This document shows positions 1-64,000 of a stretch of 64,000 nt of DNA, in pieces (positions within the stretch are counted from its first letter, which is position 1; every line of letters starts with the position of its first letter). The DNA is from an uncultured Poribacteria bacterium (GTDB taxonomy: Bacteria; Poribacteria; WGA-4E; PCPOR2b): positions 248,001-312,000 of the forward strand of contig OY282444.1 in assembly GCA_958296125.1 (NCBI GenBank), written 5' to 3'. The notes beneath the pieces were generated by a model, which was not told the origin of the DNA, ran no database searches, and saw nothing but the letters and a program-made list of their open reading frames with translations. Made by a program: the position numbers and the translations under genes.

Positions 1-1
1 C

Positions 2-256
2 AAAGTGTATGTTGACTTCTCTTTTGAGGGCGAAAAGGTGTTCTGGACATCTCATGTGTTTACTGCTCAGGCAATAGGTGGGCGTTTACAACCTATTGAT
101 ACTAAAGAAATCGCTGACGCGCGCTGGGCAACTTTTGATGAGTTAAATACCAATCTTTTGAAAGCTCTGCAAGAGTCGGAATCTGCCGGTTTGAGATACC
201 GTGCAGAGCTGCAAGCTGCAACTTTACAGCAATATAGGGAGGGTGAGGTGATATGA
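2..256 (+). CDS. NUDIX-like hydrolase, C-terminal part (cut by window edge)
   Basis: The reading frame is open from the first bases of the window, so the start lies outside. The visible 80 or so residues (VFTAQAIGGRLQP then DARWATFDEL) look like the last beta strands and closing helix of a NUDIX fold, where a WATFDEL-type motif is common. The NUDIX box itself (GX5EX7REUXEEXGU) is not in the window, so the catalytic site cannot be checked. The stop codon lies one base before the ATG of the next gene, which suggests a shared transcript with the PorX-like protein. Substrate unknown. Confidence 0.6.
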   Translation, partial: KVYVDFSFEGEKVFWTSHVFTAQAIGGRLQPIDTKEIADARWATFDELNTNLLKALQESESAGLRYRAELQAATLQQYREGEVI

Positions 257-257
257 A

Positions 258-1820
258 ATGCAAGCACAAACAAGGAGGATTTTGTGGATTGATGATGAGA
301 TTAACAGGTTAGAAACACACATTCTATTTTTGGAACAAAAGGGCTATCAGATTACGCCTGCGATAAAGGGTGCTGATGGGTTATCACTGTTGCAGGAAAA
401 AACTTACGACGCGGTCCTAATCAACCATATCATGCCCGATATGGATGGGATGCGTCTGCTTTCGGCAATCAAGAAGCGATACCCCCATTTACCGGTGGTT
501 GTGGTAACCGAAAGCGAGCAACGGGAGATTATGAATGAGGCAATTATCCATCGTGTTGATGACTTTTTAATGAAACCGTTGAATCCAAAACAGATTGCCT
601 CACAACTGGCATTCCTCCTGGAATATGATGCCGTTAAAGAAGATTACACCGCTCAAGAATATGTTATTGACTTTAACAAGCGAAGCGCATTAAAACAGGA
701 GGAAGTCGATTGGAAAACATGGATTGATATTTACACCCAGCTCGCGGAGTGGGATCTGCGCCTAGATGAGCTTGACATTGCCGATAACTTACGTGAAACA
801 CACAGGTTGGAAAAACAGGAATGTAACGCCCTATTTGCCCGCTATGTTGAAGAGAACTATTCTGATTGGTTGGTTGGTCAGGATTCTCCTGTGTTATCGG
901 TAGATTTGCTTTACAAACATGTCATTCCAGAGATACAGGTTGGCAAGCAGGTATTCTTTATGGTGATGGACTGCATGCGGCTGGATCACTGGCTAAAAAT
1001 TAAGCCCCTCCTAGACCCATACTTTCAGATTACCACACACTATCACTACTCAATTTTGCCAACGGCAACGAACTACTCGCGGAACTCGATTTTCAGCGGT
1101 CTGTTTCCGTTGGAGTTTGCACAACGCTATCCCGATTTATGGGTAGAAACTGATGATGAGAACACCAGTGTCAATCGCTATGAAAAAGATTTGATGCGAT
1201 TCCAACTAGAGAGGCACGGTATTCATCTCAAACCCACGCCGCACTATTTTAAGATCTTTGATGGGCGCGGGGAAATGGAGTATCTACAGTGGATTAGCAG
1301 TGTCAAACGCATCAGTTTAGCAGCAGTCGTCGTTGGTTTTATCGATCGCCTGACGCATAAACGCTCTGAAATCGCCTTGCTTAAACAACTCATTCCTGAT
1401 GAGACTGCGTTTCGCACATTTGTGCGAGGCTGGTTTCAGCATTCTGGGTTGTATAAGATTTTGAAGTTGTTGGCAGATCGAGGCGTTACGGTCATTTTAA
1501 CGACGGATCACGGCTCAATCTTGTGTCAGCATGCAGCGAAGGTTTCAGGTGACAGACCTGCAACGAATGGGCTTCGATTCAAGGTCGGCGGTGAGCTGAT
1601 ATGTAATGAAGAAACCGGGTTGAGGATTACCCAGCCAGAACAGTACATGCTGCCCGATGTGGCTTACGAAAAAAATTACGCCCTTGCCAAAGAGGACTAT
1701 TACTTCGTTTATCCAAACCAGTTTCACGACTATAAGCACCAGTTTAACGGAGGATTCCAGCACGGCGGCATCTCAATGGAGGAGATGATTTTACCCTGTG
1801 CTATCCTTGAACCGAAGTAA
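258..1820 (+). CDS. porX: PorX-like response regulator with PglZ domain
   Basis: This 520-residue protein has a receiver domain (residues 6-120) joined to an alkaline-phosphatase-superfamily PglZ domain (about 230-515). This is the architecture and length of PorX, the regulator of the type IX secretion system. The receiver keeps the acidic pair D12-D13, a switch Thr (VVVVTES) and the Lys of FLMKPL, but the phospho-acceptor position before xxMPDMDG is Asn56 (codon aac, 423-425), not Asp. The PglZ part shows MDCMRLD, PTATNYSRNS, TTDHGS and QHGGISMEEM, the expected metal-site segments. A purine-rich GGGAGGGTGAGG stretch precedes the ATG, which follows the upstream stop by one base. PorX in Bacteroidetes pairs with the kinase PorY; no kinase is visible here. 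Family assignment is strong; the T9SS role is inferred. Confidence 0.85.
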   Translation: MQAQTRRILWIDDEINRLETHILFLEQKGYQITPAIKGADGLSLLQEKTYDAVLINHIMPDMDGMRLLSAIKKRYPHLPVVVVTESEQREIMNEAIIHRVDDFLMKPLNPKQIASQLAFLLEYDAVKEDYTAQEYVIDFNKRSALKQEEVDWKTWIDIYTQLAEWDLRLDELDIADNLRETHRLEKQECNALFARYVEENYSDWLVGQDSPVLSVDLLYKHVIPEIQVGKQVFFMVMDCMRLDHWLKIKPLLDPYFQITTHYHYSILPTATNYSRNSIFSGLFPLEFAQRYPDLWVETDDENTSVNRYEKDLMRFQLERHGIHLKPTPHYFKIFDGRGEMEYLQWISSVKRISLAAVVVGFIDRLTHKRSEIALLKQLIPDETAFRTFVRGWFQHSGLYKILKLLADRGVTVILTTDHGSILCQHAAKVSGDRPATNGLRFKVGGELICNEETGLRITQPEQYMLPDVAYEKNYALAKEDYYFVYPNQFHDYKHQFNGGFQHGGISMEEMILPCAILEPK

Positions 1821-1973
1821 GTGTGCAACCTGATGTGACGTTATATCTGCGCGGATTGTGGATGTCGAGCAAATAGGGTGTCCGCAACCCGCGATTGATT
1901 TTCTCTCTTTTTCCTGCCCCTTTGCCCCCTCCTTGCAAATATGGAAAGGTTTTGACATCCGGGAAAATTATAT

Positions 1974-3833
1974 ATGATAAGCAAATCAGTTGTTCGCCCT
2001 CACTTTTTGTTATGCCTTATCTGTGCACTATACATCGGGACACCTACTGCCTTATGGGGACAGTTATCACGTTTCGGATTGCCTAAGCAAAATGCCGAGC
2101 CAGCCGAGATTGTCACAGCGCATGGGGTCTTGTCGGTAAATCAAGTGCAGCCCGGTAGCACATTCCAGATGGCTATCGTGATGCAGTTTGCACCCAACTG
2201 GCACGCAAACGCCAATCCCACTAGGGAAGGCTTGATTCCCACGCAAGTTATCCTTCCTGACCACACCGATCTGGTATTCGGCGAAGTGGTGTATCCCCAG
2301 GCAGATGTCCTCGAAATTGCCTCACTGGGGGGAGAAGTCCCTGTGTATCATGATGAAGCCGTGATCGGGTTTCAAACGACATTACTGGACTCAGCACCGT
2401 TAGGTCAAACAACGCTTCCCTTCCAACTAACATACCAAGCGTGTAACGACGAACAGTGTTTGTTGCCGAAAACAATTGATGTCGATGTTGCGATTGAGGT
2501 TGTTGGACTGGATCAACCGATTCAACCTATAAACGATGCGATCTTTGCAAACCTTCAACTCGGTTCCCCTCCTGATACCCCCTCTGAGACCGCGACAAGC
2601 GAAAGTGGAAAGTTTTCCCAAGCACTATCCAAAGGTTACTTTTGGGCATTTCTCTTCGTCTTTGTGGGCGGCATCTTAACCAGTTTCACGCCGTGCGTTT
2701 ACCCGTTAATCCCGATAACCGTTTCCGTTTTTGGGGCGGGTGAATCCGTAGGTCGTCTGCGATCCTTTCTCTTATCCGTTACTTATGTTATGGGCATTGC
2801 GCTCACATACTCGATTTTGGGCGTTGTTGTCGCATCAACGGGAGCGGTCTTTGGACAGATAATGGCAGATCCACGGGTGATGCTCCCGGTCTGTGGAATC
2901 CTTGTCGCGCTCGGACTGTCTATGCTCGGTGTCTTTGAGCTTCGCGTACCTTACGCCGTGCAGAATAGACTCAACAGCGTCGGCGGTGCCGGGGTTGCCG
3001 GTGCCTTTGCGATGGGAACTGTTGCAGGCATCATCGCCGCACCTTGCACAGGGCCGGCTTTGGGTGCAGTGCTTTCTTACGTCGCTACCACAGAGAGCGT
3101 TTTCCTCGGATTCTGGCTGCTGCTAACTTATGCCCTCGGTATGGGATTGCTATTTATCGTCATCGGTACGTTTTCGGGTGCCATCGCCGCCCTCCCGAGA
3201 TCTGGGGGTTGGATGTATATTTTGGAAAATATATTCGGTGTCGCTATCATCACGGTGGCTTTGTACTTCCTCAAAGAGGTCATCTCACCATTGCACACTT
3301 TCCTCCAGAATTCTGCGGGCTTTTTTGCAATCGCAGGTGTATTTGTGCTAGCCGGTGTTGCCCTCGGTAAATTCTCCCAGCGATTCAGAGACCTGCCCCG
3401 TCCGATGCAACTCCGTAAAACAGTTGGCGTTTTATTGGCAGTTGCTGGACTTTATATGTTCGTCGGAGGGCTTACAAAGACAGAAAGTGCCCTCGTCTGG
3501 ATGGCTGATGAAGCCCAAGGGTTGGAGGTTGGACGAAGGGAGCGCAAACCCGTCATGCTCGATTTCTACGCTACATGGTGCGCTGCTTGCAACGAGCTAG
3601 AGCATACCTATTCTGACCCGGCAGTTAAATCAAAGTTGTCAAAATTTGTGAACGTTAAGTTGGATTTTACTCGAAATTCGGCTGAAGTCGAACGACTGAA
3701 GCAAAAATATGGTATTGTTGGCTTGCCTGTGGTGATTTTCTTTGATTCTGATGGGCATCAGTTGACGGACAAAAGACTTGAAAAGTTTGTTGAACCGGAG
3801 GAGCTTTTGAGGCTCTTGGCGGGAATTAATTGA
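1974..3833 (+). CDS. dsbD: Thiol:disulfide interchange protein DsbD
   Basis: DsbD moves reducing electrons from cytoplasmic thioredoxin across the inner membrane to periplasmic thiol proteins. All three modules are present in the 619 residues. A signal peptide comes first (hydrophobic stretch about residues 10-29), then an N-terminal immunoglobulin-like domain with the redox pair in QACNDEQC. A multi-helix domain (about 220-500) carries the two membrane cysteines in FTPCVYP and AAPCTGP. A C-terminal thioredoxin domain has CAAC (C536, C539). The ATG at 1974 has only a weak GGGA upstream. The TPR gene follows after 34 bases and may be cotranscribed. Confidence 0.93.
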   Translation: MISKSVVRPHFLLCLICALYIGTPTALWGQLSRFGLPKQNAEPAEIVTAHGVLSVNQVQPGSTFQMAIVMQFAPNWHANANPTREGLIPTQVILPDHTDLVFGEVVYPQADVLEIASLGGEVPVYHDEAVIGFQTTLLDSAPLGQTTLPFQLTYQACNDEQCLLPKTIDVDVAIEVVGLDQPIQPINDAIFANLQLGSPPDTPSETATSESGKFSQALSKGYFWAFLFVFVGGILTSFTPCVYPLIPITVSVFGAGESVGRLRSFLLSVTYVMGIALTYSILGVVVASTGAVFGQIMADPRVMLPVCGILVALGLSMLGVFELRVPYAVQNRLNSVGGAGVAGAFAMGTVAGIIAAPCTGPALGAVLSYVATTESVFLGFWLLLTYALGMGLLFIVIGTFSGAIAALPRSGGWMYILENIFGVAIITVALYFLKEVISPLHTFLQNSAGFFAIAGVFVLAGVALGKFSQRFRDLPRPMQLRKTVGVLLAVAGLYMFVGGLTKTESALVWMADEAQGLEVGRRERKPVMLDFYATWCAACNELEHTYSDPAVKSKLSKFVNVKLDFTRNSAEVERLKQKYGIVGLPVVIFFDSDGHQLTDKRLEKFVEPEELLRLLAGIN

Positions 3834-3867
3834 GACAAAAAAGTCTTCAAAAAAAGGAAGATTAAAG

Positions 3868-4908
3868 ATGCGTAAATGGTTGCCCTACTTTGAAGCAGTC
3901 ATGCTGGCTATCCTCATTGTCCTGATAGTTCTGAACACAAAAAGAGGGACAACAGAAGCGGATTCACCTTCCGCATCACAGGTGGATGCATTCATAGAAC
4001 AGGGAGATAATTATTTTGCAAAGCAAGATTTGGCAAAAGCCCTATTTGCATATTGGGAAGGTATTCAGGCGATTGAGGCTGACATCCACAACGTCAGCCA
4101 TGCGTCACGGCTGCACGCCCATCTCCGCGTTTCGGAAATTTATTTTCACAGCAACTGGGTGGCAGATGCGGAAATCCATCTGGATCGCGCTGCGGTCATC
4201 AATCCCAACCACCCGGACATCCATCTGCTACGTGGAAAGCTGCTGCGTGACACAGGCGAACGGGCACAAGCTGTCCAAGAGTTCCTTGCCGTAATCGCTA
4301 AAGACCCGACCTATGCGGAAGCGCACTATCTGTTAGGCACGCTGTATCAATCAACGCAACAGTTTGAGGAAGCACAGGCTCACTACGAGAAGGCGATTGA
4401 AAACGACCCCGACTTAATTGATGTCCCCTTTGAGGCGGTGCCAATCGGTCTGCAAGCCCGATTGCAACTTTCGCGCACCTACCGCAATATCCTTCAAAAG
4501 TACCGGTTCATTGACCGAGCACTCACCGCTGAGGAACAGGCACAGCTTGTCGGATTGGAAGATAAAGGACTTGAACTCCTTGATGAGGTTGTCGCACACG
4601 CGCCAGGCTTCACAGAAGCGAAACAGGAACTTATCGGATTGCTCCATGCCCGCGCGGCTACGCTCCGGCGCGGCGGGGAGGAACGCGCTTATGATGATGC
4701 GTTGGATGTGTATCAGAAAATCGTCACGCTAGACCCAACTGAGATTGACGCGTATCTGTGGATAGGACAAATCTACAATTCATTTTTGCAAGACCCGGAA
4801 TCCGCACTCGAAGCGTATAGAAAAGCTTACGCGCTTGAGCCGGACTCAATGACCCTGACAGAAATCAAGAATCTCGAAAGGGATTTGGAGGAGATGCAAA
4901 GCGAATAG
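3868..4908 (+). CDS. Membrane-anchored TPR-repeat protein
   Basis: This 346-residue protein starts with a single hydrophobic helix (about residues 8-24, AVMLAILIVLIVLNT) followed by tetratricopeptide repeats. Repeat-like helices are clearest at about residues 45-75, 110-180 (ending in AEAHYLLGTLYQSTQQFEEA) and 255-340. The ATG has AGGAAG about eight bases upstream. TPR domains bind partner proteins, and an N-terminal anchor suggests the repeats face the periplasm. It follows dsbD closely, so a role in envelope protein maturation is possible, but no specific partner is visible. Confidence 0.75.
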   Translation: MRKWLPYFEAVMLAILIVLIVLNTKRGTTEADSPSASQVDAFIEQGDNYFAKQDLAKALFAYWEGIQAIEADIHNVSHASRLHAHLRVSEIYFHSNWVADAEIHLDRAAVINPNHPDIHLLRGKLLRDTGERAQAVQEFLAVIAKDPTYAEAHYLLGTLYQSTQQFEEAQAHYEKAIENDPDLIDVPFEAVPIGLQARLQLSRTYRNILQKYRFIDRALTAEEQAQLVGLEDKGLELLDEVVAHAPGFTEAKQELIGLLHARAATLRRGGEERAYDDALDVYQKIVTLDPTEIDAYLWIGQIYNSFLQDPESALEAYRKAYALEPDSMTLTEIKNLERDLEEMQSE

Positions 4909-4968
4909 GCCTCCCGGATCGGGTTGATCCAGACTCAACTATCAGACTTTTCCCAATCTTCGACCGTT

Positions 4969-6114
4969 TTACCAATCAGCCACACTGCCATCTGACTCGT
5001 AATAGAACTCACCGCCCAATTCTTCGTCGTATCCCTCAAGATTCTGCGTTGCCTCTTTCTCATCTATCTCAAAGCCGAGTCCGGGGCGCGTCGGTAATTC
5101 GATATGCCCGTCCTTGACCTCCCACTCCGTTTTCAGCAATCCACCCCCCAGTGCCGCATCAACCTGTTCTTGGACAAGGAAATTTGGAACGACCGCATCA
5201 ACCTGCATACAAGCGGAAAACGCCACGGGTCCAATTGCACAGTGCGGCATGGTATGGATGTAGTAGACCTCTGCCATATTCGCGATCTTCTTCAATTCCG
5301 TGATTCCGCCTGCGTGTGACCCATCCGGTTGGATATATGCCACCGCCTGCTTCTCAAACACTTGGCGGAATTCCCACCGCGAGAGTAGACGCTCCCCGGT
5401 TGCGATCGGAAATGGGACGTGGTCTGAAACCAACTTCAGGGCATCAACGTTTTCCTGTGGCACCGGTTCCTCTACGAACATGGGGCGCATCCCTTTGAGC
5501 TCGTGGCAGATTTCGATAGCGAGTGCCGGTGTCATTTTGCCGTGAAAGTCGAAGCACAACTCCGCATCGGGCCCAACCCACTCTCGCATCAGATAGGCAC
5601 ACTCAACAAAGGCATCAATGACAGCAGGGGGCTCGTGCGCCCGCCACTTGCCGCCGGGCCCCGACTTAAACGCCTTGTAGCCCCCCTTCTTCTGTAACAT
5701 TTCGAGACGGGCTTTTGCCGCAGCTTTTCCCTCGTCCGTCATGCTGCCGATCCCCCAATGCGCGTAAACGCGAATACGGTCACGCACCGCCCCCCCCAGC
5801 AGTTGATGCGTTGGTACGCCGTAATGTTTGCCGGCGATGTCCCACAGAGCCTGATCAATGCCAGATAAAGCGCTCATCAACACATTGCCGCCCCGAAAAA
5901 AGGCGGATCGGTAAATATGTTGCCAGTGGTGTTCGATGCGTAACGGATCTTTGCCAATTAGGTAGTCACCCAGCTCCTCAACGGCGGCGATGGTGCTTTT
6001 CGGCTTGCCTTCGAGCGTTGTTTCTCCCCAACCGACGAGGCCATTGTCAGTTGTGATTCTTACCAGCCGCATCCGGTGACGCGGAAAAAATTGCTCAATT
6101 CTCGCAATCTTCAT
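4969..6114 (-). CDS. Mandelate racemase/enolase superfamily dehydratase (galactonate-dehydratase type)
   Basis: Enolase-superfamily acid-sugar dehydratases abstract a proton next to a carboxylate and eliminate water with Mg2+. The protein shows the metal ligands in order: FDFHGK (Asp), FVEEPV (Glu) and ATGERL (Glu). IQPDGSHAGGI and the catalytic His in MPHCAIGP follow, matching the D-galactonate dehydratase subgroup. Length (381 residues from this start) is normal. An upstream in-frame ATG at 6135 exists, but the ATG at 6114 has AAGGAG at good spacing and begins MKIARIEQF, as family members do. The exact acid sugar cannot be read from sequence. The gene sits just downstream of rtcB on the same strand. 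Confidence 0.85.
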   Translation of the reverse strand: MKIARIEQFFPRHRMRLVRITTDNGLVGWGETTLEGKPKSTIAAVEELGDYLIGKDPLRIEHHWQHIYRSAFFRGGNVLMSALSGIDQALWDIAGKHYGVPTHQLLGGAVRDRIRVYAHWGIGSMTDEGKAAAKARLEMLQKKGGYKAFKSGPGGKWRAHEPPAVIDAFVECAYLMREWVGPDAELCFDFHGKMTPALAIEICHELKGMRPMFVEEPVPQENVDALKLVSDHVPFPIATGERLLSRWEFRQVFEKQAVAYIQPDGSHAGGITELKKIANMAEVYYIHTMPHCAIGPVAFSACMQVDAVVPNFLVQEQVDAALGGGLLKTEWEVKDGHIELPTRPGLGFEIDEKEATQNLEGYDEELGGEFYYESDGSVADW

Positions 6115-6258
6115 TAGATTTTCTCCTTTTTCCAAATCTGCTTAGTAGAGGACAATGTGGCGGGAAGCAAGGAAAAAGACTGGAAGATTGGGGGAGTCCA
6201 GCCTTCCAATCCTTAGCCTTCTATGCCTCCTTCCCCATTATTCGCACTTTCAGCATCT

Positions 6259-9243
6259 TTAACCCTTGATCACACCGATCGGACGTAACCGGGCCACCCG
6301 CTGTGAGAGCCCCGCTGCATCAACAACCTTGACAACTTCATCCACATCTTTGTAGGCTTCGGGCACTTCCTCGTGGAGGGTGCGTCGCCCTTCGGCACGG
6401 ACGAAGATTCCTTGCTTTTCAAGGTCTCGTTGAATGCTCCGTCCTTTTGTGACCTGCATCGCTTTTCGACGCGAGAGCATTCTGCCGGCACCATGGCACG
6501 TTGTTCCCCACGTCTGCTCCATTGCTGACGGGCTGCCGACCAACACATACGAAGCGGTTCCCATATCGCCGGGAATCAGAACCGGCTGCCCGACCTTCTG
6601 ATATTTGTCGGGAATCTCAGGATGCCCTGCCGGAAACGCTCGCGTCGCACCTTTGCGGTGCACGAACAGTTCACGTTCAACCCCATCAACAAGGTGCTTC
6701 TCAAACTTGCCGATGTTATGCGCGACATCATAGACCAGTTCTAAGCCGAGTTCATCAACTCCAGTCTCGAAGAAATCCATGAACGTCTGACGCACCCAGT
6801 GCATGATACATTGGCGATTATTCCATGCGTAGTTTGCGCCACACGCCATCGCCGTGATATAGTCCTGTCCTTCCTTTGAATGAATCGGGGCAGCGGCGAG
6901 TTGGCGGTCGGGCAGATTCATTCCATACTTCTTCGCAACTTTGACCCACGTTTTGACATGCTCATCGCAGACTTGATAGCCGAAACCGCGTGAACCACTA
7001 TGAATCATCACACAAATCTGCCCCTCCGTCAACCCCATCACTTCGGCGGCTTCCCGATACAGAATTCGATCTACGACTTGGACCTCTAGGAAATGATTGC
7101 CAGAACCGAGCGTGCCGAGCTGATTTTTTCCACGTTCCAAGGCACGTTTGCTGACAGCATCCGCATTGGCAAGGGACAGAAAACCGTTTGCCTCCGTAAA
7201 TTGAAGGTCTTCGAGAAAACCGTATTCGCGCTCGACCGCCCAACGCGCTCCCTGCTCGACCATCTGCTTCTCTTCTTGCGGATTCAACCGAATCTTGCCA
7301 CTCGATCCAACACCACAGGGAATATTTTCAAATAGCTTCGCAACGAGTCGCTTAGTTTTGCCTGCTAATTGTTTAACATCCAAATTGGTCCGAACTAATC
7401 GCACACCACAGTTAGAAACAACGAAACCGTTTGCAATGAAATTGTGGTCTGGATGCTCAACCGTAAAGTCGTAAACGTAATCGTCAAACTCAAGTAGGGT
7501 AATTGATTCAATACGATCCCAAACCATACCACTTTTGCTTATATTCTGCGTCGATTCTTCAATATACTCCTCAAAAGTTGGGAAAGCTTGGCTGACTCGT
7601 GGCTTCGCCTGGCACCCTTCATAGACGGACCTTTCAACAAAACGCTCGTTAATGTATTCAGACTCGATCTTGTTGGTAATTTCAGAGATCGACATCCCAT
7701 CGACGTGCATTGCAACGGCAATCTCTGCAGCATTTTCTCGCCCTTCAATCAATCGTTGCTTCAGCTTGATATACTGTAACGCAACATTTGCGAGCGTCTT
7801 ACGTTCTGCGTTGTATTCAAACCCAATCTGTCCCCACAGCTTAATCAGGTTCTCATTCGTCCCCGATATGACCAATCGCAATCGGTAGGAAGTGGATCCA
7901 TCCGCATTCGTCTGTTCTTTTCGCTGCCCAATCTTCTTAATCTGCACACCGAAATCCGCTAAAAGATCGCCAATGTCTTGCAGGTAAGAAACGCCGCTAT
8001 GGACATAACCTTCCCTTTTACTCACCGACATCTTAGGAGCGGAGATAGTGTAGGGATGTCCTGTCACTGTGCTTAGTGATTCCAATTCAGTCCCGAATAG
8101 CGCAGCGAGAAACAGGCGTTTCTGCCATAACGGTGCACCCTTAATCCACGGGGGCACACGGTAGTCCTGAGCAGCTTTCTTACCGTGAGGCGCGCCAAGC
8201 GCAATAAGCAACGTTGCGAATGCAGTGCTACTCACATTGAAACTGACCTCTTCGCGGGAGAATTGATATGTATCATCAGTTGTTGTAAGCTGATGGACTC
8301 GCTCGCGACGGTGCAATTTTGATGATGTAAACCCAAGGTGCGAAATATCTGCTCTGATCTCCTCAAGATCTTCTGCGTTGCCGTGGAAGGAAATTTGACC
8401 TTTTCCATCGCCGTTGACACAGTAGATACTACCATCACCCATCACGAACCCCAGGACTTTTAACAGGTATGGCAAGGCGGGTGAGTCATATTTCAACGGT
8501 AACAGATCGCGCTGCTTGAGATGCTTGATGACCTGTCCCTGTCGATTGCCAGAGTGACTATCGCCGAGTTGATTGAGGGTGTGTTCAATCTGTGCTTGAT
8601 CGACGATAATCGCATCCGATGGTTCTTCATAAGGGACACCTTGAAATGGTGATAACGCGACCTTATCCCCAATCTTGAGCGATTGCAGTTCGGTCATACC
8701 CTGTGGTGTCCAGAAGGGGTGATCGGCTGTCGCCTTGATGGTATCACCGCCTTCGGTTTTTAGGCAATATACCGGCTGGGCCGGACGGAGTTTCAGGTAA
8801 TGTCGCACAGAAGTTTGGGTTTCAACGCTATTGTGAAAATCCTGACAACGTAACACAGCAGTTTCCCAATTTGAACCCATTTTTCCGATTGGTATCGTGT
8901 AACCGTGTTGGTGCAGTATCTCCGCGTCAGCTGTCAAGCAGTTGAGATCATATCCAATCCCGCCGGGGGACACAACGCCATCTGCCGCTGGATCGGTCGC
9001 TGCGACACCGCCAATCACGAAGCCATAGCCCCAATGTAGGTCGGGCATCGCAAGCGAATACTTTACAATCCCCGGCAGATGTGCTACATTGGCAACCTGC
9101 TGCAAAGCCTCTTCGCTCTTGGCCTGTTCAAGTAATTTTTCATTCGCGTAGATAATTCCATCAACGCGCATGCCCCCCATATAACTTTTGGGGATGCGCC
9201 ACCTATATTCATCAATTTTTTGTAAAGGTATTGCTGTTGCCAT
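6259..9243 (-). CDS. rtcB: RtcB RNA ligase precursor containing an intein
   Basis: RtcB joins 2',3'-cyclic-phosphate or 3'-phosphate RNA ends to 5'-OH ends using GTP and Mn2+, in tRNA splicing and RNA repair. The ORF is 994 residues, but the exteins (1-101 and 612-994) total 484, the normal RtcB length. They carry PDLHWGYGF, SPGGIGYDLN, GTLGSGNHF, HSGSRG and HGAGR near the C-terminus, where the guanylylated His lies. The intein interrupts at the Mn-binding Cys: GGIGYDLN | intein | CGVRLVRTNLD. The start has AGGAG spaced 9 bases from ATG. Upstream on the same strand are an unknown membrane protein and trpC. Confidence 0.95.
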   Translation of the reverse strand: MATAIPLQKIDEYRWRIPKSYMGGMRVDGIIYANEKLLEQAKSEEALQQVANVAHLPGIVKYSLAMPDLHWGYGFVIGGVAATDPAADGVVSPGGIGYDLNCLTADAEILHQHGYTIPIGKMGSNWETAVLRCQDFHNSVETQTSVRHYLKLRPAQPVYCLKTEGGDTIKATADHPFWTPQGMTELQSLKIGDKVALSPFQGVPYEEPSDAIIVDQAQIEHTLNQLGDSHSGNRQGQVIKHLKQRDLLPLKYDSPALPYLLKVLGFVMGDGSIYCVNGDGKGQISFHGNAEDLEEIRADISHLGFTSSKLHRRERVHQLTTTDDTYQFSREEVSFNVSSTAFATLLIALGAPHGKKAAQDYRVPPWIKGAPLWQKRLFLAALFGTELESLSTVTGHPYTISAPKMSVSKREGYVHSGVSYLQDIGDLLADFGVQIKKIGQRKEQTNADGSTSYRLRLVISGTNENLIKLWGQIGFEYNAERKTLANVALQYIKLKQRLIEGRENAAEIAVAMHVDGMSISEITNKIESEYINERFVERSVYEGCQAKPRVSQAFPTFEEYIEESTQNISKSGMVWDRIESITLLEFDDYVYDFTVEHPDHNFIANGFVVSNCGVRLVRTNLDVKQLAGKTKRLVAKLFENIPCGVGSSGKIRLNPQEEKQMVEQGARWAVEREYGFLEDLQFTEANGFLSLANADAVSKRALERGKNQLGTLGSGNHFLEVQVVDRILYREAAEVMGLTEGQICVMIHSGSRGFGYQVCDEHVKTWVKVAKKYGMNLPDRQLAAAPIHSKEGQDYITAMACGANYAWNNRQCIMHWVRQTFMDFFETGVDELGLELVYDVAHNIGKFEKHLVDGVERELFVHRKGATRAFPAGHPEIPDKYQKVGQPVLIPGDMGTASYVLVGSPSAMEQTWGTTCHGAGRMLSRRKAMQVTKGRSIQRDLEKQGIFVRAEGRRTLHEEVPEAYKDVDEVVKVVDAAGLSQRVARLRPIGVIKG
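7411..8940 (-). other. Intein within RtcB (510 residues, with LAGLIDADG endonuclease)
   Basis: Precursor residues 102-611 form a self-splicing intein. It begins with Cys1 (CLTADAEIL), has the block-B TxxH motif (ATADHPFW), and ends ...NFIANGFVVSN just before extein Cys612. Two LAGLIDADG-like helices are visible in the middle: LLKVLGFVMGDGSI and RLFLAALFGTELESL. A dodecapeptide homing endonuclease is therefore likely present, and possibly active. The penultimate residue is Ser rather than the usual His. The insertion point is the active-site Cys, the same site as the archaeal RtcB intein, so splicing is required for ligase activity. Confidence 0.93.
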
Positions 9244-9271
9244 TATGTTCTCATCTCCTGAGAAAAGGGGG

Positions 9272-11140
9272 TTAGCGGTGCGCCGGCAAATATAAAATCA
9301 CAAGTGTTTCATCGACAGCGTTCACAGGGTGATCCATTGACATCGGTAATAGAGGGATTTGCGTCCAACCGACAAGTTTTGGCACCGTCTCTCGCACTAG
9401 ATAGCGCAGGACGACCTCGCCAATCAATACCCTCACAAATGCCTTTCGTGCACCGACTAGTGCTTGAGAGAGTGGAGACCTATTATATCTTTTGGGGTTT
9501 TCCTTTATCTCGACAACCGTTGCGGGCGGAATCGCGCCGATGTAGGTGTATTTCCCCTGATCGATGAGCCACGCGTTTTCCAGCGTATAAGGGAGTTGAT
9601 GTTCAATCTTATCTGTCATCCGCCCCTTCCCCATCGAGTGCACCGGGAAATCGATAAAAGCCTCCGCAAAGTAGGCTCGCGTGACCCACGGATCTAACGC
9701 CGCTTGACGCAGAGTCGAAAGGTCTTTCGCCCCTTCAGGCTCGATCAGTTGCAACGGGGGGGTGGCAATTGCCGTCAAAGGTCTAATGAGCCTCCCTGCT
9801 TGAAACTCGATTGGCGTTTTAACGCTCGCTGAAGCGATAATCCCGATATAGGTTTGTAAGTGAGCGCGGTTCGTTGAAGGGTAAACGGATAAAATCGAAA
9901 AACGATTCACAGAGACCGGACTCGGGACAAAGCGTCGTGGCAGAACGATACCGCATGAGAAAAGTAGCGTCAGCGTGATTCCTCCAACCCAATATAAACG
10001 GGGTTTACCTTTTCCTCCCCACCACATCAGGGCACCGAAACTCAACACGTACACAATTAAGAAAACGAGCAGTAACCGAATCAGCGGGGCTTTTGACGAA
10101 GGAACGGCTGCCAAGATTGTTTGAATCTTTTCGTCGTGCCTGCGATCGGCTTCGTATTGTGCTTCCGCGTGGCGTGGTGTTCGGCTCTCCGCTCCGAGCA
10201 GCCACTTCCAAAATGTCTCCGCCCCCGGTGAATCAGAAAAGGGGGGTGCATTGTAATCAAACCCCAGACTAATAATCTGCCCGCCCCCCAAGAATCTTTT
10301 AGCGATATAGATTTGCTTCTCCTCGCCAAGGAGTGTAACCATCCCGGGCTTGGGCTTAAATTCAATTAGGTCGAAGGGTAAATCGGCTGCAAACCCGAAA
10401 TGCCGCATCGATTCGGGGGTCCGGGGTTCCCTTCGTAAGCTGACCAAACCCACCGGCAAAAACGTCTCCAGAAAACTCCCACGCAGCCAGCGTAGATCTG
10501 CACCGCCCGACACGAGTAAGGTGCCCCCGCGTTGAATCCAATCGAGTAACGCCCGTTGTTGTCGCTTAGAAATACGACGCTCAGCTAAGGAAACCCCACG
10601 AATCACAAAAAAATCAACCGAATCGTATCCTTTCCAATGGACGGGTAACCCCTTAAAGTCAGTATAGGCAACAAAGGCGTGTCCTTTTTCTTTATCGTCA
10701 ATCTGCTTTCCGTCCCAGCGGCTCAACAGATCGCGGCTTGGTGTCAGCGCAAGGATAACGAGGTCAGTCAACGGCTTGGGGAGTTCCGGCGTGAGTTCTT
10801 GAGGGATTCGGACTTGCTGAGTGTCGCTAACAAGCTTGATGCTCAGTTGGGTCGAAATTCCCGGCAGGAAAATATGAATCACACGCCGTTGACGGTCGGT
10901 CCGCGTGAGGGAGAGGGGGATAGCATACGTTTGGATCAGCTCGCCCGAAAAGATGTTGCGGACTTCAACGTTAATCTCGCCATTGAAAGCCTCATTATGG
11001 CTCGTGACAACAACCTGTAGCGGTGCCCATCGCTCCCGTTTATAAACCCGATCGAACCCCAGCTCGACAGATTCAAACTCGATGGCTGCAAAAGCGGAAG
11101 AAACAGATAAGATAAAAAATAGAGCAATCATTCGGCACAT
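9272..11140 (-). CDS. Secreted/membrane protein of unknown function
   Basis: The 622-residue protein has a signal peptide (MIALFFILSVSSAFA) and a beta-rich N-terminal domain (about 17-130). A Rossmann-like region follows (about 130-340, with DWIQRGGTLLVSGGADLRWL and VDFFVIRGV), resembling class I glutamine-amidotransferase-like domains of membrane-associated DUF4350-type proteins. Two transmembrane helices come next (LIRLLLVFLIVYVLSFGALMW and the following segment), then a C-terminal soluble region. I do not recognise a named family. It lies 28 bases upstream of rtcB and 24 bases downstream of trpC on the same strand, so probably one transcript. A start at the second ATG (11131) is equally possible. 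Confidence 0.7.
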   Translation of the reverse strand: MCRMIALFFILSVSSAFAAIEFESVELGFDRVYKRERWAPLQVVVTSHNEAFNGEINVEVRNIFSGELIQTYAIPLSLTRTDRQRRVIHIFLPGISTQLSIKLVSDTQQVRIPQELTPELPKPLTDLVILALTPSRDLLSRWDGKQIDDKEKGHAFVAYTDFKGLPVHWKGYDSVDFFVIRGVSLAERRISKRQQRALLDWIQRGGTLLVSGGADLRWLRGSFLETFLPVGLVSLRREPRTPESMRHFGFAADLPFDLIEFKPKPGMVTLLGEEKQIYIAKRFLGGGQIISLGFDYNAPPFSDSPGAETFWKWLLGAESRTPRHAEAQYEADRRHDEKIQTILAAVPSSKAPLIRLLLVFLIVYVLSFGALMWWGGKGKPRLYWVGGITLTLLFSCGIVLPRRFVPSPVSVNRFSILSVYPSTNRAHLQTYIGIIASASVKTPIEFQAGRLIRPLTAIATPPLQLIEPEGAKDLSTLRQAALDPWVTRAYFAEAFIDFPVHSMGKGRMTDKIEHQLPYTLENAWLIDQGKYTYIGAIPPATVVEIKENPKRYNRSPLSQALVGARKAFVRVLIGEVVLRYLVRETVPKLVGWTQIPLLPMSMDHPVNAVDETLVILYLPAHR

Positions 11141-11164
11141 TGATAAGCTTCCGAACTAACAAAT

Positions 11165-11950
11165 TCAATCCGATTCATTTCCGAGCAGCTCTCTCACCTT
11201 ATCCCCGATATTTGGACTCCGCATCAACGACTCTCCCACTAGAATCGCGTTGATTCCTGCTGCTTTGAGTTTCACCACGTCCTTGTGTGTATTGATGCCG
11301 CTTTCGCTGACGACAATTTTATCGGTTGGGATGGCGGCTCTCAAGTAGAAGGTGGTGGCGATGTCTGTGTGGAAGGTTTTCAGGTCTCGGTTATTGATGC
11401 CAACAATTTCCGCCCCCCCCGTCAACGCCAATTCCAATTCCTCCTCGGTATGGACTTCGACGAGGCTTGCGAGCCCCAAGCTCTGCGCGATTTCGGTAAA
11501 TTCACGCAGCTGCACCAACGTCAAGATCGAGACGATGAGCAGAACCGCGTCCGCACCTGCGAGTCGGGCTTGATAGATATGATATGGGTCGATGGTGAAG
11601 TCTTTTCGCAATAGGGGGATTGGCACCGCTTCTCGGATAGTGCTCAGATAGGCGAGCTCACCGGCGAAAAATTCTCGATCCGTCAGCACAGAGATCGCCG
11701 CTGCACCGTTTGCCGCATAGGTTCGAGCGATTCCAACCGGATCGAAATCCGCACGGATAATCCCTTTGCTTGGGGATTTTTTCTTGACTTCGGCGATGAG
11801 CTGGACGCAATTCGGGGCACATAGCGCAGCGCGAAAATCTCGCGGCGGCGGCAGGTCTTGAATCTTGCGTTTCAGCGTATCTAATGGCACCCGCTGTTTG
11901 TCAGCCTCCAACTCTATCCGTTTGTGGGCAACAATGGTATCTAAGATCAA
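11165..11950 (-). CDS. trpC: Indole-3-glycerol phosphate synthase
   Basis: TrpC closes the indole ring of indole-3-glycerol phosphate in tryptophan synthesis. The 261-residue TIM barrel is of normal length. Diagnostic segments are LIAEVKKKSPSKG (catalytic Lys), LLRKDFTIDPY, LVEVHTEEEL, VGINNRDLKTF and VSESGI. The start codon is TTG: ttg atc tta gat at 11950-11939, with AGGAG six bases upstream and no ATG nearby. It stands apart from other trp genes. A strong promoter lies upstream. Confidence 0.95.
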   Translation of the reverse strand: MILDTIVAHKRIELEADKQRVPLDTLKRKIQDLPPPRDFRAALCAPNCVQLIAEVKKKSPSKGIIRADFDPVGIARTYAANGAAAISVLTDREFFAGELAYLSTIREAVPIPLLRKDFTIDPYHIYQARLAGADAVLLIVSILTLVQLREFTEIAQSLGLASLVEVHTEEELELALTGGAEIVGINNRDLKTFHTDIATTFYLRAAIPTDKIVVSESGINTHKDVVKLKAAGINAILVGESLMRSPNIGDKVRELLGNESD

Positions 11951-12012
11951 AGGGGGCTCCTATCCTCCAGACGAAGTTGAGCTATTCACAAATTTTACGT
12001 TTCACAGATTGG

Positions 12013-12041
12013 ATTATATCACGTTTTATTTTCTCGGTCAA
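12013..12041 (-). promoter_or_regulatory. Promoter of trpC transcript
   Basis: On the minus strand TTGACC (12041-12036), a 17-base spacer and a perfect TATAAT (12018-12013) lie about 60 bases upstream of the trpC start. This is a near-consensus housekeeping promoter for trpC and probably the two genes behind it. Confidence 0.75.
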
Positions 12042-12082
12042 CGAAGGATTTGATCCGTTTATATGATATACTACTATAGTCC

Positions 12083-12333
12083 AAGTTGCTAGATAGCCCG
12101 TTGGTCGAGTGATTTTCTCGATATATCGTGGATCAACCCAATGCGATACATGTCGCCCCGCTGGGGCTATGTTGGTTCATTAGTGTAATTAATTTTTGAA
12201 CGCATGGGCTCTTGAGGTTACGGCATATTGCTTTGAATCCCTGGCCTGCCTGCCCCGTTCGCGGGGCCCTCGGCACGGGGTCTCGGCGCGGACCCGATCC
12301 ATCGGGATAGTGTATGCCTACTACTAGCAACTT
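12083..12333. repeat. Intergenic inverted-repeat element, possible MITE remnant
   Basis: The 436-base gap between trpC and the propeller gene holds no supportable gene. Within it, AAGTTGCTAG (12083-12092) recurs as its exact complement CTAGCAACTT (12324-12333), bounding 251 bp. Inside are GC-rich palindromes, including TGTCGCCCCGCTGGGGCT and a CGTTCGCGGGG / GTCTCGGC motif that recurs at 27.9 kb. No clear target-site duplication is seen, so it may be a decayed miniature element or just a cluster of intergenic repeats. Confidence 0.4.
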
Positions 12334-12386
12334 ACGCTACCATACCATATAAATGGACTTACCCCTTGAAGTCGGAAGGATAAACA

Positions 12387-14276
12387 ATGATCAGGAATAT
12401 ACTGTTGCATACCAGACGCGCTTTAGGGTTCGCGATACTGTTATCCAGCCTAGCAATCAACGCCTTTGCGATAGAGAAAACTTGGACGCTTGTTCGTGAA
12501 TCGCAATGGCAAGCGGGGTTTTTCGATATCCACTTTGTCTCTCAACAGGCTGGGTGGATCGTCGGGTCAGATGCAACCCTTCTACGCACCAGCGATGGCG
12601 GGAAAACTTGGGAATCACCGAGCAAACCGCTTCCATTCAAGATAGATTTCCACAAAGTGCAGTTCCTCAGTCCCCAAATCGGATGGATTGTCGGCGAGGA
12701 AGGGGCTGTGTTGAAGACGACCGATAATGGAGAAACGTGGACGGTACTGAACACCGGCACGCGTCGGGTATTGTCCGCCGTTTTTTTTGTGGATTCCCAA
12801 CACGGTTGGGCTGGCGGCGATGGTGGGCTTATCATTCATACTACAGATGGTGGTGACACTTGGGTCAGACAGAATACCCCAACGAATAATGCGATCCAAG
12901 ATTTTCACTTTACCAGTCAAAAGGTCGGTTGGGCCGCAGGACATGGCGGAACAGTTGTCCATACGACGGACAGTGGACAGACTTGGAAGAGCCAAAAAAT
13001 CAGCAGCGCAGCCGGCATTAGTTCAATCTGTATGCTCGATAACCGAGAAGGGTGGGCAGCCGGCGGCAACGGCGCGCTGATTTATACCACTGATGGCGGT
13101 GCAACGTGGGAAACCCAGAAAAGCAATGTTCCCAATTCCAACGGTATGCCCGAACCCATTTGGAGTATTCATTTTATTGACACCAATCACGGACTCGCAG
13201 CCGCAGAGTTCGGCGTGATTCTGAGGACAACTGATGGCGGCGCAAACTGGGCACCGCTTGAACCAAGACCCGTCCCCAGCCGTCTGAACGCGATCCAACT
13301 GGTCAGTTCGCAAGAGGCGTGGGCGGTCGGCAACTTTGCAACCCTCCTGCACAGTCAAGATGGTGGGGCATCGTGGGAGGTGGTCTCAATCAATAGCCAC
13401 TTGACGACCGTCCACTTTCTCGATGACAAAACGGGATGGGCGGTTGGTCTATCCGGAATGGCACTTGCCACCCGTGATGGCGGAGCGACATGGGAACAAC
13501 AGCATACTGGGAATGTTTTTGAACTGTTCGGCATCGGTTTTGTTGATGCGATGCAAGGCTATATCGTTGGCAGTAACGCAACCCTGATCGAGACAGGGAA
13601 CGGTGGCGGAACGTGGCAAGGCATTAGTATGGAGGCAGAGGACGGTCAGATCCAACGTCTCCAATTTGACGAGGCGATTCGATGGAAGCGCGCTGTTGGT
13701 TTTTATGACCTCCACTTTTCAACACCTCAACACGGATGGGGTGTTGGCGAACTCGGCAAAATTCTACGCACAAAAGATGGCGGCCGTACATGGCAAAGCC
13801 AAGATTCCGGGAATTTGACCGCTAGTTACAGCAACCTGAACGGTGTCTATTTTGTTGATGCGAATGTGGGGTGGATCGTTGGTGAAGCAGGGCTAATTAT
13901 CAAAACCGATGACAGCGGGGAGACGTGGACTGTTCAGCAGGCGGAGCCTAATGAGTTACGGGCAGTTTTCGCCCTCAACCCCCAAATCGCGTGGATCGCT
14001 GGGGATGACGGTTCCATTTACGCGACGAAAGATGGCGGGGAGACGTGGATCCGACAAATCACACCGACGGGCGAAAAGTTAAATGGCGTTTACTTCGTCA
14101 CTAATAAAGAGGGTTGGGCTGTCGGAGAAAACGGAATGCTCCTCAATACCAAAGATGGTGGTGTGACATGGCTTGTTCAGCAAAGCCCGACCTCAAACGG
14201 CTTAACCGATATCACCCGGTCGCCGGATGGCGTTCTCTGGGTCGTCGGTGAATGGGGAACCGTCCTGAAATATTAG
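12387..14276 (+). CDS. Secreted Ycf48-like beta-propeller protein (14 repeats)
   Basis: After a signal peptide (residues 1-28, hydrophobic LGFAILLSSLAINAFA) the 629 residues consist of repeats of the form GWxVGxxGxxLxTxDGGxTW. I count 13 complete copies plus a final partial one (LWVVGEWGTVLKY). This is the Ycf48/BNR-Asp-box pattern of photosystem II assembly factor-like and sortilin-like propellers. Fourteen blades would fit two seven-bladed propellers in tandem. No photosynthesis genes are nearby, so the name is structural only; such secreted proteins in non-phototrophs have unknown ligands. ATG is preceded by GGAAGGAT. Confidence 0.85.
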   Translation: MIRNILLHTRRALGFAILLSSLAINAFAIEKTWTLVRESQWQAGFFDIHFVSQQAGWIVGSDATLLRTSDGGKTWESPSKPLPFKIDFHKVQFLSPQIGWIVGEEGAVLKTTDNGETWTVLNTGTRRVLSAVFFVDSQHGWAGGDGGLIIHTTDGGDTWVRQNTPTNNAIQDFHFTSQKVGWAAGHGGTVVHTTDSGQTWKSQKISSAAGISSICMLDNREGWAAGGNGALIYTTDGGATWETQKSNVPNSNGMPEPIWSIHFIDTNHGLAAAEFGVILRTTDGGANWAPLEPRPVPSRLNAIQLVSSQEAWAVGNFATLLHSQDGGASWEVVSINSHLTTVHFLDDKTGWAVGLSGMALATRDGGATWEQQHTGNVFELFGIGFVDAMQGYIVGSNATLIETGNGGGTWQGISMEAEDGQIQRLQFDEAIRWKRAVGFYDLHFSTPQHGWGVGELGKILRTKDGGRTWQSQDSGNLTASYSNLNGVYFVDANVGWIVGEAGLIIKTDDSGETWTVQQAEPNELRAVFALNPQIAWIAGDDGSIYATKDGGETWIRQITPTGEKLNGVYFVTNKEGWAVGENGMLLNTKDGGVTWLVQQSPTSNGLTDITRSPDGVLWVVGEWGTVLKY

Positions 14277-14375
14277 CCAGTGCAAGTCTTACTGGAAGGA
14301 TACCATTTATCAATGAGGGAAGTCGGGGCCGCAGATCGGCATTCCCTACGATACCTAAATTTGAACGAGAGGGTT

Positions 14376-14400
14376 GGGAATCGGAATTCCCTCCCACAGA
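14376..14400 (-). repeat. Dispersed 25-bp repeat, copy A
   Basis: Read on the minus strand this begins TCTGTGGGAGGGA and ends ATTCCC. A second copy at 21794-21818 on the plus strand matches at 22 of 25 positions. The two copies lie on either side of the giant surface-protein gene in opposite orientation. Confidence 0.5.
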
Positions 14401-14443
14401 CAAAGCAGCATGAATGTCCATCAATGGGGGTCATCATTTGCAC

Positions 14444-14488
14444 AAAAAAAAAGCTGCTAAATGCCTCGTCGTGAAGCATTTAGCAGCT
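14444..14488 (-). terminator. Rho-independent terminator of the giant surface-protein gene
   Basis: A perfect 13-bp stem (14476-14488 with 14452-14464, AGCTGCTAAATGC) and an 11-base loop are followed on the minus strand by a run of eight or nine T. It lies 18 bases after the stop codon of the 2271-residue gene. Confidence 0.93.
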
Positions 14489-14505
14489 ATGGTGCTGAGG
14501 TTAGT

Positions 14506-17500
14506 TTACTTTAGAATCAGCATCTTACGGGTAGCAGAGAAGTCACCGGCACTAAGGCTATAGAAATAAATGCCACTGGCGACCTGTTCCCCGAATCGGT
14601 TTCTGCCATCCCAGTAGATAGCTTTGGCTCTCGACTCATAAACCGCTGCGGTTTGATGGCCGAGATCAAGGGTCCTCACGACCCGCCCGGTAGAATCGTA
14701 GAGGGTCAACGTAACGTCGGCATCTTCTGCCAGACGATACGGAATCCACGTTTCAGGGTTGAACGGATTTGGATAGTTCCGAAGCAGTTCGGTCTCTGCC
14801 GGAATCTCATAAGCGATGAGGTCTTCCACCTCAAGGATACCGCGCTTCACATCATCTGCTGTAACGATGTGGCGCACCGGTTTGACCCCAATCAACAGAT
14901 CTGGTGAATCAACGGAAATCTCAATGACATCACCGACCCGTGCGGCATGAGCGTCATTAAGATCAACAAAGGTCATATTGTATCCGACTGCTGCCATTTC
15001 ATCGGAGGTGATCCGACTGAGTGAAGATTTTGTTGATAGGTTCTTCACCTTGACGCGGAATCCTTCCTTTGCGAGGCCGGTAACTTCGTCAACAACAGCC
15101 CCGCGGACATCAAGGACCGGGGTTTGACCGTCAACCTTGTATCCAGCGAGCGCAATGGGTGCAGCCCCCGCCATCGTGTTGTTAGTCCACCCGTCCCCGG
15201 TGAGCGTTGCAGAAGCATCAGCAGTTGCCGTTATGAGATATGCTGCATCCCCCATGACGGCCCCGTCACCGGGGTCCCCGGCTTGGCTGATAGCTTGGAA
15301 GTTGCCGTCGATTGAAACAATGATGTTTGCGACACTCCCCCCGAACAGCGTTATGATGTCGCTGATATTGGTTACGCTTGCATCGTTGAGGGGCAGACCG
15401 ACGAGGCTCTGTCCCGCACTGAGGTTAATGGTGCCATCGTCCCACGCATCGCCGGTGAAGGTGAGCGTCGTGTCAGCGGTCATCGAAAGGACAATCCCCA
15501 GGTCAGCGGTTATCGGCACGGCATCGCTGCGGCTATTCCACGAATTGCCATCATAGATGGTGGCGAGCGTGGCAGCATCGCCAAGCATCGCGCGGAGATC
15601 GGCCACGGTGTCGAGGCCTTCAACCTTGAGTGGCACGTGGAACAAGCTGACCCCTGACGGTATCATCGAAGTATATTCGAGGCTGTTTTGTAACATAACC
15701 ATCGCAGCGGCCATGCCACTGTTACCGGCGGCATCCATCGCGGTTACTGTGATGGTTTGCATACCGTTCATCGCTTCATTATCTGCACTGATGGTCACTT
15801 CAGCACTGTAAGCATCCTCTGCCATAGTCAGTGCGACTGTCGTTTGCGTTGAATCCAGCATTGAGACATCCGCCATCACCGAAGCAATCGCTCCAGCATC
15901 TGTAACCGTAGCACTAATCGTCACCATCTCCCCGTTTGAAACGGTATCAGGCGATGCGGTCACTGTTACCGCCGGTGCCATCGTGTCAACGGTCAACATC
16001 CCCGCAGACAAGCTCGAACCTGTTTCCGTGAGCGTAACCGTGACCTCATGGACTCCATCGTGTAGGTCCGCAACGGCTGTATAGCTGCCGGTATAGGTCC
16101 CCGCCGTTGCCTCGGTCATTGCGGCCCCAGTCACAATCGAACCGATTGAGAAGGTTAGCATCTGATTCGCGGTGCCGGTGGCGGTGACCGTTACGCTATC
16201 CCCCGTCTTCGCCATAGTTGTATCAATCGAAGCGGTTAAAAGGGTTATCATATCGGTCGTGACTGTCACCTCATGCGCTGCCGGTGTTAGGTTCGGCGCG
16301 GTCGCGGTGACCGTCGCTGCCCCAACCGTCGAATCCATGTAGTAAACCATCGCTGCAACATCACCGGTAGGGATAGTTACAGTGATGGTTTCAGTCCCCG
16401 TCGCCTCAGCCCTCTCAGCGAAAATGCCGGCTGAGGTTGAGGTTAGGGTAACATCAACATCGGTTCCCAGCGCGGTCTCATTGCCATCAGCATCTTGCAG
16501 CCCAACCGTGATCGCTAGCGGCATCGCCCCGGCATCGGCGGAAACGGCACCGGCACTGCTCAACGAAAGCTGGCTCGGGGTGGAGTCTTGGACTCTGACC
16601 TGAACGTCAACTGCAATCGGCCGACCATCAAACAGTATCTTGAACGGCGTAACTTCACGGGCAGTCGGTGCATCGGCATTCTCATAGGTGAAGAGTATCT
16701 CATCACCCGCTTCCACCTCAAGCCCGCCCAACTTCACGCGGGCAACCATATCCCGGCCGACAGGGTCCAATTTTTCCACACTCACCGTCGTCGAGGCACC
16801 CTTATGCCTATGCACCACGGTGTAGGTCCCCTTGTCCTCCTCTGAAGTGGCAGCACTGTTGGGGGCTGTCCACGGCGCAGGAACTTGAACTCGGAACTCA
16901 CGGGGCGCGTCGATGATGCCGACAGCGGTGTAGGTAAACGTCAGGTCCACCCCTGTTGCACCCGCTTGGACAATCCGCGGTGTAACGGTCCCTGAACCGG
17001 AGCCCGGTCTCGACTCTCCAACATCAACGGTGAGCATTGTCGCGTCGCCGGAGACATCAACAAACGAATCGGCTGCGTCACCGCCGTGAACCGCAACGGC
17101 AAATTTAACACCGGTCCCTGCGGCAGGCTGCACATCACCGGTATAGACAAACGTCACGGTCCCGTTGGCACTCAAATTCACACCCTCAACGATGACCATT
17201 TGACCGTCAAAGGTGGGTGAAAACGCAGGTGTTACCGTTACCGTCTCCGCACTCGGCGCAGACCAACCAGCGGGGATGGTCAACCGAACCTTGCCCCCAA
17301 TCATTTGACCCGCCGCAGTGTAGGTAACGGTCAGCTCACGATCGGTATCGCCGGTATGGAGTGCCGCATCGCCATCGGTTATGGCAAGGACTGCTTTACC
17401 TTTCCCACTCGCCTGTGGGTTGACCGTTATTGTCGGTTGCGTGCGTAGTGGGGCCAGGTTGCCACCTTGATGCCCCCGAACCGCAACCCGAAACGCATCG

Positions 17501-20500
17501 GTGCCCGTCGTAGCGGAAGCAACGGCACGCCCGGTGCCGGTCGCCCCGTAGGTGATTCGGATGGTATTGGTTTTGTCAAGCGAGAAGATAGGCACCGTGA
17601 CAGAGAACTTATCATCGTCCGCGGCAGAACCCAACCCAACGCCTTCCACTTCGGTATACCCCGGCTCGCCCACCTCTTCAACTTGTGGTTTACTCCAGCT
17701 CGATGGCACGGTAATTTTCAATGCCCCATCTTCAATGGTCTGGCTCGGGGTGTAGGTAAACTCCAATTTCACATCGTCCGCAGCCGCACGGACCGTTTCC
17801 GTATCAACTGCCACGGTGCCGGTGCCGTCCAATGCACCGGTCACTTTGATTTGTAAGATACCGGGCTTATCTTTATAAATCTTCCCTGTCTTGTCAGGGT
17901 TTCTTATCTTCTCCCGGTCCTTGTGCTCCAATTCACTGGTAATGAGGGCGAAAACGCCGTCCCCGTCCCCATCGGATTTAATCTTGAAATCGGCGGTCCC
18001 AACAACGTCCTGAACCTCCGCACCGACATCGGCACCGGTCCCACCACCGTAGATAAATCGGAAACTTCCACCTTTGGCGAGCTTATCGATCGTCGCGATC
18101 ACAAGGTTGCTGCCGATTTCCAATGAGGAGACCCCTGAACCGCGCGTCGTTATGTAATTCCGCTTTTGAGGGTCATTCTGCATTGAACCCCAACCCGATG
18201 GAAGCTCGAGGCTCACCGCGCCCCCGTCCATCGTGCCTGCCGCTGTGAACGTTACCTCTAGTGCCCGATGACTACTACCCGCCTCTATTGAGGCCGGCGA
18301 TAGCACCGCAACACCCTGCCCGTCAATGATATTGCCCAGCGTCACCGTGACCGTCCCGGCCGTCCGGGTGCTCCCACCCGAGGCGGTTCTAAAACTACCG
18401 GTCACTTCGACATCAGCGGCGACATGATGTAACACCGCCGCCTTACCATCATCACCTGTGCTCCCATACGTAATTATGACGGAATCACCGACATTCAGCT
18501 GCCCAATCGCAACGCTAACTGTGCGACCGGAAACGGTGATCTGATCGTTACCAATAGCAGCGACCCCCCCGCTTGTTTTGGCATTGCCACTGACTGCCAC
18601 CCGGCCCGCTGTCTTTTTGGACTTCGTCGGCGCACTGCCCAACCCGGCCGGGATGGTCAACCGAACCAAGCCACCCCTTATCGGTGTCGATTCCGCTGTA
18701 AACTTGAAATCGATCGTGGCCTCACTGCCGGCGGAGAACGTGTCGGCCCCATCGATTGCAAATGTTATCGCATCCGCTGAGGTCTTCACAACCGAGAGAA
18801 TCGGTATCTCATTCACATCTGTGGTGGTCGGATCGTCCTGAATTGCATCTGTCTGACCTCCAACCGTCACAGCCCAGGGATACTCGCCCGCATCGGCTAC
18901 GATGTTGACCCTGCGGATTCTCGCCGTCACCGTTTTCCCTTTCTTAACGCTGATACTTGTCCAAGTCAGCTTATCCGCTTCTACCGTTAAACTATCTGAC
19001 TCCGAACCGGTAACATACCCGTAGGCAGCAGAGTTATCATCCTGGAGTATCTGATCGGCACTGGCATCTATGACAAGCCCCCTCGGCTCTATCTCTATCG
19101 TTGTGTTGGTAAGATCGGTATACGCGGTATACGTTACGGTGATATCCCGACGCTGCGAACCCGCCTCCACCGAAACCGGCGACAGATCCACCTTACCAGA
19201 ACCGCCGACAGCAATCCACTCCCCGCCACTCACCTTCGCAGCGGTGGTCTCAGATTTGATAAGCGTCGTCTCAACATCAGCGGCGACACCGCGCGGGACA
19301 GTGGTCGACGCGGTAATAGCCGCATCAGCACTACTCCCAATCCCGGCATCGCGAGTATAGGAAACGATAATTTGCTGACCCACATCAAGCGTGGTAATCG
19401 GGATCGTTAGCCTATCAGCGGTCTCAGGATCATCGGCAGTAGCATCCTCACCCTCATCAACACTCACGGTGCCAACGGTTCCCCCGCCCCTAGTTCTCAC
19501 CGTGAAATCACTACCGTCAGCCGCGAGGGTATCCTTTGGGCCTAAATGGGCCTCTCCTGAGTCTCCCCCGGGTGGAAAGGATAACACTAGCTCACCCCCA
19601 TACATCGGCCCAGGGGCTGTAAAGGTGAGCGTGAATCGGGTCTTTTCCTCGCCTGGAAATACCCGACCCGGTGTGATTTTAAGCTCTCTTGTGAGGGGGT
19701 CACGGGTATCAGCGGTTGTAGCAACCGGACCATCTCCTATGATATTGCCAACCCTGACTACTGGTTGAGCCGATAACAGACTCAGCACACGGTCCCTGGG
19801 AGCCTCACTGCATTGGAATTGATAGCCAAAATACATGACATCATCGTCCTCATCGGCCTCGGTAGCCCGATCGTCCTTGCTAGGCAGACTCCTAGGGATA
19901 GCGGCAGTCACATCACCCAATCGGATGATGAGTTCCTTATCAACATCCCTCTGGGCCCAATCTGAACCGAGGGTGACGGTTATCCGCTGGTCCACTGTAA
20001 ATTCTACCTTTGTCACGCTGTCACTGCTGTCGGTGAGGTTAATGGTGACATCGCCATCTTCATCCGTTGCGTATATCACGGTCCCATCATCATCCTCAAC
20101 GGATAGGAACTTGTTAGAAACCTTCCAACCGCTTGGTATCGCAATCCGAAACCGACCGCCAGCCATGTTTTCAATCCGGGGCAGGTAGGAAAATTTCAGA
20201 ACATTGCGAATACTGCCCGCAGCAAGAGGGGCAATAGGTGCAGTCGCACTATCAGTGGCAATCGCCGGGGGCACCGTGTCGGGCAAGGCGCGGTAACCCC
20301 AACCTACGTTTACTCGGCCTGACAGACCGGCTCTGACGGTTAGATAAAAGCTGGCATCGGAGGGGGTGCCTATTTGTCTGTTTCTTTCAATATTTTGATC
20401 GGGTGTTTCAGTAGCAAGCTTTCCGCGCCATCCGTGTGTTCCGTATACGGGTGCACGGTTCCGAGGGTTAAATATCGTATTCGTCGGGGTGTTTCCGTAG

Positions 20501-21321
20501 CCCCAGTCTGGGGGACCTGGGACTGACCACGGTGGTGCTGTCGTGACAGTGGTAAAGCCACTGAAACGGGACGGGAGCCCACTTACGTCTATGGATCCCA
20601 CCTGCAGGTCATCCCAATCATCGGAGGTGGTGCCTCTGTTGACCTGGTAATCGAATTTATAGGTAGCGTCAACGGAAGGGAAACGTATTTGACAATAGAT
20701 TAGGTAGTGAATTCTCACGACAGGACCATCCGTTTTATGGCCAGTCATTCTTTGACTGCCCGATGGAACTACAGTTTCCAAATCCTCAGCTGATTGTCTG
20801 ATTGTTATCCGATTCCCGTTAAGGAATAGACCCTTATTACCCCAAGATCCATCCTCCCCCTGAGTAAGAGTCATCGTATAGGTATAGGGGTTAGTGCTGC
20901 CAGCAAACTCTGGAGTGCCGTAAACCACCCCATCCTTCTCAGCATGCGGGTTACCGGTATGAGACCGGGCCAGTGCGTAGTTAGGTAGATAAGCAGTGTT
21001 TCCGTATTCCCAATCGGTACTAGCGGCTCTATCTGGAGCAGCTGCAGAATAACTTGTGTGGAAAGCACGCACCCGGACGCTTATGGAACCCGGAATCAAC
21101 TGAATACCCTCTGGGATATCCAACCGAAACCCCTGCTTTTTGTCGTCGTTGTGCGATGTATAAAAAGCGGCCAGGCCGTAAGTGCGACCAGGCTGAATAG
21201 CATCCATTGGAATAGTCTCATCGTTACCGCTGATCGAATAAAAGCGGAAACTCATCAGGTCCGAAAATATCACGCCCTGCGGCGCGGCCTCGTTAACGAA
21301 TAAGCCCGCAACCAACATCAA
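14506..21321 (-). CDS. Giant repeat-rich surface protein with C-terminal secretion/sorting tag
   Basis: The 2271-residue open frame contains about eight copies of a domain with the pattern VTYTAxGxMxGGxVRLTIPxGW, roughly 130-170 residues apart (for example near 360, 560, 870, 1060 and 1300). Big/cadherin-like beta modules follow (about 1600-1800), then a module with SLEYTSMIPSG. It ends in a FlgD-like/T9SS-type tail starting LLRNYPNPFNPETW and closing ATRKMLILK (last 95 residues). The listed start is a TTG. Reading upstream in the same frame gives QQRKSGVFLVISLMLVAGLF, a good signal-peptide core, so true translation should begin earlier. The frame stays open through the decamer repeat (21371-21560), but no in-frame ATG can be used: the in-frame ATG at 21576 meets TGA after three codons. 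Likely an adhesin or cell-surface fibre exported by a PorX-linked system (inference). Confidence 0.85.
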   Translation of the reverse strand: MMLVAGLFVNEAAPQGVIFSDLMSFRFYSISGNDETIPMDAIQPGRTYGLAAFYTSHNDDKKQGFRLDIPEGIQLIPGSISVRVRAFHTSYSAAAPDRAASTDWEYGNTAYLPNYALARSHTGNPHAEKDGVVYGTPEFAGSTNPYTYTMTLTQGEDGSWGNKGLFLNGNRITIRQSAEDLETVVPSGSQRMTGHKTDGPVVRIHYLIYCQIRFPSVDATYKFDYQVNRGTTSDDWDDLQVGSIDVSGLPSRFSGFTTVTTAPPWSVPGPPDWGYGNTPTNTIFNPRNRAPVYGTHGWRGKLATETPDQNIERNRQIGTPSDASFYLTVRAGLSGRVNVGWGYRALPDTVPPAIATDSATAPIAPLAAGSIRNVLKFSYLPRIENMAGGRFRIAIPSGWKVSNKFLSVEDDDGTVIYATDEDGDVTINLTDSSDSVTKVEFTVDQRITVTLGSDWAQRDVDKELIIRLGDVTAAIPRSLPSKDDRATEADEDDDVMYFGYQFQCSEAPRDRVLSLLSAQPVVRVGNIIGDGPVATTADTRDPLTRELKITPGRVFPGEEKTRFTLTFTAPGPMYGGELVLSFPPGGDSGEAHLGPKDTLAADGSDFTVRTRGGGTVGTVSVDEGEDATADDPETADRLTIPITTLDVGQQIIVSYTRDAGIGSSADAAITASTTVPRGVAADVETTLIKSETTAAKVSGGEWIAVGGSGKVDLSPVSVEAGSQRRDITVTYTAYTDLTNTTIEIEPRGLVIDASADQILQDDNSAAYGYVTGSESDSLTVEADKLTWTSISVKKGKTVTARIRRVNIVADAGEYPWAVTVGGQTDAIQDDPTTTDVNEIPILSVVKTSADAITFAIDGADTFSAGSEATIDFKFTAESTPIRGGLVRLTIPAGLGSAPTKSKKTAGRVAVSGNAKTSGGVAAIGNDQITVSGRTVSVAIGQLNVGDSVIITYGSTGDDGKAAVLHHVAADVEVTGSFRTASGGSTRTAGTVTVTLGNIIDGQGVAVLSPASIEAGSSHRALEVTFTAAGTMDGGAVSLELPSGWGSMQNDPQKRNYITTRGSGVSSLEIGSNLVIATIDKLAKGGSFRFIYGGGTGADVGAEVQDVVGTADFKIKSDGDGDGVFALITSELEHKDREKIRNPDKTGKIYKDKPGILQIKVTGALDGTGTVAVDTETVRAAADDVKLEFTYTPSQTIEDGALKITVPSSWSKPQVEEVGEPGYTEVEGVGLGSAADDDKFSVTVPIFSLDKTNTIRITYGATGTGRAVASATTGTDAFRVAVRGHQGGNLAPLRTQPTITVNPQASGKGKAVLAITDGDAALHTGDTDRELTVTYTAAGQMIGGKVRLTIPAGWSAPSAETVTVTPAFSPTFDGQMVIVEGVNLSANGTVTFVYTGDVQPAAGTGVKFAVAVHGGDAADSFVDVSGDATMLTVDVGESRPGSGSGTVTPRIVQAGATGVDLTFTYTAVGIIDAPREFRVQVPAPWTAPNSAATSEEDKGTYTVVHRHKGASTTVSVEKLDPVGRDMVARVKLGGLEVEAGDEILFTYENADAPTAREVTPFKILFDGRPIAVDVQVRVQDSTPSQLSLSSAGAVSADAGAMPLAITVGLQDADGNETALGTDVDVTLTSTSAGIFAERAEATGTETITVTIPTGDVAAMVYYMDSTVGAATVTATAPNLTPAAHEVTVTTDMITLLTASIDTTMAKTGDSVTVTATGTANQMLTFSIGSIVTGAAMTEATAGTYTGSYTAVADLHDGVHEVTVTLTETGSSLSAGMLTVDTMAPAVTVTASPDTVSNGEMVTISATVTDAGAIASVMADVSMLDSTQTTVALTMAEDAYSAEVTISADNEAMNGMQTITVTAMDAAGNSGMAAAMVMLQNSLEYTSMIPSGVSLFHVPLKVEGLDTVADLRAMLGDAATLATIYDGNSWNSRSDAVPITADLGIVLSMTADTTLTFTGDAWDDGTINLSAGQSLVGLPLNDASVTNISDIITLFGGSVANIIVSIDGNFQAISQAGDPGDGAVMGDAAYLITATADASATLTGDGWTNNTMAGAAPIALAGYKVDGQTPVLDVRGAVVDEVTGLAKEGFRVKVKNLSTKSSLSRITSDEMAAVGYNMTFVDLNDAHAARVGDVIEISVDSPDLLIGVKPVRHIVTADDVKRGILEVEDLIAYEIPAETELLRNYPNPFNPETWIPYRLAEDADVTLTLYDSTGRVVRTLDLGHQTAAVYESRAKAIYWDGRNRFGEQVASGIYFYSLSAGDFSATRKMLILK

Positions 21322-21370
21322 ACTGATAACTAAAAATACGCCGCTTTTACGTTGTTGGGTTAATGGGCTT

Positions 21371-21560
21371 TGAGTGGCTTTGAGTGGCTTTGAGTGGCTT
21401 TGAGTGGCTTTGAGTGGCTTTGAGTGGCTTTGAGTGGCTTTGAGTGGCTTTGAGTGGCTTTGAGTGGCTTTGAGTGGCTTTGAGTGGCTTTGAGTGGCTT
21501 TGAGTGGCTTTGAGTGGCTTTGAGTGGCTTTGAGTGGCTTTGAGTGGCTTTGAGTGGCTT
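21371..21560. repeat. Tandem repeat, 19 perfect copies of a 10-bp unit
   Basis: TGAGTGGCTT (plus strand) is repeated 19 times without error over 190 bp, with degenerate flanking units (TAATGGGCTT at 21361 and TGAATCATTT at 21561). The unit is not a multiple of three, so each gain or loss shifts the reading frame. No frame contains a stop; read on the minus strand three units encode the ten residues KATQSHSKPL. The array lies between the Shine-Dalgarno/ATG of the giant surface-protein gene and its signal-peptide coding region. Confidence 0.97.
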
Positions 21561-21565
21561 TGAAT

Positions 21566-21585
21566 CATTTAATCATCGTTCTCCT
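21566..21585 (-). promoter_or_regulatory. Shine-Dalgarno and two alternative ATGs ahead of the tandem repeat
   Basis: On the minus strand AGGAG (21585-21581) is followed by ATG1 at 21576-21574 (4-base gap) and ATG2 at 21568-21566 (12-base gap). ATG1 is in frame with the giant gene but meets TGA at 21567-21565. ATG2 is open through the repeat, is out of frame by one base, and stops after the repeat at 21347. Loss of one repeat unit, or gain of two, would place ATG2 in frame. Confidence 0.7.
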
Positions 21586-21723
21586 AAAATAAAAACCCTT
21601 TCGGGTAAAATGCTAGAATGGAGACAGGGGGGCACCTGCATAGAACGGTCAACTGACTAAAGCCAACCGCACACAGGTAGTTCCCACAATTTTCCCTGTC
21701 AAAACTAAGAAACAATTATACAT

Positions 21724-21752
21724 ATAATACGACAGATTAAAAAATCTGTCAA
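21724..21752 (-). promoter_or_regulatory. Promoter of the giant surface-protein gene with operator-like palindrome
   Basis: On the minus strand a perfect TTGACA (21752-21747), a 17-base spacer and TATTAT (21729-21724) point toward the giant gene, about 140 bases before its Shine-Dalgarno. The spacer is filled by a perfect 8-bp inverted repeat with a four-base loop (GACAGATT 21731-21738, AATCTGTC 21743-21750), a typical repressor-site geometry. Confidence 0.65.
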
Positions 21753-21793
21753 GCTGTTTCGATCGATTCTGCTCCGTAGGAGGGACTTCCTGC

Positions 21794-21818
21794 TCTGTGG
21801 GAGGGATTTCCCAATCCC
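21794..21818 (+). repeat. Dispersed 25-bp repeat, copy B
   Basis: This begins TCTGTGGGAGGGA and matches the minus-strand copy at 14376-14400 at 22 of 25 positions. A partial extra unit (GTAGGAGGGACTTCC) sits just before it at 21776. The stretch 21590-21970 otherwise holds the promoter of the giant gene and no supportable gene. Confidence 0.5.
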
Positions 21819-21971
21819 GACTGCCTACGCCCACTGAAAACATAAATGCTTGTCGGATCGCGACAGTTTCCCAAAATCAGGGGAATCGGGGGATGCTGCT
21901 CCCGATGAAGCATCGAGGATTCAAAGCAAACGGCATCTATTTATCCTTTTTCCATACATAGACACATTTTC

Positions 21972-22160
21972 TCAACGCTTCTCGTCCATGCTTACCCATT
22001 TGTTGGGCAGATCGAGCGGCCTCATCATGAGCCTCCCTCCCATCCTTCCACCAAGAAAATCGAATATCTTCTCGTTGTTCTTTTTAACGTACAACCTTTC
22101 AATTTTTGCGTCGTCAATGGAGCTTGTTGCTAACTCTTTGGCGTATTTTGTGTCTCTCAT
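21972..22160 (-). CDS. Small hypothetical protein, possibly frame-disrupted
   Basis: The 62-residue ORF starts at an ATG nine bases after AGGA. The sequence (MRDTKYAKELATSSIDDAKI, then RLYVKKNNEKI) looks protein-like, as does RLMMRPLDLPNKW. Between them the neighbouring frame reads RFSWWKDG, which fits better than the ORF's own FDFLGGRM, so one or two frameshifts may have broken the gene. It begins 11 bases after the right edge of the attC-like element behind the restriction gene. Function unknown. Confidence 0.35.
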   Translation of the reverse strand: MRDTKYAKELATSSIDDAKIERLYVKKNNEKIFDFLGGRMGGRLMMRPLDLPNKWVSMDEKR

Positions 22161-22170
22161 CTAATCTTTT

Positions 22171-22239
22171 TCCTAACGACCAAACTCACCTGCAATGGCG
22201 CGGAACAGAATTGCTGCCCAGTACAGTATCTTGTTAGGA
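22171..22239 (-). other. attC-like inverted-repeat site at the end of the restriction gene
   Basis: Perfectly complementary 7-mers TCCTAAC and GTTAGGA bound 69 bp. The TAA stop of the restriction endonuclease lies inside the first 7-mer (minus-strand reading TCCTAACAAG), as is typical for integron cassettes. A GCAAT/ATTGC inner stem is present. The outer base of each box departs from the RYYYAAC/GTTRRRY consensus, and internal pairing is imperfect. No integrase is in the window. Confidence 0.3.
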
Positions 22240-23187
22240 CGCATTGTATGGCCCAAGGAAACGCGCACCGTCAAAATGGATGAGATGCGATGGGGCATCA
22301 GCTACCCACACCTCCGTTTCCCATGCGATTTCGCCGAGATACTGCCCCATGATGGCTCGGTTTGGGAAGGCACTCACATAGACCAGCCCAGGCTTTGACT
22401 CAGCAAAGAGATTTCTGAGTTCGTCATACCGCTTGCCATTAACGGGGCCATGACTAGTAACTGACTCAACCAAGAGCAGCCAATTCTTCTCGGTATAGTA
22501 TAGCACCACATCAGGCATCTTGCCGTGTGAATCTACACTGATACCCAGTTCGGCCAGCAGGTCCGCGTCAAAGTAACCCCACTTGTCTCCAGTGTCGCCA
22601 ACATAGGCCAGCACGCTACCCGGTGCGAAGCGGGGAGCAAAGTTATCAATGATAGCTCGAATCAATTCGCTGTGCTCGCCGGGGCTAAGAGTGATTTTCT
22701 TCCCCGGTGAAATCTCAATCGGAATACGATTCTGCTCGCGCTCCTTGGCGTAGCGGGCTACCAAAGTTTCACGCTCGGCCAGATAGGTCGTCAGCGTGTC
22801 ATGCCATGCAGGGGTATTGACGGTGCGCAGCAGAGCGAGCGCGGTGGGTTCGATTTGATAGACGGTCCTTGGGCTGTTTACCGGACGGTCCGGCCTGTCC
22901 GGGTTGTAAAGTGCGATACCGGCATCGCGGAACTGGTGCATCGTTTGGCGACGAATTGTCTCGCGGGTGTTCGGTGCATATTCCTTGTCGTAGTGATCTC
23001 GCACCCAATCTATGATGGGGGTGATACCCACAAGCGGGTTTTCAGCATCAGCCCAGGCTTTGCCTGGCGTGAGATTCAGTAACGCCAGCAAACAGAGAGC
23101 GGAACGCTCGTTCTGTTGTGCCCGTGGTAGCCCCAGCGAAATGAGGATCTGGTGAGCGGCTTCGATGTAATCGTTCTTGTTATTCAT
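22234..23187 (-). CDS. Type II restriction endonuclease, BsuBI/PstI family
   Basis: The 317-residue protein resembles the PstI/BsuBI restriction enzymes, which cut CTGCAG. The C-terminal half shows the family's conserved region: VLAYVGDTGDKWGYFD, then PDVVLYYTEKNWLLLVESVTSHGPV (core of the PD-(D/E)XK-like site), KRYDEL and PNRAIMGQYLGEIAWETEVW. The N-terminal half is a helical domain. Its ATG overlaps the TGA of the methyltransferase gene by four bases (ATGA), so the pair is translationally coupled with methylase first, which protects the host. Specificity CTGCAG is inferred from family. Confidence 0.9.
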   Translation of the reverse strand: MNNKNDYIEAAHQILISLGLPRAQQNERSALCLLALLNLTPGKAWADAENPLVGITPIIDWVRDHYDKEYAPNTRETIRRQTMHQFRDAGIALYNPDRPDRPVNSPRTVYQIEPTALALLRTVNTPAWHDTLTTYLAERETLVARYAKEREQNRIPIEISPGKKITLSPGEHSELIRAIIDNFAPRFAPGSVLAYVGDTGDKWGYFDADLLAELGISVDSHGKMPDVVLYYTEKNWLLLVESVTSHGPVNGKRYDELRNLFAESKPGLVYVSAFPNRAIMGQYLGEIAWETEVWVADAPSHLIHFDGARFLGPYNAS

Positions 23188-24665
23188 TCGGCTAAAGTCC
23201 CTAGCTTGGTGTCAATCATAGACTGCGTGAGCTCCTCTTGTTGCATGGCCCATTTGCCGATTTCAATTAAAGCGTCGCGGCTCGGGTACTTCATCAGTTT
23301 GAGGTCGGTAGCATTGACCTGCGTGTGGCCGCTGAAGCCTCGGTAATATTCATCAATGGCAGTTGAATTGAGGTACACTGCTAACCCACGCGCCAACGCC
23401 TGTGGTAACCCCCCCTTATTCTCGTGGAAAAAGTTTAAGTGGTTCTCAAAGCCCAGCATAGGTGCGTTATCAAGCTCGCTAGGGTCAACCACGCTTGCCA
23501 CGATTCGGTGCCTTTCCTCCTTGGCCGTGAAGCGCCTTACCACACAATAAAAGCCGCTCGGACATAGCCATTTTTCGGTATCACCGTTGTGCAAGATAGC
23601 GTTTGGCTTCTTCTTACCGGTGACCGGCCATTTGGTGCCTATACCACTGAAATGGCACGGATAGAGCAAAGGCATGGAACCCGCCTCCGGCATGTCGCGC
23701 AAGTGATCTTTCAACCTGAAATCGATTACTGGCCCAGTCGAAACATTGACACCAAGATCTGTCAGCGCGTAGCGGATGGTCGGAGCGAGTTCGATGGGGC
23801 TTTCGGGCGATCGGGGCACACGGATAAATCGCTCCGAATCATCCGGGAAAACAATTTGATCGAACGAGTATTTGTGGGTAGTCAGGTTGGTGAAAGTGTC
23901 ATCAGTCGAAGTGGAAACTGTTACCGGCCCTTGTTTCCCACGACGCTCAAGTCGGATAATAATATTCTCTTGCAATACTTTATCATCCTTGAATGCTTTG
24001 TTCCGAGCCTCGAAAAGATGCAAGTGCCGGATGGCGGTGTGCTCAAGGATGAAGTCACGAAAGGGGCGGTAATACGGTCCATTACAGAAACTGCGCGGAA
24101 TGATTGCCACAATTTGCCCGTCCGGCGCGGCTAGCGCGATAGCTAGTGCCACAAAAGCCGAATACAGATTCACCGTCTCAATGCCAACACGGCGTAAGGC
24201 TAAACGATGCGATGAGTTACTATTGATTTTTTTGTAAGGTGGGTTAAGGATGGCGTGCGTATATTTTTGGAGTTCTTCGGCGAAAAAGCTGCCGGAAAGC
24301 CAATCTACGGCGGCGTGTATAAAATCGACCTTTCGGATTGTCGGAATAAACCCCGGATTCTTTCTGTATTTCTCCAATGTCTGATTCAAATAGGAATGCA
24401 GAGAATCGTCAATCTCGAAAGCATCTAGCTCTACACGCTGAAAGTCAAAACCAGCACTATTCCACCTGTCCAAGAAAGCGGCAGAAAGCGATCCAATCCC
24501 AGCTCCCGCATCAAGCAAGTGACAACTGCCCTTGCTGTCAGGGAAGAGGTTTGCCATGAAAGCCGCAGTTCTTGCTGATGTAAGAAACTGACCGAACTGC
24601 GATTTTTTCTTCGCTTCGGTGTTTTTTGATAACCGCAATCTGGTTTGTTCAACCGTTGACAACAT
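23184..24665 (-). CDS. N6-adenine DNA methyltransferase of the PstI-type system
   Basis: This class I SAM-dependent methylase protects the recognition site of the adjacent BsuBI/PstI-type nuclease. The SAM-binding motif is LLDAGAGIGSLSAAF, and the catalytic NPPY motif is in HAILNPPYKKI. A region rich in aromatic residues follows, with target-recognition sequence in the C-terminal half. Length (493 residues) matches M.PstI-like enzymes. The start at 24665 is chosen because AGGAGG sits six bases upstream; an earlier in-frame ATG at 24686 has no such site. Confidence 0.9.
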   Translation of the reverse strand: MLSTVEQTRLRLSKNTEAKKKSQFGQFLTSARTAAFMANLFPDSKGSCHLLDAGAGIGSLSAAFLDRWNSAGFDFQRVELDAFEIDDSLHSYLNQTLEKYRKNPGFIPTIRKVDFIHAAVDWLSGSFFAEELQKYTHAILNPPYKKINSNSSHRLALRRVGIETVNLYSAFVALAIALAAPDGQIVAIIPRSFCNGPYYRPFRDFILEHTAIRHLHLFEARNKAFKDDKVLQENIIIRLERRGKQGPVTVSTSTDDTFTNLTTHKYSFDQIVFPDDSERFIRVPRSPESPIELAPTIRYALTDLGVNVSTGPVIDFRLKDHLRDMPEAGSMPLLYPCHFSGIGTKWPVTGKKKPNAILHNGDTEKWLCPSGFYCVVRRFTAKEERHRIVASVVDPSELDNAPMLGFENHLNFFHENKGGLPQALARGLAVYLNSTAIDEYYRGFSGHTQVNATDLKLMKYPSRDALIEIGKWAMQQEELTQSMIDTKLGTLAE

Positions 24666-24833
24666 GATGCGCCTCCTATTTTGCACCCCAACGATTAGGT
24701 TCAGTTGTTAGAAGAATCGGAAGAGCACGGCGGGGTTTACCGAAAAGTGTCCGACCCACCCAAACCCGCTGCAAACCCGAAAACTTCAATAAAACGGAGA
24801 TACTGCTGTCAACTCCAACGGCTGATTAGGTTG

Positions 24834-25187
24834 TTATGCTGCGGCATCCTTTGGATTGGGTCCATATTGATTCTCGTTGGGTTGACTGTCTTGCACGGTG
24901 AAGACAAATAGGATAATAATACCGATGAGCGGAATAAAGCTGATAAAAAACCACCATCCACTTCGATTAGTGTCGTGGAGCCTGCGGACCAATACAGCGA
25001 AGCCAGGAATTATCACCCCTAAACAGTAAAGCCCTAGAATAGCACCCGGGGATCCAAAAAGCGACTCGACTCCAGAGAGCACAAGGGCTATAATAGCGTT
25101 GAAGAGCGTGAAGATCCAATACTCTTTTCGCCGTGCCCGCCCGCTAAATACTGCATACTTCTTCAACACTTCAAGATACCAATTCAT
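24834..25187 (-). CDS. DUF805 small membrane protein
   Basis: The 117-residue protein begins MNWYLEVLKKYAVFSGRARR and has KEYWIFTLFN, matching the conserved start of DUF805 proteins, followed by three or four hydrophobic helices and RRLHDTNRSGWW. The function of DUF805 is unknown; members are frequent passengers of integron cassettes. GGAGGG lies just before the chosen ATG; the upstream in-frame start at 25265 lacks one. The TAA stop falls in GCATAACAAC, similar to the stop context of the restriction gene. It has its own promoter. Confidence 0.88.
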   Translation of the reverse strand: MNWYLEVLKKYAVFSGRARRKEYWIFTLFNAIIALVLSGVESLFGSPGAILGLYCLGVIIPGFAVLVRRLHDTNRSGWWFFISFIPLIGIIILFVFTVQDSQPNENQYGPNPKDAAA

Positions 25188-25217
25188 AGGCTTCCCTCCA
25201 TTAGATATAGTTGTCTG

Positions 25218-25246
25218 ATTATACTCCCATTCCGACGGTTCAGCAA
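25218..25246 (-). promoter_or_regulatory. Promoter of the DUF805 gene
   Basis: On the minus strand TTGCTG (25246-25241), 17 bases, then perfect TATAAT (25223-25218), about 30 bases before the ATG. Confidence 0.65.
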
Positions 25247-25273
25247 GGCAAAATTCCGGCAGCAATCTACCGC

Positions 25274-26401
25274 CTAACTCGCCTCATCCCGCCAGCGTTG
25301 CAGGGAGTGGATCCGGTCTTTGAGCGGAAACGCGACGCGCCCCCCGCGTCGATGCGACTCCCATGAGCCATGAATCATCTCCAGCGACGCACGCCCCTCC
25401 CGCCCGGACGAAATCGGATTAGCATCCGGGGAATCGGGTTCAAGTAACGAGTGGATGATGCGAGACTGAAGCACAGAATTGATGTCTCGGGTTCCTAGAT
25501 GCTGCCCCGTAATACGATCTTCTTCAGGCAGCGAAATCGGCTCCCATTGATGCCCCTCCACAGGTGTCATAAATGCGCCGTGGTGGATGAACATCACAGT
25601 GGCGACGCTTCGACGCAACGCGATCCGCCCTTTTGTGCCGATAAGGTCTAAGCCATACGCCTTATCATTTCCTTGAGATTCTGCCAAGAAGTCGCAATCG
25701 GCATGTATCCCGTTGGCAAATCCAAACGAACAGAACGCCCGCTCACCGATGACCAGTCCCGCGTCCCGATCACGGGGGTTGACCTCCTGACTCTGTTTGA
25801 TGTGCTGAGGGCCCGCTTCAAGGGAGTCCGCTGCGGTGATATGTGCAGCAGCCCAACGCACATCTCCCCCAAAGTTGTGCACCCAATCAAAGAGGTGGGT
25901 CCCCATCTCCATCATCGCGTTCCCTGCTTTGCGCCCCCCTTTTTCGTAAGCACGGATCAAGAAGACCTCGCCGATTTCCCCATCAGCGATCAATCTTTTC
26001 GCATAGGCGTTGTAAGCACTAGCACGTTTCTGATGGTTGATGGATAACCGCACATCGGCTGCGTCACACGCCGCAACCATTTCATCCGCCTCCTGAAGCG
26101 TCACAGCCATCGGTTTCTCGCAAAATACATGACAACCGTGTGCTGCTGCGGCAAGGGTTGTCGCATGGTGCTGCGGAGCCTGTGTTGAAATCACGACGAG
26201 GTCTAGATTCTCCCGTTCAAACAGCTCCTGATAATCTGTGTATAGGGCTGACACGCCAAACAGATCTTGGTATGTTTGCAGGGCCTCCTCACGAATATCG
26301 CAAAACGCGACCAAATCCACGAGTTGGTTCTTTATCAACGTATTGGTATGGTCTCTACCTTTTCCGCCGCACCCAATTAGCGCGGCTCGATACTTTGCCA
26401 T
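25274..26401 (-). CDS. Gfo/Idh/MocA family oxidoreductase
   Basis: An NAD(P)-dependent sugar or polyol dehydrogenase-like protein of 375 residues. The Rossmann start is ALIGCGGKGRDH, the conserved EKP motif is in FCEKPMAVTLQEAD (catalytic-site Lys), and a GGRKAGNAMMEMGTHLFDW segment fits the C-terminal alpha/beta domain. Substrate cannot be read. The stop codon lies in GAGTTAGGCGG, immediately beside the DUF805 gene's upstream region. One of three such oxidoreductases in the window; they are too different to be recent duplicates. Confidence 0.9.
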   Translation of the reverse strand: MAKYRAALIGCGGKGRDHTNTLIKNQLVDLVAFCDIREEALQTYQDLFGVSALYTDYQELFERENLDLVVISTQAPQHHATTLAAAAHGCHVFCEKPMAVTLQEADEMVAACDAADVRLSINHQKRASAYNAYAKRLIADGEIGEVFLIRAYEKGGRKAGNAMMEMGTHLFDWVHNFGGDVRWAAAHITAADSLEAGPQHIKQSQEVNPRDRDAGLVIGERAFCSFGFANGIHADCDFLAESQGNDKAYGLDLIGTKGRIALRRSVATVMFIHHGAFMTPVEGHQWEPISLPEEDRITGQHLGTRDINSVLQSRIIHSLLEPDSPDANPISSGREGRASLEMIHGSWESHRRGGRVAFPLKDRIHSLQRWRDEAS

Positions 26402-26624
26402 GGGTTTTACTCTTTCTTCCTTTTTGGTATTTTTTTGGGCCGGGACGAGGAATCATGCTTTGCGCCCGCTTGCCCATTTTAGGGGGTAACAAACTCAGAA
26501 TCACGAAAAATGTCTGATAAAGTCGTCTCATTTTTTGACGGAATTTGAGAGCAAAATTATAGAATCCGGTGCTGAAAAATATCGCGACCATGATACAATT
26601 CCCCGGGTGTCTATGGAGCTGCCT

Positions 26625-27746
26625 TTAACTGTCCACAAAGCGAGCCGGTGAGAAAAGCTCCATTGACTTATCCCAATGCCCATCTACTATCAGTTCCTTG
26701 ATAACCTTTGCTGTCATCGGACTGCCCGTGATGCCCATTGTAAAGTGCCCCGCCGCAACCGAAACATTTTCCCATCTGGGAAGTGCCCCGATGGCCGGCA
26801 CCCCATCCTCACAGAACGGACGCAAACCCGACCACATCCTTTCAACCCGTCCTTCGCTCAAGGCGGGGACTACCGTCGTCCCTCTTTCCAGCAAGTCAGC
26901 AATCGCTTCGGGAGTGTTACGCTTATCGAAGCCGACATGTTCAACGGTTGCCCCGACGTGAACTGAACCATCTGCGCGGGGCACAAGTGCCCCCTTGCTA
27001 GAATTGATGGGGCGTTGAAGCAGACGCCGGATGGTTGTGACTGCCAGCATCTGTCCACGCGCGGGAGCAACGGGGATGGTCATATCCAGTGCTTCGCAGA
27101 AAACACGGCTCCATGCACCAGTTGCGATCACGAGATGTCCGGCAGAAATCGCCCCTTCGTTTGTCTGGAGTGCTGAAAAGCGTCCGTTTGTGCGTCGCAC
27201 GCCGGTCGCAATACACCCTTCAAGGAACCGGGCATTTCGGACGGAAGCACCTCTGGCGAGTGCGAGGACCAAGCGACCATTGTTGATATACGCTTCATCG
27301 TGGGAAAAGATGCCACCCCAAACCGCTGGTGCCAGTGCAGGCTCAAGGGAATGTATCTCCGTTACATCCAACCGTGTGATAGCCATCCCAAAGGCTTCCC
27401 CCAATTTTTGAACCTGCGAAAGCCGATCCGACTCCTCTTCTCCGTTCAGGGCAACCCTCAGAATTCCAGAGGGGATATACTCAACACTGATGCCCGTCTC
27501 CTCTTGGAGTTCCGGCACAAACGTAGGGAACATCTTCGCCGAAGCCAAGTGAAATTCAAAAAGCGCCCGTTCCTCCTCCGCCATGTGCAAGGGCACTAAC
27601 AACCCCGCAGCTGCACTGGAGGCTTCTGCACCCACCTGCCCTTTTTCCACCACCACCACCTCAAGACCCGCCTTTGAAAGTTCATAAGCAATAAAGCACC
27701 CAATGACCCCACCGCCGACCACAACTACATCTGCTGTTTGATCCAT
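26625..27746 (-). CDS. thiO: FAD-dependent glycine oxidase ThiO
   Basis: ThiO oxidises glycine to the imine used for the thiazole ring of thiamine. The 373-residue protein opens with the dinucleotide-binding motif VVVVGGGVIGCFIAYELSKAG. It has the DAO-family pattern GASVRNARFLEG, the ATGAWS motif, ARGQMLAV, VHVGATVEHVGFDKRNT (characteristic of ThiO) and a C-terminal AAGHFTMGI. No other thi genes are nearby, so a general amino-acid oxidase role is possible. AAGGAGA precedes the ATG. Confidence 0.85.
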   Translation of the reverse strand: MDQTADVVVVGGGVIGCFIAYELSKAGLEVVVVEKGQVGAEASSAAAGLLVPLHMAEEERALFEFHLASAKMFPTFVPELQEETGISVEYIPSGILRVALNGEEESDRLSQVQKLGEAFGMAITRLDVTEIHSLEPALAPAVWGGIFSHDEAYINNGRLVLALARGASVRNARFLEGCIATGVRRTNGRFSALQTNEGAISAGHLVIATGAWSRVFCEALDMTIPVAPARGQMLAVTTIRRLLQRPINSSKGALVPRADGSVHVGATVEHVGFDKRNTPEAIADLLERGTTVVPALSEGRVERMWSGLRPFCEDGVPAIGALPRWENVSVAAGHFTMGITGSPMTAKVIKELIVDGHWDKSMELFSPARFVDS

Positions 27747-27800
27747 CTGCCTCTCCTTCCGTAACGATAATTACCATTTGCAAAATCTCATATTCTATTG

Positions 27801-27829
27801 ATTATCCCACATTGTAATGAACTTTGCAA
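27801..27829 (-). promoter_or_regulatory. Promoter of thiO
   Basis: On the minus strand TTGCAA (27829-27824), 17 bases, GATAAT (27806-27801), about 60 bases upstream of the thiO ATG. No TPP-riboswitch-like motif was seen in the leader. Confidence 0.55.
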
Positions 27830-27884
27830 TGGTGAAAGAAATTCGCACAATCCCAATGCTTGCCTGCCTGTCCCGTTCGCGGGG

Positions 27885-28059
27885 GTCTCGGCACGGACAG
27901 CGTTGGGTCAAACGTTTTTTTTTTGCAACTATAATCAGGATGTGTTATAATTAAATGTGATTTTGCATTGCCCCCACCTTTTAGAGTTGTGGGTGCAAGT
28001 AATATTTGGACAAAGTATCAGGGTTGGATGTTCAACCCTGTAGTCGTCCGTGCCGAGAC
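27885..28059. repeat. Inverted pair of a dispersed GTCTCGGCACGGAC repeat
   Basis: GTCTCGGCACGGAC (27885-27898) and its exact complement (28046-28059) face each other 147 bases apart. Related copies occur at about 12268 (GTCTCGGCGCGGAC) and 45656-45676; the last shares CCGAGACCAGGGGCGG with 28053-28068. The stretch 27830-28718 contains such repeats but no supportable gene. Confidence 0.5.
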
Positions 28060-28178
28060 CAGGGGCGGTGTGGCATCGCCCGTAGGTGTGAGATTTAATG
28101 CACATCTATGTCGCTTAGACTCGTGGTCACCCTTTAGGGGACTCATATCTAAGAAGCTTGTCAAGAACAGGTAAGAAG

Positions 28179-28207
28179 CCCAAGCATTTATGCTTGGGAG
28201 TATGTCA
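28179..28207 (+). repeat. Hairpin plus GGGAGTATGTCA motif (IS605/IS607-end-like)
   Basis: CCCAAGCA (28179-28186) pairs with TGCTTGGG (28191-28198) and runs into GGGAGTATGTCA. The same 12-mer recurs at 37952-37963, and a one-base variant is at 28654. This hairpin-plus-motif pattern is commonly seen at the ends of TnpB-carrying elements, so these may be footprints of lost copies (inference). Confidence 0.4.
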
Positions 28208-28718
28208 CAAAGTTTCTGCTATATGTTTGTGCCATTTTGACTTATCAAAAAATTCCTTTAGAACTAAAGCCCATAGATTTATCTTTGGGATATAGCTCCG
28301 CTTTAGTCTTGTATTGATGCAGGTTTTGTGATGCACTATACATTGGTCGAGTCAGTGAGAAGCACACCCAATACCAGCACCATTGCGTTACCGTGTTTGG
28401 CTCAATCAACCAGAAACCTGTAGCGCGACATTGTTGGTATTTGAAGTTGACTCGCACGGGCAGGCTTCTTAGTCCCGATTTATCAGGGGCATTGTCCGTT
28501 GTGGAGGCGGATTAAGACGGGTATAAAAAGATGCCAACACCGTCACGCGACAGGTCCAGGCTCAATCAGCCCGGCCTCAACCGTGTCTGGTGTTTCCGCC
28601 ATTGAAGCACAATGTTCAAGGCGGGACTCACGAGAGTCCTAATGCTTCAGCTTTGGAAGTATGTCAACTGACAGATGCCCCGCTTCTCAAGCCCCACGAT
28701 GCAATGTAGAGAGAAGAG

Positions 28719-29137
28719 ATGGCACACACGGAATAATGTGGTGATACCATCAAGGGGCACGCTATAAGATGGCACAGTATCGATTCATCAATGAACCGCG
28801 AATCACTCGAATTTACAATCGGTGAAGGGGAAGCCAATCTCCGGGTTTGAATAAGCGGTTCTTGAGATGAGCCCTGGCGAGCGAAACACCGAAACCGTGT
28901 TAGCCTCCCAGGCGATGGCCCGCACCGGGAAGAAATGGTGCTGGCGGTTGATAAGGAACGGATGCCGCTAGAACTGAACCCCGGAGTGGACCAGCAGTTT
29001 TAGATTCGCCGCGAAAATGGACAGACGATCCAGGTTGTGGTTACTGATGTTTCTGAATTGAAGGTGACATTAGATACAATCATCCGCCGGCGGGAAAAGA
29101 CCTTATTTTCCAGATTCAACTTCTTGAGATCTCATAG
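28719..29137 (+). pseudogene. Decayed SlyD-type FKBP peptidyl-prolyl isomerase
   Basis: Stitching the three frames gives a recognisable SlyD/FKBP protein. It starts MAHTE with a stop, continues GDTIK, DGTV and DSSMNRESLEFTIGEG, then GFE-stop-AVLEMSPGERNTETVLAS. After a frameshift it reads EEMVLAVDKERMPLELNP, then VDQQF-stop-IRRENGQTIQVVVTDVS and ELKVTLDT. After another shift it ends NHPPAGKDLIFQIQLLEIS-stop (TAG 29135-29137). At least three frameshifts and three in-frame stops are needed, so it cannot encode a full product. The length equals an intact SlyD (about 139 codons). Confidence 0.88.
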
Positions 29138-29245
29138 ATGCTTTGCCGGGTCATGAGGTTCACCGAAATTAATCTTGGACTTGCTTTGCGGAGTCCAGAA
29201 ACGTTTGCAAATTTTGAACAACATCTTTTGAGAGAGGAAATTCAG

Positions 29246-29566
29246 ATGAATATTTATGTCGGTAATCTGTCATTTGACGCCACGGATGATGACTTACGAG
29301 AGGCTTTTGAAAGCTACGGAACGGTCGACACTGCCAATGTCATTCAAGACAACTACAGTGGAAGATCGAGAGGATTTGGATTCGTCGAAATGCCCGAGAG
29401 GACTGAAGCAGAAGCGGCGATCGCTGGATTAGATGGACAGGAAATCGTTGGGCGTCCGGTGAAAGTCAACGAGGCTCGTCCTCGTCCCGCCCGCGGCGAT
29501 AGGCGTGGCGGCGGTGGCGGCGGCAGAGGCGGCGGCGGTGGTGGTGGTGACCGCAACAGATGGTAA
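29246..29566 (+). CDS. RRM-domain RNA-binding protein with Gly-rich tail
   Basis: A 106-residue protein with one RNA-recognition motif: RNP2 is IYVGNL (residues 3-8) and RNP1 is RGFGFVEM (about 44-51). A basic, glycine-rich tail follows (RGDRRGGGGG and on to DRNRW). Such proteins bind single-stranded RNA and are often cold-inducible RNA chaperones. The start at 29246 is chosen because the domain begins there and GAGAGG lies nine bases upstream; an in-frame ATG at 29138 directly after the SlyD remnant would add 36 unrelated residues. A strong terminator follows. Confidence 0.92.
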   Translation: MNIYVGNLSFDATDDDLREAFESYGTVDTANVIQDNYSGRSRGFGFVEMPERTEAEAAIAGLDGQEIVGRPVKVNEARPRPARGDRRGGGGGGRGGGGGGGDRNRW

Positions 29567-29592
29567 ACTACGTCTTCGCTTGATAACTTCAC

Positions 29593-29631
29593 AAAAAGCA
29601 CCGGGGGATACCATTCCCCCGGTGCTTTTTT
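29593..29631 (+). terminator. Rho-independent terminator of the RRM gene
   Basis: A 15-bp stem, including the A/T ends (AGCACCGGGGG with CCCCCGGTGCT), and an 8-base loop are followed by a T run, 27 bases after the stop. Confidence 0.95.
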
Positions 29632-29691
29632 CGTTCGACATGCTAGAGATGCGCGGATGAGGGGGTAGATGGATGCGAAGCTAGAGGGGGA

Positions 29692-30735
29692 CTAGGGCAG
29701 ACTGACCGAAACTTCGCGGCCCAGCCGCGAGGATTGATAGAGTCCATCGAAAATTGCGTTGGTGTATAGGAAGGTGTCCCCAGGAATGGGAGAGGGGTGT
29801 GCTTCCCGGATGGCTCGCACAAACTGCTTGATTTCATAGGCAATGTCTGTACTTCCTTCTGGCAGCCGATCGGGCGTAACATCCTGCAAATCGCTGTAGC
29901 CGCCGTGCGATAGACGCAGTTTCGATTCCGATCGAAAGGGAGAAACTTCAACAGATCCGCGACTGCCGGCGATGCGTATCTGCCATTGCTCCGAAAAGTT
30001 GATCGCCCAGCTATGCGCGAAGAACAAGGTAATCCCTCCCTCCAATCGGATGAAGGCTGCTCCGAAATCCTCCACCGAAAAGTCGTTGATATTCCAAGTT
30101 CCATCCGGGGAATGCCCAAAAATGTTGGCATCGGTGCCAGAAACAGTAAGCGGTTTGGGGTGGCCCATCATGTAGAGAACGGCATCGAGCGTGTAGACAC
30201 CATTGTCCATGAGTCCTCCACCACCGGCTGTCTCTTTTTTGATGAATGTTCCGCCGGGGATACCGCGATGCTGCCAACCCATGGCTTCGGCGTAATAAGT
30301 CTGTCCGAGATTTCCCTCCTCAATAAATGCTTTCGCCGCTCGGATTTCTGGCATGAACCGCCATTTCAGCCCCACCATTAGGATTTTTCCACTAACTTTT
30401 TGGGCTTCCACCATTTGATACGCTTCAGTGGTCGTGGCGGCCATCGGTTTTTCCACAATGACATGCTTCCCCGCCTGAAGGGCGGCAACCGTTGGTTCGC
30501 GGTGCGCTTTGGTATACGTGCAAACACTCACGGCATCCACCTCCGCAAGTGTCAGGAGTTCCCGATAGTCCCCAAATGCGTATTTCGCGCCCCACTCCTG
30601 TGCTGCGGCTTGCGCTCGTTCCTCAAGAATATCCGCGACCCCCACAATCCGTGCTTCATCAGGAATCTGGAGATATCCCCGCGCATGTGCGCGAGAAATC
30701 CCTCCCGCGCCGATAATACCGATACCGAGTGCCAT
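29692..30735 (-). CDS. Gfo/Idh/MocA family oxidoreductase
   Basis: A 347-residue NAD(P)-dependent oxidoreductase: Rossmann motif GIIGAGGISRAHARGY, EKP motif in VIVEKPMAATTTEAY, then GLKWRFMPEIRAAK, GGGGLMDNGVY and a C-terminal beta-sheet domain. Substrate unknown. The start at 30735 has GGGGGA five or six bases upstream; the alternative ATG at 30756 overlaps the stop of tlyA (TAATG), so reinitiation there is also possible. Last gene of the pyrE-dxs-tlyA run, although functionally unrelated. Confidence 0.9.
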   Translation of the reverse strand: MALGIGIIGAGGISRAHARGYLQIPDEARIVGVADILEERAQAAAQEWGAKYAFGDYRELLTLAEVDAVSVCTYTKAHREPTVAALQAGKHVIVEKPMAATTTEAYQMVEAQKVSGKILMVGLKWRFMPEIRAAKAFIEEGNLGQTYYAEAMGWQHRGIPGGTFIKKETAGGGGLMDNGVYTLDAVLYMMGHPKPLTVSGTDANIFGHSPDGTWNINDFSVEDFGAAFIRLEGGITLFFAHSWAINFSEQWQIRIAGSRGSVEVSPFRSESKLRLSHGGYSDLQDVTPDRLPEGSTDIAYEIKQFVRAIREAHPSPIPGDTFLYTNAIFDGLYQSSRLGREVSVSLP

Positions 30736-30755
30736 AATGTTCCCCCATCGAATCA

Positions 30756-31637
30756 TTACAAATCAGTGTTAGCCTGTTGAACCACCTGCGCCGCGCGCTC
30801 CTCCCAATCCGCTGAAGAAGCCTTCCTCCCCGCCTTAAGCCAGATCAGGTACTCGATGTTTCCCGCCGGCCCGCGAATCGGAGAGTGGGAGATCCCCATG
30901 ACAGATAGATCCAGTCCACGAACAAACTGGATTAGATTGCGGAGGACCTGAACGTGAACCCTCGTATCCCGCACGACACCGCCTTTGCCGACGTGCTCCC
31001 GTCCTGCCTCAAATTGCGGCTTGACCAAGACGAGCACATCCCCCATGGGATTAACGATTTGGGTAACGATTGGTAAGACTTTTTGGAGGGAAATAAACGA
31101 GACATCAACCGCGCCGATTTCGACCGGCACCTCAAAGCGATTCACGTCAATCGTGCGGATATTGGTTCCTTCAATGACACACACCCGTGGGTCTTGACGG
31201 ATTTTCCACGCAAGTTGTCCATGGCCCACGTCTACCGCATACACAAACTTCGCGCCATGTTGTAACAAGCAATCCGTGAATCCCCCGGTTGATGCCCCGA
31301 CATCAATTGCGATTCTGCCACGCACGTCAACTTGGGAGACCTGCAACGCCTTCTCTAGCTTTAGCCCGCCCCGGCTGACGTATCGTAATGGCTGTTTTAC
31401 TACAATTTCCGCGTCCGATGGAATCAGATGCCCCGGCTTGACCTGCGGCTTGACCTGAGTGCTACCCGAAACAATCACTTCGCCGGCAAGAATTAACCGC
31501 TTCGCTCGTTCACGGCTTTCGGCGAGCCCACGTTCGACAACGAGTGTATCGAGCCGCTGCTTGCTCTGACCGCGTGATGCGTGGGAAGTGAAACGCGAGA
31601 TATTAGAGGTGCCGTTGCTATCCTTCCATTCTTCCAT
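30756..31637 (-). CDS. tlyA: TlyA-family rRNA 2'-O-methyltransferase
   Basis: TlyA proteins methylate ribose 2'-OH of rRNA cytidines. The protein has an N-terminal S4 RNA-binding domain (RLDTLVVERGLAESRERAKR, AGEVIV) and an FtsJ/RrmJ-type SAM domain (AIDVGASTGGFTDCLLQ, VYAVDVGHGQLA, DVSFISLQKVLP, VLVKPQFEAG with the catalytic Lys). I chose the ATG at 31637 because GGAGGG lies nine bases upstream. This leaves about 25 non-conserved residues ahead of the S4 domain, apparently derived from intergenic repeat sequence. It lies 61 bases behind dxs, a common pairing in bacteria. Confidence 0.92.
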   Translation of the reverse strand: MEEWKDSNGTSNISRFTSHASRGQSKQRLDTLVVERGLAESRERAKRLILAGEVIVSGSTQVKPQVKPGHLIPSDAEIVVKQPLRYVSRGGLKLEKALQVSQVDVRGRIAIDVGASTGGFTDCLLQHGAKFVYAVDVGHGQLAWKIRQDPRVCVIEGTNIRTIDVNRFEVPVEIGAVDVSFISLQKVLPIVTQIVNPMGDVLVLVKPQFEAGREHVGKGGVVRDTRVHVQVLRNLIQFVRGLDLSVMGISHSPIRGPAGNIEYLIWLKAGRKASSADWEERAAQVVQQANTDL

Positions 31638-31698
31638 TCTGCTTTTCCCTCCAATCTCCCTGTTTGCTTCCATTTCTGCATCGTTCGGGGCTTCCCAT

Positions 31699-33567
31699 CT
31701 ATTGGCAGACCTGCTCATTTGCAAATTTTAACCCCTCACGGACAATCGCCTCTGCATCTAAATTGCAGTGTTCATACAAGGTTTTGACATCCCCATGTTC
31801 AATAAACTGATCGGGGATACCGAGGCGTTTGACCTGCACATCTGTTAATCCGCTATCTGTGAACATCTCCAAGGCCGCGCTACCGAATCCGCCCATCAGC
31901 ACGCCATCCTCAACTGTAATGACTTTTCCAATCTGCGCGGCGAGTGGAAGGATGAGTTGGTCATCAAGCGGCTTGACAAATCGCGCATTCACCACCGTCG
32001 CTGATACCCCTGAATCCGCCAATATCTCTGCTGCGTCGAGTGCCGGTTGGACGCGATTTCCAATCGCTAGAATCAACAGGTCGTCACCGTTGCATAGGAC
32101 TTCACCTTTCCCAACTGGCAAGGATTGGAACTGGCGCGCCATTGGAACTCCCAAACCGGTCCCGCGAGGGTAGCGGAGGGCGATTGGTCCCTTTTCGTAC
32201 TCAACGGCGGTTTTCACCATGTGCTGGAGTTCGTCTTCATCTTTTGGTGCCATCACTACCATGTTTGGCAGAGAACGCAGGTATGCAAAATCGAAGACAC
32301 CGTGATGAGTCGGTCCATCTGCCCCAACAAGTCCGGCGCGGTCTAGCACGAAGGTGACGGGCAGATTCTGGATGCAGATATCATGAACCAGCTGGTCGTA
32401 ACCGCGTTGCAGGAAGGTGGAGTAAATTGCCGCGACCGGCTTGACACCTTGGGTCGCTAGCCCTGCCGCAAAGGTGACCGCACACTGCTCTGCCAAACCA
32501 ACGTCGAAGAAGCGATTGGGAAATACCTCCTGGAATTTATCTAACCCGGTGCCGTTTGGCATTGCGGCGGTTATAGCGATAATTCGGGAGTCTTGTTTGG
32601 CAAGTTCAATCAATGTGCTACTGAAAACATGGGTATATGTCGGGAGGGATGACTTGGGAACGAGCGATTTACCGGTTTCGAGGTCAAACTTGCCGCTGAC
32701 GCTGTAAAACGTCTCTGAATCCGTCTCGGCGGGAGGATACCCTTTCCCCTTCTGAGTGACAACATGAAGCAGAATCGGTTGATGTAGCAATCTCACGCCC
32801 TCGAGCACGGGCAGCAACGCCTCCAAGTCGTTGCCATCAAGGGGCCCGAAATAACGAAAGCCAAATTCCTCAAACAGGGTGCCGGGCTTGAGAGCGGCTT
32901 CGATTCGTTTGGCAACCGGCTTCACATCAGGGGCGATTCGCTTCACCATCTCTTTCGCACTGGAACGCAGGGCATTGTAGGTCGGATTGGTTAAGAGGCG
33001 GTTCAGATATTTTGAGAAGGCACCAACTGTCTGGGAAATGGACATCTGGTTGTCATTGAGGATGACGAGCATATCTTTTTTGAAATCGCCGGCGGTATTC
33101 AGTCCCTCAAACGCCATCCCCCCTGTCAAACCACCATCGCCGATGACAGCGACTACCTTGTAATCTTCGTTGTTGTAGTCACGAGCGGTGGCAACCCCCA
33201 ACGCCGCTGCAAGCGATGTGCTTGAATGACCGGCACCAAACACATCGTACTCGCTTTCTGCTCGACTGAGAAACCCACTGATGCCACCATACTGGCGGAG
33301 CGTCGGAAACGCATCGCGGCGCCCGGTAAGGAGTTTGTGTGGGTAAGCTTGATGTCCGATGTCCCAGATCACTTGGTCACGCGGGGTATCGAAAATGTAA
33401 TGGAGGGCGATAGCCAACTCAACGGTCCCTAAGTTGGGTGCAAAGTGTCCGGGGTGTTCTGATAGCACCGAGAGCAGATACCTACGCATCTCTTTGGCGA
33501 GTTCTTTCAGTTCGTTGATATTTAGCGATTTGAGATCCCCGGGTGTATCGATTTTTTCTAAAAACAT
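31699..33567 (-). CDS. dxs: 1-deoxy-D-xylulose-5-phosphate synthase
   Basis: Dxs condenses pyruvate and glyceraldehyde-3-phosphate with thiamine diphosphate, the first step of the MEP isoprenoid pathway. The 622-residue protein has DIGHQAYPHKLLTG, the ThDP motif VIGDGGLTGGMAFEG ending NDNQMSIS, the transketolase pyrimidine domain (DVGLAEQCAVTFAAG, LDRAGLVGADGPTHHG) and the C-terminal domain. Start at 33567 (MFLEKIDTPGDLKSLN) follows AAGGAG; an upstream in-frame start at 33609 adds 14 unconserved residues. It sits with xseA-xseB upstream and tlyA downstream, a classic arrangement. Confidence 0.97.
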   Translation of the reverse strand: MFLEKIDTPGDLKSLNINELKELAKEMRRYLLSVLSEHPGHFAPNLGTVELAIALHYIFDTPRDQVIWDIGHQAYPHKLLTGRRDAFPTLRQYGGISGFLSRAESEYDVFGAGHSSTSLAAALGVATARDYNNEDYKVVAVIGDGGLTGGMAFEGLNTAGDFKKDMLVILNDNQMSISQTVGAFSKYLNRLLTNPTYNALRSSAKEMVKRIAPDVKPVAKRIEAALKPGTLFEEFGFRYFGPLDGNDLEALLPVLEGVRLLHQPILLHVVTQKGKGYPPAETDSETFYSVSGKFDLETGKSLVPKSSLPTYTHVFSSTLIELAKQDSRIIAITAAMPNGTGLDKFQEVFPNRFFDVGLAEQCAVTFAAGLATQGVKPVAAIYSTFLQRGYDQLVHDICIQNLPVTFVLDRAGLVGADGPTHHGVFDFAYLRSLPNMVVMAPKDEDELQHMVKTAVEYEKGPIALRYPRGTGLGVPMARQFQSLPVGKGEVLCNGDDLLILAIGNRVQPALDAAEILADSGVSATVVNARFVKPLDDQLILPLAAQIGKVITVEDGVLMGGFGSAALEMFTDSGLTDVQVKRLGIPDQFIEHGDVKTLYEHCNLDAEAIVREGLKFANEQVCQ

Positions 33568-33596
33568 TGCAAAGCTCCTTGTGACAATCAGCGAAT

Positions 33597-33618
33597 GAGG
33601 ACAAAGCACTTCGTCCTC
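33597..33618. repeat. Short hairpin between xseB and dxs
   Basis: GAGGACAAAG and CTTCGTCCTC are complementary at 9 of 10 positions with a G-T pair. It is flanked by TAGAGGAC-type sequence also seen near 6148. Without a T run it is more likely an intergenic palindromic repeat or mRNA-processing hairpin than a terminator. Confidence 0.4.
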
Positions 33619-33630
33619 TACAACGAGCGA

Positions 33631-33876
33631 TCAGATTTCTCCTTCATCTTCCGCTTCAAACGGCACCATTTCAAACACATCTTCATCGACTTCAACTAGT
33701 TGTTGCACCCGCAATTCCGCCTCGTCAAGTTTCTCTCGGCAGAGTCGAGTCAGATGGATGCCTTCCTCAAAGGCTTGCAATGACTCATCCAATGTCAAGG
33801 CATCCCCCTGCTCAAGCTGGGCAACCGCCGCCTCAAGTTTGATTAAGGCTTCCTCAAAACTCATTTCTTCAGACAT
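33631..33876 (-). CDS. xseB: Exodeoxyribonuclease VII small subunit
   Basis: XseB coats the helical extension of XseA in exonuclease VII, which degrades single-stranded DNA. The 81 residues have the conserved core MSFEEALIKLEAAVAQLEQG and SLQAFEEGIHLTRLCREKLDEAE, plus an acidic tail. Its ATG overlaps the end of xseA by eight bases (translational coupling). Confidence 0.95.
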   Translation of the reverse strand: MSEEMSFEEALIKLEAAVAQLEQGDALTLDESLQAFEEGIHLTRLCREKLDEAELRVQQLVEVDEDVFEMVPFEAEDEGEI

Positions 33877-35086
33877 TTATCTTTCCTTTCAACACGCGAC
33901 ATGCTAACTGCCCCCGCGAAAGGCGGAGGTTAATCTCTTCGCCAGCACGGACTTGTGCGGCATCTGTAACTGTTTTTCCGCTTGAATCTTTGCAGATGCT
34001 GTATCCACGAGCGAGTGTCGCCAAAGGGCTCAAGGTATCCAACTGGGCAGCAGCAACTTGCCACGCTCGCTGTTTTCCGTTTAGCTGTTGGGTGGCTGCT
34101 CGCTGGCCTCGGATGTCAAGCTGATCAATTACCTGTCGCCGGCGGTTAATGGCATCAATTCGATGTGCTGGTGGGATACGGCTCTGTATATTTTCCAGTT
34201 TTGTGCGGACGGTATCGATTCGCTCGGCGATGCCTCGCACTAAATTAGACTTGCCAACGGCAAGCCGCTGGCGAAGTTCTTCTCGATCTGGGACAACATG
34301 TTCAACCGCTGCAGAAGGGGTCGGAGCGCGATAATCTGCGACAAGATCCGCAATAGTCAAATCGGTCTCGTGTCCCACAGCGGAAATCGTCGGGATACGC
34401 GACGCGAAGAGCGCGCGGGCGACAATTTCTTCGTTGAACGCCCAGAGATCTTCTATGGACCCGCCCCCTCGGCCAACGATGAGAAGATCTATCCCCGGCA
34501 GACGGTTCATGCACGCAATAGCGTAGGCAATCTCCGCCGCCGCGTCAGTCCCTTGCACGAGAGTCGGAAATAGAAGCACTTCCACCGCGAGATAACGTTT
34601 TTGCAACATTCGGAGAATATCATGGATAGCTGCTCCTGTCGCAGAGGTGATGAGACCAATCTTCTGTGGAAATTTTGGCAGCGGCTTTTTATGGATGGAA
34701 TCAAACAGTCCTTCTGCGGCGAGTTGTTTCTTGAGCCGCTCGAAAGCCAGTTGTAACTCTCCCACACCGGCAGGCACGACCCGTTTACCAATAATCTGAT
34801 ATTGACTCCGTGCATCGTAGATGCTGAGCCGCCCATTCACAAGCACCGCGTCGCCGTCTCTCAACGGAAATCGCAGACGGGACGCGGCAGGACTAAAGAG
34901 TGCACATTGAATCTGGCTACTGTTGTCCTTGAGCGTAAAGTAGACGTGCCCAGAAGCGGGAGACGCAAAGTTTGAGATCTCGCCCTCAAGCCATAAATCT
35001 TGCAGCATCGGCTCCGATTGCAAAAGGCCTCGCAGAATCTGTGTAATTTCGTGGACTTTGTAAATCTTACCTGTTGGAAACATCAT
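33869..35086 (-). CDS. xseA: Exodeoxyribonuclease VII large subunit
   Basis: The catalytic subunit of exonuclease VII. An OB fold at the N-terminus (LWLEGEISNFASPASGHVYF) is followed by the nuclease domain (GLITSATGAAIHDIL, VGRGGGSIEDLWAFNEE, SAVGHETDLTIADLVADYRAPTPSAA cut here by the length limit of quotation) and a coiled-coil extension. Length of 405 residues is normal. Start options are GTG 35101, ATG 35086 or ATG 35083; GAGGTGA lies about 11 bases before 35086, which I prefer. Confidence 0.94.
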   Translation of the reverse strand: MMFPTGKIYKVHEITQILRGLLQSEPMLQDLWLEGEISNFASPASGHVYFTLKDNSSQIQCALFSPAASRLRFPLRDGDAVLVNGRLSIYDARSQYQIIGKRVVPAGVGELQLAFERLKKQLAAEGLFDSIHKKPLPKFPQKIGLITSATGAAIHDILRMLQKRYLAVEVLLFPTLVQGTDAAAEIAYAIACMNRLPGIDLLIVGRGGGSIEDLWAFNEEIVARALFASRIPTISAVGHETDLTIADLVADYRAPTPSAAVEHVVPDREELRQRLAVGKSNLVRGIAERIDTVRTKLENIQSRIPPAHRIDAINRRRQVIDQLDIRGQRAATQQLNGKQRAWQVAAAQLDTLSPLATLARGYSICKDSSGKTVTDAAQVRAGEEINLRLSRGQLACRVLKGKINV

Positions 35087-35121
35087 GAGCAAATATGTCA
35101 CCTCAAAATATAATGACTGAA

Positions 35122-35925
35122 CTACCGATCTTTGATTACGTCGCTCATAGGAAGGCGAATGCGCTGGATGGAGAGTGCCTTACCGGTCTCATCATCCAAC
35201 TCCAGAATAACCCCACAGAGGATGATGTTGCTGCTCGCAACCTGATAGCGGCGGGGCAGCATGGTCCGAAAGCGCGCCAGCACCTCCTCCTTTTTCATGC
35301 CAATCACCGAGTCGTGGGGCCCTGTCATCCCAACATCCGTGATGTAGGCGGTGCCTTGCGGGAGAATCTGTTCGTCGGCTGTCTGAACATGGGTATGTGT
35401 GCCAACGACAGCACTCACTTTTCCGTCCGTATACCACCCCATCGCAATCTTCTCCGCTGTCGCTTCTGCGTGGAAATCGAGAAGAATAAAGCGGGCCCGC
35501 GCTTGGATTTGTGGGAAGATGGCATCGAAGGTGTGAAACGGGTTTTCGTAGTTGTCCATGTAAAGTTGTCCTGCGATATTCACCACACCGATCCGCGTCC
35601 CTGAAGCTGCCGTAGTGATGACCCAGCCACGGCCCGGTGTACCTTTCGGAAAATTCGCAGGGCGGATCAGGTTCGGCTCAGTATCAATGAACCTAAAGAT
35701 TTCACGATTATCCCAGACATGGTTTCCGGTCGTTACGACATCAACCCCCAAATCTAGGATTTCGTCGAGCACCGATCGGGTCAGTCCTTTGCCACCGGCG
35801 GCGTTTTCCCCATTGACGATTATTGCATCGACCCCACCTGCGTTTTCAATCAGATATGGAAGGAGGGTCGCAACAGCCTTCCGCCCGGGGGACCCAACGA
35901 TGTCTCCAATAAATAGAAGTTTCAA
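35122..35925 (-). CDS. ymdB: YmdB-family metallophosphoesterase
   Basis: The 267-residue protein matches the YmdB/TIGR00282 phosphodiesterases, which cleave 2',3'-cyclic nucleotides and affect biofilm and sporulation decisions in Bacillus. Metal ligands appear in FIGDIVGSPGR, VNGENAAGGKGL, TTGNHVWD, DFHAEATAEK, VGTHTHVQTAD and YITDVGMTGPHDSVIG. It sits in the xse-dxs operon. The physiological target here is unknown. Confidence 0.93.
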   Translation of the reverse strand: MKLLFIGDIVGSPGRKAVATLLPYLIENAGGVDAIIVNGENAAGGKGLTRSVLDEILDLGVDVVTTGNHVWDNREIFRFIDTEPNLIRPANFPKGTPGRGWVITTAASGTRIGVVNIAGQLYMDNYENPFHTFDAIFPQIQARARFILLDFHAEATAEKIAMGWYTDGKVSAVVGTHTHVQTADEQILPQGTAYITDVGMTGPHDSVIGMKKEEVLARFRTMLPRRYQVASSNIILCGVILELDDETGKALSIQRIRLPMSDVIKDR

Positions 35926-35951
35926 TATTGCCTCTCAATCGAAGCGCGCAA

Positions 35952-35974
35952 GCCCTGAACGACACGCTCAGGGC
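35952..35974. repeat. Hairpin in the pyrE-ymdB gap
   Basis: GCCCTGA and TCAGGGC form a 7-bp stem with a nine-base loop just upstream of the ymdB-like gene. No T run; probably an intergenic palindromic repeat. The remaining 160 bases of the gap show no gene. Confidence 0.4.
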
Positions 35975-36134
35975 CTGGAACGCTTTCATCAATATTAATG
36001 TTAAGATAGCAAGGTCCGGGGTCCGGATGCTGTGCAATTACCGAGCCATGCTCGACACCGATCCGCCGGTTAGCATATCCTCTAAAAATATCTCTAAATT
36101 CTCCTCAATCATGATGGGTTTCACGCACTCGTTG

Positions 36135-36665
36135 CTAATCCTGCGCCCATCGCTCAAATTCCTCTAACGTAAAAACCGAAGTCAGTGAACACCCAATCTC
36201 CGCCAGATTTTCACGGCCACCACTCTCCCGATCAACGACGCACAAGGCATGCTCAATCTTTAGCCCAAGTTCCCGCATTTGGCAGACCGATGTCCGGATT
36301 TGTCCAGCGGTTGTGACCACATCTTCTATCACCAATGTCGTTTCACCCGCTTGAAATCCACCCTCTACCAAATTGCAGGTGCCATAGGTTTTGGCTTCTT
36401 TGCGGACATATAGACACGGTTTCCCTGTTTCAAAGGAAAGTCCAGTCGCCAGCGGAATACCTCCCAACTCTAAACCGGCGAGTTTGTCGAAAGAGGGGGG
36501 TAACAGTTTCTGCAACTCAGCTACAATGGCGCGCAACAGGACCGGATCACTTTCAAAACGGTATTTGTCCCAATAGAACGAACTGGTTTTTCCAGACCGC
36601 AGCTTGAATTGTCCGGTCAAGTATGAAACGGCTTTAATCTGTTTTGCAAGATCTCTTTTGTCCAT
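36135..36665 (-). CDS. pyrE: Orotate phosphoribosyltransferase
   Basis: PyrE makes orotidine 5'-phosphate from orotate and PRPP in pyrimidine synthesis. The PRPP loop VIEDVVTTAGQIRTS is canonical, preceded by LAGLELGGIPLAT and LYVRKEAKTYGT. Length (176 residues) is at the short end of the family. First of the run that continues with the ymdB-like gene and xseA. Confidence 0.94.
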   Translation of the reverse strand: MDKRDLAKQIKAVSYLTGQFKLRSGKTSSFYWDKYRFESDPVLLRAIVAELQKLLPPSFDKLAGLELGGIPLATGLSFETGKPCLYVRKEAKTYGTCNLVEGGFQAGETTLVIEDVVTTAGQIRTSVCQMRELGLKIEHALCVVDRESGGRENLAEIGCSLTSVFTLEEFERWAQD

Positions 36666-36727
36666 AAGGTTCCTTTACTGAGCATGTGTGGCTTTCCAGA
36701 AAACCAGAAAACCAGAAAAGAAGGTGG

Positions 36728-36758
36728 AGTAAATGGGCAAACCTGCAACCCATTTACT
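36728..36758 (-). terminator. Possible terminator hairpin behind the sugar-isomerase gene
   Basis: A perfect 10-bp stem (AGTAAATGGG with CCCATTTACT) and an 11-base loop lie 12 bases after the isomerase stop. On the minus strand it is followed by CCACCTTCTTTTC rather than a clean T run, so termination may be weak. Confidence 0.45.
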
Positions 36759-36769
36759 CATGACTGGAT

Positions 36770-37669
36770 TCACCCCTCTAACTCTGCCGCCACCGATTTC
36801 ACATAAGCGACGCTTTTTCCATCACCATGGAATTGATCGCCGAGACGCATGCCTTCGATGGCAAGATAACCGCTGTAGCCTGCATCCAACATCGCTGAGA
36901 TTGCAAATCGGTAGTCAATGTCTCCATCAGGAATCGGGGCTTGCAATAGGATTGACTTTTCAAGGTCAGGGATATGGACGCTATTCAGATTCTTACAGTG
37001 CCAATAATTGCAATGGGGCGCGAGCACAGCGATGGCATCTTCACAAGATTCCTCTGGGATGTCATAAGTCCAGTAGATGTTACCGAGATCAGGGTTGATG
37101 CCGACGTTGGGTTGATCGATGAGCTCCAGCAGGTGCAACGCAGACCAACTGTTATCAACAATCGTGTGCTGATGGATCTCGATCGAAATCTCTAACCCCT
37201 GATCGGCTGCCACTTTCGCAGCCTCAGAGAGCCCTCGGGCGGTGCGTTCATAATCCTCTTCTCTCGCAGTCTGGCTAGCCCCTTGGGATATCCGCTCCCC
37301 TCGATAGGTGCCGTCACCCCGCGGATCTGGGGACGGGCTTCCGCCAACGGTTGAATTGACAACCCCGGCACCGATCTGTGCAGCAAAGTGGATAATTCCC
37401 TCCCACTGCTGATTCGCTCTCGAAGCGGTGCGTGGATCTGTAAAGCCGCCGCCGCCGCGTATGGCGACACACGGCATGCCGGCATCTTCAAGCTCTGCTC
37501 GGAGGGATGCGACATCCGGCTGATCCAGCACGCTGGGGCCCAACTCAATGCCATCAAAACCAATCGCTTTCGCTTTTTTCAAAAACGCGCTACGGTGTTC
37601 CTTCGATCCGATACCTCCGTCTTGATGCGGGTACAATACCCCTCGACGAAACGCATAAGCGACTTTCAT
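36770..37669 (-). CDS. Sugar phosphate isomerase/epimerase (xylose isomerase-like TIM barrel)
   Basis: The 299-residue TIM barrel belongs to the AP endonuclease 2/xylose-isomerase-like family. Metal-site segments are GLEISIEIHQHTIVDNSW (Glu, His), NVGINPDLGNIYW (Asp), HCNYWHCKNLNS (His) and GYLAIEGMRLGD (Glu). Members isomerise or epimerise keto-sugars and inositol derivatives; the substrate is not determinable. GAGGTGA lies seven bases before the ATG. Confidence 0.88.
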   Translation of the reverse strand: MKVAYAFRRGVLYPHQDGGIGSKEHRSAFLKKAKAIGFDGIELGPSVLDQPDVASLRAELEDAGMPCVAIRGGGGFTDPRTASRANQQWEGIIHFAAQIGAGVVNSTVGGSPSPDPRGDGTYRGERISQGASQTAREEDYERTARGLSEAAKVAADQGLEISIEIHQHTIVDNSWSALHLLELIDQPNVGINPDLGNIYWTYDIPEESCEDAIAVLAPHCNYWHCKNLNSVHIPDLEKSILLQAPIPDGDIDYRFAISAMLDAGYSGYLAIEGMRLGDQFHGDGKSVAYVKSVAAELEG

Positions 37670-37724
37670 TGAATCACCTCATAAGAAAATTTGCACCGGA
37701 GCAAACTGTTATCTATCTGCCCCT

Positions 37725-37753
37725 TTGCATCCTTTACCAAAAACTGATATAAT
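37725..37753 (+). promoter_or_regulatory. Possible promoter upstream of the M81 gene
   Basis: TTGCAT (37725-37730), 17 bases, perfect TATAAT (37748-37753). It lies about 230 bases ahead of the M81 ATG. The leader between contains a degenerate hairpin and the GGGAGTATGTCA motif (37952-37963), perhaps an old element insertion. Confidence 0.45.
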
Positions 37754-37983
37754 ATCTGCTTAGACGCAACCAACTGATGAACGTATCAATGATAGCATAG
37801 ATGATAGGGAAATTCAATCGCAATTTATCATATCTTGCTGACAAGACCCCGCAGCCCAAACCTTTTGGTGATCTCGACATGCCTTAGGTTTCGACCTGTC
37901 GAGAGGCGAGAGAGGGGATGGAATCAGTCCAACCCCGTTAATTATAGGTTTGGGAGTATGTCAATACAGAGAAGGAAAAGGTT

Positions 37984-39456
37984 ATGGCAACCATCGCAAT
38001 TGGGGGCATCATGCACGAGTCCAACACGTTCAATAACGTGCCGACAGATCGTGCAGCATTTGAGTCTGGGTGTCTGATCTTCGATAATGACATCCTTGAT
38101 ATTTGGGGAGAATCCCATCATGAGATTGGCGGTTTTATCGAAGGCGCATCAGCATACGACTGTGACTTACACCCAACCTTGATGGCTTCAGCAACGCCTG
38201 CGGGCAGAGTGACCGATGCGGTTTTTAACGAAATCGTCACTGAACTCATCCAGCGCATTCAGTCACTACCAAATCTGGATGGGGTATTACTTGCGCTGCA
38301 CGGTGCAATGGTCGTTGAAAGCTATCCTGATGGCGATGGCGAGGTACTGCGCCGGATGCGCCGGGTGTTGGGAGCGGATTTTCCCATCGTCACCACGCTC
38401 GACCATCACACGAATGTCTCCGAGCAGATGGTCGCGGAATCAACAGCGTTGGTCATCTACAAAACGAATCCACACATCGATCAGCGGCAGCGAGGCCTCC
38501 AAGCCGTAGAGATTCTGATGCGCGCGATTCGTGGAGAGATTCAGCCCACGCAAGCCCTCGCCAAGCCGCCGATGATTTTCAACATTCTGCATCAATATAC
38601 CAGCGTCGATCCGATGCGCTCGATTCTTCGAGAAGCGGCACAGCTAGAAAGCAAACCTAACGTGCTCGCGGCAAACGTTGCGGCAGGCTATCCGTATGCC
38701 GATGTCCATGAAATCGGGCCCGCCTCTGTTGTTGTGACTGATGGCGATTCACAACTCGCACAAATCGAAGCGGAGCGGTTATCGAAAATGCTGTGGAATG
38801 TGCGCGATCAGTTAGACATCAACCTCCCAGATGCAGCAGCGGCGGTTGCACAGGCAATACAGAGCGAGGCACACCCTGTTATACTGGTCGAGATGGGAGA
38901 TAACATCGGGGGTGGTTCGCCGGGAGATAGCACATTCATTTTGAGTGAATTGCTACGGCAGAAAGCGGACGGGTTCGTCTGTATCCTCTACGCACCGCAG
39001 GAGGTGGCGGCGTGTATTCGGGCAGGTGTTCGCGAGGATGTCAATCTGACGGTCGGCGGGAAATCGGACGACCAACACGGCTCGCCGGTCCCAATCCGTG
39101 GGCGGATCCGCCTCATCCACAACGGTTATTACGAAGAAACAGAGCCGCGGCACGGCGGGCAACGATACCAAGATCAAGGGGTCACAGCGGTTGTGGAAAT
39201 TGAAGAAAAGAACCTAATAGTATTAACCAGCAAACGTCAGGTGCCATTTAGCCTGCATCAACTCCTTAGTTTGGGGATTGATCCACGGCAGATGAAGCAC
39301 ATCGTTGTCAAGGCTGCCATTGCCTATCGTGCAGCCTATGAGCCTATTGCAGGGAAGCTGATTGAAGTTGACACCCCTGGACTGACGGCGGTGAATCCGC
39401 TGCATTTTACGTATCAGAACGTGCGAAAGCCAATCTTTCCGTTGGACTCAATTTAA
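37984..39456 (+). CDS. M81 family metallopeptidase (MlrC-like)
   Basis: The 490-residue protein matches the microcystinase C (MlrC) family. The opening is IGGIMHESNTFNNVPTD (metal-binding His/Glu), followed by LLALHGAMV, TLDHHTNVSEQM and YKTNPHIDQRQRG. The C-terminal MlrC domain has LVEMGDNIGGGSPGDST. Characterised members hydrolyse linearised microcystin peptides, but most homologues have unknown small-peptide or amide substrates. AAGGAAAAGG precedes the ATG. It is followed by the inositol-phosphate synthase gene after 114 bases. Confidence 0.9.
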   Translation: MATIAIGGIMHESNTFNNVPTDRAAFESGCLIFDNDILDIWGESHHEIGGFIEGASAYDCDLHPTLMASATPAGRVTDAVFNEIVTELIQRIQSLPNLDGVLLALHGAMVVESYPDGDGEVLRRMRRVLGADFPIVTTLDHHTNVSEQMVAESTALVIYKTNPHIDQRQRGLQAVEILMRAIRGEIQPTQALAKPPMIFNILHQYTSVDPMRSILREAAQLESKPNVLAANVAAGYPYADVHEIGPASVVVTDGDSQLAQIEAERLSKMLWNVRDQLDINLPDAAAAVAQAIQSEAHPVILVEMGDNIGGGSPGDSTFILSELLRQKADGFVCILYAPQEVAACIRAGVREDVNLTVGGKSDDQHGSPVPIRGRIRLIHNGYYEETEPRHGGQRYQDQGVTAVVEIEEKNLIVLTSKRQVPFSLHQLLSLGIDPRQMKHIVVKAAIAYRAAYEPIAGKLIEVDTPGLTAVNPLHFTYQNVRKPIFPLDSI

Positions 39457-39508
39457 CGTCCAACCTGATTCCACCAAAATACACATGGAAATTTATACCC
39501 ACAGAATG

Positions 39509-39556
39509 TTATAATCAACTAAATTAATGATGTGTTGATTATAAGGTTGATTATAA
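39509..39556 (+). promoter_or_regulatory. Operator-like repeats ahead of inositol-phosphate synthase
   Basis: TTATAATCAAC (39509-39519) is followed by its exact complement GTTGATTATAA (39534-39544) and a second direct copy of that complement (39546-39556). The first copy contains TATAAT (39510-39515). Three 11-bp half-sites ending 10 bases before the Shine-Dalgarno suggest a repressor binding site on the leader or promoter. Confidence 0.5.
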
Positions 39557-39570
39557 GGAGAATAACCAAA

Positions 39571-40641
39571 ATGTCTGAAATTCGAGTTGCAATTGTTGGT
39601 ATCGGAAATTGTGCTTCTTCTTTGATTCAAGGTATTGAATACTATCGAGATACCCAAGAAAACGAGTTCGTTCCCGGCCTGATGCACGTTAAACTCGGTC
39701 CCTACCATGTCCGTGATGTCAAAGTTGTTGCAGCTTTTGATGTGGATAAGAACAAAGTTGGGCTTGATGTCGCCGATGCAATTTTTGCCGAAATTAATAA
39801 CACCATAAAATTCTCGGATGTGCCGAAGACCGGCGTAATTGTCCAGCGTGGAGTCACGATGGATGGGTTTGCCAAATACTACCATGAGACGGTCGATGAA
39901 TCGCCGGCTGAAGTCGTTGATGTGGCTGATGTTCTGCGCGAGAGTCAAGCCGATATACTCATCAACTACCTACCTGTCGGCAGCGAGGAAGCAACGAAAT
40001 GGTATATGGCGCAGGCGTTGGACACCGGTTGTGCTGTCGTGAATTGTATGCCCGTATTCATCGCGAAAAACGATGAATGGCGCGCAAAGTTTGAAGCGGC
40101 GGGCCTGCCCATCGTTGGGGATGATATTAAGGCGCAATTCGGGGCGACCATCATTCACCGTGCACTGGCCAAACTGATGAGTGACCGCGGCGTGAAACTT
40201 GAACGCACCTCTCAACTGAACGTTGGCGGGAATATGGACTTCAAAAACATGCTGGAAAAAGAGCGGCTGGAATCCAAACGCATCTCCAAGACGGATGCGG
40301 TTGTTTCGCAACTCAACCATGAGATTGCACCGAAAAACGTCTATATCGGGCCCAGCGATTACGTGCCTTTCCTCGAAGATCGGAAGTGGTGTTATCTCTA
40401 TCTCGAAGGGACGGAATTCGGCGATATTCCTGTCCGGGCTGAAGTCAAATTGGAGGTATGGGATTCGCCCAATTCCGCGGGCGTCGCGATCGACGCGATT
40501 CGTTGTTGCAAAATCGCGCAAGACCGGGGTGTCAGCGGTGCACTCTATGGTCCAAGTGCCTATTTCATGAAGTCGCCACCGCGTCAGTATGCTGACACCG
40601 AAGCCTTGGCCATGGTGGAAGATTTTATCGGTGGCCGGTAA
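39571..40641 (+). CDS. Myo-inositol-1-phosphate synthase
   Basis: This enzyme converts glucose-6-phosphate to inositol-3-phosphate with tightly bound NAD. The 356 residues begin [18 protein letters not shown] (Rossmann motif). They include [15 protein letters not shown], the active-site stretch [18 protein letters not shown] and LNVGGNMDF, as in the archaeal/actinobacterial type of the family. Start at 39571 follows AAGGAGAAT; an upstream in-frame ATG at 39532 lies in the operator repeat. A terminator follows. Confidence 0.95.
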
Positions 40642-40673
40642 GGCGTTGGGTCAAAGACTTGCAATCAAATCCG

Positions 40674-40718
40674 TGGGAAAGCATAGCCATATTTTTGCTT
40701 TCCCATTTTTATTTTTTT
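40674..40718 (+). terminator. Terminator behind inositol-phosphate synthase
   Basis: A perfect 10-bp stem (TGGGAAAGCA with TGCTTTCCCA), a 12-base loop and a T-rich tail (TTTTTATTTTTTT). Confidence 0.88.
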
Positions 40719-40734
40719 GGTAAAGGAGTACGAA

Positions 40735-41085
40735 ATGTCACATTTTCGCGCCATTCACACGATTGAACTAAAGCCGGATGTTGAACGCGAACAGTTTGAG
40801 GATTTCATGCTGCGTCAATTTCTGCCCACGATTCGTGCGCTTCCTAACTGTCTTAACGTCGAGTTGCTCAGAGGTTACCAGGGAGCCCTCGTCGGTGTCG
40901 CGCAATCCGAACACGATTATGTCTGGATGACGCTCTGGGAAAGCGTGGAAGCGAATAACGCGGTCTGGTCGAAAGCAGACATCCATCACACGCCGGACGA
41001 GATATTGGAAATTAACGCCAAACTCCACCATTATGCGGCGAACTATTCGCTGATCGGCGGATTTACAGTCGAAGCGACAGTTTGA
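40735..41085 (+). CDS. Small dimeric alpha/beta-barrel-like protein, unknown function
   Basis: The 116-residue protein looks like an antibiotic-biosynthesis-monooxygenase or NIPSNAP-type ferredoxin-like fold. An opening strand HFRAIHTIELKP is followed by an amphipathic helix, NVELLRGYQ and a second strand-helix unit with YVWMTLWESVEANNAVW. No catalytic residue can be named. AAGGAG lies six bases before the ATG. It sits between the synthase terminator and a promoter for the epimerase genes. Confidence 0.7.
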   Translation: MSHFRAIHTIELKPDVEREQFEDFMLRQFLPTIRALPNCLNVELLRGYQGALVGVAQSEHDYVWMTLWESVEANNAVWSKADIHHTPDEILEINAKLHHYAANYSLIGGFTVEATV

Positions 41086-41111
41086 AACACGAGTCCACAG
41101 TGAGATTTTGT

Positions 41112-41141
41112 TTGCCCCCAGATTTAATCTTGTGATATATT
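41112..41141 (+). promoter_or_regulatory. Possible promoter of the epimerase-glycerophosphodiesterase operon
   Basis: TTGCCC (41112-41117), 18 bases, TATATT (41136-41141), about 100 bases upstream of the first epimerase ATG. Confidence 0.4.
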
Positions 41142-41239
41142 GAACCTGCTTTTATCATCATCAGTGCTCCTCAAACCCGCTCGATTCAACGGGAGCCTTT
41201 GTGGAGTGCTGGTCTCATTTACCTGTTGGAGATCTCAAT

Positions 41240-41944
41240 ATGAATATTCTTATTACCTCAGCCGCTTCTGATTTAGCGCAAGGGTTAGCCAACGCATTGT
41301 CCGGTGAGCATCAGATTCGTTTGACAGATCTGATCGATGTCGAAGCTGACTTTGAGTTCGTGCGTTGCGACCTTGGGCATGATGAGGCAACCAACAAACT
41401 CGTTCAGGGAATAGATGCCATTGTGCATCTGGCACAGCTGCCGCCTTCCGTTCTTTCGGAATCGAACCAACCAGAAAACCGAGAGATTGACTTCCAGACA
41501 CGCTGCACCTACAATCTCCTGATGGGAGCCTCTGAAGAAAAAGTTGCCCGCGCAATCTATGCAAGCACCCTTCACCTCTTCGATTCGCATGATGAAGATT
41601 GGACGGTCACCGAAGTGTGGCGTCCGTGTCCAACAACGGACGCGTCAATTTTATCAAAGTATCTCGGCGAGTTTACCTGTCGAGAATTTGCCCGCGAAGG
41701 ACGCATGAGTGTCGCCTGTCTCCGACTCGGCACATTGGTTACAGCAGCGGCAGCGGCAAATCAACCGTTTGACTCGACATGGCTTGAGATGAACGATGCG
41801 ATCCACGCCTTTGAATGTGCCCTCACCTCTGCTAGCGAAAGAAGGTGGGAAATCTATCACATTCAGTCAGAATTTCCAAATTCGCGCTTTTTCATCAACA
41901 AGGCAAAAACATCGCTCGAATTTAACCCACAATTTTCGATTTAG
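41240..41944 (+). CDS. NAD-dependent epimerase/dehydratase-like protein
   Basis: A 234-residue extended short-chain dehydrogenase-like protein. The N-terminal MNILITSAASDLAQGLANAL lacks the usual GxxGxxG glycines. VRCDLGHD (adenine-binding Asp region), GIDAIVHLAQLP and a Lys at SILSKYLGEF (the YxxxK position has S-K-Y) are visible. The missing glycines and Tyr suggest altered cofactor use or loss of catalysis. It is followed 10 bases later by a better-conserved paralogue-like gene, so the two may form a heteromeric pair. Start at 41240 follows GGAG. Confidence 0.7.
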   Translation: MNILITSAASDLAQGLANALSGEHQIRLTDLIDVEADFEFVRCDLGHDEATNKLVQGIDAIVHLAQLPPSVLSESNQPENREIDFQTRCTYNLLMGASEEKVARAIYASTLHLFDSHDEDWTVTEVWRPCPTTDASILSKYLGEFTCREFAREGRMSVACLRLGTLVTAAAAANQPFDSTWLEMNDAIHAFECALTSASERRWEIYHIQSEFPNSRFFINKAKTSLEFNPQFSI

Positions 41945-41954
41945 GAGGTGAAAT

Positions 41955-42686
41955 ATGAAGGTATTGATTTTGGGTGGACACGGTTATCTGGGACCTCATG
42001 TTGAAAAAGCGTTGGCACCATACTACCAACTCCGCATTACGGATATCAAACCGATTGACACGAAACATGAATCGATGCAGGTTGATGTCTCATCCTTGGA
42101 CGATGTCATGCGGGCAGCCGAGGGGATGGATGCAATCATTAACTGCTCCGTCCTTCGGCATGACCGACAGATTGCTTTCGATGTCAGCACACGCGGCTGT
42201 TACAACGCAATGCGAGCGGCCGTCGAACACGGTATCCGAAGGGTCATCAATACGGGCCCGCATTTTACAATCACGGGTCCAACTTACGAGCACTACGATT
42301 ATGAGATAGCCCCGGACGTTCCTCCCCAACCTGGGACAGGTTTGTACCCAATCACAAAAGGGCTCGGACAGGAAATCTGTAAAATCTTCACCGAAAACTA
42401 TGATATTTACGTCCTCTGCTATCTTTTCTACAACTTCCGAAATGACGATGACCCGGCTGAAGGCACAGACTTCACCCCGTTTTCGGTGTCTTGGCGAGAT
42501 GCGGGGGAAGCGTTCCGTCTCGGCTTAGAAATCAACTTCAGCGCACTCCCGTCGCGGTGCGAGGTATTTAGTATCTTCACCGACCTGCCCCATCAACGGT
42601 TCACCAATGACAAGGCAAAGCGCATTCTCGGCTTCGCCCCACGAGACCGGTTTGAAAAGATATGGCATAAGAAACGTGAAGCATGA
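41955..42686 (+). CDS. NAD-dependent epimerase/dehydratase
   Basis: A 243-residue extended short-chain dehydrogenase: VLILGGHGYLGPHVEKAL carries the GxxGxxG nucleotide motif, AEGMDAIINCSVLRHD the central strand, and GLYPITKGLGQEI the Tyr-x-x-x-Lys pair (Y-P-I-T-K). TAGGAGGTGAAAT precedes the ATG. Likely acts on a nucleotide-sugar or polyol; specificity not readable. Its stop overlaps the start of the glycerophosphodiesterase gene by four bases (ATGA). Confidence 0.85.
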   Translation: MKVLILGGHGYLGPHVEKALAPYYQLRITDIKPIDTKHESMQVDVSSLDDVMRAAEGMDAIINCSVLRHDRQIAFDVSTRGCYNAMRAAVEHGIRRVINTGPHFTITGPTYEHYDYEIAPDVPPQPGTGLYPITKGLGQEICKIFTENYDIYVLCYLFYNFRNDDDPAEGTDFTPFSVSWRDAGEAFRLGLEINFSALPSRCEVFSIFTDLPHQRFTNDKAKRILGFAPRDRFEKIWHKKREA

Positions 42687-43441
42687 AAACTGAAATCAAA
42701 ATACTCGCCCATCGCGGTGGACTAGACCGTGCCCCCGAAAATACAATCGCTTCCTTCAGACAAGCGTTTGAGGACGGCGCAGATGCCTTTGAGTGTGATG
42801 TCCGCCTGACCAAAGATCAAGAACCGATTATCATCCATACTGGTTTTAATGAGGACAGTATTCAGGAGGTAACGGGCTGCACATCTCCTTTGAGCGAATT
42901 AAACTGGGGTGATGTCCAAAACCTGAAGGTTCTCGATTCCCCTGAACCTGTAGCGCATCTTGATGAGGTGCTCTCTTTTGTCAGGGAGACTGGATTGCCC
43001 TGCTTCATCGAACCGAAAGAGGGCGCGAAACATCTCATCTCGCTTTTAGTTGAGCGCATCCAGCAATTTAACCTCGTTGATAAAGTCGGTATTCTGACCT
43101 TTTATTCGCGTAAGGAATTGCTGGTCCAAGCAAAACAGATTGCGCCTGACATTCAGACAAGCGCGATTATCATCAACCCAATGGCGGACTTTCTCAAGGC
43201 GACGGAAGCTATTGATGCCAATCGGATTGCCATCGGTTGGAGTCGGATCAATCACTTTCGGCTTTACAACGGCATTACACATTCGTTGATTCGGAAGGTT
43301 AGACACCTCAAAGCGAAAGGCATCGCTGTCGAAGGCGGATTTGTGCGGACCCGGCGCGATGTCAGTTGGCTGTTGCAGCATGAGATTGGTGGACTGTGGA
43401 CGGATGATGTCCCGAAGATTCGAGGCTTTGCGGAAGTGTAG
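42683..43441 (+). CDS. Glycerophosphodiester phosphodiesterase
   Basis: The 252-residue TIM barrel has the GDPD signature HRGGLDRAPENTIASF (first catalytic His), ADAFECDVRLTKD (metal-binding Glu-x-Asp) and EPIIIHTG (second His). The usual HD pair here reads HT, a small departure. GLPCFIEPKEG carries the distal Glu. It hydrolyses glycerophosphodiesters to glycerol-3-phosphate, possibly glycerophosphoinositol given the nearby inositol-phosphate synthase (inference). No signal peptide: cytoplasmic. Confidence 0.9.
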   Translation: MKTEIKILAHRGGLDRAPENTIASFRQAFEDGADAFECDVRLTKDQEPIIIHTGFNEDSIQEVTGCTSPLSELNWGDVQNLKVLDSPEPVAHLDEVLSFVRETGLPCFIEPKEGAKHLISLLVERIQQFNLVDKVGILTFYSRKELLVQAKQIAPDIQTSAIIINPMADFLKATEAIDANRIAIGWSRINHFRLYNGITHSLIRKVRHLKAKGIAVEGGFVRTRRDVSWLLQHEIGGLWTDDVPKIRGFAEV

Positions 43442-43653
43442 GGGCCGGCACAATAATCCGCTGTGTCAGAAGGCACAAGACGTAATACGCCTGTCCCCAA
43501 GCCCATCGACGAGAAACTTTTTCTGACGATTCACGTTTTATTCTTAACTAGAATGAAAACGCCGTGATTTATTCCGTTTTTCCGTGTGACAAATTATGTG
43601 CTCCACTCCCGACGCATAGTTGTCAAATCCACAAAACTTTTTAGGTCAGAGCC

Positions 43654-44829
43654 ATGAACATATTTTCAAAGCGACTCAACCGATTACCGCCCTACATGTT
43701 TGGTAAACTCAAGCAGTTGACCCATGAAAGGCGACAGCAGGGAATTGATATCATTGATCTGGGGATGGGCAACCCTGACAGACCGACCCCGCAGCATATT
43801 GTAGATAAACTGACCGAAGCCGCCCAGGAAGCCCGCCACCATCGCTATTCTGCATCACGAGGGATTTTCAATCTGCGCCGCGAAGTCAGTTGGTATTATG
43901 AACGACGCTTTGGGGTCCAGATCGATCCCAACCATGAAGCAATCTCCGTGATTGGCACCAAAGAGGGGCTTTCCCATCTCGCACTTGCATTGATAGATGA
44001 AGGCGATCTGGCACTCGTCCCAAACCCGACGTTTCCGATTCATATCTACGCGACCGTGATCGCCGGGGGCAGCGTTGTCAGCATCCCGTTACGCGAAGAA
44101 AACCAGTTTGTGCCGAGTCTTGACGAGATTTCGAGGGATATCTGGCCCAGCCCCAAGGTCTTAATCTTGAGCTTCCCACATAACCCGACGGGGGCGGTGA
44201 TTGAACTCGCCTTCTTTGAAGAAATTGTTGACTTTGCCAAGCGAAACGACATCATTGTTATCCATGACCTCGCGTATGCTGATATTGTTTTTGATGGCTA
44301 TCAGGCACCCAGTTTTCTACAGGCGAAGGGTGCCAAAGATGTCGGGGTTGAATTTATCTCTTTATCAAAGTCCTACAATATGGCAGGTTGGCGGTGTGGG
44401 TTCGCTGTCGGCAACCGCGATCTGGTTGACGCGTTGGCGCGGATCAAAGGCTATTACGACTACGGCATCTTCGCGCCCATTCAGGTCGCTGCAATCATGG
44501 CACTGCGAATGGATACCGATATTGTGGCAGCGAATGCGGAGACCTATCGAATCCGCCGCGATGTGCTGGTAGAGGGGCTAAATCGGATTGGTTGGAAGGT
44601 ACAAAAGCCGCACGGAACGATGTTCGTGTGGGCCCCAATCCCTGAACCGTATCGCCCTTTGAGTTCGATGGATTTCGCGATGAAACTGCTTGATGAAGCG
44701 GAAGTTTGTGTTTCCCCCGGCGCGGGGTTCGGTCACAACGGAGAGGGATATGTCCGGATTGCACTTGTCGAAAACGAAGACCGCATCCGTCAAGCCGTGA
44801 GACAGATGCGGCGGGTGTTGTTTAAGTAG
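43654..44829 (+). CDS. PLP-dependent aminotransferase class I/II
   Basis: The 391-residue protein is a fold-type I aminotransferase close to AlaC/LL-diaminopimelate-aminotransferase-like enzymes. It has LGMGNPDRPTP, YSASRGIFNLRRE, SFPHNPTGA (cofactor contact), HDLAYADIVFDGY and the PLP Lys in SLSKSYNMAGWRCGF. Probable role is glutamate-pyruvate transamination or diaminopimelate/lysine synthesis. The 212-base gap upstream shows no clear promoter or gene. Confidence 0.92.
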   Translation: MNIFSKRLNRLPPYMFGKLKQLTHERRQQGIDIIDLGMGNPDRPTPQHIVDKLTEAAQEARHHRYSASRGIFNLRREVSWYYERRFGVQIDPNHEAISVIGTKEGLSHLALALIDEGDLALVPNPTFPIHIYATVIAGGSVVSIPLREENQFVPSLDEISRDIWPSPKVLILSFPHNPTGAVIELAFFEEIVDFAKRNDIIVIHDLAYADIVFDGYQAPSFLQAKGAKDVGVEFISLSKSYNMAGWRCGFAVGNRDLVDALARIKGYYDYGIFAPIQVAAIMALRMDTDIVAANAETYRIRRDVLVEGLNRIGWKVQKPHGTMFVWAPIPEPYRPLSSMDFAMKLLDEAEVCVSPGAGFGHNGEGYVRIALVENEDRIRQAVRQMRRVLFK

Positions 44830-44901
44830 TGTATGCTTTCAGACTGTGTATCAACTGGACACCGGCAATATTGCTCGTTGATAGAACAGCAGTATTTTCT
44901 C

Positions 44902-44930
44902 TGGCCATTTTCATGTATTTGTGATATAAT
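44902..44930 (+). promoter_or_regulatory. Promoter of the IS607-type transposase gene
   Basis: TGGCCA (44902-44907), 17 bases, perfect TATAAT (44925-44930). The -10 box ends six bases before the ATG at 44937, so the transcript would be leaderless. Confidence 0.55.
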
Positions 44931-44936
44931 TTTGTT

Positions 44937-45512
44937 ATGGTTTATATGTCAGCGAAAAAAGCGGGTGAGTTGCTGGACTACACCCCGGAACACTTGAGAC
45001 GGCTTGCACGAGCGGGTAAGATTGACTATATTCGCACCAAGGGAGGTCAGCGAAGATATAATGTCCAAGCATTTATTGAAAGCAAATCCGAATCAACTCT
45101 TACTACCGTTTGTTACTGCCGAGTCTCCAGTTCTCAGCAACAAGATGCTCTTGAGCGTCAAGTCGCCTACCTGCGAAGTATTTACCCCGATGCAGAAATC
45201 GTCCGCGAGATTGGAAGTGGACTCAACTTCAAACGCAAAGGGCTTAAAACCTTACTGGACCGACTTCACCGAGGCGATAAGCTCCAAGTTGTGGTTGCCC
45301 ATCGGGATAGACTCGCCCGATTCGGCATTGAAATCATACAACACCTTGTCGAGCAAAACGGTGGCGAACTCGTGGTTCTCAACCATAAAAGTGACAGCCC
45401 CAAATCTGAACTCACCCAAGATTTAATCGCCATCTTGCACGTCTTCAGTCGCCGAATGCACGGACTCCGTAAATACTGTGACCAAATCAAAGAAGATTCG
45501 GATCTATCCTGA
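44937..45512 (+). CDS. tnpA: IS607-type serine recombinase (TnpA)
   Basis: The 191 residues begin with a MerR-like helix-turn-helix (SAKKAGELLDYTPEHLRRLA, with IRTKGGQRRY). The catalytic domain of small serine recombinases follows: VCYCRVSSSQQQDALERQ, with the nucleophile Ser in CRVSSS, then VVVAHRDRLARFGIE. All expected catalytic residues (Ser, Arg in the RV motif, HRDRLAR) are present, so the enzyme may be active. It overlaps the tnpB remnant by 35 bases. Confidence 0.93.
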   Translation: MVYMSAKKAGELLDYTPEHLRRLARAGKIDYIRTKGGQRRYNVQAFIESKSESTLTTVCYCRVSSSQQQDALERQVAYLRSIYPDAEIVREIGSGLNFKRKGLKTLLDRLHRGDKLQVVVAHRDRLARFGIEIIQHLVEQNGGELVVLNHKSDSPKSELTQDLIAILHVFSRRMHGLRKYCDQIKEDSDLS

Positions 45513-45687
45513 CTCAGGGCAACGTGCAAAACTCAGACAGGGGTTGGGGTGTGCTCGGTTACGAAACCGTATCCACCATCTTATTGATGAGTTGCATCAC
45601 AAGATAGCCCGATTCCTCGTAGACACTTTTGATATTATCCTGTTGCCAACGTTGGCCGTTCCGAGACCAGGGGCGGCAGAAAAGTGA
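45478..45687 (+). pseudogene. tnpB: Internally deleted TnpB remnant
   Basis: The 69-residue ORF joins a TnpB N-terminus (KKIRIYPDSGQRAKLRQGLG) directly to an internal segment (HHLIDELHHKIARFLVDTFD, ILLPTL). Well over a hundred residues in between are missing, as is the entire RuvC-like nuclease C-terminus. The tail is encoded by the dispersed GC-rich repeat. It cannot be a functional RNA-guided nuclease. Confidence 0.85.
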
Positions 45688-45836
45688 TAAAGTCAAGCGA
45701 TGGGCGGGTCATGGACAGAGACCAGGGGGAGATAGCCCCGAACTACAGAAGTTTTGTAGTTTTGCAAATCGTGCATCGCCAGATTTGTATATACTCATTT
45801 GGAAATGTGTAGGTTAAATCTATCGGAAAGCGTTTC

Positions 45837-47048
45837 ATGCCTGACGTTGTTGTTGGACATATTGAGGAGGCGGAGAGCCTTGCACCGGTGTTCGCTGAGT
45901 TTGATCGACATCACCCCGGTTTGAAAATGGGGTGTGGGTATTTTGATGGCGATGCGGGTGAGCTGGTCGCGGAGTATGAGGGGGTGCGATATATCTGGAT
46001 CGATCAAGGTGATGGCGAGGTTTTCTTGGATGTGGGGTATCGCACACAGGAAGGAGATGGCGAAAAACTGCTGTCGGTTTATGAGGCAGACGAATGTGAC
46101 GATGAAACCTGGCCCATTCTACAAACATTCGCGGAAAACCTCGACACGCTTCACGAAAGCATCCAACCGTTCGTCGAGTCAATTTTGGATCGAATCACCG
46201 GAAAGACGCTTATCGGCGACATCGCTGAGGAGATTCGGTTGATAGAAGAAAGTGGGGTGCCGCGTGAGAAATGGGCAACGCGCCCGAAAGTTCGACGTGC
46301 CTTCGACCTGTTGTTAGAAAGTTACGCAATCCTTGGCTGGTCAACCAAACAGGTTGGCTCCTTTGAGCAGATTCAAGCGGGTGATCAGTTCGCTGTAACA
46401 GCGGATGACCCAATACGGGCCCGTGGGAGGTTCCGCTACTGGTGGATCGAGAATTCCAATATCTTCATGACGCATGTGACGACAACCCGTCGATTGCGCT
46501 ACCTCAAAGAGACCGCCCCGACTGCATCGGAATCCAAAGCCACCAACGGTAACAATTTTGCGTTTGACCCGTTTCGTCGTCTGCCGATGACATGGCACTG
46601 CAACACAGAAACCGAGGATGAAGCCGATGGGGTTAATTCGGTTAATAGTCACGTTGTCAATATTGCGGCTGAAACTTCACGGACCCACTATCACCCGGCG
46701 ACCCCGATTGGTATCGGCAAGGCGCAGCACGAAATCTATTTTGCCTTGAATCCAAGCGCGTATTCGCTGAACACCTACGGACGCAAAAGCTACTTGTACA
46801 CCTTCCCCAATGTGGCAGATCTGACCATTTACGCAGAGATTCCGCTCAGCCCGGGAACTGTCGTCTACATCCCGCCCGACACAGGGCATCGTGGGGTTGA
46901 TGCGTTTGTGAATATCGTGACGTTACCCGGCTTCAAGCCACACAATATGATCCACCTAGATGCACAGATAAAAGATACGACCGATGGGAAATCTCCATTT
47001 AACGAAAATGTAACGGAATCTAATGTAACGGAATCTATTGATAATTAG
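45837..47048 (+). CDS. Hypothetical protein with C-terminal cupin-like domain
   Basis: The 403 residues have an acidic N-terminal region of unknown fold. A cupin-like C-terminal domain (about 270-375) has candidate metal ligands in SRTHYHPATPIG, GKAQHEIYFAL and YIPPDTGHRGVD (His-x-His, Glu, His pattern). The tail contains a 15-bp tandem duplication (47007-47021 and 47022-47036) encoding two copies of NVTES. Cupins of this kind bind metal and often act as isomerases or dioxygenases; function here unknown. GGAAAG lies six bases before the ATG. Confidence 0.7.
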   Translation: MPDVVVGHIEEAESLAPVFAEFDRHHPGLKMGCGYFDGDAGELVAEYEGVRYIWIDQGDGEVFLDVGYRTQEGDGEKLLSVYEADECDDETWPILQTFAENLDTLHESIQPFVESILDRITGKTLIGDIAEEIRLIEESGVPREKWATRPKVRRAFDLLLESYAILGWSTKQVGSFEQIQAGDQFAVTADDPIRARGRFRYWWIENSNIFMTHVTTTRRLRYLKETAPTASESKATNGNNFAFDPFRRLPMTWHCNTETEDEADGVNSVNSHVVNIAAETSRTHYHPATPIGIGKAQHEIYFALNPSAYSLNTYGRKSYLYTFPNVADLTIYAEIPLSPGTVVYIPPDTGHRGVDAFVNIVTLPGFKPHNMIHLDAQIKDTTDGKSPFNENVTESNVTESIDN

Positions 47049-47077
47049 ACGGTGCCTGAACCCGCAAGGAAAAATCA

Positions 47078-47275
47078 ATGCGAAAATGGTTTACGAGCAA
47101 AGTCCTTTTGAATACGCTGATCCTCACAATGGTCGTTGGGTTTATGGGGTATCTGCTCCGACCCTCCCTTCAGATCGAGCGATTAGGACTTATCACCTTC
47201 TTAGTTGCGGGAACGATGGTTATGATAAGGGGTGTCGTGAAAATTACGATGGGTATGCGAAAAACGGGACAATAA
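47078..47275 (+). CDS. Small two-helix membrane protein, hypothetical
   Basis: The 65-residue ORF has AAGGAAAAATCA before its ATG and two hydrophobic segments (LLNTLILTMVVGFMGYLL and LGLITFLVAGTMVM) separated by a short polar loop. No family recognised. It follows the cupin gene after 29 bases and is convergent with lgt. Confidence 0.55.
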   Translation: MRKWFTSKVLLNTLILTMVVGFMGYLLRPSLQIERLGLITFLVAGTMVMIRGVVKITMGMRKTGQ

Positions 47276-47335
47276 CCCCAATGACAGATGCCGAAGCGAT
47301 GATCCGGCTGCAACCTGCGGGTTCCTCTCATTTTC

Positions 47336-48133
47336 TTATGACCGTCGTCGCCTTTTTCGTTTGGGCGATAGGGTTGGAACGGTCACTTCCGCTGTTGCAA
47401 CGGGACGATGCGTGACCCAATAGATAAGACACCCCCCAATAATAGCCATCAAGATACTTGTGAGTTGTGCCTCTGTCAACCCGAAAAGGCCCGGCTGATT
47501 CAGTCGAAAGAATTCCGCGATAAAACGCTCAATTCCTGCCAAAATAAACGCTCCACCCAACAGCCACCCCGGTGTGCCTTCTTTCTGTTTGCGAATAGAC
47601 CACAGCAATCCAAAACCGATCAGCAACATCCCTGTTTCATACAGCGGCGTTGGATGGACAGGCACCTCCGTCGGTACCGTGCCGTTGGGAAATGCCATCG
47701 CCCACGGCAAGTCTGAGGGGGGGCCATAGTCTCCATCCCCAGAGAGAAAGCATCCGATTCGCCCAATCCCATGTCCAAGCAAAACCGACATACCAATCGT
47801 ATCAAGTGTCGGTAGAATCGGGTTGGGGGATCGATGGATAACAAACAGAACGGCAGCGAGCGCACCGATGACACCGCCATACCAAACCAACCCGCTATTT
47901 GAAATCAGTTCAGCTATTTCGATCTTGCCATCTTGCAGGGCTGAGTGGAGTTTCGCGCCAATAATCCCTCCGACAGCAGCTGCAAAGATTATTGATGATG
48001 TTGGGCGCGGATCCAGCCCTTTCCTTGCTAAATCACGCTGTGAGATGAGCAGCACGGCAAGAAAGGCTAACGCCATCATAAGACCGAAGCTATGAATCCC
48101 TATGGGACCAAAATCAATGAGCGTTGGGTACAT
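47336..48133 (-). CDS. lgt: Prolipoprotein diacylglyceryl transferase
   Basis: Lgt attaches diacylglycerol to the lipobox Cys of prolipoproteins in the inner membrane. The 265-residue polytopic protein has IHSFGLMMALAFL, GLVWYGGVIGALAA and the signature GHGIGRIGCFLSGDGDYG, then HPTPLYETGMLL near the C-terminus. A basic tail (SPKRKRRRRS) ends it. Start at 48133 (MYPTLIDFG) has AGAGGAAG upstream. Confidence 0.94.
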   Translation of the reverse strand: MYPTLIDFGPIGIHSFGLMMALAFLAVLLISQRDLARKGLDPRPTSSIIFAAAVGGIIGAKLHSALQDGKIEIAELISNSGLVWYGGVIGALAAVLFVIHRSPNPILPTLDTIGMSVLLGHGIGRIGCFLSGDGDYGPPSDLPWAMAFPNGTVPTEVPVHPTPLYETGMLLIGFGLLWSIRKQKEGTPGWLLGGAFILAGIERFIAEFFRLNQPGLFGLTEAQLTSILMAIIGGCLIYWVTHRPVATAEVTVPTLSPKRKRRRRS

Positions 48134-48251
48134 CGTTTCTTCCTCTAGTGTTGAGGTGTGTCGTTGATTTCCCACTAAATGGGAACCGCCCCCAATAGAT
48201 CTGAATCACACTTCGCAAGGTTTCAAAACACAATTTTATGCGGCACTGAGT

Positions 48252-48280
48252 ATAATACCATAAGATGTGCACATTGTCCA
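48252..48280 (-). promoter_or_regulatory. Promoter of lgt
   Basis: On the minus strand TGGACA (48280-48275), 17 bases, TATTAT (48257-48252), both five of six to consensus, about 120 bases before the lgt start. Confidence 0.6.
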
Positions 48281-48368
48281 CTACTCGCTTAACTGCGAGC
48301 AACGCATTATTCAGAGAAAGCAGGGATTATTTCGCGTAACTTGATCGGTTTGTCATTCTATTTTTCGA

Positions 48369-49403
48369 CTATTTTTCGAGTAAACTGTCTTGTGCCAATA
48401 GGTATTTGAGCATTATGACTCCCCCGACAGCAACACCAATATAAAGGGTAAATGTGCGCCAAAGCGTCGTGAATACTGCCTGAGATGACTTGGGGATTAT
48501 CGTTCCCATCAACTGTGCAGATGACAATTCCGCCACGCCAGATGCCCCGGGTGTCGGAGAAAAATAGAAAATCAAAAAGAGGATCATCTGTATGAAAATC
48601 GTCTGAATAAAAGGAACATCCAATCCCATCCCCTTCAACACGATATATGCTATGAAAAATTTGTTGAGGTAAGTTACCGAACTTAGTATAAACGTAGCCA
48701 GAAGAGCCAGCCTTCCCTTCGATACATATATTCTCATGATATCCTGATACTCCTGCACCGAATCGAAAAAGACTTGTAATTTGCTACTTTCCAGTAATTT
48801 CTTCAAAATGGGGACCCTGCTCAAGAATCGTTTTGTGACATTTTCAAAGGTTTGCGGCTTAACCACTGCAACAATGAACAACAAAATGATTGCAGAAAAT
48901 ACCAACAGGGTGGCTCGGGAGAGGAGGAGTAAAGACGGGTTCATAGCTGGAACATGCCCGAAGAATAAGAGATAAAGCGCGCAGGAGATTAGGAAAAATA
49001 TGGAGCCTAGAAAGCAAACGATGCTGACCATAGTCGCTTCCGCAAACGGCATACCGTTTTTATACAGCACGTATATCTGAGCGGCACCGCCCCCCGTTTG
49101 AGCGGGTGTGACCGCCCCCAGGAACAGGTTGCCCATATTCGATTTCAGGCAGGTTTTGAATTCAATCTGAGGAAAAAGCCGCGCAGAAAGGACAAGGATG
49201 CGCATACTTCCCAGTATCCAATCGCACACGTTCAGCGCAAGGGCTATGATTAAAAATAAGGGGTTGAGTTGGGCGAGATACCGAATACCCTCGGTAAAAG
49301 GGGTGAGAAAGAAGTTAAACAACAATCCTACAATCGATAGTGCAATGAACCACTTCAGTCCTCGAATCGCTCTACGGGTTGACATTCGTTTTCGATCGGA
49401 CAT
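48369..49403 (-). CDS. Flippase-like/LPG-synthase transmembrane-domain protein
   Basis: A 344-residue polytopic membrane protein of the UPF0104/YbhN type. About eight hydrophobic helices are visible, with conserved-looking NMGNLFLGAVTPAQTGGGAAQ and FSPTPGASGVAELSSA, the G-rich motifs of this family. Relatives are associated with lipid or lipid-linked sugar movement; no soluble synthetase domain is attached. Start at 49403 is preceded by GGAG at a long spacing; 49427 is an alternative. Confidence 0.85.
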   Translation of the reverse strand: MSDRKRMSTRRAIRGLKWFIALSIVGLLFNFFLTPFTEGIRYLAQLNPLFLIIALALNVCDWILGSMRILVLSARLFPQIEFKTCLKSNMGNLFLGAVTPAQTGGGAAQIYVLYKNGMPFAEATMVSIVCFLGSIFFLISCALYLLFFGHVPAMNPSLLLLSRATLLVFSAIILLFIVAVVKPQTFENVTKRFLSRVPILKKLLESSKLQVFFDSVQEYQDIMRIYVSKGRLALLATFILSSVTYLNKFFIAYIVLKGMGLDVPFIQTIFIQMILFLIFYFSPTPGASGVAELSSAQLMGTIIPKSSQAVFTTLWRTFTLYIGVAVGGVIMLKYLLAQDSLLEK

Positions 49404-49429
49404 AACTCGTATGCTCCGGATTATCAAAT

Positions 49430-49705
49430 TTATGCCAAACAGTCAGCTAAGAGGTAATCTACCTCGCTCGCCTCCACCGCGTCACCCTCATTGAGCCGCT
49501 CAACGACACTTTCGAGAATTTCCTTCGCCTCATCACTTTGATTGCTCCGGATGAAGCCATCGTAGAAATGCTCCCCTGCGAGCGCACGGTCAATTTCCTT
49601 ATCCTTGTCGTGGTCTTCCAGTTCTGTGAAGTATACTACATGGTAACGCTCACCATAGGAGCCTTCTTTGTAAATTTCAAACATAATCTTGTCTGATTCT
49701 AGCAT
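49430..49705 (-). CDS. Small acidic hypothetical protein
   Basis: The 91-residue, strongly acidic protein has GGAGGGCAAAA before its ATG. The sequence (FEIYKEGSYGERYHVVYFTE, then EIDRALAGEHFYDGFI) suggests a small alpha/beta fold. No family recognised. It lies 26 bases upstream of the flippase-like gene on the same strand. Confidence 0.6.
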   Translation of the reverse strand: MLESDKIMFEIYKEGSYGERYHVVYFTELEDHDKDKEIDRALAGEHFYDGFIRSNQSDEAKEILESVVERLNEGDAVEASEVDYLLADCLA

Positions 49706-49803
49706 TTTTGCCCTCCAAATACATAGTCAATGCCCTCTCTATCAAAAGTAACGTGTGACGGCGATCGGTCTGAATTTCATTTTAACGATTTGGTATTTTA
49801 CGT

Positions 49804-49862
49804 CGAAAAACAGTAGACCGAAGCCAGGGGTTGGACAACCGCCCCCACCTTCGGTCTACTGT
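49804..49862 (-). terminator. Terminator behind the acyl-CoA dehydratase activase gene
   Basis: A perfect 14-bp stem (ACAGTAGACCGAAG, 49810-49823, with 49849-49862) and a 25-base loop that contains a nested GGTTG/CAACC hairpin are followed on the minus strand by five T. Confidence 0.88.
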
Positions 49863-49928
49863 AGCTAGGCAATCAACTCTCGTTTCAGGCACTGAACCCC
49901 AAAATTTTTACTCAATTAGAAATCTTTA

Positions 49929-52900
49929 TTAGAAATCTTTTGAGCGACGACGTTTTTTCTCCGATTGTAACTCCGTCGGCAGCGTTCCTGCTGCGGCAAA
50001 GGTCGTCTCTGTCTCAAGATTCGCAGCCAACTGGTGTCGAAGTTCCGCTTCGTATTCACGGAGTTGCTCGTCGACGGTCTGCTGCTGCTCCGCCTTCTTG
50101 ACCATATCCTCCCCATACCGTCTGAGGAAGTAGTCAATCGTTTCGACACGGATTTTGATGGAGCCGGTCGGCTTATTTTCATCAATATCCTTGAAGCAGA
50201 AGTATGGTGTGCCAGAGTTCTGCACAGTCTCTTCAACAACTGTGTAAATAGGCGCATCATGACCACACTTGAAGTTTGAGAGTTCAAGCGCGACCAGATT
50301 CGGATGGCGCGCGATATATTTCGCCGCCCAGACCTTGATGCTTGTATTCTCGCTATAGGAATTCTTCCACACATCCGCGATGTCCATCGGGTCTGAAATC
50401 ACTCCCGATCGCACCTCGTCACCGAAGAGTTTGTCCAAAATGTCATCATCAAGGGGCAGACTATCCTGGGTGAGGATGGGGTAGCCGAGTTTCTGGAACT
50501 CCGAGAGGATTTCGTGACAGATGCCAGGGTCATTGTGATATGGCCTGCCGAGCAGCACAATGCCGAGGCGATTCTCTGCCTCTAGCTGGTCAATAATTTT
50601 GCGGCCCGAACCACGCAGCATGACGCTTTGGTACTGATTGAGTGCCTTATAACCGGCTTCGACAGCTCTGCGATTCTCTGCCTCGGAGAGCCCAAACACA
50701 TCCTTGAACTGCTCGTACATCTGCTGTTCAAACAACTGAGGTTCGCTCAGGTTGACGAACGTATCAAAGAGCTGAGTCCCCATCTCGGCGAACAGGTCTC
50801 CCTCTTTGGTGAATGCCGCTTTCACGGCTGCCGGTGTGGTGGAAACCGTTGGACAGGAGCGGCACCCTTGGGTGCCGACCAAATCTGAGGGCAAACAATC
50901 GATCATTGGGAAAAAGATGATATCGAGCGGTTTCTTCTTGTGGTGTGTATGAAGCAGGTTATGAACGTGCGGAATGGCGACCTTCGATGGGAAGCAGGGG
51001 TCAATCGAACCGCGCTTGGCACCCTCTTTGTACATCTCCTCAGAAGTGAAGTCCGAGTAAATGAGGTTGCGAGGTTTCAGCCCCAAACTCTCAAAGTATG
51101 CGCTGAAGACCGGGTTCATGGAGTACATGTTAAGCACCCGCGGGATGCCAATACGAATTTCTTCGCGCTTCTTCATCAGCATCGCCCGCTGCTTTTGCGC
51201 TTTGGTGATGGAAAACTTCGGAATCGAATCGGCAGCTGGCTCAGGCTTGAACGACTTAAAAATCGCGGTCGCAGCCATCTCCTGCATATTGGGGTAAGCA
51301 CCTTTCGCGTCGTCCATCCCTTTCTTGATGACTTTCATCGCCTCAACATCCTCAACGAGGCCCCGTTCACAGGAGTTCCCGACGATGAGACGCTTGGCAC
51401 CATCCAACAGAGGGATCTTGGACTTCCGTGGCGGTTCCACCTCCGCGGATCCGGAGCCGACATTCACATCAATAAAAGTCCGCAAACATTTGTTCTTGCA
51501 GAAGAAGCAGCGCGTGTTCTCGCTACGGTGTGTCGTGTAGGAGATTTCGTTGACGGCATCAAGACCGATAAAACTTGTCTCTCTGCCATTTTCCCACAAG
51601 CGAACTGCTTCAATGGCCGCCCCGATTGCGCCCGATTCACCACAGTGCTCGTGCACAATCACCCTGGGCTGAACATCTTTGCCCTTGAAGCGCGATTCAA
51701 TAAAGTCCACCTGCATTTTGACCGCTGCGAGGTTTTTCTGTGTGCCACCTTGCAGCACGAAATTAGTGCCTAAGGCCGCAAGGTTCGGAATCTGCGCCAC
51801 ATATAGCCAGATATTCTTGGGGAGAACCGCCGCCAAACCCGCCATAATCTCCTCTGGCTTCCAGCCTTGACGTTGAAAATCCACGATGTCTGACTGCATG
51901 AAGACGGCACATCCATAGCCAAATACGGGCATGGACTGAGCGTCGAAAGCGGTATCGGCATACTCCTCTACCGGGATACCAAAGCCTGCCGACGTTGATT
52001 GCAGGAAGTAGCCGTTCCCGGCGGAACACTGCGTGTTGAGCTTGAAATCCTTGACTTGACGGTTCTTCAGGACGATAATTTTAATATCCTGTCCGCCGAC
52101 ATCACAGATGACATCTACGTCGTCATAGAACCGAAGCGCGGACTCTGTGTGAGCCACCGTTTCAACCAACGCCACATCGGCACCCAGCACCTCCTGTAGA
52201 ATATCCTTGGCATAACCGGTCGTCCCTACCCCCATCACCTTGAGTGTTGCGCCCGGCGACTCCACTTGTTCACGCAGCTTGTCGATCACCTCCATGGTGT
52301 CTTCGATCGGATTGCCTTTGGACAGTTGATAGGTCTTGACGAGGACATTACGGTCTTGGTCGAGGAGCACCGCCTTTGTTGAGGTCGAACCCCCGTCAAG
52401 TCCGATGAAACCCTCAACCACCTGCCCGGGCTCAAATGTAGCTGGGATGAACTTCTTCTCTTTGTATCGTTCTTTAAAGGCTGCCAGTTCTTCCGCGCTC
52501 TCACTCAAGCCAGACCCACCCATCTTGGCTTTCTCTTCAAGCCGACCATACGTAATGTAATGCTCCAAGTCTTCCGGGCCTATGTATGTGCCGACACTTT
52601 CGTCTTCCTGTTTGCCGAACTCCACCGCGCCAATGGCTGCGAAATATTGGGCGTTTTCTGGCACTTTGATCAGGCCTTTCGGGTCCACTCCTTCGGGCAA
52701 AGGATATTCTCGCTCCTCCCATATCTTGGGAATATTGTACTTCCACGCCTCCACCATACCGCGAATGTAGGTATTCGGGCCACCCAGCAGCAGGACTTCA
52801 GGGCGCAACGTGTTGCCACGGGTGAGGACCGACAGATTCTGTCCGACAATCGCCTCGAATAGGGATGCCATCAATTGATCTTGAGGAACCCCCATTTTTT

Positions 52901-53465
52901 GCAATGAGTTGATGTCGGTTTCTGCAAACACACCGCACTTGCCCGCCACGGGATGCAGTTTGATGTCGTAGTACCCCTGATTGCAAAGCTCTTCCGCCGG
53001 AATGCGGAGTTTGGCGTTGACCTTATCAATCACTGCGCCTGTGCCGCCGGCGCACTTATCATTCATCGAAGGTATCTTCTGCTTTTTCCCCGTATTGGGG
53101 TCTTCTTTGAAGATGATGATCTTGGCATCCTGACCACCGAGTTCAATGACCGAGCCCGCTTCCGGGTAAAGCTTCTCCACCGCGAGTGAGACCGCATTCA
53201 CCTCCTGGACGAACTTGGCACCGAGTCGAGGGGCGAGCGCATTGCCGCCGCTGCCGGTGATAAAAATGCGATACAGGTCAATCGGTAGCTGACACGCTTT
53301 CTCTATACTTTGAAGGAGTTCCAGCGTCTTTTCGGGCTGCTTGGTGTCATGACGCTGATAATCCTGCCAGACAATTTCATCCGTAACTGGGTCGACAACC
53401 ACCGCCTTAACGGTTGTCGAGCCGACATCCATACCGATATATAGCTTCTCATATTGTTTATTCAT
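49929..53465 (-). CDS. Large acyl-CoA dehydratase activase (BadF/BcrA family, double ASKHA, DUF2229)
   Basis: The 1178 residues contain two ATPase domains of the 2-hydroxyacyl-CoA dehydratase activator family. The first has YIGMDVGSTTVKAVVV, LGGQDAKI and NDKCAGGTG; the second (from about 355) has FIGLDGGSTSTKAVLL, DVGGQDIKI and NTQCSAGNGYF. Then come a Cys cluster (CFFCKNKCLRTF, about 660-670) and a DUF2229-type region (IGIPRVLNMYSMNP, GSIDPCFPSKVAIPH). Such proteins bind a 4Fe-4S cluster and use ATP to inject an electron into a dehydratase partner. The partner is probably the upstream 648-residue gene. The precise substrate is unknown. Confidence 0.9.
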   Translation of the reverse strand: MNKQYEKLYIGMDVGSTTVKAVVVDPVTDEIVWQDYQRHDTKQPEKTLELLQSIEKACQLPIDLYRIFITGSGGNALAPRLGAKFVQEVNAVSLAVEKLYPEAGSVIELGGQDAKIIIFKEDPNTGKKQKIPSMNDKCAGGTGAVIDKVNAKLRIPAEELCNQGYYDIKLHPVAGKCGVFAETDINSLQKMGVPQDQLMASLFEAIVGQNLSVLTRGNTLRPEVLLLGGPNTYIRGMVEAWKYNIPKIWEEREYPLPEGVDPKGLIKVPENAQYFAAIGAVEFGKQEDESVGTYIGPEDLEHYITYGRLEEKAKMGGSGLSESAEELAAFKERYKEKKFIPATFEPGQVVEGFIGLDGGSTSTKAVLLDQDRNVLVKTYQLSKGNPIEDTMEVIDKLREQVESPGATLKVMGVGTTGYAKDILQEVLGADVALVETVAHTESALRFYDDVDVICDVGGQDIKIIVLKNRQVKDFKLNTQCSAGNGYFLQSTSAGFGIPVEEYADTAFDAQSMPVFGYGCAVFMQSDIVDFQRQGWKPEEIMAGLAAVLPKNIWLYVAQIPNLAALGTNFVLQGGTQKNLAAVKMQVDFIESRFKGKDVQPRVIVHEHCGESGAIGAAIEAVRLWENGRETSFIGLDAVNEISYTTHRSENTRCFFCKNKCLRTFIDVNVGSGSAEVEPPRKSKIPLLDGAKRLIVGNSCERGLVEDVEAMKVIKKGMDDAKGAYPNMQEMAATAIFKSFKPEPAADSIPKFSITKAQKQRAMLMKKREEIRIGIPRVLNMYSMNPVFSAYFESLGLKPRNLIYSDFTSEEMYKEGAKRGSIDPCFPSKVAIPHVHNLLHTHHKKKPLDIIFFPMIDCLPSDLVGTQGCRSCPTVSTTPAAVKAAFTKEGDLFAEMGTQLFDTFVNLSEPQLFEQQMYEQFKDVFGLSEAENRRAVEAGYKALNQYQSVMLRGSGRKIIDQLEAENRLGIVLLGRPYHNDPGICHEILSEFQKLGYPILTQDSLPLDDDILDKLFGDEVRSGVISDPMDIADVWKNSYSENTSIKVWAAKYIARHPNLVALELSNFKCGHDAPIYTVVEETVQNSGTPYFCFKDIDENKPTGSIKIRVETIDYFLRRYGEDMVKKAEQQQTVDEQLREYEAELRHQLAANLETETTFAAAGTLPTELQSEKKRRRSKDF

Positions 53466-53534
53466 TGGTGCCCCTTTCGGTTCAACCGTAAAGAAAGATT
53501 GAGGTATACGAATTTCTCACTTCGCTCGGTCTCG

Positions 53535-53578
53535 ATTGGCAAATCCAGACCCCTCGTCGGATTTGCCAATCCGACGAG
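53535..53578 (-). other. Two mutually exclusive hairpins between the dehydratase and activase genes
   Basis: ATTGGCAAATCC (53535-53546) pairs perfectly with GGATTTGCCAAT (53559-53570). CTCGTCGG (53553-53560) pairs perfectly with CCGACGAG (53571-53578). The two stems overlap in sequence, so only one can form at a time. No T run follows. Confidence 0.5.
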
Positions 53579-53627
53579 AGCGATTCGGGCGGAATAAGCA
53601 GGCCCATAAGTCTGCAAGCCGCAAGCT

Positions 53628-55574
53628 TTAAGAGTCACACCCACACGATGTTCCACAAGAACTAGAGTCCTCAGATGCCTCAGGGTCGATCTGCGTGAGT
53701 TGTTGATTGGCTTTCTGGATTGCCAGTATTTGATCCGTGGTATCGCTTTCCGCTTCATCGGACGCAGCGGGCTTAGGTTCCGGGCGGTATCCCATCAACT
53801 GTGCAACGTGATGGACGAAGTTGGCAGCTGTGCCGATGATGCCTTTCGTGTGTGGCACCACGTATAGACCTCTCTTGAGTTCCGGATGGTCGTCGACATA
53901 CTGTTTAATCTCATCCAATGTAAACCCGGTTGCGGTAAGCACCCGGCTGAATTCCTCTTTGCACTTGACTTTGGCTTCACCCAGTGCCATCTGCACACGA
54001 CTATGCGCGTTGATCTCGCCTTCGCCGGATGTCTCAATGGGCAGGAAGATTATATCCTTAAAATGGTTCACCACCGCCGATTGTGCTCCATCGGACTGAG
54101 TAGAAGGCATGCACCCGAACGGTTTGAGACTGAGGACCATGTGACACAGATCTTTGTTATGATAGTAAATGTTTTTAGCGACCTCAAGGTGACCTTCACC
54201 TCCGCCCGATCGGGAGTTGTAGAATGGGTGCCCGAGCCGCTGCAACTCATACTGATCTGTTAAATCATGGGGCATATAGTTGAGCGCTTCCCGCATCCGA
54301 TTCCACTCTCTTTTGAAGATCGATTCAGCTATCGTCAACGTTTGCAACGAACGCTGCTGCTTGAACTTCCGGGCCAGGCTTTTATCAAGCCGCCAGGGGC
54401 GAATCGGTTCCTCTTTTTCATCGATTCCCAGACGATCCCCCATCTTCAGCTTGGCTTGATGAATCATATACACAACCCACGTGCCAACGGGTTCAACGAC
54501 GACCTGCGAACCTTCTCGTTCCAAGAATCGGAACATATTGAAGTTGCCATCTCCCTCCGTGGTCTGCGCCCAGAACTCGCCCGTGATTTTGACCGTTGGC
54601 TTGACGCGGGTGCGGTCTACCTCGATCTGATTGATGCGCTCACCGATTTCCCGGAGTTTATCCGTGTATTCGGTCCCAAATAGCTGCTCGAGGAATTTGC
54701 CAAGTGTCTCAATGGTGTTAGTCGCCTTGGGGAGACTCTTCAGGAAATGACCGACTTTGCCATCGAGCTTGAAAGAACGCTTGTTCTTAAATACGTTGTG
54801 CAACTTATCCATGCACTCTCGCAGGACTCGGTCTGTCTCGCCCTCATTGACCTCGTAGGGCCGGATCTGATAGGCGACATCGTTTAGCAAATCCCCCATA
54901 TTCATCGCATTGATGAGGGCGAGGAAGAATTCTGTGTTCAGCTCCAGACCAGCCTCTACCTCCGACTGATTCAATCCGCCGGACTGCTGGAAGAGATGGA
55001 CCCGGAATCCATCAAAGCCGGAATTTCTTAACGCCAAACGGTACTCTGCCTCATACATGCCGAAGCGACACGGCCCACACGCACCCGCGGTCAGAAAGAG
55101 ATATTTATCTATAATTTCCTCTCGGAGTTGTCCCTTGTGCTCGAGTTCCTGTAGGTGCTTTACCAGATTTCCGACCGTAAAATAAGTTGGATTACACTGA
55201 CCATTATTGCCAAACTCCTTACCAAGTTGAAAGGCTTCGACATCCGGGGTGGGTATATACTCACATTTATACCCCAAACCCTCAAGCGCGCCGTGAATCA
55301 GGTGCTCATGCCGCCAAGTCAGACCACCGAACAGAATCGTCGTATCAGCCCGCTGATCCTTTGTAAATGGGCGTTCCACAGGTTTTTCAAAATGATGAAC
55401 AAGCCCCTCCTCTATTCCCAATTCTTTCTGAAGGCTCGCTTTTTTCTCCGACAACTTTTGCTGAATGAGGGTCTCAACATCTACTGTGGGCATACTTTTG
55501 AAGCTGCTCGGAATCCCAATCTTATCGGGGTTTTCTGAATTCTGAGTATCCGCGTTTTTTTCTAAGTTACTCAC
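53628..55574 (-). CDS. 2-hydroxyacyl-CoA dehydratase D-component-like protein
   Basis: A 648-residue protein related to the HgdB-like subunits that bind an iron-sulfur cluster. Candidate cysteines are in FGNNGQCNPTYFTVGN, TAGACGPCRFGMYEAEYR and LKPFGCMPSTQSDGAQ, plus a Cys-rich tail (SSCGTSCGCDS). The N-terminal 60 residues are charged and non-conserved in appearance. It pairs with the activase 162 bases downstream; the two look like separated parts of the giant CoA-activase proteins found as single chains elsewhere (inference). The promoter region has a palindrome that probably binds the nearby TetR protein. Confidence 0.85.
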   Translation of the reverse strand: MSNLEKNADTQNSENPDKIGIPSSFKSMPTVDVETLIQQKLSEKKASLQKELGIEEGLVHHFEKPVERPFTKDQRADTTILFGGLTWRHEHLIHGALEGLGYKCEYIPTPDVEAFQLGKEFGNNGQCNPTYFTVGNLVKHLQELEHKGQLREEIIDKYLFLTAGACGPCRFGMYEAEYRLALRNSGFDGFRVHLFQQSGGLNQSEVEAGLELNTEFFLALINAMNMGDLLNDVAYQIRPYEVNEGETDRVLRECMDKLHNVFKNKRSFKLDGKVGHFLKSLPKATNTIETLGKFLEQLFGTEYTDKLREIGERINQIEVDRTRVKPTVKITGEFWAQTTEGDGNFNMFRFLEREGSQVVVEPVGTWVVYMIHQAKLKMGDRLGIDEKEEPIRPWRLDKSLARKFKQQRSLQTLTIAESIFKREWNRMREALNYMPHDLTDQYELQRLGHPFYNSRSGGGEGHLEVAKNIYYHNKDLCHMVLSLKPFGCMPSTQSDGAQSAVVNHFKDIIFLPIETSGEGEINAHSRVQMALGEAKVKCKEEFSRVLTATGFTLDEIKQYVDDHPELKRGLYVVPHTKGIIGTAANFVHHVAQLMGYRPEPKPAASDEAESDTTDQILAIQKANQQLTQIDPEASEDSSSCGTSCGCDS

Positions 55575-55678
55575 AGGTTACCTCCTTGATCCACCGTTGA
55601 AAAGTTAGTTCCATGATTATTCCGGTTCCACCTCAAATGACACGCCGGAAACAACATCAAGCCTGACCGAATTGATTC

Positions 55679-55728
55679 AGACTGACATATCAGTCTAGTA
55701 TATTAACATATCTTTATGAAAAAAGCAA
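55679..55728 (-). promoter_or_regulatory. Promoter with TetR-type operator of the dehydratase-activase operon
   Basis: On the minus strand TTGCTT (55728-55723), 17 bases and TAATAT (55705-55700) are followed at the expected transcription start by a palindrome AGACTGA-CATA-TCAGTCT (55679-55696 on the plus strand). An 18-bp palindrome over the start site is a usual TetR operator layout. Confidence 0.6.
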
Positions 55729-55747
55729 GAAACTTCTAGGTCAACTG

Positions 55748-55942
55748 TAGGGTTATTTAATTTTCCTATATTATTGTCTGAATCACGGATAACAGACGGC
55801 CTCGACAATTGGCATAAGAAGGCGCGATGAACGCGCACTTACAAACAGCGGGGCAGGGATGAACCGCCTACCGGGGGTGGGGATAGAACGGGACACTACG
55901 AACAGTAGGGCATGAGCCAAAACCGAAAACTAAATAGCCCTA
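55748..55942. mobile_element. 195-bp miniature inverted-repeat element with 10-bp target duplication
   Basis: The element begins TAGGGTTATTTAATTTTC and ends with the complement of TAGGGCTATTTAGTTTTC (16 of 18 identical). It is bracketed by perfect direct repeats AGGTCAACTG at 55738-55747 and 55943-55952. Terminal repeats plus a 10-bp duplication fit a MITE mobilised by an IS4-superfamily transposase. It has no coding capacity. Confidence 0.88.
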
Positions 55943-56011
55943 AGGTCAACTGAGCGGCACTTATGTTTCTTACGGGGTCGAAACTTTTGCTGTGATGTTA
56001 ACACGCTCCAG

Positions 56012-56605
56012 TTAAACCATCTGGGAGGTTAAAACTCCCTGCAATCCGAAATTCAAAATTTCATCCAAGATCCAATCCAGTTGAGAAAGGGCTTCCGCTT
56101 CTGAGAAGATGAGATTGGTGACCTCTTTCACGCAGCCCAGAATGCAGCGCGCGGTTACCTCCGTGTCGCACTTTCTAACCAAACCGAGTTCAATTCCGTG
56201 TTGGAGCGCAGATTCGATCTTGCCTAGCACCCCTTCATAAAATTCGCTCAACTTACTGTCAAACTCACTGTCCAAACCGACTGCGCGACTCAATAAAATC
56301 TGAGTCATGTCCGGATCTTCTAGCGCAAGCATGATAACCGATCTCAGGATATTTCTCAACTGTTCCAATGGAGGGCTTGAAGCATCTAAATCGATCCGCT
56401 TTATAATAGCTTCAAGCTCCTTAACTAGCCCGTCAAGAATGTTATCGAAGACATCCCTTTTGCTTTGAAAATAGAGATAAAATGTACCCCTGGCGATGCC
56501 TGCTCGCTGGATGATATCTGAGATACTTGTTTGATGATACCCCTTCTGCGAAAAGACCTCTTTTGCACAACGTAGCACAATTTTCTTCCGTTCTTCTCTT
56601 AACAT
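56012..56605 (-). CDS. TetR/AcrR family transcriptional regulator
   Basis: The 197 residues begin with the TetR DNA-binding domain (IVLRCAKEVFSQKGYHQTSI, then IIQRAGIARGTFYLYFQSK). A helical ligand domain follows, resembling the fatty-acid or acyl-CoA-responsive FadR-type members. It sits upstream of the dehydratase-activase genes on the same strand and probably represses them through the palindrome at 55679-55696. A MITE separates regulator and operator. Confidence 0.93.
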   Translation of the reverse strand: MLREERKKIVLRCAKEVFSQKGYHQTSISDIIQRAGIARGTFYLYFQSKRDVFDNILDGLVKELEAIIKRIDLDASSPPLEQLRNILRSVIMLALEDPDMTQILLSRAVGLDSEFDSKLSEFYEGVLGKIESALQHGIELGLVRKCDTEVTARCILGCVKEVTNLIFSEAEALSQLDWILDEILNFGLQGVLTSQMV

Positions 56606-56676
56606 TTTTAATCTTCTCTAATCTGATTACATAAAACGTAAAGAGCGTCTTGTGACACAATCCGATATCTTACGTT

Positions 56677-57819
56677 TTATGCCGCTGCCTTTAACAACCA
56701 ACCTATCGCTGCCCCGCCTAGCACCAGCCACGCTGAGTTGATTTTATAACGAAACAGCACCGCCGCCGATACGAGAGCAATCAGCCAAGCTCCCCAATCA
56801 ATCAGCGTGTGACGCGCCAACTCAACTGTGACCGCCGCCATCAGCCCGATCGCGCTTGCGTTGACCGCATCTAGAAACGCACCGGTAACCGCTGACTGGC
56901 GAAGGCGTGGAATGAGCGGATTGGTCACTAACACAAATAGAAACGATGGGCAAAAGATGCCAAGGGTCGCCACAAGCGCGCCGGTGGGGCCTGCCAGCAC
57001 GTAGCCGATGAACGTGGCAGTCGTGAGGACTGGACCCGGCGTAAACTGCCCAATCGCGACCGCGTCAAGGAGTTGTTGCTGTGTCAGCCATTGATACTGC
57101 TCAACTAACCCACCTTGCAGGAAAGCAACGAGGACGTAACCGCTACCAAACAGGACGCAGCCAATTTTGAGAAAGAAAAGCCCAAGGGAATGGAGGGAAA
57201 CTAGCACCGAGGAGGCAGCCGGGGCCGCGAGCCCCAGATTGCTGGCGGGGAGCCATGCAAAACTGAGCAGCATCTTCCCTTTTCGCCATTGACTTCCGAA
57301 TTGCCACAAGATGCCTGCAATTCCACCGCCAAGCAGTGTAATGATTTCGTTGATGCCAAACAGGACAAGCAGCATCACCAAGAATCCGACACCGATCAGA
57401 AAGGGGCCCTTTGCCGCTGTTTTACCCAATCGCCACACGGCACTCAGAATAACAGCGATGACCGCCGGCTTGATACCGTATAGCAGGGCCTCCACCTGTG
57501 GCACCGTCTGAAACTGGTCGTAAACCCACGCACAACCCAATGTGATCAATGCTGCGGGAAGAATAAAGCTGACACCTGCGACGACCCACCCTACAATCCC
57601 GGCACGCACCAAACCGATGTGGATTGTCATCTCAGTGGAGTTGGGACCAGGAATGAGATTCGTTGCACCGAGCAAGTCAAGGAATCGCTCGCGCGTCAAC
57701 CAACGACGGCGTGTGACAACCTCCTCCTCCATCATCGCAATATGCGCGGCTGGCCCGCCAAAAGCGGTGACACCTAACTTAAGAAATAACGCCGAAAGTT
57801 GCCCAATCTTGTTCATCAT
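56677..57819 (-). CDS. chrA: Chromate transporter, full-length ChrA
   Basis: A 380-residue inner-membrane protein with two homologous CHR domains. The first carries LGVTAFGGPAAHIAMMEEEVV, RRRWLTRERFLDLLG and NLIPGPNSTEM. The second repeats the pattern as KIGCVLFGSGYVLVAFLQ, WLTQQQLLDAVA and GQFTPGPVL. ChrA expels chromate; many homologues have other or unknown anion substrates. The ATG (57819) lies almost at the predicted transcription start of a perfect promoter, so the message would be nearly leaderless. Confidence 0.93.
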   Translation of the reverse strand: MMNKIGQLSALFLKLGVTAFGGPAAHIAMMEEEVVTRRRWLTRERFLDLLGATNLIPGPNSTEMTIHIGLVRAGIVGWVVAGVSFILPAALITLGCAWVYDQFQTVPQVEALLYGIKPAVIAVILSAVWRLGKTAAKGPFLIGVGFLVMLLVLFGINEIITLLGGGIAGILWQFGSQWRKGKMLLSFAWLPASNLGLAAPAASSVLVSLHSLGLFFLKIGCVLFGSGYVLVAFLQGGLVEQYQWLTQQQLLDAVAIGQFTPGPVLTTATFIGYVLAGPTGALVATLGIFCPSFLFVLVTNPLIPRLRQSAVTGAFLDAVNASAIGLMAAVTVELARHTLIDWGAWLIALVSAAVLFRYKINSAWLVLGGAAIGWLLKAAA

Positions 57820-57827
57820 GTTTCCGG

Positions 57828-57856
57828 ATTATAGGCGATCACGGACGATTTGTCAA
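57828..57856 (-). promoter_or_regulatory. Perfect consensus promoter of chrA
   Basis: On the minus strand TTGACA (57856-57851), exactly 17 bases, TATAAT (57833-57828). The predicted transcription start falls within a few bases of the ATG at 57819. Confidence 0.85.
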
Positions 57857-57934
57857 GATCTATTTTTGGAAGGACGTGGTTCAGATCAGCACTGTTACCC
57901 ATCTGTCGGCTCCTTCCCGCTCTTAATTTTGGGA

Positions 57935-57963
57935 TTGATCGCCATTTTGATTTTTGCTATAAT
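57935..57963 (+). promoter_or_regulatory. Promoter of the P-loop kinase-like gene
   Basis: TTGATC (57935-57940), 17 bases, perfect TATAAT (57958-57963), about 77 bases before the ATG. Confidence 0.65.
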
Positions 57964-58039
57964 GTCGAATGATAGAAGGATATTGACTATTTCAGGGTGG
58001 GTTTGAGCTATCACAAGAAATTATGGGAGGAAATTGCTT

Positions 58040-58717
58040 ATGAATCTCATTTTTGTCGGATGCGAATATGCCGGTAAATCGACGCTAGCGGTAGAGGTTA
58101 TGAAATGGGCGGAGCGGACTTTGGGCGGGACGAGCCATTTCCACGATCATATGAGCGTTCCCTCAAGCGAGTTGATACCAGAGGCTCAAGAATCGCTATT
58201 GACTCTACATCCTCAAGCCGTGGAGATGCTCCAACGCTATATGATTGAGTATCATGTCTCGGAGGCTTTCTATAGCAACCCCGACCACAACCTGATGGGC
58301 TTGGTCATCGAAGAAGCGGTCTATGCCCCGTTATACTACGGCTATGGCGGGAAGGATAGCAAGGCACCTTTCCGAAGCCCGGAAGGCCAGCGGACCGAAA
58401 TGGCACGACGCATAGAGACAAAGATCCTTGAGCGTGCACCGGGGGCGGTCCTGGTCCTTTTCAAAGCGGCACCAGCGGTGATTGCAAAACGGATGAAGGA
58501 AAACCCGCACCCCCACCAAGTTGTGCAGGAGAAGGATATTGAGTGTGTTCTGCAACGGTTTGATGAGGAGTTTGAGGGATCCTTGATACAAAAGCGAATC
58601 GTCCTTGATACTACCACTGCAACCGTGGAGGAGACACTGGCGGAGTTTGTGGAGAAATACGAACCGTTCCACACCAACGCGGACCTCCTGCGGTTACGCC
58701 AACGTTCGACAGCATAA
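58040..58717 (+). CDS. P-loop NTPase, deoxynucleoside/thymidylate-kinase-like
   Basis: A 225-residue protein with Walker A GCEYAGKST at residues 7-15. A helical lid region contains QRTEMARRIETKIL, and AVLVLFKAAPAVIAKRM and a C-terminal core strand are in the nucleotide-kinase style. It lacks an obvious dTMP-specific DR(Y/H) motif, so the phosphate acceptor is uncertain. Start at 58040 follows GGGAGG at eight bases; the upstream TTG is not needed. Confidence 0.75.
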   Translation: MNLIFVGCEYAGKSTLAVEVMKWAERTLGGTSHFHDHMSVPSSELIPEAQESLLTLHPQAVEMLQRYMIEYHVSEAFYSNPDHNLMGLVIEEAVYAPLYYGYGGKDSKAPFRSPEGQRTEMARRIETKILERAPGAVLVLFKAAPAVIAKRMKENPHPHQVVQEKDIECVLQRFDEEFEGSLIQKRIVLDTTTATVEETLAEFVEKYEPFHTNADLLRLRQRSTA

Positions 58718-58755
58718 ACAGGGAAGGCTCATGTTAAGAAATCGTGCAACAGAAA

Positions 58756-58852
58756 CCACCCCCCCGTTCCGAGGGCAGGCCCGCCTGTCCCGATAGAATC
58801 GGGGATGCAATCGGGGACAAGCAGGCAGGCAGAACGGCATTTCACGCATCAC
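58756..58852. repeat. Intergenic GC-rich palindromic repeat cluster
   Basis: The 199-base gap contains GCCCGCCTGTCCCGAT, two copies of AATCGGGGA and AAGCAGGCAGGCAG, which together can fold into nested hairpins. TGCCTGCCTG-type sequence recurs at about 12245 and 27861. The following TTTCACGCATCACGCG motif resembles sequence inside the tlyA 5' region. No gene. Confidence 0.45.
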
Positions 58853-58916
58853 GCGTTTTGCACTTTCTTTTTATATGAGCCACAGGGAAATGAGGTCTAC
58901 TCGGTGGATGGAAGAA

Positions 58917-59975
58917 TTACCAACTCGAAACCCATCGCTCCCGATTCGGGATAGGTGGACTGACGGGCACCCCACCTCGTAGATGGGACTCGTAAATACC
59001 GAATCCGATGTCTTGGCTAAGCATCGCCACGCGGAGGTTGCTTCGGCCGGGTGTTCCGGTTTTGATTGACTGGATGAGGTCGCGGATAAGATGCACGGTG
59101 CCACTCCGCGGTGGGCTCTGCTCGACCGAGACCGTATCCCACGCATCCGACACCACGTCTCGACGCCGCATCTGTACCGCCTCGCCATCGTTTACAACGC
59201 GGAGGACACCGTTGGTGCAGACCAGTTCAATCTCTCTGCCAACGCCGGTGCCCGCCACATGCGCGGTTGTTCCGTTATTAAACTTGATGAGTGCGGACAG
59301 GACTGACGTATCTTGGACGAATTTCATGCCGGAGGTGTCCCCTTCGGGTGGGTGGAGTTTTGAGATGATTCCTTGAATTGACACGGGTTCCGGGTCGCCA
59401 AGCATATAAAGCAGTAGGTCAATGAAGTGACCTTCAAGTGCCTTGCCTTCAAAGCCTAGCACCGATTGGACTTCGCCCAGCTCTCCACTTTCGGCAATGG
59501 TCCGCGCTTGCTCGTAAGCTGCCCAGTGGCGATAGATGGGGCCATACTCCAAATGAACACCGTTACGCTCAAATGCGTCTCGGATAGCATCTGTTTCCAC
59601 AAGCGTCATACAGAGTGGTTTCTCCGCGTAGATCCCCTTAACGTTGTGTTCTGCGGCAAACACCATCTCCTCTGCATGTTGTTCCGGGCGCGTGGTAACA
59701 CTAACGATATCGAGATTTTCTTTTTCAATCATCTCACGGTAGTCAGTATAGGCGGCGGGAACATTCCATCGTTCCACGAAGTGCGTCAGGCGTTCCTCAT
59801 GGATGTCACACGCAGCGACGATTTCCGTCTCATCGACAGCAGCGTAGCCCGCAGCATGAGAGTAGGGGAGTGCCAAGCCACCGCGGTAGGGGCGTTGTTT
59901 CCTTCTTAATATCTGCTCATCTTCGATGGTGTTTGCCATGCGGCCACACCCGATGACACCAACTCTAAATGCCAT
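58917..59975 (-). CDS. Gfo/Idh/MocA family oxidoreductase
   Basis: A 352-residue member of the NAD(P)-dependent family: FRVGVIGCGRMANTIED, EKP motif in IYAEKPLCMTLVETD, LEYGPIYRHWAAYEQAR and a C-terminal sheet domain ending in GVPVSPPIPNRERW. Substrate unknown. The start at 59975 follows GGAG; a longer in-frame start at 60056 adds 27 unrelated residues. Its promoter appears to share a -35 box with the divergent metallophosphoesterase gene. Confidence 0.9.
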   Translation of the reverse strand: MAFRVGVIGCGRMANTIEDEQILRRKQRPYRGGLALPYSHAAGYAAVDETEIVAACDIHEERLTHFVERWNVPAAYTDYREMIEKENLDIVSVTTRPEQHAEEMVFAAEHNVKGIYAEKPLCMTLVETDAIRDAFERNGVHLEYGPIYRHWAAYEQARTIAESGELGEVQSVLGFEGKALEGHFIDLLLYMLGDPEPVSIQGIISKLHPPEGDTSGMKFVQDTSVLSALIKFNNGTTAHVAGTGVGREIELVCTNGVLRVVNDGEAVQMRRRDVVSDAWDTVSVEQSPPRSGTVHLIRDLIQSIKTGTPGRSNLRVAMLSQDIGFGIYESHLRGGVPVSPPIPNRERWVSSW

Positions 59976-60090
59976 TTTTTTCTCCGTAAGTTTGATCAGA
60001 TCCTTCGGAAAGTTAAGATTGACTATGAAAGCAGTGAACAATTTAGGCGGCTCCAAGCGAGGCTAGGAGAGGCTAAGCACCGTTAAAACT

Positions 60091-60142
60091 TCTATACTTT
60101 AGAGCTACACCGCTTGCAAAAGCGACGAGGTTATGTTATGCT
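60091..60142. promoter_or_regulatory. Divergent promoters sharing one palindromic -35 box
   Basis: The palindromic hexamer TTGCAA (60114-60119) is spaced exactly 17 bases from TATAGA on the minus strand (60096-60091, toward the oxidoreductase). It is also exactly 17 bases from TATGCT on the plus strand (60137-60142, toward the metallophosphoesterase). Both -10 boxes are four of six to consensus. Confidence 0.5.
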
Positions 60143-60193
60143 ATCGAAAATTATTCTTTATGCCGTATCCATAACAAGGACTAATACCTATAG

Positions 60194-61318
60194 ATGTCAC
60201 CCAAAGCAGAGAGACGTAGATTCTTACATAGATCGCTGTTTAACGTGGGGATCAGTGGAATTACACTGACAAATTCTGGGAGTTTAATTGAACCAAAATG
60301 GATTGAAATTACACAACACGACATTCCGATTGCTAATCTTCCACCCGCTTTTGAAGGATTTTCGATTGTTCAACTCACAGATCTACATCACAGCTCGATT
60401 GTAACGCTGGATTATCTTCAAGCCTGCTTTCGGCAAGTGGCGGATTTACAACCAGATCTGGTAGTATTGACCGGGGATTATATCACCTACCAAGAAAAAT
60501 ATGCACAACCGGTGGCGCGGGCTATTTGTGAAATTATCATTGAGGCAGGGATTCCCACCTATGCGGTCCTCGGTAACCATGACCATTGGAACAACAATTC
60601 AGATGCTAGTGTATTCCCTTTGCGAAATCGTTGGAAGGGCAATGGTGCTGAAGTACTCAATGCACTGACAGCGGGGGGGATCAAAGTCTTAATGAACGAA
60701 TCCGCCCTATTACAGCGCGGCAGGGATCGCCTATGGCTCATTGGCTGCGACGATTTTCTCGCAGGGGATTTCGATTTAGAGAGTGCGTTGGCATCTATTC
60801 CTTCGACTGATGAACCACGTTTCCTCTTAATGCACAACCCACAACCGATCGAATCGATTGCCCACCACGGATTCGATCTGGTTTTGTCGGGGCATACACA
60901 TGGTGGACAAATCTCGTTACCGTTTGTCCCCACCAAGGTAGGGAGCAAGTATCTCGCCGGTCTTTTCTATGTCGGTGGGTCGCGGCTTTACGTTTGTCGT
61001 GGGATCGGGGTCACAGGCGTTCCGATCCGATTTATGGCAACCCCAGAAATTGCGTGCTTCCGCCTTATCCGCTCTTCCGGTGGACGGTCAACAGCCGCCA
61101 ATTCCTTAACTCACGCAATTCCCGATTCCCGCGTTATAAAAGGCTTAAAAGATACGCCCGACTCGAAACTGCATCTTCTAAAGGCTGGTCTGTTGGGGCG
61201 TTTTCGAGCAGCAGGTCACCCCTATAATCCCCTGCCACCAAACGCCGACCCATCGCCGCAAAATCGACAAATCCGTCGTCGACCTGCGACAAAACACCAG
61301 CGGCAGTTCGCTGCTTGA
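60194..61318 (+). CDS. Metallophosphoesterase with Tat-like signal
   Basis: The 374-residue ORF begins with a twin-arginine-like leader (ERRRFLHRSLFNVGISGITL). The calcineurin-like core follows: FSIVQLTDLHH (Asp, His), VVLTGDYITYQ, AVLGNHDHWNN, FLLMHNPQPI and LVLSGHTHGGQ. This is the YkuE/YaeI-type periplasmic phosphoesterase pattern. The conserved core ends near residue 292 (ACFRLIRSS). The final 60 or so residues are basic and Pro-rich, and are encoded antisense to the convergent isomerase gene, so the natural stop seems to have been lost. Confidence 0.88.
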   Translation: MSPKAERRRFLHRSLFNVGISGITLTNSGSLIEPKWIEITQHDIPIANLPPAFEGFSIVQLTDLHHSSIVTLDYLQACFRQVADLQPDLVVLTGDYITYQEKYAQPVARAICEIIIEAGIPTYAVLGNHDHWNNNSDASVFPLRNRWKGNGAEVLNALTAGGIKVLMNESALLQRGRDRLWLIGCDDFLAGDFDLESALASIPSTDEPRFLLMHNPQPIESIAHHGFDLVLSGHTHGGQISLPFVPTKVGSKYLAGLFYVGGSRLYVCRGIGVTGVPIRFMATPEIACFRLIRSSGGRSTAANSLTHAIPDSRVIKGLKDTPDSKLHLLKAGLLGRFRAAGHPYNPLPPNADPSPQNRQIRRRPATKHQRQFAA

Positions 61319-62039
61319 AATGCACCGACGTGAGGTCTTCCATCTTCACGGCACTCCAAAAGGCCTCCGGTGGGTTGAGCGTTGTGCCATCGTCGCGGTA
61401 GGTGTTCGCCTCATCATAGGTCAGCAAAGCCCCGCCCTGCACCGCCAGATCGAGCGTAAAGGTCGCCGGTTGTCCTGAATTTTCAACCGCAAAAACCATC
61501 GGGCAGTTTGGTAGCAACGACCGATACCGTTCCACATTGGCAACGGCAGCTTGTGGATCTATCTCCCCCGTAGGTGCGAGTCCGACAATCCGCAACCGTG
61601 CGCTTGCTGGACACAGTAAATACGCCAGCTTTTTCGCTTGGATGACCTGTTGAGTATCCACTTCGAGGTCTTCAGGCGAAGAAAGCCACGCGTGCGACAT
61701 GGCGTAACTCAAGGTCACATCCCGCGCCTGTTCCACAAATGCACTGACACGCGCAAAAAGGGAGCTATCCTCCGTCGTAACCGCCGGGTCTTGACCCCCT
61801 CCCCAGATTGCATCGCAGATTGCCTTCCACTGCTCGTCTGTATAACGCCTCATCGCCGCTTCAATCTCACCAATCAAGGCACCAAATTCGGAGTTACGGA
61901 GGTAATCGCCCTCGCGCACCTCCATGTCTTTGAATCCGTGGTCGCCAAACTGGCGGACGAGATCTTCAAACCGGTCGCCATCCTCGACGCGTTTGGTCCA
62001 GATATTGGTTACAATGCCGAGTTTTTCAAATAGTGACAT
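61134..62039 (-). CDS. Sugar isomerase/epimerase-like TIM-barrel protein
   Basis: The 301-residue protein resembles the xylose-isomerase-like barrel family, with strands such as LGIVTNIWTKR, FKDMEVREGDYL, LRIVGLAPTGEID, MVFAVENSGQPA (Glu) and DLLLENAPTDQP near the C-terminus. Metal ligands are less clear than in the isomerase at 36770. ATG 62039 follows AAGGTGGAG at a short spacing; GTG 62048 is an alternative. Its last 185 bases overlap the 3' end of the convergent metallophosphoesterase ORF. Confidence 0.75.
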   Translation of the reverse strand: MSLFEKLGIVTNIWTKRVEDGDRFEDLVRQFGDHGFKDMEVREGDYLRNSEFGALIGEIEAAMRRYTDEQWKAICDAIWGGGQDPAVTTEDSSLFARVSAFVEQARDVTLSYAMSHAWLSSPEDLEVDTQQVIQAKKLAYLLCPASARLRIVGLAPTGEIDPQAAVANVERYRSLLPNCPMVFAVENSGQPATFTLDLAVQGGALLTYDEANTYRDDGTTLNPPEAFWSAVKMEDLTSVHFKQRTAAGVLSQVDDGFVDFAAMGRRLVAGDYRGDLLLENAPTDQPLEDAVSSRAYLLSLL

Positions 62040-62231
62040 CCTCTCCACCTTTGTCTCATCTTCATATACTGCATGAATACACTAATTTTCACTAGGGTTT
62101 TCGTTTTGAACTATCACACAAGTATAAAACAAAAAGGGGCACATGGCAATTAATTTCTATCGCTCGCTTCTCACACTTCTGGGACTAACGCTCTCGTTCT
62201 AACATCTCAAATCAAAGGGAAAGGCGTATCA

Positions 62232-62984
62232 TTACTGGACAACCGTTGCGCTTTCATCTTCGCTGTCAACCTCAATTGGAAACTCCCCCATCTTTGCGTC
62301 CGCAATTTTTTTGAGTCGCCACTGCTCTAAAATCTTGATTCGCCGGTTTCGGATGTCTATAAAACCGAGCCGTTTGAATTCATTGAGGATGGCACTTGTC
62401 GTCTCGCGTGCTGTCCCGATCAAATTGGCTAATTCCTGCTGCGAAAGCTTCACGTCCAAGATAATTCCTTGGCTATCCCGCACACCGTGCTTTTCTGCTA
62501 AGGACATCAGCAGGATGGCAAGCCGAGACGGTGCATTTCGGAATACTAAGTTTTCAAGTTGATTTTCGACCGCCCGCCGTCGCAGCCCAATCAACTTGGT
62601 CACGTGCATCGCCAAGTCTGGCTTCTTCTTCAATAGCAATTCAAAATCCCGACGACGTATCATGCAGATATATGAATCCTCCAGTGTCTCCGCGATGGTG
62701 TCACGGGGCCCCTCGTCGACCAATCCCATCTCACCGAAGATTTCGCCGTGTTCAAGAACTGCTAGCGTCAACTCCTTGCCATCGGGCGACAGTTTGTAAA
62801 TCTTGACCCGCCCCTCTTTGAGTAGGTAAACTAGATCCCCCGGATCGTCTTGACCGTAGATCCGTTCACGGCGGCTGTAATGTTTCATGTACGAAATGCG
62901 GTCAATCACATCGATTTCTCTGTCGGTCAAATCTTTGAAAATATCAAAATGTTTCAGATACCAAATTTTTTCTAGTCTTTTCAT
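62232..62984 (-). CDS. Crp/Fnr family transcriptional regulator
   Basis: A cyclic-nucleotide-binding-like domain (residues 10-130: IYGQDDPGDLVYLLKEGRVK, EIFGEMGLVDEGPRD) is joined to a winged-helix DNA-binding domain (LSQQELANLIGTARETTSAI). The 250 residues include a longer C-terminal tail than usual (about 25 residues, acidic). No N-terminal Fe-S cysteines as in FNR, so effector unknown. Its start overlaps the end of the glycosyltransferase gene (ATGA). Confidence 0.92.
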   Translation of the reverse strand: MKRLEKIWYLKHFDIFKDLTDREIDVIDRISYMKHYSRRERIYGQDDPGDLVYLLKEGRVKIYKLSPDGKELTLAVLEHGEIFGEMGLVDEGPRDTIAETLEDSYICMIRRRDFELLLKKKPDLAMHVTKLIGLRRRAVENQLENLVFRNAPSRLAILLMSLAEKHGVRDSQGIILDVKLSQQELANLIGTARETTSAILNEFKRLGFIDIRNRRIKILEQWRLKKIADAKMGEFPIEVDSEDESATVVQ

Positions 62985-63661
62985 GGTGGTAAACTGTAGC
63001 GAAGGATTGTTGTGAGGATCTTATATCCGGCTAAAATTGTTCCTTTAACCGTCCCCGTAATTTTCGATTGTCCAATCCGCTTCCGGTAACTGACCGGCAC
63101 TTCGCACACACGCAACCCCATCTTTGACGCTTTAACTTGCATCTCAACCGTCCATCCAAAGGTTTTGTCCCGCATATCCATCGCTAACAACTGTTCATAG
63201 CGAATAGCACGGAAAGGCCCCAAATCAGTGTAGTGAACGTGAAATAGCAACCGAATCAGAAAGGTGGCAAGTGCATTGCCAAAGCGAGCCTGCGGAAGCA
63301 AAGCCCCTTTCTCACGCACGCCACGAATCCGCGAACCGATCACCAGCTCCGCGGCCCCGGCAAGAATCGGTTGGATAAGCAACGGCATCTCCGACGGGAA
63401 GTCGCTATAGTCGCCATCAAGGAAGACCACAATTTCTGGTGCGTTTAGCGCGGCGATGCCAGCGAGACACGCAGAACCGTAACCTCTGCGTTCTTCTCTT
63501 ACCACCCGCGCCCCTGCAGCACGAGCCACCTCAACCGTTAGATCGAGACAACCGTTGTCAACAACAATAATCTCTTGAACACACGTTTTGGGAATGTCAG
63601 CAATGACTTTGCCGATGGATTCCTCTTCATTGAAAGCGGGAATGATGACGGATACGTTCAT
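62981..63661 (-). CDS. Glycosyltransferase family 2 (dolichol-phosphate-mannose-synthase-like)
   Basis: A 226-residue GT-A fold enzyme: VSVIIPAFNEEESIGKVI, IIVVDNGCLDLT, the DxD motif in VFLDGDYSDFP, then DLGPFRAIRY and a C-terminal VPVSYRKRIGQSK. Such enzymes transfer sugars to polyprenyl phosphate. The hydrophobic C-terminus (GTILAGYKILTTIL) may tether it to the membrane. Start could be 63682 or 63661; the family core begins at the latter. Confidence 0.9.
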   Translation of the reverse strand: MNVSVIIPAFNEEESIGKVIADIPKTCVQEIIVVDNGCLDLTVEVARAAGARVVREERRGYGSACLAGIAALNAPEIVVFLDGDYSDFPSEMPLLIQPILAGAAELVIGSRIRGVREKGALLPQARFGNALATFLIRLLFHVHYTDLGPFRAIRYEQLLAMDMRDKTFGWTVEMQVKASKMGLRVCEVPVSYRKRIGQSKITGTVKGTILAGYKILTTILRYSLPP

Positions 63662-63700
63662 CTGATGTATTTCCAAACCCATTTCGCCCCGCCCTAAGCC

Positions 63701-64000
63701 CTACTTTCCACAGGGGTTACACGGATTGCACGGATTCGCTCCCCCACACGGATTACGCGGATTACAAGGATTACACGGATTGACATTCCCCATTGTCGCT
63801 GTCGAACCGGTCAAATCTACGCTCACCTTTATGGTCTCTGCTAATTTGAGAAAGATGAATTTGGGCACCTCGATATTGTAATCGGGAAGATTCAGTGAAA
63901 AATCCCCATTAATTATCAGGAGATCTCCCGGCATCTTGCCCTTGGTGGCTTCACTCTCGTCGAAATAGGTGACCATAATATCTTTGAGTTGGACGGTGTT
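63701..64000 (-). CDS. YceI-like protein with Asn-Pro-Cys repeat tail (start outside window)
   Basis: The frame is open to the window edge (NTVQLKDIMVTYFDESEATK), so the N-terminus is missing. The visible part resembles the end of a YceI-like lipocalin domain (PGDLLIINGDFSLNLPDYNI). After VDLTGSTATMGN comes a tail of repeated NPC units (NPCNPCNPRNPCGGANPCNP and on to CGK). The DNA beneath is a run of near-identical GGATTACACGGATT-type units. The Cys-rich tail may bind metal or crosslink the protein; function unknown. Confidence 0.6.
   Translation of the reverse strand, partial: NTVQLKDIMVTYFDESEATKGKMPGDLLIINGDFSLNLPDYNIEVPKFIFLKLAETIKVSVDLTGSTATMGNVNPCNPCNPRNPCGGANPCNPCNPCGK

Follow-up and report, generated by a model that had tools for sequence, protein, structure and literature searches.

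A PorX-family protein from Candidatus Poribacteria, which we call PorX-B, has asparagine (Asn56) at the position that is phosphorylated in PorX. The same genome encodes a second PorX, PorX-A, which is 49% identical to PorX-B and has aspartate at the acceptor position. Because Asn56 replaces the phosphorylatable aspartate that PorX-A has, PorX-B is a paralog within the PorX family and not a canonical phospho-switched PorX. We consider it probable that PorX-B is a phosphorylation-independent metallophosphodiesterase whose pseudo-receiver acts as a structural or protein-interaction module.

A PorX homolog with asparagine at the phospho-acceptor site

The window is a stretch of 64,000 nucleotides from a single-contig genome (5.16 Mb) of Candidatus Poribacteria; its features are listed in Table 1. 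In PorX-B, Pfam identifies Response_reg at residues 8–116 (E = 7.7e-22) and PglZ at residues 230–425 (E = 1e-17). The protein thus passes as a receiver by PF00072, yet it lacks the acceptor aspartate. The named relatives of PorX-B, at 90–91% identity, are from Candidatus Poribacteria genomes. Using phmmer, we found that its closest solved relative is PorX from P. gingivalis (7pv7, E = 2e-116); PorX from F. johnsoniae (8ted/8p6f) matches with E of about 1e-108.

The original prediction was that this PorX-like regulator has asparagine at the phospho-acceptor position (codon 423–425, aac) and that it retains the acidic pair, the switch threonine, and the conserved lysine. Both parts are borne out by the alignment and by a structural model. 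The phmmer alignment has no gaps across the receiver, and it places Asn56 opposite Asp58 of P. gingivalis PorX and Asp54 of F. johnsoniae PorX. D12, D13, T84, F103, and K106 correspond to D10, D11, T82, Y101, and K104 of F. johnsoniae PorX, so the sole change among these five residues is from tyrosine to phenylalanine (Y101 to F103). P107 is also kept. Using 28 relatives, we obtained an AlphaFold2 model with a mean pLDDT of 81.7. It has the PorX fold over its full length (TM 0.88 to 7pvk), and β-strand 3 (residues 52–56) ends at residue 56, which is the acceptor position. The ungapped alignment and the model also rule out another aspartate at the acceptor position: D61 aligns with the glycine of MPG in PorX-A, and D63 aligns with the aspartate of DG.

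Table 1. Features of porX-B and its neighbors, in window coordinates. FJ, F. johnsoniae PorX; PG, P. gingivalis PorX.
Feature	Position	Strand	Evidence or comment
NUDIX hydrolase gene, 3' part; stop 1 bp before porX-B start	2..256	+	upstream remainder at L264 9684-10256
porX-B: receiver, helical bundle, PglZ/alkaline-phosphatase-superfamily protein, 520 aa	258..1820	+	ORF, Pfam, phmmer, model
Pseudo-receiver domain, residues 6-118	273..611	+	Pfam PF00072 residues 8-116; model
Acidic pair D12-D13, kept in window genus	291..296	+	
Asn56 (aac), phospho-acceptor position	423..425	+	
Switch Thr84 (FJ T82)	507..509	+	
Switch aromatic Phe103 (FJ Y101)	564..566	+	
Conserved Lys106 (FJ K104)	573..575	+	
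PglZ/alkaline-phosphatase-superfamily domain, residues 210-520	885..1817	+	PF08665; model
Putative metal ligand D238 (FJ D237)	969..971	+	110/110 conserved
Putative catalytic Thr271 (PG T272; FJ T271)	1068..1070	+	110/110 conserved
Putative metal ligands D363, H367 (FJ D360, H364)	1344..1358	+	110/110 conserved
Putative metal ligands D417-H418 (FJ D414, H415)	1506..1511	+	110/110 conserved
Putative metal ligand H502 (FJ H499)	1761..1763	+	110/110 conserved
DsbD-like thiol:disulfide interchange gene, conserved porX-B neighbor	1974..3833	+	
TPR protein gene, conserved neighbor	3868..4908	+	

PorX-A and PorX-B are ancient paralogs

We collected 110 full-length PorX proteins from 59 genomes of the same order, including the window genome (the window gene is counted twice among the 110 rows, as L001 and L031). 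At the acceptor position, 59 of these have Asp, 42 have Asn, 8 have Ser, and 1 has Cys. We built a tree from residues 128–518 only, which excludes the receiver columns. This tree still separates PorX-A from PorX-B (the branch of the B clade is labeled 100*), which shows that the two types are paralogs. The B clade takes in the PorX of G070, which belongs to another family of the class. The G070 protein branches early and has an intact DDD pocket. There is an in-frame TGA in its PglZ part (L169 / L244), due to either an assembly error or a pseudogene.

Nearly all genomes of the order carry both copies, but PorX-B is absent from some genomes with PorX-A, such as G006 and family f4. The pattern D-D-D-T-F-K-P is found in every PorX-A and in every PorX that we checked from outgroups within the phylum.

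Loss of the receiver pocket

All 53 of the PorX-B proteins from the order lack one or both of the Mg2+-binding acids D13 and D56, while all 56 PorX-A proteins keep both. The losses took different routes: either Asn, Ser, or Cys at the acceptor position, or Ser or Asn at the second aspartate of the acidic pair. All six genomes of the window genus have D13 and N56, always with the codon AAC, and residue 56 is the only part of the canonical pocket that is lost. In the nearest other genus, a sister genus, the codon is AGT (Ser). PorX-B has D13 and S56 in G007, S13 and D56 in G008 and G009, and N13 and D56 in G012. Most of the 43 proteins from family f3 have N, S, C, T, or G at position 13 and N, S, or C at position 56, and Lys106 is absent. 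Since the substitution recurs across relatives, it is not an oddity of one genome.

In aspartate-less receivers at large, the commonest replacement is glutamate (PMC4395418), which is a phosphomimic. We can rule out this route for PorX-B: none of the 53 proteins has Glu at position 56, where Asp is replaced by N, S, or C only. In the published definition of pseudo-receivers, DD2 binds the metal directly, and the D, T, and K residues contact the phosphoryl group (PMC12632262). Judging by their sequences, the PorX-B receivers of this order are pseudo-receivers under that definition.

Both the gene tree and a tree of the five-gene operon require two changes between Asp and non-Asp within PorX-B. 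A single-loss clade is not rejected (AU test, p = 0.156 and 0.185). We favor two losses over one because the NUDIX gene is found only in f1 and f2 operons and because f1 and f2 group together, apart from f3, in the PorX-A tree.

Distinct gene neighborhoods

In every PorX-A locus that we inspected, a histidine kinase gene is directly upstream (HK-porXA-RNase E/G), and in the window genome the kinase gene overlaps the start of porX-A. An RNase E/G gene is downstream of PorX-A wherever the contig allows, except that the phylum outgroup G060 has no RNase match; the locus from another phylum outgroup, G059, is cut too short to judge. At L265 7924-13256 (minus strand), porX-A lies between a kinase gene that overlaps its start and the RNase E/G gene, an arrangement that recurs across the phylum. 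The placement of a phosphodiesterase that presumably acts on oligonucleotides (PorX-A) next to an endoribonuclease gene is suggestive.

PorX-B genes are found in another cluster, glcD-glcE-(nudix)-porXB-dsbD-TPR. PorX-B follows GlcE, and GlcD is further upstream in most loci. The NUDIX gene lies between glcE and porX-B in families f1 and f2 only. DsbD and TPR genes follow in nearly all loci, with no DsbD match in G008 and G070. The histidine kinase of the window genome (HisKA + HATPase_c) has no match in the flanks of PorX-B loci, up to 5 kb on each side. The two contexts are mutually exclusive, as counted by loci, which are not independent events; many of the loci come from genomes that occur twice in the collection, under different names. 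Because G070 PorX-B has no kinase gene but does have an intact DDD pocket, the kinase linkage was probably lost before the phospho-site.

The window also contains, at 6259-9243 on the minus strand, a gene for RtcB RNA ligase with an intein (Pfam Intein_splicing, residues 109–611 of 994).

A conserved active site and a relaxed receiver

The two-zinc site and catalytic threonine of F. johnsoniae PorX comprise D237, T271, D360, H364, D414, H415, and H499 (PMC10951265, PMC11320123). The corresponding residues of PorX-B (D238, T271, D363, H367, D417, H418, and H502) are intact in all 110 PorX proteins. The column of the catalytic threonine can be confirmed from 7pvk, a T272A mutant, which shows the change exactly at T271.

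Receiver dN/dS in the window genus is 0.088 for PorX-B and 0.021 for PorX-A; for the PglZ domain, the values are 0.051 and 0.038. All four are plain averages over pairs, given without confidence intervals. Across 41 genomes from family f3, the ratio of receiver divergence to PglZ divergence is 2.20 for PorX-B versus 1.03 for PorX-A. Given the receiver's dN/dS in B as compared to A, constraint on the PorX-B receiver is relaxed, and purifying selection clearly continues.

Type IX secretion

The window genome has a match to SprA_N (E = 7.7e-8) in a 2174-aa reading frame and a match to PorV (E = 4e-10). The profiles GldL_N and GldM_4th had no match in this genome, nor in any control genome. Sorting tails of the T9SS type (TIGR04183) occur at 48 places in the genome, in open frames that reach about 3,200 aa. 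Many proteins thus carry these tails, even though the phylum is outside the Bacteroidota.

The role of PorX-B

It was also predicted either that the receiver works without phosphorylation (always on, or through dimerization only) or that control has moved to the PglZ domain. As applied to PorX-B, a receiver that does not depend on Asp phosphorylation, with control placed elsewhere, fits with the order-wide loss of pocket chemistry, the invariant PglZ site, and the lack of a linked kinase. It does not hold for the organism, which retains canonical control through PorX-A, with its aspartate and linked histidine kinase.

The idea that phosphorylation governs PorX, on which the original prediction also drew, is too strong as a description of the whole. 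Phosphorylation makes little difference to the phosphodiesterase activity of F. johnsoniae PorX (PMC10951265), and the D54A mutant of this protein still dimerizes with zinc (PMC11320123). In P. gingivalis, the D58A mutant keeps 50–61% of gingipain activity, while a receiver-interface mutant has 1–2% (PMC11320123); therefore, the surface of the receiver matters more than its phosphorylation. These observations make a phosphorylation-independent PorX plausible by analogy. The behavior of D54A also makes metal control a concrete candidate for PorX-B.

We propose that a duplication of PorX took place early on in one class of Poribacteria, and that PorX-A stayed beside its histidine kinase with a complete phosphotransfer site. 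PorX-B lies, free of a kinase, in a metabolic/redox gene cluster, and its Mg2+/phosphoryl pocket has been dismantled, by Asn56 in the window genus. PorX-B would still be a working metallophosphodiesterase, with oligonucleotide-type substrates (assumed from PorX). Its receiver would not be switchable by Asp phosphorylation and may be a fixed dimerization or docking module. We infer that PorX-B is controlled by metal binding or by heterodimerization with PorX-A: its activity might depend on how far the PglZ site is filled with metal, on expression of the operon, or on heterodimers with phosphorylated PorX-A. It is possible that PorX-B is a dedicated signaling phosphodiesterase, independent of phosphorylation and tuned by metal or redox state via the glycolate-oxidase/DsbD operon, which acts in parallel to or heterodimerizes with the kinase-controlled PorX-A. 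This would be a two-tier PorX system, and we suggest it tentatively.

The main rival is that PorX-B chiefly modulates PorX-A, with the pseudo-receiver forming heterodimers or competing for PorX-A's kinase or its partners. WhiI and BldM are a precedent (PMC12632262). This would account for the fact that almost every genome in the order has both copies, and for the retention and constraint of the PorX-B receiver. But A and B are in separate, unlinked operons, PorX-B is missing from G006 and family f4 where A is kept, and the universally intact PglZ site suggests an enzymatic role too. We doubt that modulation is its chief role, although heterodimers are compatible with a constitutive or metal-set phosphodiesterase.

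It is also quite unlikely that PorX-B is simply decaying, with a receiver that drifts without function. The B receiver does evolve faster than the A receiver, and the G070 gene has an in-frame TGA, but the receiver's dN/dS is 0.088 in the window genus, the PglZ residues are invariant, and 53 copies of the gene persist within a conserved operon.

Another potential explanation is that Asn56 deamidates to Asp after synthesis, which would make the receiver phosphorylatable after all. Reversion or deamidation of Asn at this position has been raised for another receiver (PMC4395418), and the window genus keeps all of the other pocket residues, so residual phosphorylation is possible in principle. 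Deamidation is unlikely to be the point because relatives have Ser and Cys at the same site. Serine in the sister genus, along with Asn, Ser, or Cys and the loss of D13 and K106 in f3, indicates a trend away from phosphorylation, and there is no linked kinase. We consider this explanation very improbable. Finally, with AAC in six genomes and serine in the sister genus, there is almost no chance that the codon is a sequencing or assembly error.

The Poribacteria offer a natural experiment. A sponge-associated bacterium hosts both versions of PorX: paired paralogs in each cell, one with a phospho-switch and kinase and one with neither, and both with intact catalytic-site residues. The pair bears on the unsettled question of how much phosphorylation, zinc, and dimerization each contribute to the control of PorX. 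Intermediate states, in which the aspartate remains but the metal-binding acid is gone, the aspartate is gone but the acidic pair remains, or the whole pocket is rebuilt, trace how a receiver escapes from phosphorelay control once its linkage to a kinase has been lost.

Comparison with known systems

Like PorX-B, the aspartate-less receivers (RitR with Asn53, WhiI, ChxR, HP1043, and others) have a receiver fold in which the acceptor aspartate is replaced. Asn, at 16%, ranks among the most frequent substitutes (PMC4395418). Their effectors bind DNA, whereas the effector of PorX-B is an enzyme of the PglZ/alkaline-phosphatase superfamily, so PorX-B adds an enzyme effector to the catalog of pseudo-receivers. 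PMC4395418 makes no mention of PglZ, and PMC12632262 mentions neither PglZ nor PorX. Our literature search found no paper that combines "PorX" and "pseudo-receiver."

PorX-B shares its domain superfamily with the PglZ of BREX systems. To our knowledge, BREX PglZ has no receiver. The neighbors of PorX-B also differ from those of BREX: they are glcD/E, NUDIX, DsbD, and TPR genes.

The closest known system is PorX itself, the response regulator of the T9SS (7pv7/7pvk from P. gingivalis and 8ted/8p6f from F. johnsoniae). PorX and PorX-B have the same three-domain architecture over about 520 aa, they are similar in sequence and fold (the E value and TM score are given above), and all of the PglZ metal ligands and the catalytic threonine are conserved. 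Unlike PorX, the window's PorX-B has asparagine instead of the phosphorylated aspartate, is accompanied by a second PorX with aspartate in the same genome, and is encoded in a glcD/E-nudix-dsbD context in a host from outside the Bacteroidota.

Follow-up and report, generated by a model that had tools for sequence, protein, structure and literature searches.

How did a short non-coding unit come to separate a TetR-family gene from the promoter region of its probable target genes, and what kind of transposase moved it there? The locus lies in a window of 64,000 nucleotides (the whole stretch of DNA analysed), which covers positions 248001-312000 of the single-contig genome of an uncultured Poribacteria bacterium (5,156,246 bases; completeness 98.85; hereafter the home genome, contig G000:C1). 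An earlier note, made from the letters alone, had described a non-coding element with 18-bp ends matching at 16 positions and a perfect 10-bp target duplication, set between the TetR gene and a putative operator/promoter and dependent for its movement on a transposase that acts in trans and duplicates 10 bp of target. The features of the locus, in window positions, are as follows.

53628-55574, minus strand: 648-aa ORF, first gene of a putative TetR-controlled unit; the insertion is in its upstream region
55679-55696, no strand: 18-bp palindrome AGACTGACATATCAGTCT, putative TetR operator, intact after the insertion and conserved in relatives
55738-55747, no strand: left copy of the target-site duplication, AGGTCAACTG, 10 bp, matching the right copy at 10/10 positions
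55748-55942, plus strand: the whole MITE, 195 bp, with an interior of type C, recognised by its ends, its duplication and its lack of an ORF
55748-55765, plus strand: left-type (L) terminal inverted repeat TAGGGTTATTTAATTTTC, corresponding to the transposase 3' end of ISAs1
55766-55924, plus strand: non-coding interior, common to copies at G000:C1:719353 and in genomes G002, G004 and G005
55925-55942, minus strand: right-type (R) terminal inverted repeat TAGGGCTATTTAGTTTTC (GAAAACTAAATAGCCCTA on the forward strand), corresponding to the transposase 5' end of ISAs1
55943-55952, no strand: right copy of the target-site duplication, AGGTCAACTG, 10 bp, matching the left copy at 10/10 positions
56012-56605, minus strand: TetR-family regulator gene (PF00440, E 1.7e-16), with the element downstream of its stop

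The structural part of that description held. The two arms (55748-55765 and 55925-55942) are complementary at 16 of 18 positions, the duplication is perfect, and no ORF of at least 50 aa with an ATG, GTG or TTG start was found overlapping the 195 bp. The setting was also as described: a stretch of 41 bp separates the palindrome from the start of the left duplication copy, which lies 163 bp upstream of the start codon of the 648-aa gene, the palindrome falling between the element and that gene, and the PF00440 match identifies the regulator. The palindrome itself is conserved in two related loci (L153 and L154) and largely so in a third (L277), and it is probably the TetR operator. Because this promoter-proximal palindrome is intact, the effect of the insertion on the neighbouring genes is expected to be slight. 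The best relatives of the 648-aa protein were encoded by Candidatus Poribacteria MAGs, with 88% identity (L153, L154). Neither Pfam nor NCBIfam gave a match for the ORF, although its confirmed relatives in the genome collection are encoded by 350 stretches, most of the listed ones at 60-70% identity and across phyla, and a BadF/BadG-type activase gene adjoins it.

The orthologous site in relatives demonstrated that the 195-bp unit is an insertion. A search of 11 genomes with the TetR protein matched six, including the home genome, which left five relatives. In three of them, one from the same genus (G001) and two from the same order (G009 and G012), the element was absent: the sequence between the stop codon of TetR and the palindrome was uninterrupted, in the same order as in the window, with one diverged copy of the target region. 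On the coding strand this region reads CAGTTGACTC versus CAGTTGACCT in the G001 comparison, and G009 and G012 are more diverged. The sequences at L153 and L154 are the same as those of G009 and G012 and thus were not counted again, whilst the sequence downstream of TetR in G002 and G003 was unrelated and therefore uninformative about an empty site. None of the five relatives carried the element at this TetR locus.

The element belongs to a family. Genome-wide, 109 L-type ends (consensus TAGGGTCATTTAATTCTT, up to three mismatches to a slightly degenerate pattern) and 87 R-type ends (consensus TAGGGCTATTTAGTTTTC, up to three mismatches) were detected, compared with 9 and 6, respectively, for the reversed-pattern controls. 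The family ends in the home genome are mostly of the TAGGG type (TAGGGYYATTTARTTYTY). For pairing, 75 L ends, out of 100 listed of the 109 L matches, and 76 R ends were used; L matches with three mismatches, except that at 303748, and R matches repeating an L match were left out. We examined 40 short pairs, which exclude 3606032-3606238 (spanned by no fetched locus) and pairs with a weaker partner, e.g. at 2517684, 2571878 and 3871718. They measured 69-529 bp (median 149.5), and 39 of the 40 consisted of one L and one R end, head to head. Flanking direct repeats scored at least 6 in 21 pairs and at least 8 in 17, where permuted flanks gave means of 0.56 and 0.44; no clear duplication was seen in the other 19. 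The 21 supported duplications were 8-10 bp long, mostly 9-10 bp, with 11 still perfect at a length of 9-10 bp and a twelfth at 8 bp.

Behind the same ends at least three interior types could be told apart by eye. The interior type of the window copy was also present at position 719353 and in G002, G004 and G005, with 76-86% identity over long matches. Of 39 genomes searched, 19 contained a match to the element, counting the home genome, and the matches outside the genus were short and almost all at the R end. A module of the type B interior, GGATYTCCGAATCCCGAC, was found at 35 places, most adjoining listed ends and some elsewhere. With one mismatch it lies without a listed MITE end nearby at window positions 21804-21821 (G000:C1:269804), G000:C1:3528405-3528706 and 4290909-4290994, which suggests that it may in addition be dispersed as a repeat in its own right. 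The window element is thus short and free of a transposase ORF, has terminal inverted repeats, a duplication and an empty site, and is multicopy; it is a MITE, an ordinary kind of element, and what is unusual is its family's liking for divergent gene gaps (see below). The earlier note had named as contrary evidence the same sequence at this locus in all relatives and no other copies in the genome, and this failed both ways, since dozens of copies exist and relatives are empty.

Complete elements with nearly the same ends occur in related Poribacteria of the same order, and they belong to ISAs1. Among 97 genomes searched with NF033564, 41 had a match and 28 had one above the curated cut-off. 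Many complete ISAs1 copies end in a CAGGG(T/C)CATT(T/C)A(G/A)TTTT-like sequence, and some in other sequences (e.g. L242 and L248). Duplications of 9-10 bp flanked 28 of the 37 copies fetched, from five relatives, and were unsupported in the other nine; members of the ISAs1 family generate duplications of 8-10 bp. The closest insertion sequence, L253 in G049, is 1347 bp long, with ends CAGGGCCATTTAGTTTTCGGTTTTTC and CAGGGCCATTTAGTTTTAAGAT, the duplication ATATCTGACA and a protein scoring 211 bits against the NF033564 cut-off of 70; its transposase-5' end shares 23 of 26 bases with an R-end consensus. In general, the complete elements (L250, L253, L257 and L280-L306) resemble the MITEs in their ends, in their 9-10-bp duplications and in their intergenic and divergent bias, the sequence comparison covering the ends. 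Unlike the MITEs, they are about 1.34 kb long, code for a transposase (about 390 aa) and mostly begin with C, whereas the ends in the home genome mostly begin with T. However, one end of L315 (G047) begins with TAGGG. No exact autonomous partner was found among these elements. Two copies in G038:C1, L280 and L291, lie at different places and have identical 10-bp duplications (GTGTTTACAT), which may reflect duplication of the region or preference for the target.

The home genome itself was searched for the partner, as the earlier note had proposed. The search yielded the dozens of other copies but no full insertion sequence with the family's TAGGG ends, and no pair of ends at insertion-sequence size with a convincing duplication. 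NF033564 (ISAs1) and PF01609 (DDE_Tnp_1) each had no match in the home genome. End pairs 0.8-3.3 kb apart proved to be combinations of neighbouring short elements and were rejected as full insertion sequences. ORFs adjoining lone ends were likewise rejected as transposases, the nine loci read holding ordinary-looking genes and one different mobile gene. Near the lone L end at 1998119, a 414-aa ORF (L078; about G000:C1:1996250-1997500) looks by eye to be of the TnpB/OrfB type, which we take to belong to the IS200/IS605 group.

The sole trace of ISAs1 in the home genome was a decayed 3' end encoding the C-terminus of a transposase (L079, G000:C1:2010332-2010544). With the L253 protein the genome was matched in one place (2010326-2010514, E 4.7e-4), and a profile built from eight Poribacterial ISAs1 proteins also hit one place (2010332-2010514, E 5.4e-7), aligning at positions 319-390 of 391. 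The relic match stops 30 bp short of the outermost base of the L-type end at 2010527-2010544, nearly the spacing of intact elements. For comparison, the ORF of intact copies ends 25-28 bp from the end of the element in four of six copies with paired ends; in the other two (L246 and L256), the end paired by the script was more distant, 139 and 254 bp, and had no duplication. On the other side of the relic, the sequence resembles by eye the interior of a type A MITE. The same profile found no match in five congeneric genomes, where G004 gave a weak match to NF033564 (E 1.2e-4). Hence, no intact ISAs1 transposase was detected in the six genomes of the genus searched by profile.

Taken together, the near-identical ends, the length of the duplications and the relic at a family-type end make us confident that the window element is a MITE derived from ISAs1 and moved by a transposase in trans, so the proposal of the earlier note was supported and the type of transposase can be named. 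The L end is the transposase-3' end because the relic adjoins an L-type end, and the R end is the transposase-5' end because of its likeness to L253; two separate lines of sequence comparison agree on this polarity. It is a non-autonomous derivative, in which nothing but the two different ends of an insertion sequence of the ISAs1 family is kept, and an ISAs1 transposase would bind both ends in trans. The 195-bp unit would then have been inserted at AGGTCAACTG, with the TetR gene on one side and the 648-aa gene's promoter region on the other, where a staggered cut would duplicate the 10 bp. We infer that this insertion was the work of an ISAs1 transposase, and that the enzyme was later lost from the lineage or was only visiting. 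As no ISAs1 transposase gene was found at home, the activity cannot have come from an intact gene that is present now. This absence, set beside duplications that are still perfect, counts against the reading, as do the T-initial ends and the pairs and insertion sequences without a supported duplication. The lack of an intact cognate transposase weakens any claim of present mobility, but one is not required for a MITE.

The sites that the family occupies were biased. Of the 40 MITE sites, 36 were intergenic, comprising 25 divergent, 10 tandem and one convergent gap; the gap of the window element itself is tandem, not divergent. By bases, the intergenic baseline is 25% divergent, 60% tandem and 15% convergent, as taken from the window and the 54 longer loci at distances above 1.5 kb from every listed end, and the divergent excess had a p-value of 2.6e-8, or 1.8e-7 when the baseline was restricted to gaps of at least 100 bp (27% divergent). 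The divergent share was 10 of 18 intergenic sites (p 0.011) in the 21 pairs with duplications versus 15 of 18 in the 19 without, a difference that was not significant (Fisher p 0.15). In the five relatives, 26 of the 28 supported ISAs1 copies were intergenic, 15 divergent and 11 tandem, against a divergent baseline of 21% (p 4e-5). In all these counts gene orientation came from a simple ORF caller rather than from annotation, and the p-values assume independent sites. A bias common to insertion sequences and MITEs fits target choice by the transposase, and common selection against other sites may also be its source. In a published survey, ISAs1 was over-represented between convergent genes, opposite to the bias reported here (PMC9208149).

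Could the MITE, once in place, have acquired a regulatory function as a terminator, spacer or insulator that separates TetR from the operon? Such a role would add to the ISAs1-derived origin, and we regard it as improbable at this locus. One weak terminator-like hairpin (55838-55822) lies within the element on the strand of both genes, where 0.3 would be expected, and family members are mostly found between divergent gene starts. However, the order of TetR and palindrome is unchanged in relatives without the element, and of three promoter-like sites in the scan of the locus none was inside it. Less probable still is that the MITE stems from another transposase family, one that escaped detection and likewise has 9-10-bp duplications and TAGGG ends, with a convergent likeness to ISAs1. 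Copies with perfect duplications in a genome without an ISAs1 or DDE_Tnp_1 transposase, and a first end base of T, not C, are in line with such a family, but the 23 of 26 bases common to the L253 5' end, an end polarity equal to that of the ISAs1 relic, and a duplication length and site bias equal to those of ISAs1 copies argue against it. That the unit merely resembles an insertion and is instead a functional intergenic repeat, e.g. an RNA or a regulatory part of the TetR operon, is hardly credible: as single-stranded DNA it folds better than its shuffles (z -3.05) and it adjoins the conserved palindrome, but G001, G009 and G012 lack it at the orthologous site, the family sits at many unrelated sites, and an Rfam search of 55500-56100 gave nothing above the gathering score, the sole match (E 0.13) being well below it.

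The ISAs1-derived MITEs share several properties with known bacterial families. By their description, Chunjie, ERIC and Correia are likewise short, with inverted ends, direct repeats and many intergenic copies of variable length (PMC10969869). ISAs1 is absent from the main text of that review, which thus names no ISAs1-derived family there. In the account of Anabaena sp. 90, 147 MITEs of 77-541 bp had no matching insertion sequence in the genome and no similarity to those present, whereas for the Poribacterial family the relatives and the relic point to ISAs1 (PMC3542288). Among the literature matches listed, which mostly leave aside subscription papers, none was found to describe a MITE family derived from ISAs1 in Poribacteria.

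With these results, dozens of intergenic repeats in an uncultured phylum can be assigned to a named transposon type, and a MITE family is placed in a genus in which a profile search of six genomes detected no intact ISAs1 transposase. We tentatively suggest, as one possibility that may well prove wrong, that Poribacterial ISAs1 transposases choose divergent-promoter gaps and that the orphaned MITEs persist there genus-wide as spacers, some of them perhaps insulating or tuning the adjacent genes. The bias to divergent gaps that is common to the MITEs and ISAs1 turns target choice into a concrete and testable question.
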